The notes beneath the pieces are model-generated. The model ran no database searches. It saw nothing but the letters and a program-made list of their open reading frames with translations, and was not told the DNA's origin. The position numbers were made by a program, and so were the translations under genes. From Streptomyces coeruleorubidus (lineage in GTDB: Bacteria > Actinomycetota > Actinomycetes > Streptomycetales > Streptomycetaceae), in contig NZ_CP118527.1 of NCBI RefSeq assembly GCF_028885415.1, forward strand, positions 2,480,001 through 2,544,000: a stretch of DNA of 64,000 bases. The letters are read 5' to 3'. Position 1 is the first letter of the stretch. Each line of letters opens with the position of its first letter. Shown here in pieces: positions 1 through 64,000 of this stretch.

Positions 1-32
1 TGCTCGGCGAGCGCGTCGCGGACAGGGCGTGA
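1..32 (+). CDS. LivH-type branched-chain amino acid permease, C-terminal tail only
   Basis: Only the last nine codons are in the window (LGERVADRA, then TGA at 30-32), in the third forward frame. The identity rests on position: it ends 4 bp before livM, where livH normally sits in a livHMGF operon. Nothing in these few residues proves the family by itself. Confidence 0.55.
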   Translation, partial: LGERVADRA

Positions 33-36
33 TCAC

Positions 37-1845
37 ATGACCGAGACGACCAAGACCCCCGCCCCGGACGCCGTGCCCACCCCGCCCGCACCCCGCGGCC
101 TGATACCGCTGCCCGAAGCGGCCGCCCGCGCCCTCCTGCTCGCCGGCGGCATCGCCACCGCGGCCTCCGCCTTCCTCGCCTGGACCTGGACCGACGAGTT
201 CCCCGGCGACCTCACCATCAACGGCTACCCCGGCGGCCTGCAGTGGCTCACCTTCACCGCCGGCGTCCTCACCGCACTGTTCGCGCTCGCCTCGTACGGC
301 ATCCGCGGCCTGGGCTGGCTGCTGCCCGCCCGCAACAACGCACCCCTCGTCCTCACCGCCCTCGGCGGCTTCGCCGTCACCTGGTTCACGGTCATCGCCA
401 TCAGCGCCGAACTCGGCGGTGTCGTCAACCTCGAACCCGGCGGCTGGATCGCGGCCATCGCCTCCCTCCTGCCCCTCCTCGGCGCCTTCGCCCTCCCCCA
501 GGAGCGGGGCACCGACGGCACGAAGGAAGCCCTCAAGGCCTACATCGCCAAACCCGACCGCATCCCCGCCGCCCAGGCCAGCAGCGGCTGGGTCCAGCGG
601 GCAGTGATCACCGTCGCCACCATCATCGGCCTCGGCGTCTTCACCTACGGCATCGACACCGAATACGGCGAACTCTTCGTCGGCTACCTCTTCGTCGTCA
701 CCTTCGCCATGTGGGCGCTGCACACCGCCGGCCTCCTCGACCGCTTCTCCGCACTGGTCGCCGCCAACCGCAGCTTCACCCTCGCCATGGGCTTCGCCGC
801 GGCCATCGCCTTCCCCTTCACCCAAACCGACGACCACTACGCCAACATCGGCGTCAACATCCTGATCTTCGGGACGGTCGCCCTCGGCCTCAACATCGTC
901 GTCGGCCTCGCCGGACTCCTCGACCTCGGATACGTCGCCTTCCTCGGCGTCGGCGCCTACACCGCCGCCCTCGTCTCCGGCTCCGAGTTCTCCACCATCT
1001 CCGGCGTCCAGTTCCCCTTCTGGGCCTCCGCCCTCACCGGCGCCGCAGCCTCCCTCGTCTTCGGCGTCCTCATCGGCGCCCCGACCCTGCGCCTGCGCGG
1101 CGACTACCTCGCCATCGTCACCCTCGGCTTCGGAGAGATCTTCCGCATCGCCGTCAACAACATGGACGGCGACTCAGGCCCGGACCTCACCAACGGGCCC
1201 AACGGCATCCCGTCCATCCCCGACCTGAACATGTTCGGGTTCAACTTCGGCCAGGCCCACGACATCGGCGGATTCACCCTCGGCCGGTTCGCCAACTACT
1301 ACCTACTGATGGTCCTCATCATGGCCATCGTGGTCCTGGTGTACACGCGTGCGGCGGACTCCCGCATCGGCCGCTCCTGGATCGCCATCCGCGAGGACGA
1401 GACCGCCGCCACCGCCATGGGCATCAACGGCTTCCGCGTCAAGCTCGTCGCCTTCGCCCTCGGCGCCGCACTCGCCGGCCTCGCCGGCACCGTCAGCGCC
1501 CACGTCACCTACAGCGTGGTCCCCACGCCATACCAGTTCGCCGGCTCCACCCCGCCCAACTCCGCGTTCCTCCTGGCCGCGGTCGTCCTCGGCGGCATGG
1601 GCACGGTCGCCGGACCGCTCCTCGGCGCGGCCCTGCTCTACCTGCTCCCCGAAAAGCTGGTGTTCCTCCAGGACAAGTCGCTCCTGGCCTTCGGCATCGC
1701 GCTCATCCTGCTGATGCGCTTCCGCCCCGAAGGCATCATCGCCAACCGCCGGCGCCAGCTCGAATTCCACGAGACCGGCCAACTCGACGTACCCAAACAG
1801 ACCACGCTGACCGACGAACCGGCCGTCACCAAGGCGGGGGCGTAA
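37..1845 (+). CDS. livM: Branched-chain amino acid ABC transporter permease LivM
   Basis: Integral membrane permease subunit of a high-affinity Leu/Ile/Val importer. At 602 aa it is much longer than typical LivM proteins of about 300-430 aa. The extra length is at the N terminus: a Pro/Thr-rich start, several extra hydrophobic segments and a hydrophilic linker. The conserved BPD_transp_2 core begins around residue 270, with the family hallmark GLAGLLDLGYVAFLGVGAY followed by further membrane spans and the EAA-like loop IREDETAATAMGI. It starts 4 bp after the upstream permease tail and is followed 5 bp later by livG, so it lies inside the liv operon. Long N-terminal forms are common in Streptomyces. 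Confidence 0.93.
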   Translation: MTETTKTPAPDAVPTPPAPRGLIPLPEAAARALLLAGGIATAASAFLAWTWTDEFPGDLTINGYPGGLQWLTFTAGVLTALFALASYGIRGLGWLLPARNNAPLVLTALGGFAVTWFTVIAISAELGGVVNLEPGGWIAAIASLLPLLGAFALPQERGTDGTKEALKAYIAKPDRIPAAQASSGWVQRAVITVATIIGLGVFTYGIDTEYGELFVGYLFVVTFAMWALHTAGLLDRFSALVAANRSFTLAMGFAAAIAFPFTQTDDHYANIGVNILIFGTVALGLNIVVGLAGLLDLGYVAFLGVGAYTAALVSGSEFSTISGVQFPFWASALTGAAASLVFGVLIGAPTLRLRGDYLAIVTLGFGEIFRIAVNNMDGDSGPDLTNGPNGIPSIPDLNMFGFNFGQAHDIGGFTLGRFANYYLLMVLIMAIVVLVYTRAADSRIGRSWIAIREDETAATAMGINGFRVKLVAFALGAALAGLAGTVSAHVTYSVVPTPYQFAGSTPPNSAFLLAAVVLGGMGTVAGPLLGAALLYLLPEKLVFLQDKSLLAFGIALILLMRFRPEGIIANRRRQLEFHETGQLDVPKQTTLTDEPAVTKAGA

Positions 1846-1850
1846 CCATC

Positions 1851-2726
1851 ATGACCACACCTGTACTCGAAGCACGCGACGTCACGATGCGCTTCGGCGG
1901 CCTTACCGCCGTCCGCTCCGTCGACTTCACGGTCAACTCCGGCGAGATCGTCGGACTGATCGGCCCCAACGGCGCCGGCAAGACCACCTTCTTCAACTGC
2001 CTGACCGGCCTGTACGTCCCGACGGAAGGCACGGTCTCCTACAAGGGCACCGTCCTGCCGCCCAAACCCCACCTGGTCACCCAGGCCGGCATCGCCCGGA
2101 CCTTCCAGAACATCCGCCTGTTCGCCAACATGACGGTCCTGGAAAACGTCCTCGTCGGCCGCCACACACGGACCAAAGAGGGATTGTGGTCCGCCCTCCT
2201 GCGCGGCCCCGGCTTCAAGAAGGCCGAACGCGCCAGCGAGGAACGCGCCATGGAACTCCTCGAGTTCATCGGCCTCGCCCACAAGCGCGACCACCTGGCA
2301 CGCAACCTCCCCTACGGCGAACAGCGCAAGCTGGAGATCGCGCGCGCCCTGGCCAGCGAGCCCGGCCTGCTCCTGCTCGACGAGCCGACGGCCGGCATGA
2401 ACCCCCAGGAGACCCGGGCCACCGAGGAACTCGTCTTCGCCATCCGCGACAAGGGCGTCGCCGTCCTCCTCATCGAGCACGACATGCGCTTCGTGTTCAA
2501 CCTGTGCGACCGCGTCGCCGTCCTCGTCCAGGGCGAGAAGCTCGTCGAGGGCACCTCCGAAGTCGTCCAGGCCGACGAGCGCGTCATCGCCGCCTACCTG
2601 GGAGAGCCGTTCGAAGGCGACCCCGGAGAGGCCGAAGCCGCGGAGGTCGAAGCAGCCGAGGCCGCCGCCGAAGCCGCCGCCGACGCGCCCAGCACCGCCA
2701 GCAGCACCAAGGGAGAAGCCAAGTGA
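1851..2726 (+). CDS. livG: Branched-chain amino acid ABC transporter ATP-binding protein LivG
   Basis: Cytoplasmic ATPase energising LivHM. ATG at 1851 is 5 bp after the livM stop. Walker A (GPNGAGKTT) lies near residues 38-46, followed by the Q-loop region RTFQNIRLF, the signature stretch YGEQRKLEIARAL and Walker B LLLLDEPTAGMNP. The LivG-type C-terminal BCA domain (YLG) is present. An unusual Ala/Glu-rich tail of roughly 35 residues (EAAEVEAAEAAAEAAADAP) follows and is probably disordered. The stop overlaps the livF start in a GTGA arrangement, suggesting translational coupling. Confidence 0.95.
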   Translation: MTTPVLEARDVTMRFGGLTAVRSVDFTVNSGEIVGLIGPNGAGKTTFFNCLTGLYVPTEGTVSYKGTVLPPKPHLVTQAGIARTFQNIRLFANMTVLENVLVGRHTRTKEGLWSALLRGPGFKKAERASEERAMELLEFIGLAHKRDHLARNLPYGEQRKLEIARALASEPGLLLLDEPTAGMNPQETRATEELVFAIRDKGVAVLLIEHDMRFVFNLCDRVAVLVQGEKLVEGTSEVVQADERVIAAYLGEPFEGDPGEAEAAEVEAAEAAAEAAADAPSTASSTKGEAK

Positions 2727-3439
2727 CCGCACTCCTCGAGGTCGAGGACCTCCGGGTCTCCTACGGCAAGATCGAAGCCGTCAAAGGCATCTCCTTCACC
2801 GTCGAGGCCGGCCAGGTCGTCACTCTCATCGGCACCAACGGCGCCGGCAAGACGACCACCCTGCGCACGCTGTCGGGCCTGCTGAAGCCGACGTCCGGGA
2901 AGATCGTCTTCGACGGCAAGCCGTTGAGCGGGGTACCCGCCCACAAGATCGTCGCCCTCGGCCTCGCCCACTCCCCCGAAGGCCGGCACATCTTCCCCCG
3001 CCTCACCATCGCGGAGAACCTCCAGCTCGGCGCGTTCCTCCGCAAGGACAAGGAAGGCATCGAGAAGGACATCCAGCGGGCCTACGACCTCTTCCCCATC
3101 CTCGGGGAACGCAGGAAGCAGGCCGCGGGAACCCTCTCCGGCGGCGAACAGCAGATGCTCGCCATGGGCCGCGCCCTGATGTCCCGGCCCAAGCTCCTCA
3201 TGCTCGACGAGCCCTCCATGGGCCTCTCCCCGATCATGATGCAGAAGATCATGGCGACGATCTCCGAGCTGAAGTCCCAGGGCACGACCATCCTGCTCGT
3301 CGAACAGAACGCCCAGGCCGCGCTCTCGCTCGCCGATCAGGGCCACGTCATGGAGGTCGGCAACGTCGTCCTGTCCGGGACGGGGCAGGACCTGCTGCAC
3401 GACGAGTCGGTACGGAAGGCGTACCTGGGCGAGGACTGA
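2723..3439 (+). CDS. livF: Branched-chain amino acid ABC transporter ATP-binding protein LivF
   Basis: Second ATPase of the Liv importer, 238 aa, the normal family length. The GTG start at 2723 overlaps the livG TGA by 3 nt. Walker A is GTNGAGKTT, the signature is LSGGEQQMLAMGRAL and Walker B is LLMLDEPSMGLSP. The protein ends with the AYLGED tail typical of LivF. It is the last gene of the operon: a strong 16-bp hairpin follows 16 bp after the stop. Confidence 0.95.
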   Translation: MTALLEVEDLRVSYGKIEAVKGISFTVEAGQVVTLIGTNGAGKTTTLRTLSGLLKPTSGKIVFDGKPLSGVPAHKIVALGLAHSPEGRHIFPRLTIAENLQLGAFLRKDKEGIEKDIQRAYDLFPILGERRKQAAGTLSGGEQQMLAMGRALMSRPKLLMLDEPSMGLSPIMMQKIMATISELKSQGTTILLVEQNAQAALSLADQGHVMEVGNVVLSGTGQDLLHDESVRKAYLGED

Positions 3440-3455
3440 GGTCCGGCCCGTACAC

Positions 3456-3500
3456 GAAGAGGCCCGCCCCCTCCGGTTCGGAAAGGGGGCGGGCCTCTTC
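3456..3500. terminator. Bidirectional intrinsic terminator between livF and the ANTAR regulator
   Basis: A perfect 16-bp inverted repeat (arms 3456-3471 and 3485-3500, 13-nt loop) sits between two convergent stop codons. The ends of the arms are A/G-rich, so T/C-rich tracts follow the stem in both directions. Its position and symmetry fit a shared terminator for livF and the gene on the opposite strand. Confidence 0.88.
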
Positions 3501-3507
3501 TCTGCTC

Positions 3508-4164
3508 TCAGCCCTTGTTGGCCTTCTTCTCCTCCGCGTCCTGGATGACCGCCTCCGCGACCTGCTGCATAGACATCCGCCGGTCCATCGACGTCTTCTG
3601 GATCCACCGGAACGCGGCGGGCTCGGTCAGCCCGTACTCCGTCTGCAGGATGGACTTGGCCCGGTCAACCAGCTTCCGCGTCTCCAGCCGCAGCGTGAGG
3701 TCCGCGACCTCCTTCTCCAGCTCCTTCAGCTCCGTGAAACGCGAGACGGCCATCTCGATCGCCGGCACGACGTCCGTCTTGCTGAACGGCTTCACCAGGT
3801 ACGCCATGGCACCGGCGTCCCGGGCCCGCTCCACGAGGTCGCGCTGCGAGAAGGCGGTCAGCATCAGCACCGGCGCGATGCTCTCCTCGGCGATCTTCTC
3901 CGCCGCGGAGATACCGTCCAGCTTCGGCATCTTCACGTCCAGGATCACCAGGTCGGGGCGGTGCTCACGAGCCAGCTCCACGGCCTGCTCCCCGTCCCCG
4001 GCCTCACCGACGACGGTGTACCCCTCCTCCTCCAGCATCTCTTTGAGATCGAGCCGGATCAGGGCCTCGTCCTCGGCGATGACGACCCGGGTCGTCATCG
4101 GAGGCACGTGCGAGTTGTCCTCATCAGGCACGTCAACAGGCTGGGGCGACTCGGGGGCGCTCAC
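3508..4164 (-). CDS. pdtaR: ANTAR-domain response regulator, PdtaR-like
   Basis: Two-component response regulator whose output domain binds RNA (ANTAR), so it likely acts as an antiterminator. The receiver domain has the acidic pair in IAEDEAL (about 31-32), a phospho-acceptor Asp in VILDVKMP (about residue 76) and the conserved Lys in LVKPF. The C-terminal ANTAR domain runs from about residue 150 (DRAKSILQTEYGLTEPAAFRWIQ). The GTG start is preferred because AAGGAG lies 5 nt upstream; an internal ATG at residue 23 is the alternative. No cognate kinase gene adjoins, as in other actinobacteria where the kinase PdtaS is encoded elsewhere. Confidence 0.9.
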   Translation of the reverse strand: MSAPESPQPVDVPDEDNSHVPPMTTRVVIAEDEALIRLDLKEMLEEEGYTVVGEAGDGEQAVELAREHRPDLVILDVKMPKLDGISAAEKIAEESIAPVLMLTAFSQRDLVERARDAGAMAYLVKPFSKTDVVPAIEMAVSRFTELKELEKEVADLTLRLETRKLVDRAKSILQTEYGLTEPAAFRWIQKTSMDRRMSMQQVAEAVIQDAEEKKANKG

Positions 4165-4267
4165 GTGGGCTCCTTGGTACGGGGCAGGCCGGTACTGCTC
4201 CCAAGAGCGTACCTAGCTGCGGTATGGTGGTCAGGCGGAGGGTCGAGGTCAACCTTCGATTCACCGG

Positions 4268-4342
4268 GCCCCGGTAGCCCAATTGGCAGCAGGCAATGGA
4301 TTCAAAACCCATACAGTGTCGGTTCGAGTCCGACCCGGGGCA
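4268..4342 (+). tRNA. tRNA with anticodon CAA (Leu by anticodon), short variable arm
   Basis: A cloverleaf can be drawn by hand. Acceptor stem GCCCCGG pairs with CCGGGGC (4268-4274 with 4335-4341) and the discriminator is A4342. The D-stem is GCC/GGC with loop AATTGG. Anticodon stem ATGGA/CCCAT has an A-C mismatch at the top of the loop, and the loop TTCAAAA places CAA at 4303-4305. The variable region is only 5 nt, and the T-arm is GTCGG-TTCGAGT-CCGAC. CCA is not encoded. CAA reads UUG (Leu), but bacterial leucine tRNAs normally carry a long variable arm, so amino-acid identity is uncertain. Confidence 0.8.
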
Positions 4343-4373
4343 CTTTTCCTTCATTTCCAAGGTCACTGTTTAC

Positions 4374-4407
4374 AAGCGGATGTCCACGTTCTCGTGAACA
4401 TCCGCTT
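4374..4407 (+). terminator. Hairpin downstream of the tRNA
   Basis: A 15-bp inverted repeat with one mismatch (arms 4374-4388 and 4393-4407, loop TTCT) is followed by a T/C-rich run (TTCTTTCT overlapping the 3' arm). It lies 31 bp after the tRNA and before the next start codon, the right place for a tRNA terminator. Confidence 0.7.
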
Positions 4408-4449
4408 CTTTCTGCGTGTCGTCATGATCACCGCCTCACAGTGGCCTCC

Positions 4450-5199
4450 ATGTACGACGTCAGTACACGCGAGCGAGCGCTCGCGCTGGTGGCCCAGGGC
4501 CGCAGCCTGAATTCGGTGAGCCGTGAGACAGGCATCTCGCGGGCCGCGATCCGTTCCTGGCAGGACCGCCTTGAGCCGCTGCCCCGTATGGCAGCACCTC
4601 CAGACCCCGGTCCGCCCGCCGACGAGTGCGCGTACGCCTACCTTCTGGGTCTCCATCTCGGCGATGGCTGCATCAGCGGCCACCCTCGCGGCACCGGCTA
4701 TTACCTGAGAATCGCGTGCGCGAACTCTTGGCCCGGTCTGATCGAAGCATGCGAGAGTGCCATGCGCACCACCAACCCGACCGGGTGCGCCTCTCGCGTT
4801 CAGGCTCAGGGATACGTCTCAGTGGTCAGCTACAGCAGGCACTGGCCGTACTTCTTCCCCCAGCACGGACCCGGCAAGAAACACGAACGCCGCATCGCCC
4901 TCGAACCCTGGCAACAGGTCATCGTCGACAACCACCCCTGGGAGTTCATCCGGGGGCTTATCCACTCCGACGGCTGCCGGATCACCAACTGGACGACCCG
5001 CCTCGTGGGCGGTGAGCGGAAGCGCTACGAATATCCCCGGTACTTCTTCACCAACCTCTCGGCCGACATCATCGGGCTCTTTACCATCACCCTCGACCAG
5101 GTCGGCGTCGAGTGGAAGCAGACCAACGCACGCAACATCTCCGTCGCCCGCAAACCCTCCGTAGCCCTCATGGACGCCCACGTAGGACCCAAATACTGA
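4450..5199 (+). CDS. Free-standing HTH plus LAGLIDADG-type protein
   Basis: 249 aa. The N-terminal 40 residues (RERALALVAQGRSLNSVSRETGISRAAIRSW) form a transposase/sigma-type helix-turn-helix. Two LAGLIDADG-like helices follow: YLLGLHLGDG (about 60-70) and FIRGLIHSDG (about 160-170), each ending in the acidic residue that binds metal in homing endonucleases. No intein splice residues and no host exteins are visible, so it is not an intein. It could be a homing endonuclease or, like WhiA, a LAGLIDADG fold used in a DNA-binding regulator. The start is uncertain: GTG at 4441 is in frame and no clear ribosome site is present. It is convergent with pyk, 7 bp apart. Confidence 0.75.
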   Translation: MYDVSTRERALALVAQGRSLNSVSRETGISRAAIRSWQDRLEPLPRMAAPPDPGPPADECAYAYLLGLHLGDGCISGHPRGTGYYLRIACANSWPGLIEACESAMRTTNPTGCASRVQAQGYVSVVSYSRHWPYFFPQHGPGKKHERRIALEPWQQVIVDNHPWEFIRGLIHSDGCRITNWTTRLVGGERKRYEYPRYFFTNLSADIIGLFTITLDQVGVEWKQTNARNISVARKPSVALMDAHVGPKY

Positions 5200-5206
5200 C
5201 GGCGCC

Positions 5207-6643
5207 CTACTTCGGGCTGTCGTCCTCGCCGATGTGGTGGACGCGGACCATGTTCGTGGAGCCGGAGACGCCGGGAGGTGAGCCGGCCGTGATGACGACC
5301 GTGTCGCCCTTCTGGCAGCGGCCGTAGCGCAGGAGTAGTTCGTCGACCTGGTCGACCATCGCGTCCGTGGAGTCCACGCAGGGGCCGAGGAACGTCTCGA
5401 CGCCCCAGGTCAGGCTGAGCTGGGAGCGGGTGGCCTGGTCGGGGGTGAAGGCGAGGAGGGGGATCGGGGAGCGGTAGCGGGAGAGGCGGCGGGCCGTGTC
5501 GCCGGACTGGGTGAAGGCGACCAGGAATCGCGCGCCCAGGAAGTCGCCCATTTCGGCTGCCGCCCGGGCTACCGCGCCGCCCTGGGTGCGGGGTTTGTTG
5601 TGTTCCGTGAGCGGCGGGAGGCCTTTGGCCAGGATGTCTTCCTCCGCCGCTTCGACGATGCGGGCCATTGTCCTGACCGTTTCGGTCGCGTGTTTGCCGA
5701 CGCTCGTTTCGCCGGAGAGCATGACGGCGTCCGTGCCGTCGATGACCGCGTTGGCGACGTCGGAGGCTTCCGCACGTGTCGGGCGGGCGTTGTCGATCAT
5801 CGAGTCGAGCATCTGGGTCGCCACAATCACCGGTTTGGCGTTGCGCTTCGCCAGTTTGATGGCGCGCTTTTGAACGATCGGAACCTGTTCCAGCGGCATT
5901 TCGACGCCGAGGTCTCCGCGCGCGACCATGATGCCGTCGAACGCCGCGACGATGTCGTCGATGCTCTCCACCGCCTGGGGTTTTTCGACCTTGGCGATGA
6001 CGGGGAGCCGGCGGCCTTCCTCGTCCATGATGCGGTGGACGTCCTGGATGTCGCGGCCGGTGCGGACGAAGGAGAGGGCGATGACGTCGGCGCCGGTGCG
6101 CAGGGCCCAGCGGAGGTCGTCCTCGTCTTTTTTGGAGAGGGCGGGGACGGAGACGGCGACGCCGGGGAGGTTGAGGCCCTTGTGGTCGGAGATGACGCCG
6201 CCTTCGACGACCGTGGTGTGGACGCGGGGGCCGTCGACCTCGGTGACCTCCAGGCAGACCTTGCCGTCGTCGACGAGGATGCGTTGGCCGGTGGTGACGT
6301 CGTCCGCGAGTCCGGCGTAGGTGGTGCCGCAGATGGTTCGGTCGCCTTCGACGCCTTCTTCGACGGTGATGGTGAAGGTGTCGCCGCGTTCAAGGAGTAC
6401 GGGGCCTTCGGTGAAGCGGCCGAGCCGGATTTTCGGGCCTTGAAGGTCGGCGAGGATGCCGACACTGCGGCCCGTTTCGTCGGCGGCCTTTCGCACTCGG
6501 TGGTAGCGCTCCTCGTGTTCGGCGTGTCCGCCGTGGCTGAGGTTGAAGCGGGCTACGTCCATTCCGGCGTCGACCAGTGCTTTGATCTGGTCGTACGAGT
6601 CGGTGGCGGGCCCAAGGGTACAGACGATCTTTGCTCGGCGCAT
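5207..6643 (-). CDS. pyk: Pyruvate kinase
   Basis: Glycolytic enzyme converting phosphoenolpyruvate and ADP to pyruvate and ATP in the cytoplasm. 478 aa, normal for bacterial Pyk. It begins MRRAKIVCTLGPATDS with the substrate-binding motif MDVARFNLSHG. The catalytic Lys region is VIAKVEKPQAVESID, and the metal and nucleotide motif is IMVARGDLGVEMP followed by KPVIVATQMLDSMI. The C-terminal alpha/beta domain contains the nucleotide-binding-like SGDTARRLSRYR segment. No ribosome binding site is obvious upstream of the ATG. Confidence 0.97.
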   Translation of the reverse strand: MRRAKIVCTLGPATDSYDQIKALVDAGMDVARFNLSHGGHAEHEERYHRVRKAADETGRSVGILADLQGPKIRLGRFTEGPVLLERGDTFTITVEEGVEGDRTICGTTYAGLADDVTTGQRILVDDGKVCLEVTEVDGPRVHTTVVEGGVISDHKGLNLPGVAVSVPALSKKDEDDLRWALRTGADVIALSFVRTGRDIQDVHRIMDEEGRRLPVIAKVEKPQAVESIDDIVAAFDGIMVARGDLGVEMPLEQVPIVQKRAIKLAKRNAKPVIVATQMLDSMIDNARPTRAEASDVANAVIDGTDAVMLSGETSVGKHATETVRTMARIVEAAEEDILAKGLPPLTEHNKPRTQGGAVARAAAEMGDFLGARFLVAFTQSGDTARRLSRYRSPIPLLAFTPDQATRSQLSLTWGVETFLGPCVDSTDAMVDQVDELLLRYGRCQKGDTVVITAGSPPGVSGSTNMVRVHHIGEDDSPK

Positions 6644-6744
6644 GGTCTGAGCCTATGAGTTACCGACTGGTAGAGAATTGGTCGAGCGTGACCACTCAAC
6701 AGACTTTGAGTGAAGCGTTATTGACAAGCGTTGAATTGTGCGGC

Positions 6745-6766
6745 GGGGTGCTCCGATGAGCACCCC
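6745..6766. terminator. Hairpin terminator downstream of the SIMPL gene
   Basis: A perfect 9-bp stem (GGGGTGCTC/GAGCACCCC) with a CGAT loop lies 34 bp beyond the stop of the SIMPL gene on its strand. The surrounding 6644-6799 gap is notably A/T-rich for this genome and also holds the pyk promoter region. Confidence 0.65.
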
Positions 6767-6799
6767 GAGGAATTCGGTCGGGTTTTCGGAATAGGCCGG

Positions 6800-7516
6800 C
6801 TAGAGCTGCGGCGGCACCATCGTGAAGCGGGCGTTGATCTGGGCGTGGACCCGCTGGCGCTGGGGTTCGAGGTCGAGGGGGGCCGCCGGGGCGTTCTCGG
6901 CGGCGCCGAAGGCGGCGGAGCGTGCGCGGCCGGGGGCCTGGGGGTAGGGCGGCGGGGCGTTCTCGGCGCCGATGTCGGCGAGTTCGACCAGGGCGGAGAG
7001 GGTGGTGCCGAGTGCCTCGGCGTACTCGCGGGCGCGCTGGACGGCTTCCCGTACGGCCTTCTTGCGGGCTTCGCGATGGGCGGGCGAGTCGGGGCGCAGG
7101 GCCCACCAGGGGCCGTCCACGCGGGTGAGTTCCAGGTCGGCGAGGCGGGTGGTGAGTTCGCCGAGGGCGGTGAAGTCGGTGAGTTCGGCGGTGACGTGGA
7201 CGCTGCCGTGGTAGGTGCGGACGCGTTCGCCGCGGCCGTGCTTGGTGAGTTCGGGGGTGATGGAGAAGGCGCCGGTCTCCAGGCGTTCGACGGCGTCGCC
7301 GTAGGACTTCACGAGGTCGAGGACGCCGGCGTTGCGGCGGGTGAGGTCGTCGAGGGCGGAGCGGCGGTCGCGGCCGCGGGCGGCGACGGTGATGCCTATG
7401 CGGGCGATCTCGGGGTCGACTTCGAGGCGGGCCTCGCCGCGGACGGCGATGCGGGGGGCGTCGGGTGTGCCGTAGGGGACGGCGGGCTGGGAGGGGTCTG
7501 CCGTGGGCGCGGTCAT
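6800..7516 (-). CDS. SIMPL (DUF541) domain protein
   Basis: 238 aa. Recognisable DUF541/SIMPL pattern: IAVRGEARLEVDPEIARIGITVAARGRDR at the start, the central YHGSVHVTAELTDFTALGEL, and the characteristic ARKKAVREAVQRAREYAEALG near the C terminus. Family members are typically periplasmic or surface oligomers of poorly known function, but no signal peptide is visible with this start. ATG at 7516 (MTAPTADPSQ) was chosen because longer extensions have no family similarity. It is divergent from the 5'-nucleotidase gene and followed by a hairpin. Confidence 0.82.
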   Translation of the reverse strand: MTAPTADPSQPAVPYGTPDAPRIAVRGEARLEVDPEIARIGITVAARGRDRRSALDDLTRRNAGVLDLVKSYGDAVERLETGAFSITPELTKHGRGERVRTYHGSVHVTAELTDFTALGELTTRLADLELTRVDGPWWALRPDSPAHREARKKAVREAVQRAREYAEALGTTLSALVELADIGAENAPPPYPQAPGRARSAAFGAAENAPAAPLDLEPQRQRVHAQINARFTMVPPQL

Positions 7517-7624
7517 ACGCCCCACTCTGTCATGTCTTGGCTGGCCACAGGCGTGGAGCCGGTGGGTCGAGTCATCAGATCGCAACCTGGCGGGGCTGTT
7601 GCTGCCGGTCATGAACGGGTCAGA

Positions 7625-7649
7625 ATCTACGCGCGTTATCTACGCGCGT
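7625..7649. repeat. Direct repeat in the promoter region of the 5'-nucleotidase gene
   Basis: The 12-mer ATCTACGCGCGT occurs twice with a 13-bp period (7625-7636 and 7638-7649), 28 bp before the start codon of the exported nucleotidase. Position and periodicity suggest an operator or activator site, but the regulator is unknown. Only a single GTTCAC is nearby, so this is not a convincing PhoP box. Confidence 0.45.
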
Positions 7650-7677
7650 CGTTCACAGATTCCGCGAGGAGCCAGAC

Positions 7678-9483
7678 ATGCCGTTGAACCGCCGGAAGTT
7701 CCTGGAGAAGTCCGCCGTGACCGGGGCGGGGGTGGCGTTGGCCGGTGCGGTCGGGGCGCCGGGTGCGCAGGCGGCCGAGGCGCGCGCGGACAAGCGGGGC
7801 GCGAAGCGGTACGCCTTCACCGTGCTGGGGACGACGGACCTGCACGGGAACGTATTCAACTGGGACTACTTCACGGACAAGGAGTTCGACGACAAGGACC
7901 ACAACGACGTCGGTCTCGCCAAGGTCTCGACCCTGGTGAACCGCGTCCGCGAGGAGAAGGGCCGCCGCAACACGCTGCTGATCGACGCGGGCGACACCAT
8001 CCAGGGCACGCAGCTGTCGTACTACTACGCCAAGGTCGACCCGATCACGGCCGAGGGCGGCCCGGTGCATCCGATGGCGCAGGCCATGAACGCCATGGGT
8101 TACGACGCGGCGGCGCTCGGCAACCACGAGTTCAACTACGGCATCCCGGTGCTGCGGAAGTTCGAGCAGCAGTGCCGTTTCCCGCTGCTGGGCGCGAACG
8201 CGCTGGACGCGAAGACGCTGCGGCCCGCTTTCGCGCCGTACAGCATGCACCGGCTGCGCACGCCGTTCGGGCGGGATGTGAAGGTGGCGGTGCTGGGTCT
8301 GACGAACCCGGGGATCGCGATCTGGGACAAGGCGAACGTGCAGGGGAAGATGACGTTCCCGGGTCTGGAGGAGCAGGCGGCGAAGTGGGTGCCGAAGCTG
8401 CGGTCGATGGGCGCGGACGTCGTCATCGTGTCGGCGCACAGCGGTTCGTCGGGGACGTCGTCCTACGGTGACCAGCTGCCGTACATCGAGAACGCGGCCG
8501 GGCTGGTGGCCGAGCAGGTGCCGGGCATCGACGCGATCCTGGTCGGGCACGCGCACACGGAGATCCCCGAGTACTTCGTGACCAACAAGAAGACGGGCAA
8601 GCAGGTCGTGCTGTCCGAGCCGCTGAAGTGGGGGCAGCGGCTCACGCTCTTCGACTTCGAGTTGGTCTGGGAGAAGGGCTGCTGGAAGGTCGAGAAGGTG
8701 GGCGCGCGGGTCCTCAACTCCAACACCGTGGAGGAGGACCCGAAGATCGTCCGGCTGCTGTCGGACGAGCACGAGAAGGTCGTGGCGTACGTCAACCAGG
8801 TCATCGGTACGAACGCGGCGGAGATGACGTCGGCCGAGGCGCCGTACAAGGACGTGCCGATCATCGATCTGATCAACCGCATCCAGGCGGACACGGTGAA
8901 GCAGGCCCTGGCGGGCACGGAGCACGCCTCGCTGCCGGTGCTGTCGCAGGCGGCGTGCTTCTCGCGGTCCGCCCGGATCCCGGCGGGCGAGGTGACGATC
9001 CGGGACGTGGCGGGTCTGTACGTCTTCGAGAACACGCTGGAGGCACGTCTGATGACGGGTGCGCAGATGAAGGCGTACCTGGAGTTCTCGGCGAACTACT
9101 TCGTGCAGACGGCGCCGGGTGCTGCGGTGGATCCGGCGAAGCTGACGAACGCGAACGGCACGCCGGACTACAACTACGACGTGGTGAGCGGTCTGGCGTA
9201 CGAGATCGACATCGCGAAGCCGGCCGGTTCGCGGGTGACGAACGTGCGGTTCGGGGGGCAGCCGCTCGCGGACGACGCGACGTTCGTGTTCGCGGTGAAC
9301 AACTACCGGGCCAACGGCGGCGGCAACTTCCCGCATGTCGCCGCCGCGCAGTTGCTGTGGTCGAACTCGGAAGAGATCCGCAACACCATGATCGCCTGGG
9401 TGAAGGCGAAGGGGTCCATCGACCCGGCCGAGTTCGCGGCGGTGGACTGGAAGCTCACGCGGAACGGCACGCCCGTCTTCTAG
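7678..9483 (+). CDS. Tat-exported bifunctional UDP-sugar hydrolase/5'-nucleotidase family phosphoesterase
   Basis: 601 aa. A twin-arginine signal (NRRKFLEKSAVTGAGVALAGAVG...AQA) predicts Tat export and cleavage near residue 30. The metallophosphatase domain carries its metal motifs in order: TTDLHGN, DAGDTIQG, LGNHEFNYG, SAHSG and GHAHTEIP. The C-terminal 5'-nucleotidase domain follows from about residue 370, with the substrate loop NNYRANGGGNFPH. It likely releases phosphate from extracellular nucleotides. The ribosome site GAGGAG precedes the ATG. A transposase remnant begins just after its stop. Confidence 0.93.
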   Translation: MPLNRRKFLEKSAVTGAGVALAGAVGAPGAQAAEARADKRGAKRYAFTVLGTTDLHGNVFNWDYFTDKEFDDKDHNDVGLAKVSTLVNRVREEKGRRNTLLIDAGDTIQGTQLSYYYAKVDPITAEGGPVHPMAQAMNAMGYDAAALGNHEFNYGIPVLRKFEQQCRFPLLGANALDAKTLRPAFAPYSMHRLRTPFGRDVKVAVLGLTNPGIAIWDKANVQGKMTFPGLEEQAAKWVPKLRSMGADVVIVSAHSGSSGTSSYGDQLPYIENAAGLVAEQVPGIDAILVGHAHTEIPEYFVTNKKTGKQVVLSEPLKWGQRLTLFDFELVWEKGCWKVEKVGARVLNSNTVEEDPKIVRLLSDEHEKVVAYVNQVIGTNAAEMTSAEAPYKDVPIIDLINRIQADTVKQALAGTEHASLPVLSQAACFSRSARIPAGEVTIRDVAGLYVFENTLEARLMTGAQMKAYLEFSANYFVQTAPGAAVDPAKLTNANGTPDYNYDVVSGLAYEIDIAKPAGSRVTNVRFGGQPLADDATFVFAVNNYRANGGGNFPHVAAAQLLWSNSEEIRNTMIAWVKAKGSIDPAEFAAVDWKLTRNGTPVF

Positions 9484-9491
9484 TGCTGTGA

Positions 9492-9623
9492 CCTGAAGCG
9501 ATCACCGGGGCGATGATGCTGCCGGCGTCGGCGGGCGGGAACGGCGTCCCGGTGATCGCGCGTCTCGTGCAGGCCGACGAGGACACTGTCCGTGACGTCG
9601 TCCGCTGCTTCAACGGGATGTCA
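9492..9623 (+). pseudogene. Remnant of an IS630-family transposase (N-terminal HTH region)
   Basis: A short open stretch translates as ...ASAGGNGVPVIARLVQADEDTVRDVV then RCFN, matching the N-terminal helix-turn-helix pattern of Streptomyces IS630-type transposases (SAGGN-VPVIARLV-A-EDTVRDVIH-FN). Similarity stops after about 40 codons. No DDE catalytic region and no terminal inverted repeats are seen. A stop codon precedes it in frame at 9489. It is a decayed insertion-sequence fragment. Confidence 0.65.
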
Positions 9624-9986
9624 GCTCTGCCTGACAGCGCGTTCGATCCGATATTGCTCTGCCAGCTCCTCGAACTCTCCGGCAGCAGCCGCGCGCACCG
9701 TGACTGGCCGGGTCTCACCCACAACGCCGCGCACCTGGTCAGCCACCTGCGCGGCCCGCCTGCCCGGCGTGTAGACGCCCAGGACGAGGACCTTGGCCTC
9801 GATGCCGTCGTCAGTTTGCTCGTCGTCACCGAGGGTGAAACTCCACGGCACGTCACAGGGCGGCGTGTGGTCGGGGTCCGGACACAGCAGACGCTCGACC
9901 GGCTCCTGCAGCGCCAACGCCTCCTGCACGCTCAGGCATCCGTGAATCCGGATTTCGTACACCCCAGGCTCGTCCACAGTCACCAT
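9621..9986 (-). CDS. Hypothetical protein
   Basis: 121 aa, acidic, no membrane segment and no family recognised. The start is well supported: AAGGAG lies 5 nt before the ATG. The sequence (VYEIRIHGCLSVQEALALQEPVERLLCPDPDHTPPCDVPWSFTLGDDE...) has a beta-strand feel with two Cys-Pro pairs. Its last codons abut the IS630 remnant, so the original C terminus may have been altered by that insertion. It points away from the nucleotidase gene's 3' end, convergent with it. Confidence 0.6.
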   Translation of the reverse strand: MVTVDEPGVYEIRIHGCLSVQEALALQEPVERLLCPDPDHTPPCDVPWSFTLGDDEQTDDGIEAKVLVLGVYTPGRRAAQVADQVRGVVGETRPVTVRAAAAGEFEELAEQYRIERAVRQS

Positions 9987-10103
9987 GTCTCCTTCATGCT
10001 GTCAGCACCGCTCCGTGACCTCGACGGTAATGAGCACAGAGCAGCACCGCATCAGGTCTCTCCCCTAGGTGAAGTCGTCCCTTTGGAAGGCGTCGGGGTC
10101 GCG

Positions 10104-11570
10104 TCACCTTCGGTCCACGAGCGGGGTCAGTGCCGGTGCCTCGCGGGGCGGCGGGACCTGCTGCCGTTGTGTGAGGCCGAAGGTGGTGAAGGCGGTGCGG
10201 CGCGGGAGCGCGTACGCCTCTTCGCCGGTCAGGGAGTTGAGGATGTTCGCGCTGCGCCAAGCGGCGAGGCCGAGGTCCGGGGCGCCGACGCCGTGCGTGT
10301 GGGTCTCGGCGTTCTGGACGTAGACCGTGCCGGTGACGGACGGGTCGAGGACGAGGCGGTAGTCCTCGTCGATGCGCGGGCGCTCCTGGCCGTCGCGGCG
10401 CATGCAGGGGTCGAGGCCGGCGAGGATGCGGTCGAGGGGGCGTTGGCGGTAGCCGGTGGCGAGGACGACGGCGTCGGTGGTGAGGCGGGAGCGGCTGTCC
10501 TGCGGGCCGTGTTCCAGGTGCAGTTCCACCTTGGTCGTCGCGACGCGGCCGGCGGTGCGGATCCGGACGCCGGGGGTGAGGACGGCGTCGGGCCAGCCGC
10601 CGTGCAGGGTGCGGCGGTACAGCTCGTCGTGGATGGCGGCGATGGTGGCGGCGTCGATGCCCTTGTGCAGCTGCCACTGCCCGGCGACGAGCCGGTCGCG
10701 GGCGGACTCGGGCAGGGCGTGGAAGTAGCGGGTGTGGTCAGGGGTGAAGTGCTCCAGGCCGAGCTTGGAGTACTCCATCGGTGCGAAGGCCTCGGTGCGG
10801 CCCAGCCAGTGGAGCTTCTCGCGCCCGGCGGGCCTGCCCCGCAGCAGGTCGAGGAAGATCTCGGCGCCGGACTGTCCGATGCCCACGACCGTGACGTGCT
10901 CGGCGGCGAGGAGGTCCGCGCGGTGGTCGAGGTAGTCGGCGGCGTGCACGACGGGCACGCCGGGGGCCTCGACGAGGGGCTTGAGGGGGCCGGGGACGTA
11001 AGGCTCGGTGCCGATGCCGAGGACGACGTTCCGCGTGTAGGTACGGCCGAGGGCTTCCGCTTCTCCGTCGGTGTCGAGTTGGGTGAAGTCGACTTCGAAG
11101 AGGTTCCGTTCGGGGTTCCAGCGGACGGCGTCGACCTGGTGGCCGAAGTGCAGTGCCGGGAGGTTCTCGCAGACCCAGCGGCAGTAGGCGTCGTACTCGG
11201 CGCGCTGGATGTGCAAGCGCTCGGCGAAGTAGAAGGGGAAGAGCCGCTCGCGGGACCTGAGGTAGTTGAGAAAGGTCCAGGGGCTGGTGGGGTCGGCGAG
11301 GGTCACCAGGTCGGCGAGGAACGGGACTTGGATGGTGGCGCCCTCGATGAGCAGGCCGGAGTGCCAGCCGAAGGCGGGGCGCTGCTCGTAGAAGGCGGTG
11401 TCGAGTTCGCCGAGCGGGTGGGCGAGCGCGGCGAGGGACAGGTTGAACGGGCCGATGCCGATGCCGACCAGGTCGCGGGGCGCGTCGGGCTCGTGGTGCG
11501 GGTGCTGGGGCGCGGTGGCCGGGGCGGGGCCCGGCTCGTCGTGCGGCTGGGGACGCGGCGCGGGGTTCAT
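10104..11570 (-). CDS. L-lysine/ornithine N-monooxygenase (siderophore-type N-hydroxylase)
   Basis: 488 aa flavin-dependent N-hydroxylating monooxygenase. After a 35-residue Pro-rich head it shows the FAD motif GIGPFNLSLAAL, the family stretch WHSGLLIEGATIQVPFLADLVTLADPTS (split here as WHSGLLIEG then QVPFLADL), the NADPH motif VVGIGQSGAEIFLDLL and the C-terminal ATGYRQRP. Such enzymes hydroxylate the terminal amine of lysine, ornithine, cadaverine or putrescine on the way to hydroxamate siderophores. Its ATG overlaps the decarboxylase stop (ATGA), so the pair is co-translated. No acyltransferase or IucA/IucC-type synthetase adjoins. Confidence 0.88.
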   Translation of the reverse strand: MNPAPRPQPHDEPGPAPATAPQHPHHEPDAPRDLVGIGIGPFNLSLAALAHPLGELDTAFYEQRPAFGWHSGLLIEGATIQVPFLADLVTLADPTSPWTFLNYLRSRERLFPFYFAERLHIQRAEYDAYCRWVCENLPALHFGHQVDAVRWNPERNLFEVDFTQLDTDGEAEALGRTYTRNVVLGIGTEPYVPGPLKPLVEAPGVPVVHAADYLDHRADLLAAEHVTVVGIGQSGAEIFLDLLRGRPAGREKLHWLGRTEAFAPMEYSKLGLEHFTPDHTRYFHALPESARDRLVAGQWQLHKGIDAATIAAIHDELYRRTLHGGWPDAVLTPGVRIRTAGRVATTKVELHLEHGPQDSRSRLTTDAVVLATGYRQRPLDRILAGLDPCMRRDGQERPRIDEDYRLVLDPSVTGTVYVQNAETHTHGVGAPDLGLAAWRSANILNSLTGEEAYALPRRTAFTTFGLTQRQQVPPPREAPALTPLVDRR

Positions 11571-12973
11571 CGGGGGGTGTGTCCTTCCACGAGTGTCGCT
11601 TGCCGGGCTGCCACGAGGTGCAGCAGCGCGGCCAGGTCGTCGGGCCCGGTGGCGGGGTTGAGGAGGGTGGCCTTGAGCCAGAGCCGGCCGTCGAGGCGGG
11701 CCCGGCCGAGGACGGCACGGCCGTCGGTGAGGAGCGCGCGGCGTACGGCGGCCACGGTGTCGTCGGTGGCGCCCGCGGGCCGGAACAGGACCGTGCTGAT
11801 GACGGGTTGGGCGTGGAGTTCGAAACCGGGGTGCGCGTCGACGAGGGCGGCGAGGTCCCGGGCCCGGGTGCAGACCTGGTCGACGAGCGCGCCGAGGCCG
11901 CTGCGGCCGAGGGTCTTGAGGGTGACGGCGAGCTTGAGGACGTCGGGGCGGCGGGTGGTGCGCAGGGACCGGCCGAGCAGGTCCGGCAGGCCGGCCTCGG
12001 TGTCGTCGGCGGCGTTGAGGTAGTCGGCGCGGTGCCGCAGGGCGGTGAGGTCGCGGGGGTCCTTGACGGCCAGGAGGCCTGCGGCGACCGGCTGCCAGCC
12101 GAGTTTGTGCAGGTCGAGGGTGACGGTGTCGGCGGCGTCGAGCCCGGCGAGCCGGGCGCGGTGGCGGTCGCTGAACAGGAGGCCTCCGCCGTAGGCGGCG
12201 TCGATGTGCAGCCGGGCGCCGTGGGCCGCGCAGCGGGCGGTGATCTCGGGCAGGGGGTCGATGAGTCCGGCGTCGGTGGTGCCGGCGGTGGCGGCGACGA
12301 GCAGTGGGCCGGGCAGCCGGGAGAGGGCCTCGTCGAGCGCGGCGGGGTGCAGCGTGCCGGCCGGGGCGGGTACGACGACGGGCTCGGGCAGCCCGAGCAG
12401 CCAGGCGGCCCGCGCGAGCGAGTGATGGGCGTTCGCCCCGCACACCAGCCGCACGGACCCGCCGTACGCCTCCCGCGCGAGGAGGAGGGCGAGCTGGTTG
12501 GACTCGGTGCCGCCGGTGGTGATCAGGGAGTCGGGGGCCGTGCCCGCGTCTCCCCCGGCGCCGTAGAGCTCGGCGGCCAGCGCCGTTGCGACGAACGTCT
12601 CCAGTTCCGATGCCGCCGGGGCCTGGTCCCAGGAGTCCAGGGACGGGTTGAGGGCCGAGGCCGCGAGGTCGGCGGCTGTGGCGAGGGCGAGGGGCGGGCA
12701 GTGGAGGTGGGCGGCGCACAGGGGGTGTGCCGGGTCGGCGGCGCCCTCGGCGAACGCGCGGACCAGGGTGCGCAGGGCGTGCGGGTCGCCCTGGTCGGGC
12801 AGGGCCTCGCCCAGCGCCTGGCGCATCCGCGCCGCGACGACGTCCGGCCCGCCCGCCGGCAGCGGCCCGCCGCGTGCCCGGGCGCCCTCGTCCAGCGCCT
12901 GGAGCACGGTGTCGAGCAACGGCCGCAGGGCCGATGGACCTTCGGGACCTGCGGCGAGGGGCGGCGTGCTCAT
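11567..12973 (-). CDS. PLP-dependent group II decarboxylase, probably for a diamine precursor
   Basis: 468 aa, aromatic/diamino-acid decarboxylase fold. Visible marks: TTGGTESNQLALLLAREAYG, the stacking His in GANAHHSLARAA, the PLP-ring Asp in LHIDAAYGGGLL and the Schiff-base Lys in TLDLHKLGW (residue 290). The substrate is not decided by sequence; lysine, ornithine or 2,4-diaminobutyrate are candidates, and coupling to the N-hydroxylase favours making cadaverine- or putrescine-type amines. ATG at 12973 has GGAGG 8 nt upstream; a longer reading frame exists but is low-complexity upstream. Confidence 0.85.
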   Translation of the reverse strand: MSTPPLAAGPEGPSALRPLLDTVLQALDEGARARGGPLPAGGPDVVAARMRQALGEALPDQGDPHALRTLVRAFAEGAADPAHPLCAAHLHCPPLALATAADLAASALNPSLDSWDQAPAASELETFVATALAAELYGAGGDAGTAPDSLITTGGTESNQLALLLAREAYGGSVRLVCGANAHHSLARAAWLLGLPEPVVVPAPAGTLHPAALDEALSRLPGPLLVAATAGTTDAGLIDPLPEITARCAAHGARLHIDAAYGGGLLFSDRHRARLAGLDAADTVTLDLHKLGWQPVAAGLLAVKDPRDLTALRHRADYLNAADDTEAGLPDLLGRSLRTTRRPDVLKLAVTLKTLGRSGLGALVDQVCTRARDLAALVDAHPGFELHAQPVISTVLFRPAGATDDTVAAVRRALLTDGRAVLGRARLDGRLWLKATLLNPATGPDDLAALLHLVAARQATLVEGHTPR

Positions 12974-13307
12974 GGGCTGTCCTCCGGGGCGCGGGGCGGG
13001 CTCGCCCGAAAGGCCCAACGACCGGATGCGGGAGGAGGTACTTCCGTACGGGGAAACCTGCCGGATCCGTCCGGCACCGGCTCTAGGCCTTGGGACGTCC
13101 GCCATGGGCCCCCGGCCCGGGCGGCGGACGGGCGGGCCGGTCGTCCGGAGGTCTCCGGGCGCACCCGCCCACCGTGGCGGCGAAGGTTTCAGCAGGGCCG
13201 GAAGCATGTCCGGCGGGACACGTCGGGAACGGACCGGGCCCGCCGCGTCCGGGACAGCTCGGCCGAGCCCGGCTCGCGCGGCCCAGGCCGGGCCCGAGGC
13301 CGGGAAG

Positions 13308-13391
13308 GGCGGCCGGTCTCCCGCGTCGGCGAAACGGCGGCCGGTCCCCCGCGTCGGCGAACGGGCGGCCGGTCCCTCGCGTCGGCGGAAG
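13308..13391. repeat. Three tandem 28-bp repeats
   Basis: Units at 13308-13335, 13336-13363 and 13364-13391 each start GGCGGCCGGTC and contain CGCGTCGGCG; they differ at only a few positions (T/C changes and the last 3-4 bases). The array lies in the gap between the decarboxylase promoter and the end of pepN. Function unknown. Confidence 0.85.
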
Positions 13392-13417
13392 GGACAAGCC
13401 GCGTCACCCGGGCCCCA

Positions 13418-13549
13418 GGGGGTGTCCCCCGCAAAGTCCCGTCGTCCGCCCGGAGGGCGGGCCCTGCGGCGCTCGGTGCGTGCGCCCGGTGCGGCGAGAG
13501 GGCATGCCTGGCGTCGCGGGGCAGGCGGGACTTTGCGGGGGACACCCCC
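13418..13549. repeat. 24-bp inverted repeat flanking 84 bp
   Basis: Arms 13418-13441 and 13526-13549 are perfect reverse complements. Each arm contains GGGGGTGTCCCCC, itself a small palindrome, next to GCAAAGTCCC. The right arm ends 12 bp beyond the pepN stop, so on the pepN strand it could act as part of a terminator. The mobile-element-like layout (short inverted arms round a non-coding core) resembles a MITE or a REP-type palindrome. Confidence 0.8.
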
Positions 13550-13561
13550 CAGGCTCCGGTC

Positions 13562-16057
13562 TCAGACCTCCTGACCCTGCTGGACCCGCAGCGCCCGTGC
13601 CAGATCGTCGAGTTGGTCGACGAGCTTGCGGCGCAGCGCCGGGATCGGCGCGGCGTCGCGCAGGCACTCCTCGCCGAGGCGGAGGTTCTCGGGGTCGACG
13701 GCGTGAGCGGGGAAGGCCCAGCGGCCGGCGGCTTCGGCGATGGCGGGGCCGCGGCGGTCGGCGACGTCGACGGCGTCGGTGTAGTAGCGCGGCACGTACG
13801 CGCGTACCAGGTCGGCCTGTTCGGGCTGCCAGAAGCCCTGGGCGGTGGCGGTGAACAGGTAGTTGGACAGTTCGTCGGAGCCGAACATCGCCTCCCAGGC
13901 GCGGGCCTTGGCCTCCGGGTCGGGCAGGGCGGCCCGGCAGCGGGCGGCGCCCTCCTGGCCGGTGGCGCTCGGGTCGCGTTCCAGTTCGGCGGCGATGGCG
14001 GCCTCGTCGGTGGCGCCGAGGACGGCGAGGCGGGCGAGGACGCGCCAGCGCAGCTCGGGGTCGAGCTCCGGGCCGCCGGGCACGGTGCCGTCGGCGAACC
14101 AGGCGGCGATGGTGTCCGGGTGGGCGGCGACGTCGATGCGGTGGCGTACGGCGATCAGGCGCAGGCCGGGGTTGTCACCGTCCTCGGTGCGGCGGATGAG
14201 GTCGCGGCACAGCTCGGAGAGCGTGGCGAGCGCGGCGGGCCGCGCCTCGGGCGTGACGTAGCGGTCGGTGATGTACGTGGACGCGAAGGCGAGCACGCCC
14301 TGGACGATGGCGAGATCGGTCTCCAGCGGGAGATGGGCCCGGGCGGTCTCCAGGTAGGCGGCGGGCGGCAGTTCGCCGTCGCGGACGGCGTCGCGCAGGG
14401 CGTTCCAGACGACCGCGCGGGTGAGGGGTTCGGGCAGGCCGGACAGGTCCTTGCGGACGGTCTCGAAGGACTCCGGGTCGAAGCGGACCTTGGCGTAGCT
14501 GAGGTCGCCGTCGTTGAGGAGGAGCAGCGCGGGGCGCTTGCCGACGGGGTGGGCGCCGGTCTGCGGCAGGTCCAGGTGGAGGCGTTCGCGCAGGACGAGG
14601 TGGCCGCCGTCGTCGCCGAGGTCCCGGTCGTACAGGCCGGCGGCGATGCGGTGCGGGCGGCTGCCGGTGCGGTCGACGGTGAGGGCGCAGGTGCCGTTCT
14701 CGCCGGGGGCGAGGTGCGGGGTGAGGGTGTCGACGCCGGTGGTGCGCAGCCAGGCGTCGGCCCAGGCGTGGACGTCGCGTTCGGTGGCGCCGGCGAGGGA
14801 GTCGATGAAGTCGGCGAGGGTGGCGTTGCCGAACCTGTGCCGGGTGAAGTGGGTGTTGATGCCGGCCAGGAAGTCCTTCTCGCCGAGCCAGGCGACCAGT
14901 TGCCGCAGTGCGCTGGCGCCCTTGGCGTAGGAGATGCCGTCGAAGTTGAGCAGCGCGGAGGCGGTGTCGTCGACGGCCTCGGGGGCGACGGGGTGGGTGG
15001 AGGGGCGCTGGTCGGCGTCGTAGCCCCAGGCCTTGCGGTTGACGCCGAAGTCGGTCCAGGTGTCGGTGAAGCGGGTGGCCTCGGTGAGGGTCTGGTAGCC
15101 CATGTACTCGGCGAAGGACTCGTTCAGCCAGATGTCGTCCCACCACTTGAGGGTGACGAGGTCGCCGAACCACATGTGGGCCATCTCGTGGGCGACGACC
15201 ATGGCGCGGGTCTGCCGCTCGGTGTCGGTGACGGCGGAGCGGTAGACGAACTCGTCGCGGAAGGTGACCAGTCCGGGGTTCTCCATGGCGCCCGCGTTGA
15301 ACTCGGGGACGAAGGCCTGGTCGTAGGAGTCGAAGGGGTAGGGCTCGTCGAACTTCTCGTGGTAGCGGTCGAAGCACGCGCGCGTGACGTCGAGGAGTTC
15401 GTCGGCGTCGTTGTCCAGGTAGGGGGCCAGGGAGCGGCGGCAGTGCAGGCCGAAGGGCAGGCCGCGGTGCTCGGTGCGCACGGAGTGCCAGGGGCCGGCG
15501 GCGACGGCGACCAGGTAGGTGGAGATCAGCGGGGTGGCGGCGGCCTTCCAGAGGCCGTCGCCGGTGTGCTCGGTGACGCCGTTGGCGAGGACGGTCCAGC
15601 CCTCCGGTGCCTTCACCGACAGCTCGAAGACGGCTTTCAGGTCGGGCTGGTCGAAGGCGGCGAAGACGCGCTGGACGTCGTCCATGAACAGCTGGGTGTA
15701 GACGTAGGTCTCGCCGTCGGTGGGGTCGGTGAAGCGGTGCATGCCCTCGCCGGTGCGGGAGTAGCGCATGTGCGCGTGCACGCGCAGTTCGTGCTCGCCG
15801 GCGGTGAGGTTCTTCAGGGGCAGCCGGTTGCCGTCCAGGGCTTCCGGGTCCAGGGGTTGTCCGTCGAGCGTGACGGAGCGCAGCTCGGCGGGCCTGACCT
15901 CGACGAAGGTGTCCCCGTCCGCGCGGGCGCTGAACCTGATCAGAGTGCGGGAGTCGAAGGTCTCGTCCCCTGTGGTCAGGTCGAGTTCGATGGTGTAGCG
16001 GTGGACGTCGAGGAGCCCTGCTCGGGTCTGCGCTTCGTCGCGCGTCAGTACGGACAT
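13562..16057 (-). CDS. pepN: Aminopeptidase N (M1 family zinc metallopeptidase)
   Basis: 831 aa from the chosen ATG (MSVLTRDEAQTRAGLL); upstream in-frame ATGs at 16066 and 16087 remain possible and none has a good ribosome site. M1 hallmarks are present: the exopeptidase motif GAMEN, and HEMAHMWFGD (HExxH) with the third zinc ligand Glu in LNESFAEYMGYQ. The C-terminal ERAP1-like helical domain fills the second half. Cytoplasmic broad-specificity removal of N-terminal residues in peptide turnover. Length matches actinobacterial PepN. Confidence 0.95.
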   Translation of the reverse strand: MSVLTRDEAQTRAGLLDVHRYTIELDLTTGDETFDSRTLIRFSARADGDTFVEVRPAELRSVTLDGQPLDPEALDGNRLPLKNLTAGEHELRVHAHMRYSRTGEGMHRFTDPTDGETYVYTQLFMDDVQRVFAAFDQPDLKAVFELSVKAPEGWTVLANGVTEHTGDGLWKAAATPLISTYLVAVAAGPWHSVRTEHRGLPFGLHCRRSLAPYLDNDADELLDVTRACFDRYHEKFDEPYPFDSYDQAFVPEFNAGAMENPGLVTFRDEFVYRSAVTDTERQTRAMVVAHEMAHMWFGDLVTLKWWDDIWLNESFAEYMGYQTLTEATRFTDTWTDFGVNRKAWGYDADQRPSTHPVAPEAVDDTASALLNFDGISYAKGASALRQLVAWLGEKDFLAGINTHFTRHRFGNATLADFIDSLAGATERDVHAWADAWLRTTGVDTLTPHLAPGENGTCALTVDRTGSRPHRIAAGLYDRDLGDDGGHLVLRERLHLDLPQTGAHPVGKRPALLLLNDGDLSYAKVRFDPESFETVRKDLSGLPEPLTRAVVWNALRDAVRDGELPPAAYLETARAHLPLETDLAIVQGVLAFASTYITDRYVTPEARPAALATLSELCRDLIRRTEDGDNPGLRLIAVRHRIDVAAHPDTIAAWFADGTVPGGPELDPELRWRVLARLAVLGATDEAAIAAELERDPSATGQEGAARCRAALPDPEAKARAWEAMFGSDELSNYLFTATAQGFWQPEQADLVRAYVPRYYTDAVDVADRRGPAIAEAAGRWAFPAHAVDPENLRLGEECLRDAAPIPALRRKLVDQLDDLARALRVQQGQEV

Positions 16058-16124
16058 GCAGGACATGCTGCCTGATGGCAAGGGCATGGCACAGAGGCGG
16101 ATCGGTATGCGACCGATGTCCGGT

Positions 16125-16715
16125 CTAGGTGCGGTCTTTTTCGAGCTCCCCGGCGTGCGCCCCCGGGGGCCGCTGGGGCGGCACGCGCGCGTCGGGGTGG
16201 GGCAGCGCGAGCCGTTGGGGGTGTGATGCGGTCTCGGTGTGCAGGGCGGGTCGCTCGGGGTGTGCGGCGGTCTCGGTGTGCTCCCGGACGAAGGCGCGCA
16301 GCCGGCGCACCTCCTGCTCCAGGGCGAGGTGGTGCTGGTGGGCGTCGTAGAGGTAGCGGACCTTGGTGCGCAGGGCCCAGGGGTCCACGGGTTTCATGAC
16401 GAGGTCGGCGACGCCGAGGCCGAAGGCGGCGGTGGTCAGTTCGTGGTCGGGGCCGAAGCCGGTGAGCAGGATGACCGGGATGTGCTGGGTCTGTTCCACG
16501 CGCCGCATGTAGCGCACGACTTCCAGTCCGCTGACGCCGGGCATGCGCACGTCGAGCAGGAGCAGGCCGACCTGGCCGCGCAGCACCTGCTTGAGCGCCT
16601 CGTCGCCGCTGGTGGCCCGGCCCAGCAGATAGCCCAGCGGGGCCAGGGCGCTCTCCAGTGCGTACAGCGTGTCCTCGTGATCGTCGACGATGAGGATCCT
16701 GGTTTCCGACGGCAT
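16125..16715 (-). CDS. Stand-alone response regulator receiver protein
   Basis: 196 aa. A CheY-like receiver covers about residues 5-125 with the acidic pair in LIVDDHEDTL, the phospho-Asp in LLLLDVRMPG and the Lys in LVMKPVDP. It is followed by a helical stretch (YDAHQHHLALEQEVRRLRAFVREH) and a His/Pro-rich tail with no known output domain. ATG at 16715 follows GGAGGGG. The tail region contains a 17-bp palindromic sequence (16169-16185) that also occurs inside an ADP-ribosylglycohydrolase gene at 46543-46559. Partner kinase not visible. Confidence 0.85.
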   Translation of the reverse strand: MPSETRILIVDDHEDTLYALESALAPLGYLLGRATSGDEALKQVLRGQVGLLLLDVRMPGVSGLEVVRYMRRVEQTQHIPVILLTGFGPDHELTTAAFGLGVADLVMKPVDPWALRTKVRYLYDAHQHHLALEQEVRRLRAFVREHTETAAHPERPALHTETASHPQRLALPHPDARVPPQRPPGAHAGELEKDRT

Positions 16716-16857
16716 GGCCCGACGCCCCTCCCTCGTGGAGGATCCAGAGTAAGTCCGGGACACTGACGCGCAGTGCTCGTCAGCTGACATGCTGTGCACA
16801 GCGCAGCATGCCTCGCGCGGGCCGTCGTGTCACTCCCCGGGGGGCGGTCGCGCGAGG

Positions 16858-17208
16858 TCAGTTGCCGCCGGGCGTCGAGCCGTTGAGCGCCTCGTCCGCG
16901 ATGCGCTCGTGGTGACGGATGACCTCGGCGACGATGAAGTTCAGGAACTTCTCCGCGAAGGCCGGGTCCAGTTTGGCGTTCTCGGCGAGGGCGCGCAGCC
17001 GGGCGATCTGGCGGGACTCGCGGGCCGGGTCGGCGGGCGGCAGCTGGTGCCGGGCCTTGAGGAGGCCGACCTGCTGGGTGCACTTGAAGCGCTCGGCGAG
17101 CATGTGGACGACGGCCGCGTCGATGTTGTCGATGCTGTCGCGCAGGCGGGCGAGTTCCTCACGGACGGCAGGGTCGACGTCACCGGTGCCGGTGTTGCTG
17201 GTGGTCAT
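16858..17208 (-). CDS. Chorismate mutase, AroQ type
   Basis: 116 aa all-helical AroQ-class enzyme converting chorismate to prephenate for Phe/Tyr synthesis. Visible elements are VREELARLRDSIDNIDAAVVHMLAERF (helix 1 with the catalytic Arg), KCTQQVGLLKARHQLPPADPARE and the C-terminal FLNFIVAEVIRHHERIA. It has no export signal, so it is the cytoplasmic form. It is preceded by the GNAT gene on the same strand with a 45-bp gap. Confidence 0.92.
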   Translation of the reverse strand: MTTSNTGTGDVDPAVREELARLRDSIDNIDAAVVHMLAERFKCTQQVGLLKARHQLPPADPARESRQIARLRALAENAKLDPAFAEKFLNFIVAEVIRHHERIADEALNGSTPGGN

Positions 17209-17253
17209 GGCAGGTCAGCCTAAGGGGCGCGCGCCCGGCGGCCGCGGGCCGTC

Positions 17254-17706
17254 TCACGACTCGGCGGTACCCAGCCGCTTGTGGAAGCAGACGTCCTCGT
17301 GTCCGCCGGGCACGCCCTCGATGCGCGCCCGTTCCCGGAAGCCGAGCCGCGGGTAGAAACCGGGCGCCTGGAAGCTGTACGTGGAGACGACCATGTCCGT
17401 GCAGCCGCGCCGGACGGCCTCTTCCTCCGCGGCGCGCATCAGCCGGCCGCCCCAGCCGGCGTGCCGCTGGTCCGCGCGCACCCAGAGAAGATCCACGGAG
17501 CACAGGGTGCCCCAGGTCCAGGCGGTGAGCCCGCCGATCAGCTCGCCGGCCTCGTCGGTGACGCGGACGGAGAGGGGCTCGGTGGTCACGCCGTCGGCGG
17601 CCGCGGTGTTGAAGGCGGTCAGCTCCTCGTCGAGCCGCTTGTCGAGTTCGTCGTCCTGGCCGCCCACCTGGAGCGAGGCGGCGACGGAGCGCTGTTCGCT
17701 GGTCAC
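17254..17706 (-). CDS. GNAT family N-acetyltransferase
   Basis: 150 aa. Acetyl-CoA-binding motif A is WVRADQRHAGWGGRLMRAAEEEAVRRGC, followed by the beta-strand DMVVSTYSFQAPGFYPRLGF typical of GNAT enzymes that modify small amines or protein N termini. Substrate unknown. It runs in the same direction as the chorismate mutase gene and diverges from the HExxH-protein gene. Confidence 0.85.
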   Translation of the reverse strand: MTSEQRSVAASLQVGGQDDELDKRLDEELTAFNTAAADGVTTEPLSVRVTDEAGELIGGLTAWTWGTLCSVDLLWVRADQRHAGWGGRLMRAAEEEAVRRGCTDMVVSTYSFQAPGFYPRLGFRERARIEGVPGGHEDVCFHKRLGTAES

Positions 17707-17828
17707 GGCCCGGATTCTGCCAGCGGCCCAAGGCGGCGACGACCGGTTTTAGCGGCGGCGGCACGGCCCCGTTGCCGTCACATTTCCGTACAGTGGAATC
17801 GGGTTCAGGGGCGTCTTGGGGGTGAGGC

Positions 17829-18716
17829 GTGGCGAACGACGGGCCGGTCGAGCACGGCTACCCGCATCTGGAGACGGTGCGGGCCGCCATCACGGCGCTG
17901 TACAAGCGACTGTCGTACGACACGATCCAGACGTTCGCGACCAGCGTGGTCCCCGCCGACGTGGCGTTCTGCGACACCGACGACCTGTATCTGGGGGCGC
18001 AGCGGGTGGCGCACGAGCTGGTGCGGCACTACCGGCTGCCGGACGCCCGGCTGATCGTGAGCTTCCGGGAGATGCGGCACGCGGCGAACGTCGAGCTCGC
18101 TGCCGGGCCCGAGTACTTCGTGGAGCTGAACGACCGGTTCCGTACACATCGGCGGGACATCGGGGCGGCCCTGGCGCACGAGGTGATGCATGTGTACCTG
18201 CACCGCCTCGACCTGTCCTTCCCGGGCGTGAGGGACAACGAGATCCTGACGGACACGGCGGCGACGTATCTGGGCGCGGGCTGGCTGCTGCTGGACGCGT
18301 ACCGGGAGGACCGGGCGTCGTCCCAGAAGCTGGGGTATCTCACGCCGGAGGAGTTCGGGTACGTGCTGGCCAAGCGGGCGCTGGTCTTCGGGGAGGACCC
18401 GTCGGTGTGGTTCACCAGTCCGCAGGCGTACACGGCGTACGTGAAGGGGATGGAGCTGGCCCGTCGCGATGAGCAGCAGCCGCCGTTGACCGCGGCGGGG
18501 TGGTCGGGGCGGCGGCGGTACGCGCGCGATCGGCGGCATGCGCCGGCCGGGCCGCCGCAGCCGGGTGTGCGGTACTCGTTCACTCCGGACGGGGGTGGGC
18601 GGTTGCGGGTGTCGTTTCCCTGCCCGACCTGTCATCAGCGGATCAGGGTGCCGGTGCGGGGGCGGGTTCGGGCGCGGTGTGCGTTGTGCCGGAGCGTGTT
18701 GGAGTGCGACACGTAA
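17829..18716 (+). CDS. Uncharacterised HExxH protein with C-terminal zinc ribbon
   Basis: 295 aa. The middle carries HEVMHVYLHRLDL (HExxH at about residue 120) followed by DNEILTDTAATYLGAGW, where an Asp or Glu could supply a third zinc ligand, so a gluzincin/minigluzincin-like metalloprotease fold is plausible. The C terminus has two Cys pairs, CPTC and CALC about 20 residues apart, a rubredoxin-type zinc ribbon. No signal peptide is present. The GTG start is preceded by a GGGGGTGAGG purine tract. I do not recognise a characterised family. Confidence 0.75.
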   Translation: MANDGPVEHGYPHLETVRAAITALYKRLSYDTIQTFATSVVPADVAFCDTDDLYLGAQRVAHELVRHYRLPDARLIVSFREMRHAANVELAAGPEYFVELNDRFRTHRRDIGAALAHEVMHVYLHRLDLSFPGVRDNEILTDTAATYLGAGWLLLDAYREDRASSQKLGYLTPEEFGYVLAKRALVFGEDPSVWFTSPQAYTAYVKGMELARRDEQQPPLTAAGWSGRRRYARDRRHAPAGPPQPGVRYSFTPDGGGRLRVSFPCPTCHQRIRVPVRGRVRARCALCRSVLECDT

Positions 18717-18742
18717 GACGTCTCCTGAGCTCCCCCGGGGGT

Positions 18743-18764
18743 GTCCGCACGGGACTTTGCGGAC
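18743..18764. terminator. Short hairpin between convergent genes
   Basis: A 7-bp stem (GTCCGCA/TGCGGAC) with an 8-nt loop lies between the HExxH gene stop and the convergent SDR stop. The loop and 3' arm contain GGGACTTTGCGG, the same core found in the inverted repeat at 13418-13549, so this may be a diverged copy of the same palindromic family serving as a terminator. Confidence 0.55.
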
Positions 18765-18769
18765 GCTCC

Positions 18770-19702
18770 CTAGAACCCCTGAGCGCCGTACACCGGCCCG
18801 GGCTCGCCCGCCTCCGCCAGCAGTTTCCGAGCCGCCTCCCCCGTCTCCGCCGGAGCCCACCGCTCGCCCTTGTCCACACTCGGGCCCGGGCGCCAGCCCT
18901 CCATCACCGTGATCCGGCCGCCCTCCGCCTCGAAGACCCGGCCCGTCACCCCCGTGCTCGCGGCCGAGCCGAGCCAGACGACCAGGGGGGAGACGTTCTC
19001 CGGGGCCATCGTGTCGAAGCCCGAGTCGGGTGCCGCCATGGTGTCGGCGAAGGTGCGCTCCGTCATGCGGGTCCGGGCGGCGGGGGCGATCGCGTTGACC
19101 TGGACGCCGTAGCGGCGCAGTTCGGCCGCCGCGACCAGGGTCAGGGCGAGGATCCCGGCCTTGGCGGCGCTGTAGTTGCCCTGGCCGACCGAGCCCAGCA
19201 GGCCCGCGCCGCTGCTGGTGTTGACGATCCGCGCCTCGGGCGGGCGGCCCGCCTTGGCCTCGGACCGCCAGTGTGCGGCGGCGTGCCGCAGGGGCAGGAA
19301 GTGGCCCTTGAGGTGGACGCGTACGACGGCGTCGAAGTCGTCCTCGTCGAGGTTGACCAGCATGCGGTCGCGCAGGAAGCCCGCGTTGTTGACGAGTGTG
19401 TCGAGCCTGCCGTACGTCTCCAGGGCCGTCCGGACGAGGGAGGCGGCGCCCTCGGTCGTGGCGATGTCGCCGCCGTGCGGCACCGCCTGGCCGCCCGCCG
19501 CGCGGATCTCCTCGGCGACGCGGGCGGCCGGGTTGCCGGGGCCGGGCGTCCCGCCGGCTCCGGCTGTGCCGTCGAGGCCGACGCCGAGGTCGTTGACGAC
19601 GAGCCGCGCGCCCTCGGCGGCGAACGCGAGGGCGTGGGCGCGGCCGAGCCCCCGCCCCGCGCCGGTGACGACGACGACCCGTCCGTCGCAGATTCCGCTC
19701 AT
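18770..19702 (-). CDS. Short-chain dehydrogenase/reductase of the steroid C/D-ring cluster (Rv3548c-like)
   Basis: 310 aa SDR. N-terminal NAD(P) motif VVVVTGAGRGLGRAHALAFA, structural NNAG (LVNNAGFLRD) and the catalytic Ser (NTSSGAGLLGS), Tyr and Lys (YSAAKAG). Its length and the extended C terminus (EGWRPGPSVDKGERW) resemble 17-beta-HSD4-type SDRs. By position it matches the mycobacterial KstR2-regulon gene Rv3548c; its exact substrate is not established there. AAGGAG precedes the ATG. It follows the next SDR gene by 15 bp in one operon. Confidence 0.85.
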   Translation of the reverse strand: MSGICDGRVVVVTGAGRGLGRAHALAFAAEGARLVVNDLGVGLDGTAGAGGTPGPGNPAARVAEEIRAAGGQAVPHGGDIATTEGAASLVRTALETYGRLDTLVNNAGFLRDRMLVNLDEDDFDAVVRVHLKGHFLPLRHAAAHWRSEAKAGRPPEARIVNTSSGAGLLGSVGQGNYSAAKAGILALTLVAAAELRRYGVQVNAIAPAARTRMTERTFADTMAAPDSGFDTMAPENVSPLVVWLGSAASTGVTGRVFEAEGGRITVMEGWRPGPSVDKGERWAPAETGEAARKLLAEAGEPGPVYGAQGF

Positions 19703-19717
19703 CTCAGGTCTCCTTGT

Positions 19718-20452
19718 TCACTTGTTCGCGGTCGAGGCGTCCAGGAACGCGGGGCGCTCCCCACCGCCGTGGACCAGCAGACTCGCTCCGCTGATGTAGG
19801 CGGCGGCGTCCGAGGCGAGGAAGACCGCGGCCCGGCCGACGTCGGACGGCTCGGCGAGGCGGCCGAGCGGGACGGTGCGGGCGACGGCGGCGACGCCGTC
19901 CTGGTCGCCGTAGTGGAGGTGGGACAGTTCGGTGCGGACCATGCCGACGACGAGGGTGTTGACCCGGATGTCGGGCGCCCACTCCACGGCCATCGAGCGG
20001 GCGAGGTTCTCCAGGCCCGCCTTGGCGGCGCCGTAGGCGGCGGTGCCCGGTGAGGGGCGGCCTCCGCTGACGCTGCCGATCATGACGATCGAGCCCCTGG
20101 CCCGCCGCAGGTGCTCGTACGCGGCGAGGGACATGGTCAGCGGAGCCACGAGGTTGAGCTCCACCACGCGCGCGTGCCGGTCGGCGCCGGCGTGGGTGAG
20201 CGGGCGGTGGGGGCTGCCGCCCGCGTTGTTGACGAGGACGTCCAGCCGGGGCAGCTCGCCGCACAGGCGCCGGACGGCCTCGGCGTCCCGGACGTCCAGC
20301 GGCGCGAACTCCGTTCCGGGCACCGGGACTTCCGGCGGGCGGCGGGCGCAGACCACGACCTCGGCACCCGCCCGTACGAAGGCACGCGCGATACCGGCAC
20401 CGACGCCCCGGGTCCCGCCCGTGACGACGGCGACCTTCCCGTCCAGCTCCAT
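19718..20452 (-). CDS. Short-chain dehydrogenase/reductase of the steroid C/D-ring cluster (Rv3549c-like)
   Basis: 244 aa SDR. Cofactor motif VVTGGTRGVGAGIARAFV, NNAG in LVNNAGGSPHRP, catalytic Ser in IGSVSGGRPSPGT and YGAAKAG for Tyr/Lys, then the FabG-like LASDAAAYISGASLLVHGG end. First gene of a leftward two-SDR operon, divergent from echA20 with a shared operator-like palindrome between them. Matches the place and length of Rv3549c in the M. tuberculosis KstR2 regulon. Confidence 0.85.
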   Translation of the reverse strand: MELDGKVAVVTGGTRGVGAGIARAFVRAGAEVVVCARRPPEVPVPGTEFAPLDVRDAEAVRRLCGELPRLDVLVNNAGGSPHRPLTHAGADRHARVVELNLVAPLTMSLAAYEHLRRARGSIVMIGSVSGGRPSPGTAAYGAAKAGLENLARSMAVEWAPDIRVNTLVVGMVRTELSHLHYGDQDGVAAVARTVPLGRLAEPSDVGRAAVFLASDAAAYISGASLLVHGGGERPAFLDASTANK

Positions 20453-20458
20453 TCGCTG

Positions 20459-20495
20459 CTACCTTCCACCTAACAAACGTTTGGTGGAAAGGTAG
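20459..20495. promoter_or_regulatory. KstR2-like operator in the SDR/echA20 divergent promoter
   Basis: The core TAACAAACGTTTGGTG (20471-20486) matches the KstR2 palindrome AnCAAGnnCTTGnT at most informative positions. It sits inside a longer imperfect dyad running from CTACCTT to AAGGTAG. The dyad fills most of the 54-bp gap between the two divergent start codons and covers the leftward gene's GGAAGG ribosome site. Confidence 0.75.
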
Positions 20496-20506
20496 CTGAT
20501 GCGGCC

Positions 20507-21250
20507 ATGGGTGTCTCCACCTCGTGCGTGGAAAAGGGCATAGCCGTCGTCACGGCCGACTTCCCGCCGGTGAACGCCCTGCCGGTGGCCGGCTGGTTCG
20601 CGCTGGCCGACGCGGTGCGCGCGGCCGGGCGCGACCCGGCGGTCCGGTGCGTGGTGCTGGCGGCCGAGGGGCGCGGGTTCAACGCGGGCGTGGACATCAA
20701 GGAGATACAGAAGGACGGCAACAGTGCGCTGATCGGCGCCAACCACGCCTGCGCGGAGGCCTTCGCCGCGGTGTACGACTGCGCGGTGCCGGTCGTGGCG
20801 GCGGTGCACGGCTTCTGCCTGGGCGGCGGCATCGGGCTGGTGGGCAACGCGGACGTGATCGTGGCGAGCGAGGACGCCGTCTTCGGCCTGCCCGAGCTGG
20901 ACCGTGGCGCACTGGGCGCGGCCACCCATCTGGCCCGGCTGGTCCCGCAGCACCTGATGCGCGCCCTGTACTACACCTCGCGCACGGCGACCGCGGCCGA
21001 GCTGCACGCGCACGGCTCGGTGTGGCGGGTGGTGCCGCCCGGGGAACTGCGAGCCGCCGCGCTGACGCTGGCCCGCGAGATCGCCGCCAAGGACGGGCAG
21101 CTGCTGCGCCTGGCCAAGGCCGCCCTCAACGGCATCGATCCGGTCGACGTGCGCCGCAGCTACCGCTTCGAGCAGGGCTTCACCTTCGAGGCGGGCCTCG
21201 GTGGGGTGGCCGACCGGGTGCGCGCGGGCTTCGGGAAGGAGGGCGCGTAG
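20507..21250 (+). CDS. echA20: Enoyl-CoA hydratase/isomerase family ring hydrolase, EchA20-like
   Basis: 247 aa crotonase, the same length as EchA20. The crotonase oxyanion-hole region is AEGRGFNAGVDIKEIQ and the second motif is VHGFCLGGGIGLVGNADVIVAS. EchA20 hydrolytically opens the steroid D ring in the bicyclic CoA thioester derived from HIP. It is the first gene of a rightward operon, followed immediately (TAG then GTG, no gap) by ipdA. The family call depends mainly on gene order, since crotonases are diverse. Confidence 0.85.
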   Translation: MGVSTSCVEKGIAVVTADFPPVNALPVAGWFALADAVRAAGRDPAVRCVVLAAEGRGFNAGVDIKEIQKDGNSALIGANHACAEAFAAVYDCAVPVVAAVHGFCLGGGIGLVGNADVIVASEDAVFGLPELDRGALGAATHLARLVPQHLMRALYYTSRTATAAELHAHGSVWRVVPPGELRAAALTLAREIAAKDGQLLRLAKAALNGIDPVDVRRSYRFEQGFTFEAGLGGVADRVRAGFGKEGA

Positions 21251-22087
21251 GTGAGTGACAAGACGATGACGGCCGACGAGGTCGTGTCCCGCCTGTCCAG
21301 CGGCATGACCCTCGGCATCGGCGGCTGGGGCTCGCGCCGCAAGCCGATGGCCCTGGTGAGAGCACTGCTCCGGTCCCGGATCACCGATCTCACGGTCGTC
21401 TCCTACGGCGGCCCGGACGTGGGCATGCTGGCCGCCGCCGGGCGGATCCGGAAACTGGTCACGGCCTTCGTCACCCTCGACTCGATCCCCCTGGAGCCGC
21501 ACTACCGCGCGGCCCGCGAGCGTGCTGCCTTCGCACTGACGGAGATCGACGAGGCGATGTTCATGTGGGGCCTGCACGCGGCGGCGAACCGGCTGCCGTT
21601 CCTGCCGGTGCGGGCCGGTATCGGCTCGGACGTGATGCGGGTCAACCCCGGTTTGCGGACGGTCACTTCACCGTACGGGGATGGGGAGACGTTCGTGGCG
21701 ATGCCCGCCCTGCGGCTCGACGCGGCCCTGGTGCACATGAACCGCGCCGACCGGCTGGGCAACGGGCAGTACCTGGGCCCGGACCCGTACTTCGACGACC
21801 TGTTCTGCGAGGCGGCGGACACGGCGTACGTCAGCTGCGAACGGATCGTCGACACGGCCGAGCTGACGAAGGCGGCACCGCCGCAGACCCTGCTGGTCAA
21901 GCGGCACACGGTGACCGGCGTCGTGGAGGCCCCGAACGGGGCGCACTTCACGTCCTGCGCGCCCGACTACGGCCGGGACGAGGCCTTCCAGAAGACGTAC
22001 GCGACGACCCCTTGGCCCGAGTTCGCGGCCCGGTTCCTCGCCGGGGACGAGCAGGCGTACCGGTCGGCCGTCGGGGAGGGGACATGA
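21251..22087 (+). CDS. ipdA: Steroid ring C hydrolase subunit IpdA (CoA-transferase-like)
   Basis: 278 aa, class I CoA-transferase alpha-subunit fold (DEVVSRLSSGMTLGIGGWGSRRKPMALVRALL). In mycobacteria and rhodococci IpdA with IpdB forms a hydrolase, not a transferase, that opens the last steroid ring (COCHEA-CoA). GTG start directly abuts the echA20 stop, with GAAGGAGGG upstream. The stop overlaps the ipdB start (ATGA), as expected for subunits made in equal amounts. Confidence 0.88.
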   Translation: MSDKTMTADEVVSRLSSGMTLGIGGWGSRRKPMALVRALLRSRITDLTVVSYGGPDVGMLAAAGRIRKLVTAFVTLDSIPLEPHYRAARERAAFALTEIDEAMFMWGLHAAANRLPFLPVRAGIGSDVMRVNPGLRTVTSPYGDGETFVAMPALRLDAALVHMNRADRLGNGQYLGPDPYFDDLFCEAADTAYVSCERIVDTAELTKAAPPQTLLVKRHTVTGVVEAPNGAHFTSCAPDYGRDEAFQKTYATTPWPEFAARFLAGDEQAYRSAVGEGT

Positions 22088-22803
22088 CGGGGGCCACCCG
22101 CGCGGAGTACTGCGTGATCGCGTGCGCCGAGGCCTGGCGGGGCGACGGCGAGGTGCTCGCGAGCCCCATGGGGCTGATCCCCTCCATCGGCGCCCGGCTC
22201 GCCCGGCTCACCTTCGCGCCTGACCTGCTGCTGACCGACGGCGAGGCGCTACTGGTCCGCCCGGACGGGACGACGGAGGGCTGGCTGCCGTACCGGCAGC
22301 ATCTGGCCCTGGTGACCGGAGGCCGGCGGCACGTGATGATGGGCGCGAGCCAGATCGACCGGTTCGGCAACCAGAACATCTCGTGCATCGGCGACTGGCA
22401 GCGGCCGAGGCGGCAGCTGCTCGGGGTGCGCGGCGCGCCGGTCAACACCCTCAACAATCCGACCAGTTACTGGATCCCGAGGCACTCCCGGCGGGTCTTC
22501 GTCGAGCGGGTCGACATGGTCTGCGGAGTCGGGTACGACCATGCGGCCGGGGCGCGTCACCACCGCATCCCGCGGGTCGTCTCCGATCTGGCTGTCTTCG
22601 ACTTCGCCACACCCGACCACTCGATGCGGCTGGCCTCGCTGCACCCGGGTGTCACGGTGGAGCAGGTCAGGGAGGCGACGGGCTTCGAGCTCGCCGTCCC
22701 GGACGAGGTGCCGCCGACCCGCGAGCCGACCGCGGAGGAGCTCCGGCTGATCCGCGAGGTCGTCGACCCGGCCGGCACGCGCGCGAGGGAGGTCGCCTCG
22801 TGA
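22084..22803 (+). CDS. ipdB: Steroid ring C hydrolase subunit IpdB (CoA-transferase-like)
   Basis: 239 aa CoA-transferase beta-subunit-like protein; YCVIACAEAWRGDGEVLASPMGLIPSIGARLARL is the family N terminus, with MMGASQIDRFGNQNIS as a strong motif. The catalytic Glu of true transferases is not evident in the usual SENG motif, consistent with the IpdAB hydrolase activity. Translationally coupled to ipdA and ipdC by overlapping stop/start codons. Confidence 0.88.
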   Translation: MTGATRAEYCVIACAEAWRGDGEVLASPMGLIPSIGARLARLTFAPDLLLTDGEALLVRPDGTTEGWLPYRQHLALVTGGRRHVMMGASQIDRFGNQNISCIGDWQRPRRQLLGVRGAPVNTLNNPTSYWIPRHSRRVFVERVDMVCGVGYDHAAGARHHRIPRVVSDLAVFDFATPDHSMRLASLHPGVTVEQVREATGFELAVPDEVPPTREPTAEELRLIREVVDPAGTRAREVAS

Positions 22804-23852
22804 TGGAGACGGCGCTGACCCGGCTGACCGGTGTCCGCCATCCCCTCGTGCAGACCGGGATGGGCTGGGTGGCGGGACCGCGCCTGGTCTCCGCCACGGC
22901 GAACGCGGGCGCTCTCGGCATCCTGGCCTCCGCGACGATGACGCTCGACCGGTTGCGCGCGGCCGTCCGGGAGGTCCGGGCCCGTACCGACGCGCCGTTC
23001 GGTGTGAACCTGCGCGCCGACGCGGCGGACGCCGGCGACCGGGTGCGGATCCTGATCGAGGAGGGCGTCCGGGTCGCCTCCTTCGCCCTGGCCCCCTCGC
23101 GGGAGCTGATCGGCGAGCTCAAGGAGGCCGGTGTGGTCGTCATGCCGACCGTGGGGGCGCGGCGGCACGCCGAGAAGGTCGCCGCGTGGGGCGCGGACGC
23201 GGTGGTCGTGCAGGGCGCGGAGGGTGGCGGGCACACCGGCGAGGTGGCCACGACGGTCCTGCTGCCGCAGGTGGTCGACGCCGTGGACATACCGGTCGTG
23301 GCGGCGGGCGGGTTCTTCGACGGGCGGGGGCTGGTCGCGGCGCTGGCCTACGGGGCTGCGGGCGTCGCCATGGGCACGCGGTTCCTGCTGACGTCGGACT
23401 CGACCGTGCCGGAGGCGGTGAAGGCGCGGTATCTGGCGGCGACGGTGCGGGACGTGACGGTCACCAGGGCGGTGGACGGGCTGCCGCACCGCATGCTGCG
23501 GACGGATCTGGTGGACGCGCTGGAGAACTCGGGCCGTGTGAAAGCCCTGTTCCATGCGACGCGCAGGGCGTCGCGCTTCCGGCGGCTCTCCGGCCTCACC
23601 TGGCGTGGCATGGTCCGCGACGGGCTCGCCCTGCGGCACGGCAAGGACCTGACCTGGAGCCAGGTCCTGCTCGCCGCGAACATCCCGATGCTGCTCAAGG
23701 CGTCCATGGTGGACGGTCGTACGGACCTGGGCGTGATGGCGTCCGGGCAGGTCGCCGGAGTGATCGACGACCTGCCCTCGTGCGCGGAGCTGGTGGAGCG
23801 GATCATGGCGGAGGCCGAGGAGACCCGTCGGCGTCTCACAGCCTCTCGATGA
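22803..23852 (+). CDS. ipdC: Nitronate monooxygenase-fold flavoprotein IpdC
   Basis: 349 aa TIM-barrel of the 2-nitropropane dioxygenase family: TGVRHPLVQTGMGWVAGPRLVSA, the FMN-phosphate region QGAEGGGHTGEV and VVAAGGFFDGRGLVAALAYGAAGVAMGTRF. In the HIP pathway IpdC is a flavin-dependent reductase acting on the bicyclic CoA thioester before ring opening. ATG overlaps the ipdB TGA; an in-frame GTG one codon earlier is an alternative. Its 3' end overlaps the convergent fadA6 stop by 17 bp. Confidence 0.87.
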   Translation: METALTRLTGVRHPLVQTGMGWVAGPRLVSATANAGALGILASATMTLDRLRAAVREVRARTDAPFGVNLRADAADAGDRVRILIEEGVRVASFALAPSRELIGELKEAGVVVMPTVGARRHAEKVAAWGADAVVVQGAEGGGHTGEVATTVLLPQVVDAVDIPVVAAGGFFDGRGLVAALAYGAAGVAMGTRFLLTSDSTVPEAVKARYLAATVRDVTVTRAVDGLPHRMLRTDLVDALENSGRVKALFHATRRASRFRRLSGLTWRGMVRDGLALRHGKDLTWSQVLLAANIPMLLKASMVDGRTDLGVMASGQVAGVIDDLPSCAELVERIMAEAEETRRRLTASR

Positions 23853-24993
23853 TCGTCACATTGGCCTGTCCGCCGCCCTCGCACATGGTCTGCAGGCCGA
23901 ACCGGCCGCCGGTGCGCTCCAGTTCGTGCAGCAGGGTCGTCATCAGCTTCACGCCGGTCGCGCCGAGCGGGTGGCCCAGGGCGATGGCACCGCCGTTGAC
24001 GTTGACCTTCTCCGGGTCCGCACCCGTCTCCTTCAGCCAGGCCAGGACGACCGGGGCGAAGGCCTCGTTGATCTCCACGAGGTCGATGTCGCCGATGGTC
24101 ATGCCGGTCTTCTTCAGGGCGTGGGCGGTGGCCGGGATGGGGGCGGTGAGCATGCGGATCGGGTCCTCGCCGCGCACCGAGAGGTGGTGCACGCGCGCGC
24201 GGGGGGTGAGCCCGTGTTCGCGCACGGCCCGCTCGGAGGCCAGCAGCATCGCCGCCGCCCCGTCGGAGACCTGCGAGGAGCAGGCGGCGGTGATCGTGCC
24301 GCCGTCGACGACCGGCTTCAGTCCGGCCATCTTCTCCAGTGAGGTGTCCCGGCGCGGGCCCTCGTCGGCGGTGACGTCCCCGTACGGCACGGTCTCGCGG
24401 TCGAAGCGGCCCTCGTCGATCGCCCGCACCGCCCGCTGATGGGACCGCAGGGCGAACTCCTCCTGGTCCTGCCTGCTGATCCCCCACTTCGCGGCGATCA
24501 TCTCGGCGCCCACGAACTGGTTCACGGGCTTGTCCCCGTACCGCGCCCGCCAGCCCGCACTGCCCGCGAACGGGCCCTCGGTCAGCCCCAGCGGCTCGGC
24601 GGCCTGCCGGGTGGCGAAGGCGATGGGGATCATCGACATGTTCTGCACACCGCCGGCGACGACCAGGTCCTGGGTGCCGGACAGCACGGCCTGCGCCGCG
24701 AAGTGCACGGCCTGCTGCGAGGAACCGCACTGCCGGTCGACGGTCACGCCCGGCACCTCCTCGGGCAGCCCGGCCGCCAGCCAGCAGGTCCGCGCGATGT
24801 CCCCGGCCTGCGGCCCCACGGCGTCCAGACAGCCGAGCACGACGTCCTCGACGGCGGCGGGGTCGACGCCCGAGCGGCTCATCAGCTCCTTCAGCACATG
24901 CGCGCCGAGGTCGGCCGGATGGACCGCGCTCAGTCCTCCCCCGCGCCGCCCGACGGGCGTGCGGACCGCTTCGACGATGTAGGCCTCGGCCAT
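23836..24993 (-). CDS. fadA6: Acetyl-CoA acetyltransferase/thiolase FadA6-like
   Basis: 385 aa, within one residue of mycobacterial FadA6. Thiolase marks: nucleophilic Cys in VDRQCGSSQQAVHFAAQAV, the His of NGGAIALGHPLGATG and the second Cys in MCEGGGQANVTII. It performs a thiolytic cleavage late in steroid C/D-ring breakdown. MAEAYIVEAVRTP was taken as the start since it is the canonical thiolase N terminus. Third gene of the leftward SDR-kstR2-fadA6 operon. Confidence 0.9.
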   Translation of the reverse strand: MAEAYIVEAVRTPVGRRGGGLSAVHPADLGAHVLKELMSRSGVDPAAVEDVVLGCLDAVGPQAGDIARTCWLAAGLPEEVPGVTVDRQCGSSQQAVHFAAQAVLSGTQDLVVAGGVQNMSMIPIAFATRQAAEPLGLTEGPFAGSAGWRARYGDKPVNQFVGAEMIAAKWGISRQDQEEFALRSHQRAVRAIDEGRFDRETVPYGDVTADEGPRRDTSLEKMAGLKPVVDGGTITAACSSQVSDGAAAMLLASERAVREHGLTPRARVHHLSVRGEDPIRMLTAPIPATAHALKKTGMTIGDIDLVEINEAFAPVVLAWLKETGADPEKVNVNGGAIALGHPLGATGVKLMTTLLHELERTGGRFGLQTMCEGGGQANVTIIERL

Positions 24994-25016
24994 GGCAACT
25001 CCCTCACACATAAGGG

Positions 25017-25664
25017 CTATTCGCGTACGGCGATCCCGTCCAGCACCATCGACAGGTACTGCCGGGCGATCTCGTCCGGGCTGTGCCCGCCGCCCGGCCG
25101 GTACCAGGACGCGGCCACCCACACCGTGTCGCGCACGAACCGGTAGGTGAGCCGGACGTCGAGGTCGGCCCGGAAGGCCCGCTCGGCGACGCCGCGCTCC
25201 AGCGTGGACAGCCACGCCTTCTCGAATCTGCGCTGCGACTCGGCGAGGAACGCGAACCGCTCCTGCGCCACGAGCTGCTTGCTCTCCTTCTGGTAGATCG
25301 CGACGGCCGCGCGATGCCGGTCGATCTCCCGGAACGACTCGGTGACCAGGGCCTGAAGCGTCTCGCGCGGGCCGAGTCCGGCACCCAGCACGGCGTCGTA
25401 GCCGTCCCAGAGCTCGTCGAGGAAGGTGCGCAGGATCTCCTCCAGCATCGACTCCTTGGAGTCGAAGTGGTAGTAGAGGCTGCCCGCGAGCATCCCCGCG
25501 TGGTCCGCGATCTTGCGGACGGTGGTGGCGTTGTAGCCCTGCTCGGCGAAGACCTCGGCGGCGGTGCCGAGGAGTTCGCTGCGGCGGTCAGGAGCGGCGG
25601 CGGCCGCGGCGGGCTCTGCGGCGGTCACCTGGGGTTTCTTCTTCGTAGGAGGCACGGGTCCCAT
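25017..25664 (-). CDS. kstR2: TetR family regulator KstR2-like
   Basis: 215 aa. After a 26-residue Ala/Pro-rich lead (longer than mycobacterial KstR2 of about 200 aa) comes a TetR helix-turn-helix: RRSELLGTAAEVFAEQGYNATTVRKIADHAGM and LAGSLYYHFDSKESM. The C-terminal ligand domain ends YLSMVLDGIAV. KstR2 represses HIP-pathway genes and is released by HIP-CoA. It lies between the SDR ipdF-like gene and fadA6, exactly as in M. tuberculosis (Rv3556c-Rv3557c-Rv3559c). Two matching operators lie in this cluster. Confidence 0.88.
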   Translation of the reverse strand: MGPVPPTKKKPQVTAAEPAAAAAAPDRRSELLGTAAEVFAEQGYNATTVRKIADHAGMLAGSLYYHFDSKESMLEEILRTFLDELWDGYDAVLGAGLGPRETLQALVTESFREIDRHRAAVAIYQKESKQLVAQERFAFLAESQRRFEKAWLSTLERGVAERAFRADLDVRLTYRFVRDTVWVAASWYRPGGGHSPDEIARQYLSMVLDGIAVRE

Positions 25665-25671
25665 TGTCGTC

Positions 25672-26457
25672 CTAGGGGTGCCTGCTGCTGACGGAGACCA
25701 CTTCTCCGGTCATGTACGAGGAGTAGCCGGAGGCCAGGAACACGATCACGTTGGCCACCTCCCAGGGCTCGGCGTACCGCCCGTAGGCCTCGCGGGCGGT
25801 CAGCTCGGCGAGCAGCTCGGGCGTGGTCACCTTCACCAGGTGCGGGTGCATGGCGAGGCTGGGCGCGACGGCGTTGACGCGCACCCCGTACTCGGCCGCC
25901 TCGACGGCCGCGCACCGGGTCAGCGCCATCACGCCCGCCTTCGCGGCGGCGTAGTGGGCCTGCCCGGCCTGGGCGCGCCAGCCGGCGACGGAGGCGTTGT
26001 TGACGATCACCCCGCCGCTGCCCCGCATGTGACGGAGCGCGGCCCGCACACACCGGAACGTGCCGTTCAGCGTCACGTCCAGGACGCGGGACCACTGTTC
26101 GTCGGTCATGTCGACGAGATCCGCGGTGCCGCCGAGACCGGCGTTGTTGACCACGACGTCCAGGCGCCCGTGTTCCCCGACGGCCGTGTCGAAGAGGGCG
26201 CGCACCTGCGTCTCGTCGGTGACGTCGCAGGGCACCGCGGCGACCGACGCCGCGCCGAACTCGACTGCCAGCTCCGCCTCGTGCTCCTTGAGCCGCCGCA
26301 CGTGCGCGTCGCTGATCAGGACGCGCGCGCCCTCCTCCAGGAAGCGGCGCGCGGTGGCCCCGCCGATCCCCGCGCCGGCCGCGGCGGTGATGACGGCGGT
26401 CCGCCCCTCCAGCACACCGTGCCCGGGCACGTACGACGGACTCTCGACGTCTGTCAT
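25672..26457 (-). CDS. ipdF: Short-chain dehydrogenase IpdF-like
   Basis: 261 aa SDR, one residue shorter than Rv3559c. Cofactor region RTAVITAAAGAGIGGATARRFLEEG, NNAG in VVNNAGLGGTAD, catalytic Ser in NNASVAGWRAQAG and YAAAKAG. IpdF oxidises the 5-hydroxyl of 5-OH-HIP-CoA. It leads a leftward operon with kstR2 (7-bp gap) and fadA6. A KstR2-like operator lies between its ATG and the divergent fadE gene. Confidence 0.86.
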   Translation of the reverse strand: MTDVESPSYVPGHGVLEGRTAVITAAAGAGIGGATARRFLEEGARVLISDAHVRRLKEHEAELAVEFGAASVAAVPCDVTDETQVRALFDTAVGEHGRLDVVVNNAGLGGTADLVDMTDEQWSRVLDVTLNGTFRCVRAALRHMRGSGGVIVNNASVAGWRAQAGQAHYAAAKAGVMALTRCAAVEAAEYGVRVNAVAPSLAMHPHLVKVTTPELLAELTAREAYGRYAEPWEVANVIVFLASGYSSYMTGEVVSVSSRHP

Positions 26458-26468
26458 GGCCTCACGCT

Positions 26469-26492
26469 AACCTACCAAACACTTGTTAGGGA
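26469..26492. promoter_or_regulatory. KstR2-like operator in the ipdF/fadE divergent promoter
   Basis: On the minus strand the core reads TAACAAGTGTTTGGTA, agreeing with AnCAAGnnCTTGnT in both half-sites except one position. The surrounding sequence forms a CCTAACAAG.../...TTGGTAGG dyad. It lies 12 bp from the ipdF start and 13 bp from the fadE start, overlapping both promoter regions, and is very similar to the site at 20471-20486. Confidence 0.78.
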
Positions 26493-26504
26493 AGGAGGGC
26501 GGTC

Positions 26505-27644
26505 GTGGATCTCGCGTTCTCGCCGGCGGACGAGGACTTCCGCACCGAGGTGCGTCAGTGGCTGCACGCGCGTGTGCCGTGCGAGCCGTTGCCCTCCCTG
26601 GAGACGGCGGAGGGCTTCGCCGCCCACCGCGCCTGGGAGGCGGAGCTGGCCGCGGACCGCTGGTCGGTGGTCGACTGGCCGGCGGCGTACGGCGGGCGGG
26701 ACGCGGGGCTCCTGCGGTGGCTGGTCTTCGAGGAGGAGTACTGGGCGGCGGGCGCCCCGGGGCGCGTCGGGCAGAACGGCATCCATCTGCTCGCCCCGAC
26801 CCTCTTCGCCCACGGCACCGAGGAGCAGCGGGCCCGGGTGCTGCCCCCGATGGCCTGCGGAGAGGTGATCTGGGCGCAGGCCTGGTCGGAGCCCGAGGCC
26901 GGTTCGGACCTGGCGTCCCTGCGGGCGAGGGCCGTGCGCACGGACGGCGGCTGGCGCTTGAGCGGCCAGAAGACCTGGTCCTCGCGTGCCGCGTTCGCCG
27001 ACCGCGCGTTCGGCCTGTTCCGCAGTGATCCGGACGCGGCGAAGGCCCACCAGGGCCTGACGTACCTCATGTTCGACCTGCGCGCACCCGGCGTCACGGT
27101 CCGTCCGATCGCCCGGCTCGACGGCAAGCCGGCGTTCGCGGAGCTGTTCCTGGACGAGGTCTTCGTGCCCGACGAGGACGTGATCGGCGAACCCGGCCAG
27201 GGCTGGCGGATCGCGATGGCGACGGCGGGCAACGAACGCGGGCTGATGCTCCGCTCCCCGGGCCGTTTCCTCGCCGCCGCGCGGCGGCTGGAGGAGCTGT
27301 GGCGGGAGCGGGGCGGTCCGGTGTCCGAGCGCGACCGGGTGGCCGACGCCCTGATCGGCGCCCGCGCCTACCAGCTCTTCACGTACGCGGCCGCCTCCCG
27401 CTTCCTGGACGGCGAGGCCCTCGGCCCGGAGTCGAGTCTGAACAAGGTCTTCTGGTCCGAACTCGACCTCGCGCTGCACGAGACGGCCCTCGACCTCCTC
27501 GGCCCGCAGGGCGAGCAGGCGGACACCGACTGGGCGGAGCGGTACGTCTTCGCGCTCGCCGGCCCGATCTACGCGGGCACGAACGAGATCCAGCGCGACA
27601 TCATCGCCGAGCGCCTGCTCGGCCTGCCGAAGGGACGCCGCTGA
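26505..27644 (+). CDS. Acyl-CoA dehydrogenase of the HIP pathway (FadE30/FadE31-like)
   Basis: 379 aa acyl-CoA dehydrogenase. The FAD/substrate loop is WAQAWSEPEAGSDLASLRA, followed by LSGQKTWSSRAAF, NERGLMLRSPGRFL and the C-terminal YAGTNEIQRDIIAERLLGLP. GTG start with GAAGGAGG 8 nt upstream. Adjacent to ipdF it would be FadE30; but it is followed by a short FadE with an ATGA overlap, like the alpha/beta pairs FadE31-FadE32 in mycobacteria, so the exact orthologue is undecided. Confidence 0.87.
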   Translation: MDLAFSPADEDFRTEVRQWLHARVPCEPLPSLETAEGFAAHRAWEAELAADRWSVVDWPAAYGGRDAGLLRWLVFEEEYWAAGAPGRVGQNGIHLLAPTLFAHGTEEQRARVLPPMACGEVIWAQAWSEPEAGSDLASLRARAVRTDGGWRLSGQKTWSSRAAFADRAFGLFRSDPDAAKAHQGLTYLMFDLRAPGVTVRPIARLDGKPAFAELFLDEVFVPDEDVIGEPGQGWRIAMATAGNERGLMLRSPGRFLAAARRLEELWRERGGPVSERDRVADALIGARAYQLFTYAAASRFLDGEALGPESSLNKVFWSELDLALHETALDLLGPQGEQADTDWAERYVFALAGPIYAGTNEIQRDIIAERLLGLPKGRR

Positions 27645-28607
27645 TGCGTTTCCTCCTCGACGCCGAGCAACGCGCCTTCGCCGCCTCGCTGGACGCACTG
27701 CTGACGGCGGCGGGGACACCGGCGGTGGTGCGGGACTGGAGCCGGGGCGATCATGCGAGCGGGCGGGCGCTGTGGTCCCGTGTCGCGGAGGCGGGCGTGT
27801 TCGCGCTGGCGGTTCCGGAGACGTACGAAGGCGGACTGGGGCCGCTTCCGGTCGAACTGGCCGTCGCCTTCGTGGAGCTGGGCCGCCATGCGGTGCCGGG
27901 CCCGCTGGTCGAGACGGTGACGGCGGCGGTGCTCCTCACGGGGGCCGACCCGGGCATCGCCAAGCGGCTGCTGCCGGTGCTGGCGTCCGGGGAGACGATG
28001 GCGACGGTGGCACCCGAGGGCGCATACGCCCTGGACGGCGACGCGGCCACCCTCCGGCTCTCCTGGGAGCCCAGCGGCATCCGCCTCTCCCCCGGCCACG
28101 GCCCCGCCCGCCCCTGCCTCGACCCCGCCCGTCGCCTCACCCCCCGCCCCCGGCGGCGAACTCCTCGACGCCCCCACCGGACAGGCCCTCACCTGGGCCC
28201 GTCTCGCCACCGCCGCCCAAGCTCTCGGGGTGGGCCTCGCACTCCTCGACAGAACCGTCGGATACGTCAGGCAACGCACCCAGTTCGGCGTCCCCGTCGG
28301 GTCGTTCCAGGCGGTCAAGCACCGGCTGGCCGACGCGAAGATCGCCCTGGAGTTCGCGCGCCCGCTGGTCTTCGGTGCCGCGCTGACCATGCGGCCGGCC
28401 GATGCCGCCGCCGCCAAGGCCGCCGCGTGCGAGGCGGCGTACTCCACCGCCCGCACCGCGCTGCAACTGCACGGCGCCATCGGCTACACGGCGGAGTACG
28501 ACCTGTCGCTGTGGCTGACCAAGGCCCGGGCCCTGCGCACCGCCTGGGGCGATCCCCACGAGTGCCGGGCCCTGGTCGTCAGTGCGGCTGGTGATCGCCG
28601 CTGGTGA
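27644..28607 (+). pseudogene. Short acyl-CoA dehydrogenase (FadE32/FadE33-like) with a frameshift
   Basis: The first part (MRFLLDAEQRAFAASLDALL to about 28138) and the last part (GLALLDRTVGYVRQRTQFGVPVGSFQAVKHRLADAK to YTAEYDLSLWLTKARAL) are both clear acyl-CoA dehydrogenase sequence but in different frames. Removing one C from the C6 run at 28140-28145 restores a continuous frame (TPAPGGELLDAPTGQALTW), giving about 320 aa, the size of FadE32/FadE33. These short proteins pair with a full-length FadE. Either a genuine inactivating mutation or a sequencing error. The end overlaps the convergent qcrB stop by 29 bp. Confidence 0.8.
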
Positions 28608-30285
28608 TCTCCCGGAACTCCTCCACCGTCGGCTTCTCGATCCGCGCGTCGGGCCCGAACATCGCCTTCGCCAGCCGCGCACGCAGCCGCTCGGACCGCC
28701 TGACCTTGCGGCGTACGCCCCCCGCGTCGACCACGGGCCCCATCTCGTAGGGCGGGTTCTGCTCGTGCTGGGTGAGGGTGAACAGCTCCGCCTGCGACAG
28801 GGGCTCGTGCACCTCGATGTACTCGCCGTTCGGCAGCCGCTTGATGGTGCCGGTCTCCCTGCCGTGCAGCACCTTGGCGCGGTCGCGACGCTGGAGGCCC
28901 ATGCAGATCTTCTTCGTGACGATGAAGGCGGCGACCGGCAGCACGAAGGCGCCGATCCGCACGAACCAGGTGATCACGTTGATGGACAGATGCAGATGCG
29001 TGGCCACGATGTCGTTGCCGCCGCCGATCAGCAGCACCGCGTACAGGGTCAGCCAGGCCACGCCCAGGCCGGTGCGCACGGGCGCGTTGCGCGGCCGCTC
29101 CAGGATGTGGTGCTCGCGTTTGTCGCCGGTGATCCACGCCTCGATGAAGGGATAGGCGCCGATGGCGAGCATGACCAGCGGGAAGAGCGCGAACGGGATG
29201 AACACGCCGAGCACCAGCGTGTGGCCCCACAGGTTGATCTCCCATCCCGGCATCACCCGGATCAGGCCCTCCGAGAACCCGAGGTACCAGTCGGGCTGGG
29301 CGCCCGTGGTGACCAGGTCGGCGCGGTAGGGGCCGAAGGCCCACACGGGGTTGATCTGGGCGATCGCGCCCATGATGGTCAGGACGCCGAAGACGAGGAA
29401 GAAGAAGCCGCCCGCCTTGGCCAAGTAGACCGGCAGGAAGGGCATCCCGACGACCGACCGCTCCTTGCGCCCGGGGCCCGGGAACTGGGTGTGCTTGTGG
29501 TAGAAGACCAGGATCAGATGGGCGGTCACCAGGCCCAGCATGATCCCGGGCAGCAGCAGCACATGGACCGGGAAGAGGCGCGAGATGATGTCGTCGCCCG
29601 GGAACTCCCCGCCGAAGAGGAAGAACGCCACATACGTCCCGACGATCGGGATCGACAGGATCGCGCCGTGCGCGAAGCGCAGGCCGGTGCCGGACAGCAG
29701 GTCGTCCGGGAGGGAGTAGCCGGTCAGGCCGGTGATGATGCCGAGCATCAGCAGGGTCCAGCCGAAGACCCAATTGAGCTCGCGGGGCTTGCGGAAGGCG
29801 CCGGTGAAGAACACCCGCATCATGTGCACCATCATGCCGGTGATGAAGACCAGCGCCGCCCAGTGGTGGATCTGCCGCATCAGCAGCCCGCCGCGGATGT
29901 CGAAGCTGATGTCCAGGGTGGACTCGAACGCCCTGCTCATGAGCACGCCGTTGAGCTCCGTGTAGGACCCCTGGTAGACGACCTCCTGCATGCTCGGCTC
30001 GAAGAACAGGGTGAGGTAGACGCCGGTGAGGATCAGGACGACGAAGCTGTAGAGGGTGACCTCGCCCAGCATGAAGGACCAGTGGTCCGGGAAGACCTTG
30101 CGCATGTTGGCCTTGGCCAGCCCGTAGAGGCCGAGCCGCCCGTCCGCCCAGTCGGCGAGCTTCTCGCCCTTGCCTGCGGGAGGTCTCCTGCGAGCGGAGG
30201 TCGTCCCGTACATCCGTCGTCCGCCGTCGTCGTGCACGTGTCCTGCGCCGTCGTCATGCACCCGTCGTGCGCCGTCGTCGCCCAT
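28579..30285 (-). CDS. Second, orphan cytochrome b subunit (QcrB paralogue)
   Basis: 568 aa, actinobacterial QcrB type. Cytochrome b heme ligands lie in HHWAALVFITGMMVHMMRVFF and the paired helix VHVLLLPGIMLGLVTAHL; the Qo region includes PDWYLGFSEGLIR. The core starts GEKLADWADGRLGLYGLAKANMRKVFPDHW. No qcrC or qcrA adjoins, so this is not the main bc1 operon. The N terminus has a tandem octapeptide (DDGARRVH-DDGAGHVH-DDGGRRM). ATG at 30285 has GGAGG 9 nt upstream; ATG at 30213, after the repeat, is the alternative. Confidence 0.9.
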   Translation of the reverse strand: MGDDGARRVHDDGAGHVHDDGGRRMYGTTSARRRPPAGKGEKLADWADGRLGLYGLAKANMRKVFPDHWSFMLGEVTLYSFVVLILTGVYLTLFFEPSMQEVVYQGSYTELNGVLMSRAFESTLDISFDIRGGLLMRQIHHWAALVFITGMMVHMMRVFFTGAFRKPRELNWVFGWTLLMLGIITGLTGYSLPDDLLSGTGLRFAHGAILSIPIVGTYVAFFLFGGEFPGDDIISRLFPVHVLLLPGIMLGLVTAHLILVFYHKHTQFPGPGRKERSVVGMPFLPVYLAKAGGFFFLVFGVLTIMGAIAQINPVWAFGPYRADLVTTGAQPDWYLGFSEGLIRVMPGWEINLWGHTLVLGVFIPFALFPLVMLAIGAYPFIEAWITGDKREHHILERPRNAPVRTGLGVAWLTLYAVLLIGGGNDIVATHLHLSINVITWFVRIGAFVLPVAAFIVTKKICMGLQRRDRAKVLHGRETGTIKRLPNGEYIEVHEPLSQAELFTLTQHEQNPPYEMGPVVDAGGVRRKVRRSERLRARLAKAMFGPDARIEKPTVEEFREITSGDHQPH

Positions 30286-30416
30286 ACGTCGTCGCCTCCC
30301 CGTCGGATCCTTCCCAGCGTGGCACGGCAGCGCGGCCGTGCAAATGGGGCGTATGGGCGGCTAGGCCAAGGGGCGGTTCGGTTAGGCCAAGGGGGCGGGC
30401 AGGCGGCTCGGCGGGC

Positions 30417-31142
30417 TCAGGCCGGCCGCACGATCCCCTGCGCCCGTGCGGCCACCAGCCACTTCGGGAACTCGCCCACCAGCCTGTCGTACAGCTCGGC
30501 GTCCGGCACCTCCCGCGGATCCTCGCCCGCGTGGAAGAACCCGGCGTTGTCGACGACCCGCTTGCCCGGCACGGGCAGCTCGTCCAGCTTGCGCAGGAAG
30601 TCGAACTGCTTGCTGCCCGGGTCGCCGAAGCCGATGAACTGCCAGAACAGCGGCAGTTTCGCCGCCTTGCACAGGTACCGCTCCGCGGCGAGCTTGTTGA
30701 TGGGCCCGCCGTCGGTCTGGAAGACCACCAGGGCCGGCTCGGTGGCCCCGCTGTCGACGTAGTGGTCGATGACGGCGTCCATCGCCAGGTGGTAGCCGGT
30801 CTTCCCCATGTGCCCGAGTCCGGCCACGATCCGCTCGACCTTCCCCTGATGGTCGGCGAGCGCGATGTCGGTGACGGCGTCGACGTCGGTGGAGAAGAAC
30901 ACGACCGGAACCGTGCCGTCGTCATCGAGGTGCGCCGACAGTCCGAGCACCCGGTCGGCGAGCGCCTGCACGCTGCCGTCCTTGTAGTACGGCCTCATCG
31001 AGCCGGAGTAGTCGACCACGAGGTAGACCGCGGCCCGCAGGCCGTCCAGGCCGTGCTTCGTGAGGGACACCCCGGCGCTCTTGTAGAGGTTCACCAGCGC
31101 GGGAGCGGTCTCCTGGACCTTGCTCAGACTGATCGCGGCCAT
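30417..31142 (-). CDS. vWA domain protein, TerF/TerY-like
   Basis: 241 aa. A metal-ion-dependent adhesion site is visible in VVDYSGSMRPYY (DxSGS) with the later ligand in VFQTDGGP; the start ISLSKVQETAPALVNLYKSAGVSLTKHGL matches the vWA proteins associated with tellurium/stress (Ter) systems. Cytoplasmic; binding partner unknown. It follows the ABC ATPase gene by 12 bp on the same strand, but no other ter genes are seen here. Confidence 0.85.
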   Translation of the reverse strand: MAAISLSKVQETAPALVNLYKSAGVSLTKHGLDGLRAAVYLVVDYSGSMRPYYKDGSVQALADRVLGLSAHLDDDGTVPVVFFSTDVDAVTDIALADHQGKVERIVAGLGHMGKTGYHLAMDAVIDHYVDSGATEPALVVFQTDGGPINKLAAERYLCKAAKLPLFWQFIGFGDPGSKQFDFLRKLDELPVPGKRVVDNAGFFHAGEDPREVPDAELYDRLVGEFPKWLVAARAQGIVRPA

Positions 31143-31154
31143 GCCCCCACCCTC

Positions 31155-31886
31155 TCACTCCTCGACGACACTTCCGTCGCTCAGTTCCAGCACCCTGTCG
31201 GCCAGGCCGAGGAGCTGCGGGTCGTGGGTGGCGACAAGGGCCGTGACGCCCTCGCTGCGGACCACGGCCCGCAGCAGTTCCATCACCGCCAGGCCGGTGG
31301 CCGCGTCGAGCTGGCCGGTGGGCTCGTCGGCGAGCAGCAGGGCCGGGCGGTTGGCGAGGGCCCGGGCGATGGCGACCCGCTGCTGCTGCCCGCCGGAGAG
31401 CTCGGCGGGCCGCTGCCTCTCGTGGCCGGCGAGGCCCACCAGGGCCAGGAGCAGCGCCACCCGCTCCTCGCGTTCGCGCGGCTCGGCCCGGCGCAGCCGC
31501 AGCGGCACGCCCACGTTCTCGGCGGCGGTGAGGATGGGGATGAGCCCGAAGGACTGGAAGACGAAACCGATCCGGTCGCGGCGCAGTTCCAGCAGCTCGC
31601 TCCCGCTCAGCGCCGACAGATCGGTGCCGCCCACGACGACACGGCCGCGCTGCGGGGAGTCGAGGCCGCCGATCATGTGGAGCAGCGTCGTCTTGCCGGA
31701 GCCCGAGCGGCCTTTGAGGGCGACCAGTTCACCGCGCCGGACGGCGAAGGAGACCCCGCGCAACGCGTGCACGGCCGCGGCACCCGTGCCGTAGGAGTGG
31801 TGCAGGTCCCGCACCCGCAGCATCGGCTCGCCGGACGTGTCGTCGGCGAGGGCGGCACCGGACCCCGGGCTGGTGTTCTCGGTCAT
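31155..31886 (-). CDS. ABC transporter ATP-binding protein, MacB/LolD-like
   Basis: About 243 aa from ATG 31886 (MTENTSPGSG); the longer TTG-started frame is unlikely. Walker A GRSGSGKTT, Q-loop VFQSFGLIPILTAAENV, signature LSGGQQQRVAIARAL and Walker B LLLADEPTGQLD place it with FtsE/LolD/MacB ATPases that power FtsX-like permeases. A permease of that kind starts divergently 138 bp away but is cut off after about 88 codons, so this ATPase may now be an orphan. Confidence 0.9.
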   Translation of the reverse strand: MTENTSPGSGAALADDTSGEPMLRVRDLHHSYGTGAAAVHALRGVSFAVRRGELVALKGRSGSGKTTLLHMIGGLDSPQRGRVVVGGTDLSALSGSELLELRRDRIGFVFQSFGLIPILTAAENVGVPLRLRRAEPREREERVALLLALVGLAGHERQRPAELSGGQQQRVAIARALANRPALLLADEPTGQLDAATGLAVMELLRAVVRSEGVTALVATHDPQLLGLADRVLELSDGSVVEE

Positions 31887-32024
31887 CACCGCATCCCATA
31901 CGGAACCGGTCCGGGTGGTCAAGAGCGGAACGACCCGCGTTCGAACGCATGTGCCGGTCAGGTAACTCCGTGATATGCATGCCGAGTTGGGAGAACAGCG
32001 GCTCGGCCATCGGGTGGGGGAAGA

Positions 32025-32290
32025 GTGACCGGCTTACTGCTGCTGCGCCTGCGTGCGCATCGGCTGCTCCTCACGGCCGCCCTGCTCGCCGTCCTGCTGA
32101 CCACCTCGGTGCTCGCCGCCCTGGCCGCCTTCTCCGGCTCCGTCGGGGACGCGGCGCTGCGCGGCACCCTGGGCGGCCGGGCCGCGGCCTCCGCCTCCCT
32201 CGTGATCGAGGCGGACGTGCCCCGGGAGCGGCGGGAGGCGGCGCAGCGGGCCGTGGTGCGCGGGGCGCGGGAGGCGTTCGGCGGGCTGTA
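32025..32290 (+). pseudogene. Truncated FtsX-like ABC permease, N-terminal fragment
   Basis: GTG at 32025 after GGGGGAAGA begins LLLLRLRAHRLLLTAALLAVLLTTSVLAALAAF, a first membrane helix, then the extracytoplasmic start SLVIEADVPRERREAAQRAVVRGAREAFGG typical of Streptomyces MacB-type permeases of 800 aa or more. Similarity ends abruptly near 32290; the continuing frame becomes Ser/Cys-rich nonsense antisense to another fragment. The loss of the rest marks a recombination junction. Confidence 0.7.
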
Positions 32291-32542
32291 CCGATCGGCA
32301 CCGAGCTGCTGCCCGAAGCCATCGACATCCAGCACGGGCAGTGCCTCCCGAACCGCCCGAGAAACGCTGCTCCTCGTCATCGACAGAGCCACCGGCTCGC
32401 CGAATGGGGTCGCGGTCGACGACAGCAGCCGCCACGGGACCGTGACCCAGGTGCCCTCGCGGTGGTCACGCAGCCAGACGAGCCGGATGTCGTAGGCGTT
32501 GACCGCCTGGATCGGATGCCACCTCCGCGCGGTAGATGGCAT
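32291..32542 (-). pseudogene. Unidentified gene fragment truncated at the 32.29-kb junction
   Basis: Leftward frame reading IQAVNAYDIRLVWLRDHREG, TWVTVPWRLLSSTATPFGEP then VSRAVREALPVLDVDGFGQQ, about 84 codons with protein-like composition. It runs into the antisense of the truncated permease at about 32290. A neighbouring frame just upstream (SDAIYRAEVASDP) may belong to the same original gene, implying a frameshift near 32510. Family not recognised. Confidence 0.45.
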
Positions 32543-32567
32543 CCGACTGGCCGGGCGCCGGAACCAG

Positions 32568-33287
32568 CTACGCGCTCTGGGGCAGCAGACCGGCGTCGAT
32601 GACCTCAGCGATAAGGGTGGCGCCGCGGCTGTTCTGGTGGATGTGGTCGGTCGTGAGCACGAGACCTCGCCGCCGCGAGATCGTGTCGAGGCTGCGGCGC
32701 AGCACTGCGTGCTGGACGAGGACGCCGACGGCCGCTGCGGGCGTCACCTCCCGGTATGAAATCGGCGGCGGGTCCGCTTGGCGCAGTTCCTCGATCTGGC
32801 GTTCGTGGAGCGGAAGGTAGGCCACCTCGTTGGTGGCGGCGACCTCGGCGATCATCCGGCTGTACGCCTGCGATGCCTGTGCCGCTGCTCCGTCGAGTTG
32901 TTGGCCGAGTACCGGTAGCGACAGCAGACCGATCGTCGCGTCGGTCTCCGCTCGCAGCCGTGCGACGACGGCTCCCAGGCACTGTTGGAACCAGCCGGCC
33001 GACGGGCGATCGGGGAGCTGTTTGCGCTTCATGGCCTGCTCGACGGGGTAGCCGGCAAGGCTCGCTCGGGCGTCGTTGGTCCCGATCAACACGGTGATCA
33101 CATCGGGTGGGTTCGTGACGACAGCATCGAGGCGCTGCAAGAGGTTGTAGGCGAAGTCGCCGTTGGCGCCGAAACGGGCAAGCTGCACGTCACCGGGAGG
33201 GCGGCGTCGTCCGAGAAGATCCAGGTAGTCGACGCTGAACTGCGCGCGGGTGAGGCTGTCGCCGAGGCACGCGATGCGTGTCGTCAC
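32568..33287 (-). CDS. SGNH/GDSL-family hydrolase
   Basis: 239 aa. Catalytic Ser block GDSLT close to the N terminus (IACLGDSLTRAQ), Gly block FGANGDFAYN, Asn block LIGTNDAR and the Asp/His block TTDHIHQNS near the C terminus, so all four SGNH blocks are present. Likely an esterase or acyl hydrolase; no signal peptide. The GTG start overlaps the cupin gene stop in GTGA fashion, so the two are coupled. Confidence 0.87.
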   Translation of the reverse strand: MTTRIACLGDSLTRAQFSVDYLDLLGRRRPPGDVQLARFGANGDFAYNLLQRLDAVVTNPPDVITVLIGTNDARASLAGYPVEQAMKRKQLPDRPSAGWFQQCLGAVVARLRAETDATIGLLSLPVLGQQLDGAAAQASQAYSRMIAEVAATNEVAYLPLHERQIEELRQADPPPISYREVTPAAAVGVLVQHAVLRRSLDTISRRRGLVLTTDHIHQNSRGATLIAEVIDAGLLPQSA

Positions 33288-33754
33288 GGCGCTTCCTCCG
33301 GGCTGGGCGTGCCGACGCGTTCGGTCGGGCGGGTGTCGGTCCGAGGACGGTGGTCGGTGCCGAGGGTCGCAGTGATGGCCAGGATGGACGTCGGCCCCCC
33401 CATGTCGACCACGTGCCATACCCCGGCCGGGTTGATGGTGGCCTCGCCCGGCCCGAGCAGAACGCGGTCGGGCACCCCGTCCACGTCGCGGGTGACCGTC
33501 ACGGACCCGCTGAGGCAAACGACCAGTTCGTCGCCTGCAGGGTGGCTCTCCCAATGGTCGCCGAGCCCGTCGCCGTCGAAGATCATCACCATCCGGCCCT
33601 CGGCGCCGTCTGCCGCGACCGCGGCGCTGTAGGCCTGGAGCACCTCCGGGTCCCAGGTGAAGCCCTCGACGGGTTTCGCTCTCGATCCCAGTCCGAGGTG
33701 CACGGGGGTGGTCCGCAGGTCCATGGCATTGCGTTCGTGGTTGACGAGTCTCAT
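33284..33754 (-). CDS. Cupin domain protein
   Basis: 156 aa single-domain cupin. Motif 1 is GDHWESHPAGDELVVCLSGSV and motif 2 is LLGPGEATINPAGVWHVVDM, giving two His, a Glu and a final His as possible metal ligands. Start MRLVNHERNAMDL is tentative; ATG at 33724 is the alternative and neither has a strong ribosome site. Co-translated with the SGNH hydrolase, and downstream of an AraC-type regulator on the same strand. Confidence 0.8.
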   Translation of the reverse strand: MRLVNHERNAMDLRTTPVHLGLGSRAKPVEGFTWDPEVLQAYSAAVAADGAEGRMVMIFDGDGLGDHWESHPAGDELVVCLSGSVTVTRDVDGVPDRVLLGPGEATINPAGVWHVVDMGGPTSILAITATLGTDHRPRTDTRPTERVGTPSPEEAP

Positions 33755-33836
33755 GCCGACGATCGTCCACGCCAGCGATCGGGCGGTCTTGAAGAAAAGG
33801 GAAGAGAAGCCGACGCGACGGGCAGACGGTTGGCGG

Positions 33837-34673
33837 CTACCCGGCTCCGAGGAGGACTTCGCTGCGACGCCAGGCCGTCGGCGATCGGCCGGTGAACTCG
33901 CGCCAGTCCCGAACGAGATGGGCCTGGTCGGCGTAGCCAGAGACGGTTGCCACATCGCCCCACGGGAGCGGGTCCTGCGCCGCCGCCAGTTCGTGCGCAT
34001 GCTCGAAGCGCAAGACTCGGGCGAAGGTCTTCGGCGACAGGCCCACCTCACCGCGAAACCGCTCGGTGAGGTACCGACGGCTCCAGCCGAGTTCCGCGGC
34101 GACCGCACCAACCTGGACGCAACCCCGCGCGGCGACGAGGCGGCGCCACGCCTCGGCTACCTCGGGGCGCACCCAGCGCACATGGTCGCCGCAGGCGCCA
34201 CGGCCGACAGCTCGGAGGAGCAATTCGTCCAGCGCGGTGAACCGCGCCGCCCATGTTGTCGCCGATCGGAGCCGGTCGACCAGCTCGACGGCAAGCGCTC
34301 CGAGAAGCTCGTCAAGTGGGACCAGTCGGTGGGCGAGCTCGGCGGCGGGCATGCCGTAGATGGCCCGGGCCCCGAGCGGTGTCAGCGATACCTGAACACC
34401 TTGCTGGCGTCCGTCGTGGTGAATCGCGACGGACCGGCACATCAGACCGCCGGCCACGCTGCCGAATCGGGTGACCGGTGACCCGTCGTCAACGCCCGCC
34501 GCCACCTCCAAAGGATCTGACAGGCTGATCACCGCAGTGAGCGCGCGGCTCGGCGGGCCGCAGTGCACCCCTGTCGGGAGCCCGCGGAGGTCGAAGCCGA
34601 CATACGAGTCGACGTACTGCCGCAAGACGGGCGCCGGACGTGCACCGATCCCGGTGGCCGTGTGGTCCTCCAT
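33837..34673 (-). CDS. AraC family transcriptional regulator
   Basis: About 278 aa from ATG 34673 (MEDHTATGIGARP). The C-terminal third holds the two AraC helix-turn-helix motifs: VGAVAAELGWSRRYLTERFRGEVG and DVATVSGYADQAHLVRDWREFTGRSPTAWR. The N-terminal part is a DUF6597-like ligand domain (PVLRQYVDSYVGFDLRG). It sits upstream of the cupin and hydrolase genes on the same strand, so it may control them. The region 34674-34843 upstream shows no gene. Confidence 0.87.
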   Translation of the reverse strand: MEDHTATGIGARPAPVLRQYVDSYVGFDLRGLPTGVHCGPPSRALTAVISLSDPLEVAAGVDDGSPVTRFGSVAGGLMCRSVAIHHDGRQQGVQVSLTPLGARAIYGMPAAELAHRLVPLDELLGALAVELVDRLRSATTWAARFTALDELLLRAVGRGACGDHVRWVRPEVAEAWRRLVAARGCVQVGAVAAELGWSRRYLTERFRGEVGLSPKTFARVLRFEHAHELAAAQDPLPWGDVATVSGYADQAHLVRDWREFTGRSPTAWRRSEVLLGAG

Positions 34674-34843
34674 TTTCGTCAGTGTACGAGCCGCCCAGCC
34701 CAGGAAGATCACCATCCAAGGACTGATCACCGCCGTTTGCGGCTGGTGACGATCCTGCTGGCCAATTCAGGTGGGTGTAGCCCTCCTGAAGGGACCTGCC
34801 TGAGCTGGGAAGCCGCGGGCCGGGCTGCGTCCTAGACGTCGTG

Positions 34844-35239
34844 TCAGGCGGTCTTGACGGATCCACCGTCGATCAGCAGGTCCGTGCCGGACATGCTGGC
34901 CGCCAGCGGTGAGGCGAGGTAGGCGACGGCCGTAGCGACCTCGGACGGTTCGAGCAGGCGGCCGGTGGTCATGCCCATCGCGGTCGGGATCTGAGTCAGC
35001 AGCTGCTCCTGGGTGACTCCCATGGAGCGGGCCAGCTCCGCGCCGTAGCCATCCGGGCTCTCCCACATCGCGGTACGCACCGGGCCCGGCGAGATGGTGT
35101 TGATGCGCACGCCTTGCGGTCCGAACTCCTCCGCCAGTGCCTTGCCGAAGGCGGTCAGCGCGGCCTTCGCGGTGGTGTAGGGGACGGGCCCGGCATGCGG
35201 CATCCGGGCGCCGTTGGAGGAGATGTTGACCAGCGCCCC
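34844..35239 (-). pseudogene. C-terminal fragment of a short-chain dehydrogenase
   Basis: About 130 codons read GALVNISSNGARMPHAGPVPYTTAKAALTAFGKALAEEFGPQGVRINTISPGPVRT in two stretches (Ser, Tyr and Lys of an SDR active site), ending DLLIDGGSVKTA. The Rossmann cofactor half is absent: similarity starts exactly where the gltD terminator hairpin begins (about 35241). It is therefore truncated at the right edge of the mosaic segment and unlikely to be active. Confidence 0.75.
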
Positions 35240-35243
35240 GCGA

Positions 35244-35289
35244 CAGCGCCTGCCCGGTCGTCCGGTCGGGGACTGTGGGGCAGGCGCTG
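35244..35289. terminator. gltD terminator hairpin
   Basis: Perfect 12-bp arms CAGCGCCTGCCC (35244-35255) and GGGCAGGCGCTG (35278-35289), 22-nt loop, 46 bp beyond the gltD stop on the gltD strand. The SDR fragment begins immediately on the far side. Confidence 0.75.
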
Positions 35290-35334
35290 CCAGTGTTCCG
35301 CACGCCTTTGTACGGGACGTCTCTTGGGCCGCTG

Positions 35335-36790
35335 TCAGACCATCAGCGCGCGGTCCGTCGGCCGGATCGGCGCCGGCAGCTCGCTGGCGCCCGTGAGGTG
35401 ACGGTCCACCCCGCGCGCCGCCGAACGGCCCTCGGCGATCGCCCAGACGATGAGCGACTGGCCGCGGCCCGCGTCACCGGCGACGAACACGCCCGGCACG
35501 TTGGTCTGGTAGTCGTCGTCGCGGGCGATGTTGCCGCGCTCGTCGAGCTCCAGGCCGAACTGCTCGACCAGGCCGTTCTCCCGGTCGGTGCCGGTGAAGC
35601 CCATGGCGAGGGTGACCAGCTGGGCGGGGATCTTGCGCTCCGTGCCCGGCTTCGGGGTCAGCCTGCCGTCGATGAACTCCACCTCGGTGAGGTGCAGCCA
35701 CTGGACGTTGCCGTCCTCGTCGCCCTCGAAGTGCGTCGTCGACACGGAGTAGACGCGCTCGCCGCCCTCCTCGTGGGCCGAGGTGACCTTGTAGAGCATC
35801 GGGAAGGTCGGCCAGGGCTGGTTGACCGGGTGCCGCTCGTCGTTCGGGCGGGGCATGATCTCCAGCTGCGTGACGGAGGCCGCGCCCTGGCGGTGGGCCG
35901 TACCGACGCAGTCGGCGCCGGTGTCGCCGCCGCCGATGACCACGACGTGCTTGCCCTCGGCCGAGATGGGGGGCGCCACGTAGTCGCCCTCCTGCACCTT
36001 GTTGGCCAGCGGCAGGTACTCCATGGCCTGGTAGATGCCCTTGAGCTCGCGGCCGGGCACCGACAGGTCACGGGCCGTGGTCGCGCCGACGGCCAGGACG
36101 ACCGCGTCGTAGCGCTTCTTCAGGTCCGTCGCCTTCAGGTCGCGGCCGATCTCGATGCCGGTGCGGAAGCGGGTGCCCTCCGCGCGCATCTGCTCGATAC
36201 GGCGGTTGATGTGCCGCTTCTCCATCTTGAACTCGGGGATGCCGTACCGGAGGAGGCCTCCGATGCGGTCCGCGCGCTCGTAGACGGCGACCGTGTGGCC
36301 GGCCCGGGTCAACTGCTGGGCGGCGGCCAGGCCCGCGGGACCGGAGCCGATGACGGCGACGGTCTTGCCGGACAGGCGCTCCGGGATCTGCGGGGCGACG
36401 TCCCCGGTCTCCCACGCCTTGTCGATGATCGAGACCTCGACGTTCTTGATGGTGACCGGCGGCTGGTTGATGCCGAGCACACACGCCGACTCACAGGGAG
36501 CGGGGCACAGGCGGCCCGTGAACTCCGGGAAGTTGTTCGTCGCGTGCAGGCGCTCCGAGGCGGCGGCCCAGTCCTCGCGGTAGGCGTAGTCGTTCCACTC
36601 GGGGATGAGGTTCCCGAGCGGGCAGCCGTTGTGGCAGAACGGGATGCCGCAGTCCATGCAGCGGCTGGCCTGCTTGCTGATGATCGGCAGCAGGGAGCCG
36701 GGGACGTAGACCTCGTTCCAGTCCTTGACGCGCTCCTCGACGGGGCGGGACTTGGCGACCTCGCGCCCGTGGTTCAGGAAGCCCTTCGGG

Positions 36791-36798
<8 letters not shown>
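35335..36798 (-). CDS. gltD: Glutamate synthase (NADPH) small subunit
   Basis: 487 aa flavoprotein that passes electrons from NADPH to GltB. N-terminal iron-sulfur cysteines: [22 protein letters not shown] and [14 protein letters not shown] motif [22 protein letters not shown] motif [15 protein letters not shown] and the second FAD-binding [19 protein letters not shown] near the end. Normal family length. Its ATG overlaps the gltB stop by 8 bp, so both subunits are made from one operon for ammonium assimilation. Confidence 0.96.
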
Positions 36799-41407
<4,609 letters not shown>

Positions 41408-41468
41408 CGGCTCTCCCGTCGTCGTCATGTGGCATGTGCAAGTGCCGAGGGACGACGTTGGCCCTCGC

Positions 41469-41495
41469 GTGATCGCAAAATTTCGTGCAGGTTAC
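41469..41495 (-). promoter_or_regulatory. Candidate GlnR-binding site upstream of gltB
   Basis: Read on the gltB strand: GTAAC, 6 nt, GAAAT, 6 nt, ATCAC. This fits the first three elements of the actinobacterial GlnR box (gTnAC-n6-GaAAc-n6-gTnAC-n6-GAAAc) with exact spacing; the fourth element is not conserved. It lies about 60-90 bp upstream of the gltB start, a sensible place for nitrogen control of GOGAT. Confidence 0.5.
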
Positions 41496-41754
41496 ATGAT
41501 GGAGCGGTTCTCGGGAACCGGGATATTCCGTTCCAACATGCGGACACCGGCGGTTCGCGGCAGGGGTACCGCACCGACGGTGGAAGCTATGGGGGGCCAA
41601 TACGGAACGACCGGGTGAGATCGATGCCCGTCGGGCCCGAAGGCGGGACGGGCGGCTTCGCCCACCCCGCTGATCGCGCCCACGGGCCTCATTGCCCGCA
41701 GCGCTTACGGCTCATGCCCCGTGGTTGCGCATTCGAAACCAGCAAGTAACGGCT

Positions 41755-41778
41755 ACTTATGCGGCCCAACGCATAAGT
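41755..41778. terminator. Hairpin downstream of the VIT-family gene
   Basis: Nine-bp perfect stem ACTTATGCG/CGCATAAGT with a 6-nt loop, 10 bp past the stop of the leftward VIT gene. Its A/T content is high for the genome. No clear T-run follows. Confidence 0.5.
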
Positions 41779-41788
41779 CCGAGTCGAA

Positions 41789-42520
41789 CTATCCTACGGC
41801 CGTTCCGAACAACGTGCCCAGGGCGTACGTCACACCCGCCGCCGCGCCGCCCAGGAACAGCTGCCGCAGCCCGCTGTACCACCAGGTGCGCGCCGTCACC
41901 TTGGCCACTACCGCACCGCACAGGAAGAGGCCGAGCAGGGCCAGCAGCACGGCCGGCCACAGGCTGCTGGCACCCAGCAGATACGGCAGTACGGGGATCA
42001 GCGCGCCCAGCGCGAAGGAGCCGAAGCTCGACACCGCGGCCACGGTGGGCGAGGGCAGATCGCCGGGATCGATGCCCAGCTCCTCCCGGGCGTGGATCTC
42101 CAGCGCCTGCTCCGGGTCCTTCGACAGCTGCCGGGCGACCTCACTGGCCAGCCGCGGCTCGACCCCTCTCGCCCGGTAGAGGGCGGCGAGCTCGGCCTCC
42201 TCGCACTGCGGGTGCTTGCGCAGCTCGCGCCGCTCCACGTCCAGCTCGGCCTCGACGAGCTCGCGCTGCGAGGCGACGGAGGTGTACTCGCCGGCGGCCA
42301 TGGAGAAGGCGCCGGCGGCCAGGCCCGCGAGTCCGCTGAGGACGACGGTGTGCTGGCTGACCGAGCCGCCCGCGACACCGGTCATCAGGGCCAGGTTGGA
42401 GACGAGGCCGTCCATCGCACCGAACACCGCGGGACGCAGCCAGCCGCCGTTCACGTCCCGGTGGGTGTGGTTGTCCCGGTGCGCCTCGTGCAGCGCCGCC
42501 TCGGTCTCGATGATGGCCAT
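41789..42520 (-). CDS. VIT1/CCC1-family iron/manganese transporter
   Basis: 243 aa membrane protein. Family signature GGWLRPAVFGAMDGLVSNLALMTGVAGGSV, then AGAFSMAAGEYTSVASQRE with the conserved metal-binding loop (ELVEAELDVERRELRKHPQCEEAELAALY), then three C-terminal spans. Members move Fe2+ or Mn2+ out of the cytosol or into compartments; in bacteria an efflux or detoxifying role is inferred. A partial iron-box-like sequence lies upstream (42621-42639). Confidence 0.88.
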   Translation of the reverse strand: MAIIETEAALHEAHRDNHTHRDVNGGWLRPAVFGAMDGLVSNLALMTGVAGGSVSQHTVVLSGLAGLAAGAFSMAAGEYTSVASQRELVEAELDVERRELRKHPQCEEAELAALYRARGVEPRLASEVARQLSKDPEQALEIHAREELGIDPGDLPSPTVAAVSSFGSFALGALIPVLPYLLGASSLWPAVLLALLGLFLCGAVVAKVTARTWWYSGLRQLFLGGAAAGVTYALGTLFGTAVG

Positions 42521-42620
42521 GAAAAATCCCCGTTTCCCTTGCTGAACAAGCTTCTTTGGACAGGTTCCAGATTTTTACAACACACAAAGTACGCCGTGGA
42601 TTCCGGCGCCGCCAGCAAGG

Positions 42621-42639
42621 AAAGGCTGGGCTAACCTGC
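42621..42639 (-). promoter_or_regulatory. Weak iron-box-like sequence upstream of the VIT gene
   Basis: On the VIT-gene strand GCAGGTTAGCCCAGCCTTT shares the left half AGGTTAG and the CCT of the DmdR/IdeR palindrome TTAGGTTAGGCTCACCTAA; the right half is poor (about 11 of 19 positions). It is in the divergent region between the metal-transporter gene and the ADP-ribosylglycohydrolase operon. Suggestive only. Confidence 0.25.
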
Positions 42640-42747
42640 GGGTTTACCCTTCAGTGCTCACTTGATGGCGATCTTGCACAGATGTCGACCGGGTGATGCT
42701 GTGGTACCCGAGGCTGGGGGCGGTCGCCGGAGTGGGACACATCCCGT

Positions 42748-43809
42748 ATGGCATCGATCGCCTGCATCCCCTCCGTCCCGGCGCCCGGGGACGCCACCGA
42801 ACTGCGCGCGCGGGCACGCGGCGCACTGCTGGGCCTGGCCGTCGGTGACGCGCTCGGGGCCCCGGCCGAGAACATGAAGCCCTCCGAGATCCGCGCGCGG
42901 TGGGGCCGCATCACCGGCTACGTCGCCGAGCACCCCGCTGGCACGGACGACACCGAGTACGCGATCTTCTCGGGCCTCCTCCTGGCCCGGCACGGCTCGG
43001 CACTCACCCCCGCGCATGTGGAAGCGGCCTGGCACGAATGGATCGCCGACCGCGACGAGGGCCCCTTCCGGGGCGCCGGCTTCAGCGAACGCGGCACGCT
43101 GGAGAACCTCCGCCGGGGCCTGGCGGCCCCCATCTCCGCCCAGCACCGGCACGCCTGGAGCGACGGTCTGGCCATGCGCGCGGCCCCCTTCGGGGTGTTC
43201 GCGCCCGGCCGCCCGGCGGAGGCGGCCCGGCTGGTGGCGATCGACGGCTCGGTGAGCCATGACGGCGAGGGCATCTACGGCGGCCAGGCGGTGGCGGCGG
43301 GCGTGGCCGCGGCGATGGCGGGCGCCCAGCCGATCGCGGTCGTGGCCGCCGCCCTCGCGGTCGTGCCCGACGACTCCTGGACGGCCCGCTGCCTGCGCCG
43401 CGCGGTGACGGTGGCCCACCGTGGCGAACGCGCGGTCCGCTCCGCGGTCGTCATCGGCGGCTACCCCTGGACCGACCTGGCCCCCGAGGCGGTCGCCCTC
43501 GCCTTCGGCGCGTACGCGGCGGCCGACGGCGACTTCAAGCAGTCCGTCCTGACGGCGGTGAACATGGGCCGCGACGCGGACACGACGGCGGCGGTCGCGG
43601 GCGCCCTGGCGGGCGCGACCCGGGGAGTCTCGGCGATCCCGAAGGCCTGGACGACCCCCATCGGCCCGGTCCGCGGCCGGTGCCTGCCGGCGATGGCGGG
43701 TTACCACGTCCTGGACGTGGCGGACCTGCTGACACCGGCGGTACGCGACGAAGTGCCGGTGCCAACGGACTTCGCCATGGCGGGTGACGGAACGGAGGCC
43801 CCCGCATGA
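42748..43809 (+). CDS. ADP-ribosylglycohydrolase family protein (first of four)
   Basis: 353 aa DraG/ARH-type fold. Metal-binding motifs are intact: GLAVGDALGAPAE near residue 30, GTDDTEYAIFSGLLL, and MGRDADTTAAVAGALAGA near the C terminus, which together ligate two Mg/Mn ions in ADP-ribosyl hydrolases. It may remove ADP-ribose from a protein, nucleic acid or small molecule; the substrate is unknown. First gene of a six-gene rightward operon; its stop overlaps the next start (ATGA). Confidence 0.9.
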   Translation: MASIACIPSVPAPGDATELRARARGALLGLAVGDALGAPAENMKPSEIRARWGRITGYVAEHPAGTDDTEYAIFSGLLLARHGSALTPAHVEAAWHEWIADRDEGPFRGAGFSERGTLENLRRGLAAPISAQHRHAWSDGLAMRAAPFGVFAPGRPAEAARLVAIDGSVSHDGEGIYGGQAVAAGVAAAMAGAQPIAVVAAALAVVPDDSWTARCLRRAVTVAHRGERAVRSAVVIGGYPWTDLAPEAVALAFGAYAAADGDFKQSVLTAVNMGRDADTTAAVAGALAGATRGVSAIPKAWTTPIGPVRGRCLPAMAGYHVLDVADLLTPAVRDEVPVPTDFAMAGDGTEAPA

Positions 43810-45053
43810 CGACGCACGATCCGGCGGCAGCGGCCGGCGCTGCGGCCCCGGAGGGACCACCCGCCGCCGCCGACGGCGAAGTCGCCCCACGGGAGACCAG
43901 GACCCCTCGGGTGACAGTCACGGGCGGTGCGCGGGTGGGAGACAAAAAGGCCGAAGGCCTCCTGCTCGGACTCGCCGCAGGGGACGCGGCAGGCTGGCCG
44001 GCGGCCCGCCACAGAGCCGCCCGCATGCCCGGCTGGACCCGCCGCCTCACCCGCGAACTGGACACCTTCGCCGAGCACAACGCCACGACCACCCTCCCCG
44101 TCCCCATCGCCCTGAACCAACCCCCGGAACCCCTCCGCCTGGGCCCCTCCGACGACGCCGAATGGGCGGCCTTCGCCGCGGAAGCCCTCCTCCGGGCCGG
44201 CGACGACACCGCCTTCAACGACCTCAGCCGAGAACGCCGCACCCGAGCCGCGATCGACCTGACCTGGAACGCCATCGCCAGCGAGGTGGCGGCGGCAGCG
44301 GACCGCGCTCCGGAGATCGAGTCCGCCGCCCTCCCCCTGCGCGCCCGCATCTCCGTCCGCGCCGGCCTCGGCAACCTCGCCACCGGCCTGCGCCCGCCCG
44401 CCACCGGCCACGACAACCCCCACTACTTCGACGACGCGGCCTGCGTACGCGCCTGCGTCCTGGCCGTGGCCCACCCGGGGGACCCCCGGCGCGCCGCCGA
44501 CCTCGCCGAGTTCGACGCCCGCTACACCCAGGACGGCGACGGCGTACACGGCGCCCGCGCGATGGCGGCGGCGCTCGCCCTCGCCCTGGCCGGCGCGGAC
44601 GTCGACGCCTGCGTCACGGCGGCCCTCGCCGAACTCCCCGAGGAGACGGAGATCGGCCGCAACGCCCGGCACGCCCTGCACCTCGCCACCGGCGCGGACA
44701 GCGCCTTCGCCCTGGTCCCGCCCCTGGAACACCAGATCGTCGACCACGTCTACAGCTACGGCATCGCCGCCGCCGAAACGGTCCCGGTCGCACTCGCCCT
44801 GGCCACGGCGGCCCGCGGCCGCATCGCGGAGGCGATCCCCGCCGCGGCCTGCCTGTCCCGCGTCGCGGACTCCGCCCCGGCCCTGGCGGGCGCCCTCACC
44901 GGCGCGCTGGGCGGCGGCGCCTCGATCCCGGCCACGTGGCGGGAGACCTGCCGCACCCTCTCCGGCTGCGTCCTCCCCCGCCTCACCGGCACGGACCTCG
45001 TGGAACTCGCCGAACTCCTGGAAGCCGCACAACCGGCCCGCCCCGGTGGATGA
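43806..45053 (+). CDS. ADP-ribosylglycohydrolase family protein with degenerate metal site (second of four)
   Basis: 415 aa. Fold clearly related (AEGLLLGLAAGDAAGWPAARHR, GDGVHGARAMAAALALALAGA), preceded by a 40-residue Ala/Pro-rich head. Where active relatives have a T-D-D-T motif it reads NATTTLPVPIALNQ, and the final D-x-D-T motif is replaced by CLSRVADSAPALAGALTGALGGG. The key metal-binding Asp residues thus appear lost, suggesting a binding or regulatory role, or altered catalysis. Coupled to both neighbours. Confidence 0.82.
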   Translation: MTTHDPAAAAGAAAPEGPPAAADGEVAPRETRTPRVTVTGGARVGDKKAEGLLLGLAAGDAAGWPAARHRAARMPGWTRRLTRELDTFAEHNATTTLPVPIALNQPPEPLRLGPSDDAEWAAFAAEALLRAGDDTAFNDLSRERRTRAAIDLTWNAIASEVAAAADRAPEIESAALPLRARISVRAGLGNLATGLRPPATGHDNPHYFDDAACVRACVLAVAHPGDPRRAADLAEFDARYTQDGDGVHGARAMAAALALALAGADVDACVTAALAELPEETEIGRNARHALHLATGADSAFALVPPLEHQIVDHVYSYGIAAAETVPVALALATAARGRIAEAIPAAACLSRVADSAPALAGALTGALGGGASIPATWRETCRTLSGCVLPRLTGTDLVELAELLEAAQPARPGG

Positions 45054-45060
45054 TGCGGCC

Positions 45061-46230
45061 ATGCAGCCCAAACCACACCAAAACACCTCACTGCACGAGC
45101 GGATCACCGGAGCCCTGGTCGGAGCCGCCGTCGGCGACGCCCTCGGCGGCCCCGTCGAGGGCTACTCGCCCGAGCAGATCCTGGAACGCCACGGCGGCCG
45201 CGTCCACGGCATCGTCGGCCCCTGGCACGGTGAGGCCTGGCGCACCGCCCGCCCCCTCGCCCCGTACCACAAGGGCGACGGCCACGTCACCGACGACACC
45301 TTGATGACCCACGCCCTGGTCCGGGTCTACGCCCGGGTCCGCGACCACCTCGACGCCTACGCGATCGCCGACCACCTCGTCCCCGACCTGATGACCGAAC
45401 CGCGCTGGATCCCGGAACTGGAGACCGAGGCACTCCCCCTGCACCGCGTCTTCCTGGCGGAGAAATGGCTGGTGACGAGGATCCACTACGGCCATGCCGA
45501 CCCGCGCGAGGCCGGCACCGGCAACATCGTCAACTGCGGTGCGGCGATGTACATGTCCCCGGTCGGCCTGGTCAACGCCGCCAACCCGCGGGCGGCCTAC
45601 GCCGAGGCCCTCGACATCGCCGGCGCGCACCAGTCGTCGTACGGCCGTGAGGCGGCGGGCGTCCTGGCCGCGGCGGTCGCGGCGGCGTGCACCCCGGGAG
45701 CCACCCCCGACTCGGTCGTCTCGGCCTGCCTCTCCCTGGCGAAGGACGGCACCCGCACCGCCATCGAGCGGGTCTGCGAAGAGGCCTCCCGTCACCCGGA
45801 CTTCGAGTCGGCCCTGGGTCCCCTGCGCGCGGCGGTCGCCCCCTACGACACGGTCGGCCCCGACTACCGCGCCCCCTCCCTCGGCGCCCGCCGCCCCTCC
45901 CGCCTCCACGCGATCGAGGAACTCCCCGTGGCCCTGGGCATGTTGCTCGTGGCCCAGGGCGACTACCGCCACGCGGTCCTCGGCGCCGTCAACTACGGCC
46001 GCGACTGCGACTCCATCGCCACGATGGCCGGCGCCCTGGCCGGCGCCCTCGGCTCACCGATCCCCCAGGACTGGGCCAAGACGGTCGCGGAGGCCAGTCG
46101 CCTGGACCTCTGGGAACCGGCCACGGCCCTCACGGCCGTGACCCGCGAGGTCTTCACCCGAGACGCCTCCCGCCGCCGCACCCACGAACACGCCTTCGCA
46201 TCCCTCGGAGGCCCGGAATGCTCCGCCTGA
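45061..46230 (+). CDS. ADP-ribosylglycohydrolase family protein (third of four)
   Basis: About 389 aa. Intact motifs: GALVGAAVGDALGGPVEGY, GHVTDDTLMTHALVRVY and NYGRDCDSIATMAGALAGALG. The region HYGHADPREAGTGNIVNCGAAMYMSP is like that in larger bacterial homologues acting on nucleoside- or ADP-ribose-like substrates. ATG at 45061 was chosen; GTG at 45046 would overlap the previous gene. Its last 13 bp overlap the fourth gene. Confidence 0.9.
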   Translation: MQPKPHQNTSLHERITGALVGAAVGDALGGPVEGYSPEQILERHGGRVHGIVGPWHGEAWRTARPLAPYHKGDGHVTDDTLMTHALVRVYARVRDHLDAYAIADHLVPDLMTEPRWIPELETEALPLHRVFLAEKWLVTRIHYGHADPREAGTGNIVNCGAAMYMSPVGLVNAANPRAAYAEALDIAGAHQSSYGREAAGVLAAAVAAACTPGATPDSVVSACLSLAKDGTRTAIERVCEEASRHPDFESALGPLRAAVAPYDTVGPDYRAPSLGARRPSRLHAIEELPVALGMLLVAQGDYRHAVLGAVNYGRDCDSIATMAGALAGALGSPIPQDWAKTVAEASRLDLWEPATALTAVTREVFTRDASRRRTHEHAFASLGGPECSA

Positions 46231-47675
46231 CCTGGGTCCAGCCGGAGGACCTGATCGGCCACGAACTCCGCCAGGCGACCCAGGACGGCCGCGAACCAAA
46301 ACCAATCGCGGCCCGCTGGCGCTCGGCAGGCGGCCCGGAGGCCCCCGCCACGGCAGGCGCGTCCCCCACCCCGACGTCCCGCTACCTCCGCCAACTGGCA
46401 GAAGACCTCCTGGACGAACTGGCCGACCTCCCGAGCGCCTTGGCCGACGACGAGCCAACGGACCTGGAGAGAATCAAGTCGGCCTGCCCAAACTGGCCGC
46501 TGCCTGCGGGCGGCCGTAGCCGACCCAGCTGCGGGCAGTCGTGCCGCTGGGGCGGCACGGGTGGGCGCAGCGGCACCCCGCCAGCGCGGGCGAGCGCCCC
46601 AACCCAGACCCCAGCCACACCCGACCAGCACCTCGAATCCGCCTGGCTAGGCCGAGCCGTCGGCTGCCTCCTGGGCAAACCAGTAGAAAAACTGCCCCTC
46701 GAAGCCATCCGCCTCCTGGCCAAATCCACCGGCAACTGGCCCCTCACCACCTACTTCACAGCCCGAGGCGTCCCCGAAGACCTCCTCCAGAAACACCCCT
46801 GGAACCGCCGCTCCGCACAAACCTCCCTCGCCGAGAACATCGACGGCATGCCCGAGGACGACGACCTCAACTACCCCCTCCTCAACCTCCTCGTCCTCCA
46901 ACGCCACGGCAAGTCCTTCACCACCACGGACGTGGCCCGCACCTGGCTGGACGAACTCCCCGCCGGCCGCACCTTCACCGCCGAACGCATCGCCTACCGC
47001 AACCTCCTCACCGGCCTGGAACCCCCGCACACCGCCCGCCACCGCAACCCGTTCCGCGAATGGATCGGCGCCCTGATCCGCGCCGACGTCCACGGCTGGA
47101 CCAACCCCGGCGACCCGGCCGCCGCCGCGGAACAGGCCCACCGCGACGCCACCCTCACCCACACCGCCAACGGCGTCTACGCGGCGATGTTCACGGCGGC
47201 CACCATCGCGACCGCGGCGACAGGCGAGCACGACGTCCACGCCTGCCTGCGCACCGGCCTCACCGTCGTCCCGCCCCGCTCCCGCCTCGCCAGAGCCGTC
47301 CACCACGCCATCCAACTCGCCCGGGAACACGACGACTTCGACAAGGTCGTCGACGAACTGCACGCCACCCACGCCCCCACCCACCACTGGGTGCACGCCG
47401 TCCCCAACACCGCCCTCGTCGCCGCCGCCCTCACCCACGCGAACGGCGACTTCTCCGGCTCGATCTGCCGCGCCGTGAGCGGCGGCTGCGACACCGACTC
47501 CAACGGCGCGACCGCCGGCAGCATCGCCGGCCTGCTGGCCGCAGACCCCGCGGCCCTGCCCGACCACTGGACGGCCCCCCTGAAGAACCGCCTGTCCACC
47601 TCCATCGGCGACTTCAACGGCATCGGCTTCGACACCCTCGCCCACCTCACACACCGGGAGACCCACCGCTCATGA
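46218..47675 (+). CDS. ADP-ribosylglycohydrolase family protein with inserted palindrome-derived linker (fourth of four)
   Basis: 485 aa. An N-terminal domain of about 95 residues (MLRLTWVQPEDLIGHELRQA...RYLRQLAEDLLDELADLPSAL) precedes the hydrolase domain (WLGRAVGCLLGKPVEKLPL, MPEDDDLNYPLLNLLVL, SGGCDTDSNGATAGSIAGLL, all metal-binding Asp present). The linker between them (about residues 98-135, Gly/Arg/Ser/Pro-rich) is encoded by a DNA palindrome of intergenic type at 46528-46571. ATG overlaps the third gene; the stop overlaps the CoA-transferase ATG. Confidence 0.87.
   Translation: MLRLTWVQPEDLIGHELRQATQDGREPKPIAARWRSAGGPEAPATAGASPTPTSRYLRQLAEDLLDELADLPSALADDEPTDLERIKSACPNWPLPAGGRSRPSCGQSCRWGGTGGRSGTPPARASAPTQTPATPDQHLESAWLGRAVGCLLGKPVEKLPLEAIRLLAKSTGNWPLTTYFTARGVPEDLLQKHPWNRRSAQTSLAENIDGMPEDDDLNYPLLNLLVLQRHGKSFTTTDVARTWLDELPAGRTFTAERIAYRNLLTGLEPPHTARHRNPFREWIGALIRADVHGWTNPGDPAAAAEQAHRDATLTHTANGVYAAMFTAATIATAATGEHDVHACLRTGLTVVPPRSRLARAVHHAIQLAREHDDFDKVVDELHATHAPTHHWVHAVPNTALVAAALTHANGDFSGSICRAVSGGCDTDSNGATAGSIAGLLAADPAALPDHWTAPLKNRLSTSIGDFNGIGFDTLAHLTHRETHRS
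46528..46571. repeat. REP-like palindrome inside a coding region
   Basis: Nested inverted repeat: inner stem CGTGCCGC/GCGGCACG (46540-46547 and 46552-46559) with TGGG loop, outer stem GCTGCG/CGCAGC (46528-46533 and 46566-46571). A 17-bp part of it (GCCGCTGGGGCGGCACG) recurs at 16169-16185 in another gene's tail. It resembles palindromes usually found between Streptomyces genes, and the frame stays open through it. Confidence 0.75.
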
Positions 47676-48859
47676 CCGCGCCCCTCAGCGGCCTCCGCGT
47701 CCTGGACCTCGCCACCCTCTTCGCCGGCCCGCTCGCCGCCACCCTGCTCGGCGACTTCGGCGCGGAGGTCGTCAAGGTCGAGCACCCGGCGAAACCGGAC
47801 CCGTCCCGCGGCCACGGCCCGTCGAAGGACGGCGTGGGCCTGTGGTGGAAGATGCTCGGCCGCAACAAACGCACCATCACCCTCGACCTGTCGAAGCCCG
47901 GCGGCCGCACCACCCTCCTGCGCCTCGCCGCCGGCGCCGACGTGATCATCGAGAACTTCCGCCCCGGCACCCTGGAGAAGTGGGACCTGGGCTGGCCGGA
48001 GCTGTCGGCCGCCAACCCCCGCCTGGTCCTGGCCCGCGTCACCGGCTTCGGCCAGTTCGGCCCCTACGCCCACCGCCCCGGCTTCGGCACCCTCGCCGAG
48101 GCGATGAGCGGCTTCGCCGCGATCACCGGCGAACCGGACGCGCCCCCGACGCTGCCGCCGTTCGGCCTGGCCGACTCCATCGCGGGCCTGACGACGGCGT
48201 ACGCGGTGCTGACGGCGCTCGCCGCCCGCGACCGCACCGGCGAGGGCCAGGTCGTCGACATGGCCCTGATCGAACCGATCCTGGCCGCGCTCGGCCCCCA
48301 GCCCCTCTGGTACGACCAGCTCGGCCACGTCCAGCCCCGCACCGGCAACCGCTCCCCCAACAACGCCCCGCGCGGCGTCTACCGCACCGCGGACGGCACC
48401 TGGGTCGCCGTCTCGACGTCGGCCCAGTCGGTCGCGGAACGCGTGATGCGCCTGGTGGGCCGCCCGGAACTGATCGACGAGCCGTGGTTCGCCACGGGCG
48501 CCGACCGCGCCCGCCACGCCGACGTCCTGGACGAGGCGGTCGGCTCCTGGATCGCCGCACGCACCCGCACGGACGTCCTGGCGGCCTTCGAGAAGGCCGA
48601 GGCGGCCGTGGCCCCGGTCCAGGACGTCCGGGACGTGATGGCGGACCCGCAGTACCAGGCCCTGGACACCATCACCACCGTCGACGACCCGGAGCTGGGC
48701 CCCCTGCGCATGCAGAACGTCCTCTTCCGGCTCTCCGCCACGCCCGGCGCGATCCGCTGGGCCGGCCGCCCCCACGGCGCCGACACCGACGAGGTCCTCA
48801 CCGAACTGGGCCTCACCCCGGCCGACCTCACGGCGCTGCGCGCGGAGGGCGCCCTGTGA
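47672..48859 (+). CDS. CaiB/BaiF family III CoA-transferase
   Basis: 395 aa. N terminus GLRVLDLATLFAGPLAATLLGDFGAEVVKVE, then WKMLGRNKRTITLDLSKPGG, DVIIENFRPGTLEKWDLG and GFGQFGPYAHRPGF are classic for the family; the catalytic Asp is expected in GEGQVVDMALIEPILAAL. It moves CoA between carboxylic acids. It overlaps the fourth ADP-ribosylglycohydrolase gene by ATGA and the lyase gene by GTGA, so the three are tightly co-expressed. Confidence 0.92.
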   Translation: MTAPLSGLRVLDLATLFAGPLAATLLGDFGAEVVKVEHPAKPDPSRGHGPSKDGVGLWWKMLGRNKRTITLDLSKPGGRTTLLRLAAGADVIIENFRPGTLEKWDLGWPELSAANPRLVLARVTGFGQFGPYAHRPGFGTLAEAMSGFAAITGEPDAPPTLPPFGLADSIAGLTTAYAVLTALAARDRTGEGQVVDMALIEPILAALGPQPLWYDQLGHVQPRTGNRSPNNAPRGVYRTADGTWVAVSTSAQSVAERVMRLVGRPELIDEPWFATGADRARHADVLDEAVGSWIAARTRTDVLAAFEKAEAAVAPVQDVRDVMADPQYQALDTITTVDDPELGPLRMQNVLFRLSATPGAIRWAGRPHGADTDEVLTELGLTPADLTALRAEGAL

Positions 48860-49677
48860 CGGCGTTCCCGCTCACCTGGCTCTACGTCCCGGGCGACCGC
48901 CCCCACGTGGTGGCCAAGGCCCTCACCTCCGGCGCCGACATCGTCGTCGTCGACCTGGAGGACGCGGTCGCGCCCGACCGGAAGGCGTACGCCCGTGCCG
49001 CCACCGCCGAGCTGCTGGCCGAGCTGCCGCAGGTCCCGGTCCACGTCCGCGTCAACGCCCTGGACAGCCCCTGGGCCGGGCAGGACCTCGCCACCGTGGC
49101 CCCGGCTCCCGGCCTCTGCGCCCTGCGACTCCCCAAGATCACCTCACCCGACGAGGTCGTCCGGATCGCCCAGCACGCCGTCCCCACCGGGCTGCCCCTG
49201 TACGCCCTCCTGGAGACGGCCCTCGGCGTGGAGCAGGCGTACGCCGTCGCCACGGCCCACCCGTCCCTGCGGGGCATCGCGCTCGGGGAGGCGGACCTAC
49301 GGGCCGACCTGGGCGCACGTGACGACGCGGGGCTCGACTGGTCCCGCTCCCGGGTGATCATGGCCGCCCGGGCGGCGGGCCTGCCCCCGCCGGCGCAGTC
49401 GGTCCACCCGGACGTCCGCGACCTGGAGGGACTGGCCGCCTCCTGCGCCCACGGCCGCGCCCTGGGCTTCCTGGGCCGGGCCGCGATCCACCCCCGCCAG
49501 CTCCCGGTCATCGAGCGGGCCTTCCTCCCCACCGCGGAGGAGATCGAGCAAGCGGAGACGATCGTCAAGGCAGCGGCTGCGGAACCGGGCGCCCAGGCCC
49601 TCCCGGACGGCCGCTTCATCGACACGGCGGTGGTGACGGCGGCCCAGCGCACCCTGTCCCTGGCACGCCGCCGCTGA
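48856..49677 (+). CDS. CitE-like HpcH/HpaI aldolase/lyase
   Basis: 273 aa TIM-barrel lyase: LTWLYVPGDRPHVVAKALTSGADIVVVDLEDAVAP is the CitE signature (Arg and Glu/Asp metal and CoA site), followed by LRLPKITSPDEV and ALLETALGVEQAYAVA. No citrate lyase alpha or gamma genes are present, so it is of the stand-alone type that cleaves or forms malyl- or citramalyl-CoA-like thioesters. Together with the CoA-transferase it could activate and split a hydroxy acid. Last gene of the operon. Confidence 0.88.
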   Translation: MTAFPLTWLYVPGDRPHVVAKALTSGADIVVVDLEDAVAPDRKAYARAATAELLAELPQVPVHVRVNALDSPWAGQDLATVAPAPGLCALRLPKITSPDEVVRIAQHAVPTGLPLYALLETALGVEQAYAVATAHPSLRGIALGEADLRADLGARDDAGLDWSRSRVIMAARAAGLPPPAQSVHPDVRDLEGLAASCAHGRALGFLGRAAIHPRQLPVIERAFLPTAEEIEQAETIVKAAAAEPGAQALPDGRFIDTAVVTAAQRTLSLARRR

Positions 49678-49697
49678 CACCGTCCACCCGGAAAACG

Positions 49698-49755
49698 CCG
49701 AGGGCGCCCGGCTCGCTGACATATGCGGCTACCGCCGCGGGGCGGGCGCCCTCGG
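49698..49755. terminator. Bidirectional terminator between the CitE-like gene and lgt
   Basis: Perfect 13-bp arms CCGAGGGCGCCCG (49698-49710) and CGGGCGCCCTCGG (49743-49755) with a 32-nt loop containing a smaller GCGG/CCGC dyad. It lies between convergent stops at 49677 and 49773. Confidence 0.85.
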
Positions 49756-49772
49756 TCACGTACGGCAGACGG

Positions 49773-50708
49773 TCAGGTCTTCTTCGCCGACCCGGCCTCG
49801 TCATCGGCCTCGCTCCTGGCCTCGTCCTTGCCGGACTCCACCTCGTCCTCGGCCGCGGCGTCCCCGCCGGTCTTCTCATCGGCGGAGGCCTCCGCGCCCG
49901 GCTCCACCACGTCTTCCCGGCCCGGCCGCTTCTTCGCCGACACCACGAGGTACGTGACCGCGAGCAGGAACACGAGCATCGCGGTCCACACGTTCAGCCG
50001 GAGGCCCAGGATGTGGTGGGCGTCGTCGACCCGCATGTACTCGATCCACGCCCGGCCCGTGCAGTACGCGGCGACGTACAGCGCGAACGCCCGGCCGTGC
50101 CCGAGCCGGAAGCGGCGGTCCGCCCAGATGACCAGGACCGCGACGCCGATGCACCACAGCGACTCGTACAGGAAGGTCGGGTGGTACGTGCCCGGCACGC
50201 GCCCGTCCGCGGAGGACGTGATCTCCAGGGCCCACGGCAGGTCGGTGGGCTTGCCGTACAGCTCCTGGTTGAACCAGTTGCCCCAGCGGCCGATCGCCTG
50301 CGCGAGGGCGATGCCCGGCGCGACGGCGTCGGCGTACGCCGGCATCGGGATGCCCCGGCGCCGGCAGCCGATCCACGCACCCAGCGCGCCCAGCGCGATC
50401 GCGCCCCAGATGCCGAGGCCGCCCTCCCAGATCTTGAAGGCGTCCACCCAGTCACGGCCCTCGCTGAAGTACAGCTCGTAGTCCGTGATCACGTGGTAGA
50501 GCCGGCCGCCGACGAGGCCGAAGGGCACGGCCCAGACAGCGATGTCGGCCACCGTGCCGGTCCGCCCGCCCCGGGCGATCCAGCGCTTGTTGCCGAGCCA
50601 GACGGCAACGAAGACGCCGATGATGATGCAGAACGCGTAGCCGCGCAGCGGAATGGGGCCGAGGTACAGCACCCCGCGTGACGGGCTGGGAATGAAGGCA
50701 AGTTCCAT
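49773..50708 (-). CDS. lgt: Prolipoprotein diacylglyceryl transferase
   Basis: 311 aa membrane enzyme adding diacylglycerol to the lipobox Cys of prolipoproteins. About seven hydrophobic spans and the Lgt signature AIGRWGNWFNQELYGKPTDLPW are visible, with the H-G-G region WEGGLGIWGAI and LYESLWC. A C-terminal hydrophilic tail of about 60 residues rich in Glu, Asp, Ala and Lys is an actinobacterial addition. Downstream of the DsbA-like gene on the same strand. Confidence 0.95.
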   Translation of the reverse strand: MELAFIPSPSRGVLYLGPIPLRGYAFCIIIGVFVAVWLGNKRWIARGGRTGTVADIAVWAVPFGLVGGRLYHVITDYELYFSEGRDWVDAFKIWEGGLGIWGAIALGALGAWIGCRRRGIPMPAYADAVAPGIALAQAIGRWGNWFNQELYGKPTDLPWALEITSSADGRVPGTYHPTFLYESLWCIGVAVLVIWADRRFRLGHGRAFALYVAAYCTGRAWIEYMRVDDAHHILGLRLNVWTAMLVFLLAVTYLVVSAKKRPGREDVVEPGAEASADEKTGGDAAAEDEVESGKDEARSEADDEAGSAKKT

Positions 50709-50792
50709 GGCAAGGTCGACGCTACCGTGCCGGACCGGAGCCGGGGCAGGCAGCCCGGCTACGGGTCCATAACAGGCGCGTGAGAAAAGCCC

Positions 50793-51569
50793 TTACCCCT
50801 TGTTCTGCTCCTGCACCATCTGCTTCAGCTTCGCCGGGGTCATCGTCCGGTCCTGGTAGATGTTCTTGCCGTCGAACAGCACGGTCGGGGTGCCCGAGAA
50901 GCCGCCCTTGTCGAAGGCCTGGTGGGACTTGGCGACCCAGCTGTTGTGCGTGCCGTCCTCGACGCACTTGCGGAAGGCGGGGGTGTCCAGGCCGTCGACC
51001 TTGCCGGCCAGCTCGATCAGCCTGTCGTTCCTGGCGTAGGCGTCGTCGACCTCCGCGGGCTGGTTGTCGAAGAGCACGTCGTGGTACGCGGGGAACTTCC
51101 CGGCGTCCTGGGCGCAGGCCGCGGCGTTGGCCGCGTTGCGGGAGCCGCTGCCGCGCATGTTGCCGTCGATGAGGGTGACCAGGTGGTACTCCACCTTCAA
51201 CTGGCCCGCGTCCGTCAGCTCGTGGATCACCGGCCGGTACGCCGTCTCGAAGGACTTGCAGGCCGGGCAGCGGAAGTCCTCCCACACCGTGAGCGTGGAC
51301 TTGGCGCTGTCCTTGCCGACCGGGATCGCGAGGCCGTCCTTGCCCTGTGCTCCCGAGGGGGCCACGACCGGGCCCGAGGCCTCGCTGTCGTCGTCCTTGC
51401 CGGCGTTGGCCGCGACGACGCCGATCACCGCCGCGAGTCCCAGGACGGCGACGACGGCCCCGCCCATGATCAGCGCGCGCCGGCGCTTCTCAGCGGACTT
51501 CTGCTTCTCGCGCTCGGCCGCCAGCTTCTGACGGGCGGTGCGCCTTCCCTCACGGTTCTTCTCACTCAC
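50793..51569 (-). CDS. Membrane-anchored DsbA/thioredoxin-like oxidoreductase
   Basis: 258 aa. Basic cytoplasmic head (REGRRTARQKLAAEREKQKSAEKRRR), one membrane helix at about residues 33-55, then an extracytoplasmic thioredoxin-fold DsbA domain. The redox motif is CPAC in WEDFRCPACKSF; a cis-Pro follows in GFSGTPTVLFDG. It likely handles disulfides of exported proteins. It lies after the trpA terminator in the same direction and before lgt. Confidence 0.9.
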   Translation of the reverse strand: MSEKNREGRRTARQKLAAEREKQKSAEKRRRALIMGGAVVAVLGLAAVIGVVAANAGKDDDSEASGPVVAPSGAQGKDGLAIPVGKDSAKSTLTVWEDFRCPACKSFETAYRPVIHELTDAGQLKVEYHLVTLIDGNMRGSGSRNAANAAACAQDAGKFPAYHDVLFDNQPAEVDDAYARNDRLIELAGKVDGLDTPAFRKCVEDGTHNSWVAKSHQAFDKGGFSGTPTVLFDGKNIYQDRTMTPAKLKQMVQEQNKG

Positions 51570-51583
51570 ACCCCGGAAACGAA

Positions 51584-51610
51584 CCGGGGAGGCGCACCGC
51601 GCCTCCCCGG
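51584..51610. terminator. trpA terminator
   Basis: Perfect 12-bp stem CCGGGGAGGCGC/GCGCCTCCCCGG with a 3-nt ACC loop, 46 bp past the trpA stop on the trp strand and just before the DsbA-like gene. Confidence 0.85.
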
Positions 51611-51655
51611 CCTCAGGTCCACCCGTACGAGGGACCCATATGACTACACGGCTTC

Positions 51656-52474
51656 TTACGCCTGTCCGCGCACGCCCTTCGCCAGGCCGGCCGCCAGGGT
51701 GCGGACGGCCTCGACACCGGCCGCGTCGTCCGGAGCGTCCAGCATGGCCTTGACGAAGGCGGAGCCGACGATCACGCCGTCGGCGAACCCGGCGACCTCG
51801 GCGGCCTGGGTGGCGTTGGAGACGCCGAGCCCGACACAGACCGGCAGGTCCGTGCCGGTGGCCCGGGTACGTGCCACGAGGTCCTCGGCCTGCGAGCTGA
51901 CCGACTCACGGGTGCCGGTGACGCCCATGAGGGAGGCGGCGTAGACGAAGCCGCTGCCCGCCGCGGTGATCTGCGCGAGCCGCTGGTCCTTGCTGCTGGG
52001 CGCGACGACGAAGACGGTGGCGAGACCGTGCTTCTCGGCGTGCTCCCGCCACAGTGCCGACTCCTGCACGGGCAGGTCGGGCAGGATGCACCCGGCGCCG
52101 CCCGCCTCGGCGAGCTCGGCGGTGAACCGCTCGACGCCGTAGCGGTCGATGGGGTTCCAGTACGTCATGACGAGGACCGGCTTGCCTGTCGCCGCGTGGG
52201 CCTCGCGGACCGTGCGCATCACGTCGGCGATCTTCACGCCGCCGCGCAGGGCGATGTCGTCGGCGGTCTGGATGACGGGCCCGTCGAGGACGGGGTCACT
52301 GTGCGGCAGACCGACCTCGACGACGTCGGCGCCGCCGTCCAGAACGGCCTTGATCGCCTCGATGCCGCCGTCCACGGTCGGGAACCCGGCCGGGAGGTAG
52401 GCGATGAGGGCCGAGCGCCCTTCGGACTTGGCCGTGGCGAGGGTGTCGCTCAACAGCTGGATGTTGCCGCTCAC
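51656..52474 (-). CDS. trpA: Tryptophan synthase alpha subunit
   Basis: 272 aa TIM barrel splitting indole-3-glycerol phosphate to indole and glyceraldehyde 3-phosphate. Catalytic Glu in [17 protein letters not shown] and the Asp region [12 protein letters not shown] are visible, plus the phosphate loop VCVGLGVSN and GVIVGSAFV. The second residue of the SDP motif context is His rather than the usual Phe. GTG start overlaps the trpB stop (GTGA), giving coupled expression with the beta subunit. Confidence 0.96.
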
Positions 52475-53757
52475 TTGGCGTCCCCCTCGATCTCGGCGGT
52501 GTCGGTGTCCGCGTCGGCGGCGACCTCTGCGTCGGTGTCGTAGAGGCCGAAGTAGCGGGCGGCGGTGTCCATGTCCTTGTCGCCGCGGCCGGACAGGTTG
52601 ACGACGATCAGCCCGTCCTTGCCCAGCTCCCTGCCGACCTCCAGGGCGCCGGCCAGCGCGTGGGCGCTCTCGATGGCCGGGATGATGCCCTCGGTGCGGG
52701 ACAGCAGGCGCAGGGCCTGCATGGCCGCGTCGTCCGTGACCGCGCGGTACTCGCCGCGGCCGGTGTCCTTGAGGTAGGAGTGCTCGGGGCCGATGCCCGG
52801 GTAGTCCAGACCGGCCGAGATCGAGTACGGCTCGGTGATCTGGCCCTCGTCGTCCTGGAGGACGTAACTGCGGGAGCCGTGCAGGATGCCGGGCTCGCCG
52901 GCGGTCAGGGTCGCCGCGTGCTCGCCGGTGTCGACGCCGTGGCCGGCCGGCTCGCAGCCGATGAGGCGGACGGACTCGTCCGGGATGAAGGCGTGGAAGA
53001 GGCCGATGGCGTTGGAGCCGCCGCCGACGCAGGCGACGGCGGCGTCGGGGAGCCGGCCCGCGCGCTCCAGGAGCTGGCGGCGGGTCTCCACGCCGATGAC
53101 CCGGTGGAAGTCGCGGACCATGGCCGGGAAGGGGTGGGGGCCGGCGACCGTGCCGAAGAGGTAGTGCGTGTGGTCGACGTTGGCGACCCAGTCGCGGAAC
53201 GCCTCGTTGATGGCGTCCTTCAGCGTGCGGCTGCCGGACTTCACGGCGATGACCTCGGCGCCGAGCATGCGCATCCGGGCGACGTTGAGGGCCTGGCGCC
53301 GGGTGTCGATCTCGCCCATGTAGATCGTGCAGTCGAGGCCGAAGAGCGCGCAGGCCGTGGCCGTGGCGACGCCGTGCTGGCCGGCGCCCGTCTCGGCGAT
53401 GACGCGGGTCTTGCCCATGCGCTTGGTGAGCAGGGCCTGGCCGAGGACGTTGTTGATCTTGTGGGAGCCGGTGTGGTTCAGGTCCTCGCGCTTGAGGAAG
53501 ACGCGAGCGCCTCCGGCATGCTCGGCGAAGCGGGGCACCTCCGTGAGCGCCGACGGGCGGCCGGTGTAGTTGACCAGGAGGTCGTCGAGTTCCTTGGCGA
53601 ACTCGGGGTCGTGCTTGGCCTTGTCGTACTCGACGGCCACCTCGTCGACCGCGGCGACGAGGGCCTCCGGGATGAACTTGCCGCCGAATGTCCCGAAGTA
53701 GCCTTCGGGGTTGGGAGTTTGGCCCTCGGGGTCGGGGATGAAGAACTGGCTGGGCAT
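52471..53757 (-). CDS. trpB: Tryptophan synthase beta subunit
   Basis: 428 aa PLP enzyme joining indole and serine. The PLP Lys is in [18 protein letters not shown], followed by [20 protein letters not shown] and the phosphate-binding [10 protein letters not shown]. Start [12 protein letters not shown] has GAAGG upstream. The C-terminal tail ([15 protein letters not shown]) is acidic. Upstream on the same strand is trpM. Confidence 0.97.
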
Positions 53758-53834
53758 GCGGAAACCTTCACGGTGAGAGTGTGTAATGCACTGGTCGCCG
53801 TGGGGGCGGAGCTTTGGTTGATGGCCGCGGGCCG

Positions 53835-54056
53835 TCAGTGGCTGGTCGCGCCCGCGCGGCGGTAGCCGCGCATTGAAGAGAGCCCCGCGCCCCCGAAGGT
53901 AGGCCATCGCATGCCGTTGACCTGGCCCGGCTCGTCACCGATGACGTAGCGGACCCGGCGGCCGTGGACGCGGCGCGCGGGCGCACGGCAGCCGCGGGGG
54001 CGGCAGCCGCGCGCGAGGCGGGCGTACCGGTCCACGGTCGTCATGGTGGGAGTCAT
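53835..54056 (-). CDS. trpM: Small tryptophan-operon protein TrpM
   Basis: 73 aa, Arg- and Gly-rich, basic, located between trpC and trpB where Streptomyces coelicolor carries trpM, a small gene of about this size that influences tryptophan synthesis and development. Two starts are possible (54056 and ATG 54044); neither has a strong ribosome site. The call rests on position and size, as the sequence shows no recognised domain. Confidence 0.65.
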
Positions 54057-54077
54057 CGGGGCAAGCCTAGCGGGTGA

Positions 54078-54887
54078 TCAGCCCCGGCCGTGCCGGAGTG
54101 CGGGATGTTCGCCCGCCGCCACCAGGTCGGAGACCGCCGTCTTGGGGTCCTTGCCGGTGACGAGGGATTCGCCCACCAGGACCGCGTCGGCGCCGGCGTT
54201 GGCGTAGGCGATGAGGTCGTGCGGGCCGCGGACGCCGGACTCGGCGATCTTGATGATGTGGTGGGGGATCTCCGGTGCCACGCGCTCGAACGTGCCGCGG
54301 TCGACCTCGAGGGTCTTGAGGTTGCGCGCGTTGACGCCGATCACGCGGGCGCCGGCGTCGACCGCGCGCTCGACCTCGTCCTCGTCGTGCACCTCGACGA
54401 GCGGGGTGAGCCCGATGGACTCGGCGCGCTCGATGAGGGACTCCAGGGCGGGCTGGTCGAGAGCGGCGACGATCAGCAGGACGACGTCGGCGCCGTAGGC
54501 GCGGGCCTCCCACAGCTGGTACGACGTGACGATGAAGTCCTTGCGCAGGACCGGGATGTCCACGCGGGCGCGGACCGCTTCGAGGTCGGCGAGCGAGCCG
54601 CCGAAGCGGCGCTGTTCGGTGAGGACGGAGATGACGGCCGCGCCGCCCGCCTCGTAGTCCGCGGCGAGTCCGGCCGGGTCGGCGATCGCGGCCAGCGCGC
54701 CCTTGGACGGGCTGGAGCGCTTGACCTCGCAGATGACCTTGACGCCGTCGCCGCGCAGTGCGGCGGCGCCGTCCTTGGCAGCGGGAGCCTTCGCCGCGCG
54801 CTCCTTGAGCTCGTCGAGGCTGACGCGCGCCTGCCGCTCCGCGAGGTCGGCACGGACTCCGTCGATGATCTCGTCGAGCACACTCAC
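54078..54887 (-). CDS. trpC: Indole-3-glycerol phosphate synthase
   Basis: 269 aa. Hallmarks: [29 protein letters not shown] with the catalytic Lys and Glu, [22 protein letters not shown] and IIKIAESGV plus AVLVGESLV. Converts CdRP to indole-3-glycerol phosphate. GTG at 54887 was chosen: AAGGGGG lies 8 nt upstream and it gives the family length. First of the trpC-M-B-A run. Confidence 0.96.
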
Positions 54888-55026
54888 GCGAGCGGCCCCC
54901 TTCCAGACTCTTGACAGTTCCATCGACCAGTCGAAAACCGATGGTCACTGCGATGGTATCCGCAGCGGGGCGTAGGCCTCGCATCCGGTTGACGCCGGTC
55001 CCACTACCTGGACATCCGCCAGTTGA

Positions 55027-55461
55027 TCAAGGATGGAGCCAGCCACCGAAGGGCAGATTCCGGACAACCGTGAAGACCAGCAGCAACGCGCCGAGGCTCC
55101 ACACCAGCCCCGGAGGGGGGTCGATACGCAGCGGGCGCCCGCGCGCGGCGTGGACCACCCATACGGTCCACAGCACGGCGAAGGCCAGATAGCCGAGGAC
55201 CGCGAGCGCGTTGGCGTGCAGCGCCGCCGGGAGGTCGCCGTGGACGAACGCGTGGGCGCTGCGCAGGCCGCCGCAGCCGGGGCAGTACAGGCCCGTGTAG
55301 CGCAGCAGCGGGCAGACGGGGTAGTGGCCGGGTTCATTGGGGTCGACCGCGCCCACGTAGGCGAAGGCGGCTGCGACGGCCGCGAGCACCCCGGCGGGGA
55401 CGGCCAGGCGGCCCGGGACGCTGGGCGTCGCCCTTCGGCTGTCGGCGTTCACGGTATGCAT
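55027..55461 (-). CDS. DUF2752 membrane protein
   Basis: 144 aa with three hydrophobic segments. The DUF2752 signature CPLLRYTGLYCPGCGGLRSAHAFVHGD, containing a Cys-x-x-Cys pair, is clear. Function unknown. It lies between trpC and the HGxxPAAW protein gene on the same strand and is separated from the latter by a strong hairpin, so it may start the trpC transcription unit. Confidence 0.85.
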   Translation of the reverse strand: MHTVNADSRRATPSVPGRLAVPAGVLAAVAAAFAYVGAVDPNEPGHYPVCPLLRYTGLYCPGCGGLRSAHAFVHGDLPAALHANALAVLGYLAFAVLWTVWVVHAARGRPLRIDPPPGLVWSLGALLLVFTVVRNLPFGGWLHP

Positions 55462-55474
55462 TGTGCCCCGCACA

Positions 55475-55522
55475 CGCGTCAGGGGCGGTCCCGGCACCCG
55501 AGTGCCGGCCGCCCCTGACGCG
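55475..55522. terminator. Strong extended hairpin upstream of the DUF2752 gene
   Basis: Outer perfect 14-bp stem (55475-55488 with 55509-55522) and inner 7-bp stem CCGGCAC/GTGCCGG. It follows the stop of the HGxxPAAW gene on the same strand, so it likely ends the hisI-trpE-side transcript or attenuates read-through into the trpC genes. Confidence 0.8.
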
Positions 55523-55544
55523 ACAACGCGGTCCGTGCCGGGGA

Positions 55545-55796
55545 TCAGCCCTCGGCGCGCGCCGGCTCGCGGTCGCCCGTCATCCGGTGCGGCTTGTGCA
55601 GTTCCTTGGGCTGGCCGAGGCCCATCATCCGCATGATGGCGCCGACGACACCGCCGAGCAGCACGACGACCATGCCGGCCCAGAAGCCCACCGGCTGGTC
55701 CATCACCATGAAGGCGCCCGAGACGCAGAAACCGATGAAGGCGATCGTGACACCGGTCCAGGCGGCCGGGGTGTGACCGTGGCTGCTGCCCGCCAT
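55545..55796 (-). CDS. HGxxPAAW family small membrane protein
   Basis: 83 aa. The family name motif is visible as HGHTPAAW at residues 6-13, followed by two membrane helices (WTGVTIAFIGFCVSGAFMVM and VGFWAGMVVVLLGGVVGAIM). AAGGAG precedes the ATG by 7 nt. Conserved in actinobacterial trp regions; role unknown. Confidence 0.88.
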   Translation of the reverse strand: MAGSSHGHTPAAWTGVTIAFIGFCVSGAFMVMDQPVGFWAGMVVVLLGGVVGAIMRMMGLGQPKELHKPHRMTGDREPARAEG

Positions 55797-55904
55797 TGCT
55801 TGCTCCTTGTTGCTGTGTGCGTGTCTGAGCAGGACGCTCGGGCCCATTGTCCCGCACGTGCGCGTGGACGGTGAGCGGGGGTACGCCCCGCTCCCCCGGG
55901 TGGC

Positions 55905-56537
55905 TCAGGCTCCGGTCGGGTCCTCGCCCCGGTCGAGTGCCTTCCACAGGTCCTCGGGCCGGTCGGGGTCGACGGCGGGGGCCTTGCGGCGCGGCTGGGG
56001 TGTGCCGCCCCGTTCGTAGCGGCCGGACATCGCGGGCCACAGCCGGCCGTAGCGCAGGGCGAGCAGTCCGGCCAGGAGGAGCAGGACGCCGCCGACGGCC
56101 GCGACGTACGGCCAGGCGGTGTGGCTGAGGGTGTCCACGGAGGCGGAGGTGTCGCCGGAGGCCTGGGCGGCCTGTTCGTCGAGTGCGGAGCCGTCCGATG
56201 CGCCGAGCAGGGCTGCGACGACGATGCCCGCGCCGGAGAGCGCCAGCAGCGCGGCCACGACGACGCGGCCGGCCCGGCGGACGGCGAAGACGGCGACGAG
56301 CGCGGCGAGGCCCACCACGGCGAGCGCCGCGGGGACGCCCGTGACGTCGCTGCCCTTGGCGGTCAGGGGGAAGGCGCCGCCGGCCACCGTCGCGGTGCCC
56401 TCCGCCCAGCGCTGCCGGGTGGCGAGCAGCGCCACGGCCGCGCCGAGCGCGCCGCACAGCAGCGCGACGGCGAGGCTCCGGCGGCCGGACCGGCCGGATC
56501 CGGCGGCTTCGGAACGGGAGTGAGGTGCAGCAGTCAC
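55905..56537 (-). CDS. Trp-region membrane protein, TIGR02234 family
   Basis: About 210 aa with four hydrophobic segments arranged as in the Trp_oprn_chp family: SLAVALLCGALGAAVALLATRQRW, ALAVVGLAALVAVFAV, VVVAALLALSGAGIVVAALL and PYVAAVGGVLLLLAGLLALRYG. Found beside trpE in many actinobacteria; function unknown. Start is GTG at 56537 or 56546; neither has a clear ribosome site. Confidence 0.85.
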   Translation of the reverse strand: MTAAPHSRSEAAGSGRSGRRSLAVALLCGALGAAVALLATRQRWAEGTATVAGGAFPLTAKGSDVTGVPAALAVVGLAALVAVFAVRRAGRVVVAALLALSGAGIVVAALLGASDGSALDEQAAQASGDTSASVDTLSHTAWPYVAAVGGVLLLLAGLLALRYGRLWPAMSGRYERGGTPQPRRKAPAVDPDRPEDLWKALDRGEDPTGA

Positions 56538-56587
56538 GTACCCCACTATCGCTTGAACCCCGGGCGAACCGTCACCCGGGGTTCATC

Positions 56588-58069
<1,482 letters not shown>

Positions 58070-58080
58070 GGCGGCTGACC

Positions 58081-58476
58081 TTACTGATCCGTCGCGGAGT
58101 GGTCGCAGCCGCCGTCCTTGAGGAGCACGTCGGTGTCGAAGCAGGTGCGCGCGCCGGTGTGGCAGGCGGCGCCGACCTGGTCGACCTTCACCAGGACCGT
58201 GTCGGCGTCGCAGTCGAGGGCGACGGACTTCACCCACTGGAAGTGGCCGGAGGTGTCGCCCTTGACCCAGTACTCCCGGCGGCTGCGGGACCAGTACGTG
58301 CACCGGCCGGTGGTCAGGGTGCGGTGCAGCGCCTCGTCGTCCATCCAGCCGAGCATGAGCACCTCTCCGGTGTCGTACTGCTGGGCGATGGCGGGCAGGA
58401 GGCCGTCGGCGCTGCGCTTGAGGCGGGCTGCGATCTCCGGGTCGAGACGGCTGGGCCGGGGGGACATGCTGGTCAT
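58081..58476 (-). CDS. hisI: Phosphoribosyl-AMP cyclohydrolase
   Basis: 131 aa, third step of histidine synthesis. Zinc and Mg motifs: [37 protein letters not shown] and the Cys pair CHTGARTC. It lacks a HisE domain, so phosphoribosyl-ATP pyrophosphatase is separate. Three in-frame ATGs (58485, 58476, 58467) compete; none has a strong ribosome site. Confidence 0.95.
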
Positions 58477-58560
58477 GACGACCATTGTGCCGCGCGCCAC
58501 TGACAGGCCAGGTGGAGTGTCCAGTGGGCGGACTCGGTACGCGGTCGTAGGCTGGGCCGC

Positions 58561-59196
58561 ATGTCGACCCATGCCAAGCGTGAACGACTTCTCCTCGCCG
58601 ATCTGTTGGAGACCGCGGGCCCGGACGCGCCCACCCTGTGCGAGGGCTGGACGACCCGGGACCTCGCCGCCCACGTGGTGGTGCGCGAGCGCCGCCCGGA
58701 CGCCGCCGGCGGGATACTGATCAAGCAGCTCGCGCCGCGCCTGGACCGGGTGATGGCGGAGTACACCGACAAGCCGTACGAGGAGCTGATCCAGCTGATC
58801 CGTACGGGCCCGCCGCGTTTCTCGCCCTTCTCGCTCAAGCCGGTCGACGAGATGTCGAACATCATCGAGTACTACGTCCACACGGAGGACGTGCGACGGG
58901 CCCAGCCCGACTGGTCGCCGCGCGAGCTCGACCCGGTCTTCCAGGACGCCCTCTGGTCCCGGCTGGAGCGCACGGCCCGGCTGATGGGGCGTGGCGTGAC
59001 GACGGGCCTGGTGCTGCGCCGCCCGGACGGCCAGACGGTCGTCGCCCACCGGGGCACGCCGGTGGTCACGGTGACGGGTGAGCCCTCCGAGCTGGTGCTG
59101 TTCTCCTACGGCCGGCAGAGCAAGGCCAAGGTCGAGCTGGACGGCGACGAGGAGGCGATCGCGAAGCTGCACGAGACGAAGCAGCTCGGGATCTGA
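58561..59196 (+). CDS. TIGR03085 family metal-binding protein (DinB/MDMPI-like)
   Basis: 211 aa. The N-terminal maleylpyruvate isomerase/DinB-type fold is seen in [43 protein letters not shown], with the metal His residues in AAHVV and [12 protein letters not shown]. Members may be thiol-dependent transferases using mycothiol. It is transcribed opposite to the his genes, in between hisI and hisF. Function not established. Confidence 0.85.
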
Positions 59197-59223
59197 GGGG
59201 ACCTTCCGAGGGCGCATGGGAAA

Positions 59224-59248
59224 CCCCGGCCGCACCACGCGACCGGGG
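59224..59248. terminator. Terminator between TIGR03085 gene and hisF
   Basis: Six-bp core stem CCCCGG/CCGGGG with A/T-rich flanks (GAAA before, CTTCC after) located between convergent stops at 59196 and 59264. Modest strength. Confidence 0.55.
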
Positions 59249-59263
59249 CTTCCGACAGGCAGG

Positions 59264-60019
59264 TCACCGCACGGGGTGACCCGCCTCCCGCAGCGTCTCC
59301 TTGACCTCGCCGATGCGCAGATCACCGAAGTGGAACACCGACGCGGCCAGCACCGCGTCCGCGCCCGCCGCGATGGCCGGCGGGAAGTCCGCCAGCTTGC
59401 CCGCGCCGCCCGAGGCGATGACCGGGACGGTCACGTGCCCCCGCACGGCCGCGATCATCTCCAGGTCGTAGCCGTCCTTGGTGCCGTCCGCGTCCATGGA
59501 GTTGAGCAGGATCTCGCCGGCGCCCAGCTCCGCGGCCTGGTGGGCCCACTCGACGGCGTCGATGCCGGTACCGCGACGGCCGCCGTGGGTGGTCACCTCG
59601 AAGGATCCGGACTCGGTGCGGCGGGCGTCCACCGAGAGGACCAGGACCTGGCGGCCGAAGCGTTCCGCGATCTCCCGGATCAGCTCCGGGCGGGCGATCG
59701 CGGCCGTGTTGACGCCGACCTTGTCCGCGCCGGCCCGCAGCAGCTTGTCCACGTCCTCCGCGGCGCGCACCCCGCCGCCGACCGTGAGCGGGATGAACAC
59801 CTGCTCGGCCGTGCGGCGCACGACGTCGTAGGTCGTCTCGCGGTTGCCCGACGAGGCGGTGATGTCCAGGAACGTCAGCTCGTCGGCGCCCTCGGCGTCG
59901 TACACCTTGGCCATCTCGACGGGGTCGCCCGCGTCGCGCAGGTTCTGGAAGTTGACGCCCTTGACGACCCGGCCGTTGTCCACGTCCAGGCAGGGGATGA
60001 CTCGGACCGCCAGGGTCAT
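59264..60019 (-). CDS. hisF: Imidazole glycerol phosphate synthase cyclase subunit
   Basis: 251 aa TIM barrel acting with HisH. Motifs: [56 protein letters not shown] (here [17 protein letters not shown]) and [11 protein letters not shown]. The two catalytic Asp residues (in CLDVD and MDADGT) are present. Last gene of the his operon, following ridA by 13 bp. Confidence 0.97.
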
Positions 60020-60032
60020 GAATCAGGCTCCT

Positions 60033-60425
60033 CTAATGTCCTCTGAATGCTTCCAGTTCCACCGACACCAAGACGCGCGGGTCGACGAAGCCGTCCACCA
60101 CGAGGAAGGTCGCGACCGGGCGCACGGAGTCGAACAGCTCCTTGTGGGCCCGGCCCACCTCGTCGAGGTCGCGCGTGTGTGCCAGATACATCCGCGTACG
60201 GACCACGGACCCGATGCCGAGCCCGAACTCGCCGATCGCCTCGAGGGCGCTGGTGAAGGCCGCCTTGGCCTGTTCGTACGGGTCGCCCTCCCCGTAGAGC
60301 ACATCGCCCTTGAAGGGTGTCGTGCCCGCCACCAGCACCCGATCGCCCGCCGCCACGGCGCGCGCGAAACCGAAACTCTCTTCCCAGGGACTTCCGCTCT
60401 GCACGCGCCGTACGGCATCGCTCAT
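60033..60425 (-). CDS. ridA: RidA family (YjgF/YER057c) protein
   Basis: 130 aa. Recognisable RidA pattern: [55 protein letters not shown] and [12 protein letters not shown] with the Arg and Glu of the active site. Classical RidA hydrolyses reactive enamines/imines made by PLP enzymes. It is embedded in the his operon with an ATGA overlap to hisA, a suggestive place for clearing intermediates, though this member may belong to an Rid2-like subgroup. Confidence 0.85.
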
Positions 60426-61147
60426 GACGACACAGTCTCCAATGCCTCTTCAAGGGTGAACGCCTTCGCGTACAGCGCCTTCCCTACGATCGCGCCCTCT
60501 ACGCCGAGCGGGACGAGCTCGGCGATCGCACGGAGGTCGTCGAGCGAGGAGACACCGCCGGAGGCCACCACCGGGCGGTCCGTCGCCGCGCAGACGTTCT
60601 TCAGCAGCTCCAGGTTCGGGCCCTCGAGCGTGCCGTCCTTGGCGATGTCCGTGACCACGTACCGCGCGCAGCCCTCCTTGTTCAGGCGCTCCAGCGTCTC
60701 GTACAGGTCGCCGCCGTCGCGGGTCCAGCCGCGGCCGCGCAGGGTCGTGCCGCGGACGTCGAGACCGACCGCGATCTTGTCGCCGTGCTCGGCGATGACC
60801 TTGGCGACCCACTCGGGGGCCTCCAGGGCGGCCGTGCCCAGGTTCACGCGGGTGCAGCCGGTGGCCAGGGCGGCGGCGAGGGTGTCGTCGTCGCGGATGC
60901 CGCCGGACAGCTCCACCTTGATGTCCATCGCCCGGGTGACCTCGGCGATCAGCGCGCGGTTGTCGCCGGTGCCGAACGCGGCGTCCAGGTCGACCAGGTG
61001 CAGCCACTCGGCGCCGGACCGCTGCCAGGCGAGGGCGGCCTCCAGGGGCGAGCCGTAGGAGGTCTCCGTACCGGACTCGCCGTGCACCAGGCGGACCGCC
61101 TGGCCGTCACGGACGTCGACGGCGGGGAGGAGTTCGAGCTTGCTCAC
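60422..61147 (-). CDS. priA: Phosphoribosyl isomerase HisA/PriA (bifunctional His and Trp)
   Basis: 241 aa TIM barrel. [23 protein letters not shown] contains the catalytic Asp; [15 protein letters not shown] and [14 protein letters not shown] carry the second Asp and phosphate sites. Actinomycete homologues (PriA) isomerise both ProFAR and PRA, replacing TrpF, and no trpF is present in the trp genes here. GTG start overlaps the hisH stop (GTGA). Confidence 0.95.
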
Positions 61148-61794
61148 AGTGTTCCGATCCAGTTGGTGAGGAGCTGGGCTCCGGCGTCGCCGGACTTCTC
61201 GGGGTGGAACTGCGTGGCCCACAGGGCGCCGTTCTCGACGGCGGCGACGAACGGCTTGCCGTGCGTGGACCAGGTGACCTTGGGGGCCTCCATCGCCGGG
61301 TTGTGGGTCTGAAGCGACCAGTCGTGGACGGCGTAGGAGTGCACGAAGTAGAAGCGCGCGTCAGCGTCCAGGCCCGCGAACAGCCGCGAGCCGGGCGCCG
61401 CCTCCACGGTGTTCCAGCCCATGTGGGGCACGATCTCGGCCTGGAGCGGCTCGACCGAGCCGGGCCACTCGTCGAGGCCCTCGCTCTCCACGCCGTGCTC
61501 GATGCCACGGGCGAAGAGGATCTGCATGCCGACGCAGATGCCCATGACCGGGCGGCCGCCGGACAGCCTGCGGTCGACGATCCAGTCGCCGCGCGCCTCG
61601 CGCAGGCCCTTCATGCAGGAGGCGAAGGCGCCGACGCCCGGCACGAGCAGCCCGTCGGCGTTCATGGCCTTGTCGTAGTCACGCGTGATCTCGACGTCGG
61701 CTCCCGCGCGCGCGAGGGCTCGCTCGGCGGAGCGGACGTTGCCGAAGCCGTAGTCGAAGACGACGACCTTCTTCTGCGGGGCGCTCAATTCCAC
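61144..61794 (-). CDS. hisH: Imidazole glycerol phosphate synthase glutamine amidotransferase subunit
   Basis: 216 aa class I glutamine amidotransferase supplying ammonia to HisF. Triad: nucleophilic Cys in [12 protein letters not shown], His and Glu in [14 protein letters not shown] terminus [18 protein letters not shown] is standard. GTG start at 61794 overlaps the upstream small membrane-protein gene by 10 bp. Confidence 0.96.
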
Positions 61795-61949
61795 ACCTCC
61801 AGCCTCACGACACCGGCCGCCAGGCACATCGCGGCGCCGATCGAGAGCAGCACGATCAGGCCCTTGGGCATCTTCTGCTTGATGAAGGAGTAGATCCCGC
61901 CGACGAGGAACAGGCCGACGACGATCAGCAGGGTCGAGATGCCGTTCAC
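61785..61949 (-). CDS. 54-aa membrane protein in the his operon
   Basis: Two hydrophobic helices ([20 protein letters not shown] and [19 protein letters not shown]) separated by KQKMPK. GTG start at 61949 overlaps the hisB TGA in GTGA form, and its end overlaps the hisH start, so it is translated as part of the operon. No known function; conserved placement in Streptomyces his operons suggests it is real. Confidence 0.8.
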
Positions 61950-62539
61950 AGGGCGCCCTTCGTGGAGGGGAGGATGCCGGCCGCGCGGGGGTCGCGCTCG
62001 GACGCGTAGCGCAGGGCGCGGGCCAGCGCCTTGAACTGGCACTCGACGATGTGGTGCGCGTTGCGACCGTAGGGCACGTGCACGTGCAGCGCGATCTGCG
62101 CCTGGGCGACGAAGGACTCCAGGATGTGCCGGGTCATCGTGGTGTCGTACTCGCCGATCATCGGCGCCATCTTCTCGGGCTCGGTGTGCACGAGGTAGGG
62201 GCGGCCTGACAGGTCGACGGTGACCTGGGCGAGGGACTCGTCCAGCGGGACCGTGCAGTTGCCGAAGCGGTAGATGCCGACCTTGTCGCCGAGGGCCTGC
62301 TTGAAGGCGGCGCCCAGGGCGAGGGCGGTGTCCTCGATGGTGTGGTGCGAGTCGATGTGCAGGTCGCCCTCGGTCTTCACGGTCAGGTCGAACAGACCGT
62401 GCCGGCCGAGCTGGTCGAGCATGTGGTCGTAGAAGCCGACGCCGGTGGAGATCTCCGTCTTGCCGGTGCCGTCGAGGTCGATCTCGACGAGGACCGAGGT
62501 CTCCTTCGTCGTCCTCTCCACGCGTCCTGTGCGGCTCAT
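61946..62539 (-). CDS. hisB: Imidazoleglycerol-phosphate dehydratase
   Basis: 197 aa monofunctional enzyme without a phosphatase domain. Metal motifs: [28 protein letters not shown] and [25 protein letters not shown] has AAGGAG 8 nt upstream. Its first codon overlaps the hisC stop (ATGA). Confidence 0.97.
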
Positions 62540-63648
62540 GAACTCTGCTCCTTCTTCAGTGCACGTACCGCGTCGAGGAACGCGTCGTTCTCTTCGGGGG
62601 TTCCGGCCGACACCCGCAGCCACCCGGGGATGCCGTTGTCCCGGACCAGAACGCCCTGGTCGAGGATCTTCTGCCAGGCCGTGTGCGAGTCCTCGAACCT
62701 GCCGAACTGCACGAAGTTGGCATCGGACTCCACGACCTCGTAGCCGGTCGCGCGCAGTTCGGTGACCAGGCGGTCCCGCTCGGCCTTGAGCTGCTCGACG
62801 TAGCCCAGCAGCGTGCCGGTGTGCTCCAGGGCGGCCAGGGCGGTCGCCTGGGTGACGGCCGACAGGTGGTAGGGCAGCCGGACGAGCTGGACGGCGTCCA
62901 CGACGGCCGGGTGCGCGGCGAGGTAGCCGAGGCGCAGGCCCGCCGCGCCGAACGCCTTCGACATCGTGCGGGAGACGACGAGGTTCGGGCGTCCGTCGAG
63001 CAGGGGCAGCAGCGAGTCGCCGTGGCTGAACTCGATGTACGCCTCGTCCACGACCACCATCGACGGCTTCGCCGCCTGCGCGGCCTCGTACAGCGCGAGG
63101 ACCGTCTCGGGCGGGACGGCGTTGCCCGTGGGGTTGTTGGGGGTGGTGATGAAGACGACGTCGGGCCGGTGCTCGGCGATCGCCTGCTCGGCGGCGGCGA
63201 GGTCGATGGTGAAGTCGTCGCCTCGCGGACCGGAGATCCAGCCCGTGCCCGTGCCGCGCGAGATGAGCCCGTGCATCGAGTACGACGGCTCGAAGCCGAT
63301 CGCCGTGCGGCCCGGCCCGCCGAAGGTCTGGAGCAGTTGCTGGATGACCTCGTTGGAGCCGTTGGCGGCCCAGACGTTGGCCACGCCGACCTCGTAGCCG
63401 GACGTGTCCGTCAGGTACTCGGCGAGCTTCGTGCGCAGCTCGACCGCGTCCCGGTCGGGGTAGCGGTTGAGGTTGCGGGCCGCCTCACGGACGCGCTCGG
63501 TGATGCGCTCGACCAGCGCCTCGGGCAGCGGGTAGGGGTTCTCGTTGGTGTTCAGCCGTACGGGGACGTCCAGCTGGGGCGCGCCGTAGGGGGACTTGCC
63601 GCGCAGCTCGTCCCGTACGGGCAGATCGTCGATACGTACGTCGCTCAC
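62536..63648 (-). CDS. hisC: Histidinol-phosphate aminotransferase
   Basis: 370 aa class I/II PLP aminotransferase. [12 protein letters not shown] at the N terminus, [22 protein letters not shown] and [11 protein letters not shown], with the PLP Lys in [20 protein letters not shown] start overlaps the hisD stop (GTGA). Confidence 0.96.
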
Positions 63649-64000
63649 TTGCTCTCCGGCACCTTCCAGCCGAACCTTGCCTTGATCGCCGCGCCGTGCG
63701 CGGGCAGGTCCTCCGCCTCCGCCAGCGTGACCACGTGGTGCGCGACCTCGGCCAGCGCGTCCTTCGTGTAGTCGACGATGTGGATGCCGCGCAGGAACGA
63801 CTGGACGGACAGGCCCGAGGAGTGGCAGGCGCAGCCGCCGGTGGGCAGGACGTGGTTGGAGCCGGCCGCGTAGTCGCCGAGGGAGACCGGCGCCCAGGGG
63901 CCGATGAAGATCGCGCCGGCGTTCCTGACGCGGTCGGCCACGGCGGCCGCGTCGGCCGTCTGGATCTCCAGGTGCTCGGCGCCGTACGCGTCGACCACCT
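63645..64000 (-). CDS. hisD: Histidinol dehydrogenase, C-terminal part (gene continues beyond the window)
   Basis: The final 118 or so codons: [26 protein letters not shown], the substrate-binding [15 protein letters not shown] and the C-terminal zinc-ligand region where a His normally ends the protein ([18 protein letters not shown], His in PAHG). The 5' part lies outside the window. First gene of the his operon. Confidence 0.93.

Follow-up and report, generated by a model that had tools for sequence, protein, structure and literature searches.

A predicted KstR2-repressed C/D-ring (HIP) gene cluster in Streptomyces coeruleorubidus and candidate entry enzymes at a separate locus

Introduction

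The best reference for the genes described here is the KstR2 regulon of Mycobacterium tuberculosis, M. smegmatis and Rhodococcus jostii (Rv3548c-Rv3564). As described in PMC5380842, the effector of KstR2 in the species studied is HIP-CoA, and PMC3068626 gives the KstR2 motif, AnCAAGnnCTTGnT, together with its promoter positions. RHA1_RS22710, the Rhodococcus counterpart of the Rv3548c-type SDR, was proposed to act on the HIP side chain as its hydroxyacyl-CoA dehydrogenase (PMC5380842, PMC8399759). The account of Saccharopolyspora hirsuta VKM Ac-666 in PMC8708139 places the HIP-CoA synthetase gene outside the C/D-ring cluster, as in the strain studied here; unlike our strain, it is described as having A/B-ring and side-chain clusters and as keeping fadE30 and fadE33.

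Within Streptomyces, the HIP clusters on the megaplasmids of NBC_00841 (locus L085) and BHT-5-2 (locus L082) carry the same genes as the cluster reported here, with near-identical operators and protein identities of 69-87% for the ten intact genes and 58-63% for the halves of fadE32. They are fuller, with fadE30, a gene for an EchA13-like hydratase and fadE33 added, and fadD3 also present in L085.

Here we analyse a 64,000-nucleotide stretch of the S. coeruleorubidus genome (contig NZ_CP118527.1, positions 2,480,001 to 2,544,000), hereafter the window. Judging from its genes and predicted operators, we think it probable that the second half of a HIP (C/D-ring) pathway is encoded in the window under KstR2 repression, that the entry enzymes are encoded at a separate locus and that the strain is a scavenger.

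Results and discussion

Gene content of the cluster

An earlier note on this DNA listed eleven KstR2-regulon genes, and their identities, coordinates and local order hold; ten are intact, however, and the short fadE (27644-28607) is frameshifted. All eleven match the KstR2 regulon, in which the same genes stand in the same relative order (PMC5380842). The cluster and its flanks are as follows.

17829..18716, + strand: flanking protein outside the pathway (0 Pfam and 0 NCBIfam families)
18770..19702, - strand: SDR, Rv3548c homologue (310 aa; NCBIfam NF005861, 491 bits, cut-off 373; 55% to the Novosphingobium pNL2 counterpart)
19718..20452, - strand: SDR, Rv3549c homologue (244 aa; NF005893, 375 bits, cut-off 255)
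20469..20488, no strand: predicted KstR2-type operator, SDR/echA20 divergent promoter (core AACAAACGTTTGGT, 10/10 to the relaxed form AnCAARnnYTTGnT; 2 mismatches to the 20-base pattern)
20507..21250, + strand: echA20, putative HIEC-CoA hydrolase, ring D opening (247 aa; NF005925, 396 bits, cut-off 260; 42% to the pNL2 EchA20 counterpart)
21251..22087, + strand: ipdA, putative COCHEA-CoA hydrolase alpha, ring C opening (278 aa; PDB 6co6/6co9/6con chain A, best E 1.8e-98)
22084..22803, + strand: ipdB, putative COCHEA-CoA hydrolase beta (239 aa; PDB 6co6_B, E 1.1e-86)
22803..23852, + strand: ipdC, putative 5-OH-HIC-CoA reductase, an NMO/FabK-type flavoprotein (349 aa; PF03060, 300 bits; 47% to pNL2 IpdC)
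23836..24993, - strand: fadA6 thiolase (about 385 aa; NF005865, 708 bits, cut-off 591; 63% to pNL2 FadA6; start set by alignment, the ORF as searched being 23836-25005)
25017..25664, - strand: kstR2, TetR-type repressor (215 aa; PDB 2ibd, 4w1u and 4w97, E 5e-68 to 1.2e-56; next PDB match 1.5e-21)
25672..26457, - strand: ipdF, putative 5-oxo/5-OH HIC-CoA oxidoreductase (261 aa; NF005880, 445 bits, cut-off 336; 65% to pNL2 IpdF)
26471..26490, no strand: predicted KstR2-type operator, ipdF/fadE31 divergent promoter (0 mismatches to the pattern, the genome's best)
26505..27644, + strand: fadE31, proposed to encode the large subunit of a FadE31-FadE32 MOODA-CoA dehydrogenase (379 aa; FadE31 clade, support 100/99)
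27644..28607, + strand: fadE32, frameshifted (the frame of the N half, Acyl-CoA_dh_N, differs from that of the C half, Acyl-CoA_dh_1)
28579..30285, - strand: qcrB-type cytochrome b, flank outside the pathway (PF13631, PF00033)

Both SDRs, EchA20, FadA6 and IpdF each pass their NCBIfam cut-off, and the names of those families are generic. Matches of the ten intact genes go well past what chance would give. PDB entries 4w1u and 4w97 carry the name KstR2, and we take 6co6, whose own titles read just 'Probable CoA-transferase' alpha and beta subunit, to be IpdAB. E101 of IpdA is the Glu position that is read as Ala in PDB entry 6coj, and the Glu is retained. The cluster thus brings together ipdAB, echA20, ipdC, ipdF and fadA6, with the KstR2 repressor gene also inside.

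The closing fadE pair deserves separate attention. The long FadE is 76%, 65% and 56% identical to FadE31 of Streptomyces, Nocardia and Novosphingobium, respectively, against 39-44% to FadE30. The pair is FadE31/FadE32, assigned to the predicted late MOODA-CoA step, and not the HIP-CoA dehydrogenase pair.

Predicted KstR2 operators

KstR2-type palindromes lie here at two divergent promoters that correspond to those given for the regulon in PMC3068626. The SDR/echA20 operator recurs in the corresponding intergenic region of 82 out of 82 readable loci (67 at 10/10, 15 at 9/10) and the ipdF/fadE31 operator is found in 75 of 75 (74 at 10/10, 1 at 9/10), these scores referring to AnCAAGnnCTTGnT relaxed to R/Y at inner positions, from whose strict form the two operators differ at 2 and 1 inner positions. 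The cores read CAAA-nn-TTTG and CAAA-nn-CTTG, compared with CAAG-nn-CTTG in the Rv3548c-Rv3564 regulon. Aligned with the M. tuberculosis Rv3560c/Rv3561 EMSA probe given in PMC3068626, the ipdF/fadE31 operator has 24 of 30 bases equal, and the next best site in the window has 16 of 30. No other site with two or fewer mismatches was found in the 9.41 Mb genome. In contrast to the regulon, kstR2 here has no separate operator of its own.

A second locus with the likely entry enzymes

The cluster also differs from the Rv3548c-Rv3564 regulon in that ipdF directly faces fadE31, and fadD3, fadE30 (ipdE1) and fadE33 (ipdE2) were not found within it. Since the HIP-activating ligase and the IpdE1-IpdE2 HIP-CoA dehydrogenase pair are missing, the cluster is partial, not 'near-complete' as first described, and it does not by itself imply HIP catabolism, for which an unlinked locus is needed. 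Likely counterparts of the three genes map to a second locus, 1.77 Mb away.

G000:C1:4273300-4274910: FadD3 (NCBIfam NF005801, 788.8 bits, over the equivalog cut-off of 657)
4283210-4284391: IpdE2-like (218 bits to the IpdE2 model NF050027, cut-off 450)
4316.3 kb: IpdE1-like (FadE30 clade, support 98/98, in a tree of 10 rows without a wider outgroup)

The FadD3 score exceeds those of two in-cluster references (672.8 and 702.7 bits), and the genome's next best-scoring ligase is 36% identical, as opposed to 56% for this protein. In-cluster IpdE2 references likewise fall below 450 bits (Nocardia 296, Novosphingobium 203, Streptomyces 241), and that cut-off is therefore not discriminating here; the IpdE2-like protein is closer to FadE33 (176-229 bits) than to FadE32 (62-94 bits). 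It counts against the two-locus reading that some 32 kb, with other genes, separate the IpdE1-like from the IpdE2-like gene. The locus also encodes two lipid-transfer/thiolase proteins, amidohydrolases, a luciferase-type oxygenase and a further acyl-CoA dehydrogenase pair. A further point against is that the operator search found no KstR2 site at this locus, which by that test places it outside the regulon.

Across Streptomyces, ipdA is present in 277 of 392 genomes, of which 64 have an in-cluster IpdE1 and 213 are of the split type; the split layout seems common to about half of the species examined. Counted as raw species numbers, which kinship makes non-independent, unlinked fadD3 accompanies ipdA in 259 of 277 genomes and occurs in 3 of 115 without ipdA, FadE30-like proteins in 197 of the 213 split-type genomes against 3 of 115, and IpdE2-like proteins (at least 60% identity) in 39 of 40 against 2 of 40. 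The three ipdA-negative genomes with fadD3 are assemblies 78-79% complete. Against the pattern, one ipdA-negative genome that is 99% complete (G143) has both FadE30-like and IpdE2-like proteins. Another acyl-CoA dehydrogenase, used as a control in the same genomes, was found in 40/40 and 37/40; being near-universal, it checks detection and not shared ancestry.

We propose that FadD3 would convert HIP to HIP-CoA, which would free KstR2 from its two operators and turn on the eleven-gene cluster. IpdF, the IpdE1-like/IpdE2-like dehydrogenase pair, hydratases and the Rv3548c-type SDR would then shorten the propionate side chain to 5-OH-HIC-CoA. From there, IpdF with IpdC, EchA20 acting on ring D, IpdAB acting on ring C, and FadA6 would lead to MOODA-CoA, the predicted substrate of FadE31-FadE32, whose FadE32 is frameshifted in the present sequence.

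An alternative is that the cluster forms a functional unit by itself, entered below HIP at the CoA ester of a HIC-like hydrindanone carboxylate through IpdF/IpdC, while the FadD3/IpdE1-like locus serves otherwise. The genes missing from the cluster are exactly the set for the HIP propionate side chain, and the ipdF-fadE31 gap of 48-158 bases in 75 of 80 loci (the other five were unreadable) leaves no room for fadE30. The second locus lacks the operator, and its type of FadD3 also occurs in 59 of the 64 strains with in-cluster IpdE1, so that this ligase may have another main job. We nonetheless regard this alternative as unlikely, given the tight co-occurrence of FadD3, IpdE1-like and IpdE2-like proteins with ipdA, the retention of the Rv3548c-type SDR, whose proposed role is in the HIP side chain (PMC8399759), and the role of HIP-CoA as KstR2 effector described in PMC5380842.

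A/B-ring genes and the source of HIP

It was also suggested earlier that the rest of the genome be checked for other steroid genes, and in this search KstD and FadD3 were both found, and HsaA, HsaC and KshA were not. KstD, which lies outside the window, scores 913.8 bits against NF005882 (3-oxosteroid 1-dehydrogenase, cut-off 788), has a twin-arginine leader and is 54% identical to Nocardia KstD; no recognised A/B-ring partner appears among the ORFs listed around it. The KshA family PF19298 had 0 matches in the genome, a search of unproven sensitivity since 14 control genomes also gave nothing over the cut-off. The best matches to HsaA are 29-31% identical, found with a query that itself scores 701.7 bits on the HsaA model (cut-off 450), and the best HsaC-like (extradiol dioxygenase) protein, at 265.6 bits, stays below its cut-off of 450.

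A full steroid degrader with A/B-ring genes elsewhere in the genome would account for KstD, and HsaC-like proteins (E < 1e-77) do occur in 38 of 392 Streptomyces genomes. However, each of the 38 belongs to the group of 64 with in-cluster IpdE1 and none to the 213 split-type genomes, and with the KshA, HsaA and HsaC results above, this makes such a strain quite improbable. As the search gave no orthologue of KshA, HsaA or HsaC, the strain would probably take up HIP-type hydrindanones that other organisms make rather than produce them from whole steroids. It is plausible that it meets steroid-derived HIP.

The earlier survey in PMC4810484 reported the steroid pathway to be lacking in 55 of 57 Streptomyces genomes, against which ipdA, a marker of the C/D-ring half, is found here in 277 of 392. 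If outside HIP is used, a dominant soil genus would join steroid turnover and be missed by screens for A/B-ring markers. More tentatively, we can imagine that in most ipdA-positive Streptomyces the C/D-ring module and the second locus form a separate pathway for hydrindane-type compounds instead of the end portion of steroid degradation. Its substrate would be either HIP that other steroid degraders release or a metabolite, terpenoid or microbial, that is funnelled into HIP-CoA. Were this possibility true, Streptomyces would be widespread terminal degraders overlooked by whole-pathway genome screens.

Conservation and history of the cluster

The frameshift in fadE32 could be read as a sign that the cluster is a decaying, functionless remnant of a lost steroid pathway, as could the position of the operator, which on the megaplasmids lies between fadE30 and echA and now lies between ipdF and fadE31, as if two neighbours had been lost. 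We consider this very improbable, since the proteins of the ten other, open genes share 91-98% identity with those of the S. coeruleorubidus locus L001 and the operators are nearly invariant in the loci read. Moreover, relatives carry intact fadE32 copies: both halves were seen in 69 of 83 compared loci, in one frame in all 69 and stop-free in 68 (one or both halves are missing in the other 14), and an error in sequencing may account for the frameshift.

The megaplasmid copies demonstrate that HIP cluster genes can travel, yet acquisition by the strain, which the earlier note suggested as one option beside selective retention, or by its near kin is extremely improbable as a recent event, with ipdA in so many species, cluster GC content inside the range of the window, and the left flank within 4 kb of the second SDR in 62 of 80 relatives' loci, the qcrB-type flank no more than 5 kb from fadE31 in 39 of 80 and both in 32 of 80. 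Just upstream of the L085 megaplasmid cluster are a 4-hydroxy-2-oxovalerate aldolase and an acetaldehyde dehydrogenase, which both exceed their cut-offs, and a hydratase-like protein that falls short of its own, a set that resembles A-ring degradation.

Gene content and regulation of the cluster

The window spans bases 2,480,001-2,544,000 of a Streptomyces genome, a single contig of 9.41 Mb, and contains eleven homologues of KstR2-regulon genes for HIP (steroid C/D-ring) catabolism, arranged with two predicted operators as follows.

18,770-28,607 of the window: SDR (-), SDR (-), operator, echA20 (+), ipdA (+), ipdB (+), ipdC (+), fadA6 (-), kstR2 (-), ipdF (-), operator, long fadE (+), short fadE (+)

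The earlier note had proposed these genes in this order, and their identification is good. KstR2 matches solved KstR2 proteins at E values of 5e-68 to 1.2e-56, with the following PDB match at 1.5e-21, and IpdA and IpdB match chains of entry 6co6 (1.8e-98 and 1.1e-86, respectively), which we take to be IpdAB. IpdA keeps the glutamate E101, the position that is alanine in entry 6coj, presumably an IpdAB mutant. SDR1, SDR2, EchA20, FadA6 and IpdF pass NCBIfam cut-offs for families with generic names, and their assignment therefore follows from synteny with, and 42-65% identity to, the annotated cluster of Novosphingobium pNL2. Among the best 80 of 449 relatives of IpdA, the closest is from S. coeruleorubidus (97%); these 80 comprise 79 named Streptomyces and one 'Actinobacteria bacterium'. 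Limited to the best matches, the set is uninformative on spread, and some of its stretches stop within the cluster.

The two fadE genes could be read as ipdE1 and ipdE2, that is, FadE30 and FadE33 in the nomenclature given in a passage of PMC8708139. We reject this pairing, as both sequence and synteny point to FadE31-FadE32. The long protein falls in the FadE31 clade (support 100/99) in a tree rebuilt without two distant outgroups, whose inclusion had left five open forks and two long branches and made the first tree uninformative, and the short protein is FadE32 as judged by its relatives; the names of the Novosphingobium FadE30-FadE33 proteins follow the gene order in a table of PMC5380842. 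In the window, fadE32 is broken, with the N and C halves of the acyl-CoA dehydrogenase in different frames. Both halves were seen in 69 of 83 compared loci (one or both were missing in the other 14), where they share a frame in 69/69 and are free of an intervening stop in 68/69. S. coeruleorubidus (L001), for instance, combines an intact fadE32 with the layout of the window cluster. The frameshift may be genuine or may stem from faulty sequencing. With fadE32 broken, a build-up of MOODA is predicted for the window strain. Deletion of fadE32 in M. smegmatis leads to accumulation of MOODA, as described in PMC5380842. The same source cites streptomycete growth on HIP with MOODA build-up, and cites Hashimoto and Hayakawa (1977).

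According to a passage of PMC3068626, the KstR2 motif is AnCAAGnnCTTGnT and occurs in divergent promoters close to kstR2. A close variant lies in both divergent promoters of the window cluster, and these predicted operators recur in 82/82 and 75/75 readable loci (at 9 of 10 positions in 15 and 1 of them), and no shuffled version of these regions scored above 9 of 10. Genome-wide, the 20-base operator pattern occurs with at most two mismatches in just these two places, and in three more at three mismatches. Of the 30 bases of the M. tuberculosis Rv3560c/Rv3561 probe, 24 recur in the ipdF/fadE31 operator, against 16 at the runner-up position in the window.

A candidate second locus for the first steps of HIP degradation

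The earlier note had called the cluster near-complete, which our searches did not support, as fadD3, fadE30 (ipdE1) and fadE33 (ipdE2) are missing from it. With queries taken from the megaplasmid of Streptomyces NBC_00841 (cluster L085), good matches to fadE30, fadE33 and an EchA13-like hydratase were found only in L085 and in the megaplasmid cluster of Streptomyces BHT-5-2 (L082), and to fadD3 only in L085, its source. None of the four has a good match in any of 80 genome_contigs stretches, in which the FadE30 query reaches at most 44%, the level expected for FadE31. Where both ipdF and fadE31 are readable (75 of the 80), they face each other across a gap of 48-158 bases. In both megaplasmid clusters the operator sequence found in this gap of the window cluster is instead flanked by fadE30 and echA, so that the window layout reads as an operator kept after the loss of both its neighbours. 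Without fadE30, fadE33 and fadD3, the cluster lacks enzymes for HIP activation and for the start of side-chain shortening.

Candidates for these enzymes lie 1.77 Mb away on the same contig (G000:C1), interspersed with other genes in a 70-kb region.

4273300-4274910: FadD3 candidate
4283210-4284391: IpdE2-like protein
about 4316.3-4317.4 kb: IpdE1-like protein

The FadD3 candidate has 56% identity to FadD3, compared with 36% for the genome's next best-scoring ligase, and scores 788.8 bits against the NCBIfam FadD3 equivalog (cut-off 657), above two in-cluster references. The IpdE1-like protein clusters with FadE30 proteins (98/98). The IpdE2-like protein is clearly closer to FadE33 than to FadE32; its 218 bits against the IpdE2 model are below the cut-off of 450, as are the scores of three in-cluster IpdE2 references (203, 241 and 296). 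The region also encodes two lipid-transfer/thiolase proteins (one above its cut-off), an enoyl-CoA hydratase, amidohydrolases and a luciferase-type oxygenase. The operator-pattern search returned no KstR2 site at this locus, and we therefore reject its membership in the KstR2 regulon.

A further acyl-CoA dehydrogenase pair, with an amidohydrolase and a ligase, is found there at 4320918-4325735 (L098:5919-10736). Its members have 34% and 37% identity to Novosphingobium FadE32 and FadE31, respectively, the large one being about equally near FadE30. This pair might substitute for the broken fadE32.

On sequence grounds, the most likely arrangement would be a KstR2-controlled HIP pathway divided between two loci and supplied with HIP-type compounds from outside. 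The cluster and the second locus would together provide the catalytic steps, and the strain would take up compounds of this type from its surroundings. Steroid intermediates transiently accumulate outside cells and may cross-feed, according to a passage of PMC8399759.

Steroid A/B-ring genes

The earlier note had seen no A/B-ring genes in the window. The remaining genome adds, besides the fadD3 candidate at 4.27 Mb, a KstD (G000:C1:5706802-5708592; L113:16803-18593) that scores 913.8 bits against the 3-oxosteroid 1-dehydrogenase model (cut-off 788) and matches PDB entries 7p18 and 4c3x; no HsaA or HsaC orthologue was found there. A full steroid degrader would be in keeping with this KstD, yet a query that clears the cut-off of the HsaA model found only 29-31% matches in the genome, and the best HsaC-like protein is below the HsaC cut-off, making a complete degradative capacity very unlikely. 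KshA (PF19298) likewise gave no match in the genome, in a search of unproven sensitivity, as control genomes gave none above cut-off. No A/B-ring partners were recognised among the ORFs listed around KstD, whose N-terminus bears a twin-arginine motif (leader SRRRVL). The motif suggests that this KstD is exported, in a strain in which neither KshA nor HsaA was recognised.

The HsaC/BphC-like extradiol dioxygenase at 7.75 Mb (G000:C1:7747953-7748873; L101) scores 265.6 and 259.1 bits, under the cut-offs of both families, and was rejected as HsaC.

Distribution among Streptomyces

IpdA was found in 277 of 392 Streptomyces genomes (E <= 1e-40). The earlier note had offered acquisition or selective retention as explanations for the cluster; retention fits this spread better, and a recent horizontal acquisition appears exceedingly improbable. 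A passage of PMC4810484 reports the steroid pathway as absent from 55/57 Streptomyces, and our searches of open-licence PMC papers turned up no account of HIP clusters being common in Streptomyces or of a C/D-ring module split over two loci.

True IpdE1 (E < 1e-180, 74-95% identity to FadE30 of L085; following match 64%) is present in 64 of the 277 ipdA-positive genomes and missing from 213, here termed split-type. All 38 genomes with HsaC (E < 1e-77; 38/392) are among the 64 and none among the 213; matches of intermediate strength (1e-61 to 1e-74) occur in 22 further genomes, including the window genome and G223 (partial, 47%).

For genomes with numerous candidates, only part of these were scored in our searches. 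Unlinked FadD3 occurs in 259/277 ipdA-positive versus 3/115 ipdA-negative genomes, the latter three only 78-79% complete; this leaves out ten matches weaker than 1e-200, with which the counts become 267/277 and 5/115. The Fisher value for this association overstates the evidence because the species are related. Split-type genomes account for 200 of the FadD3 carriers (200/213, or 200/392 overall), and 197/213 encode a FadE30-like protein, versus 3/115 ipdA-negative genomes, among them G143, which is 99% complete. Among 80 genomes chosen by hand (40 + 40) out of two randomly sampled sets of 100, an IpdE2-like protein of at least 60% identity was present in 39/40 ipdA-positive versus 2/40 ipdA-negative genomes (G143 and the incomplete G321), with two more ipdA-negative matches at 45-46%. 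Another acyl-CoA dehydrogenase, near-universal and thus a check of detection and not of shared ancestry, was found in 40/40 and 37/40, its identities to the window strain overlapping between groups. The joint presence or absence of the unlinked genes is best explained by a shared pathway.

Fuller C/D-ring clusters are borne by L082 and L085, large linear Streptomyces plasmids (2.8 and 1.5 Mb). Unlike the window cluster, they include fadE30, the EchA13-like gene and fadE33, and one of them also has fadD3, with genes for an A-ring-type aldolase and dehydrogenase adjoining. An 86-kb Tsukamurella plasmid (L083) bears half the cluster (SDR, SDR, echA20, ipdA, ipdB and ipdC) beside a steroid thiolase and a P450; the stretch examined has neither kstR2 nor a KstR2-like site.
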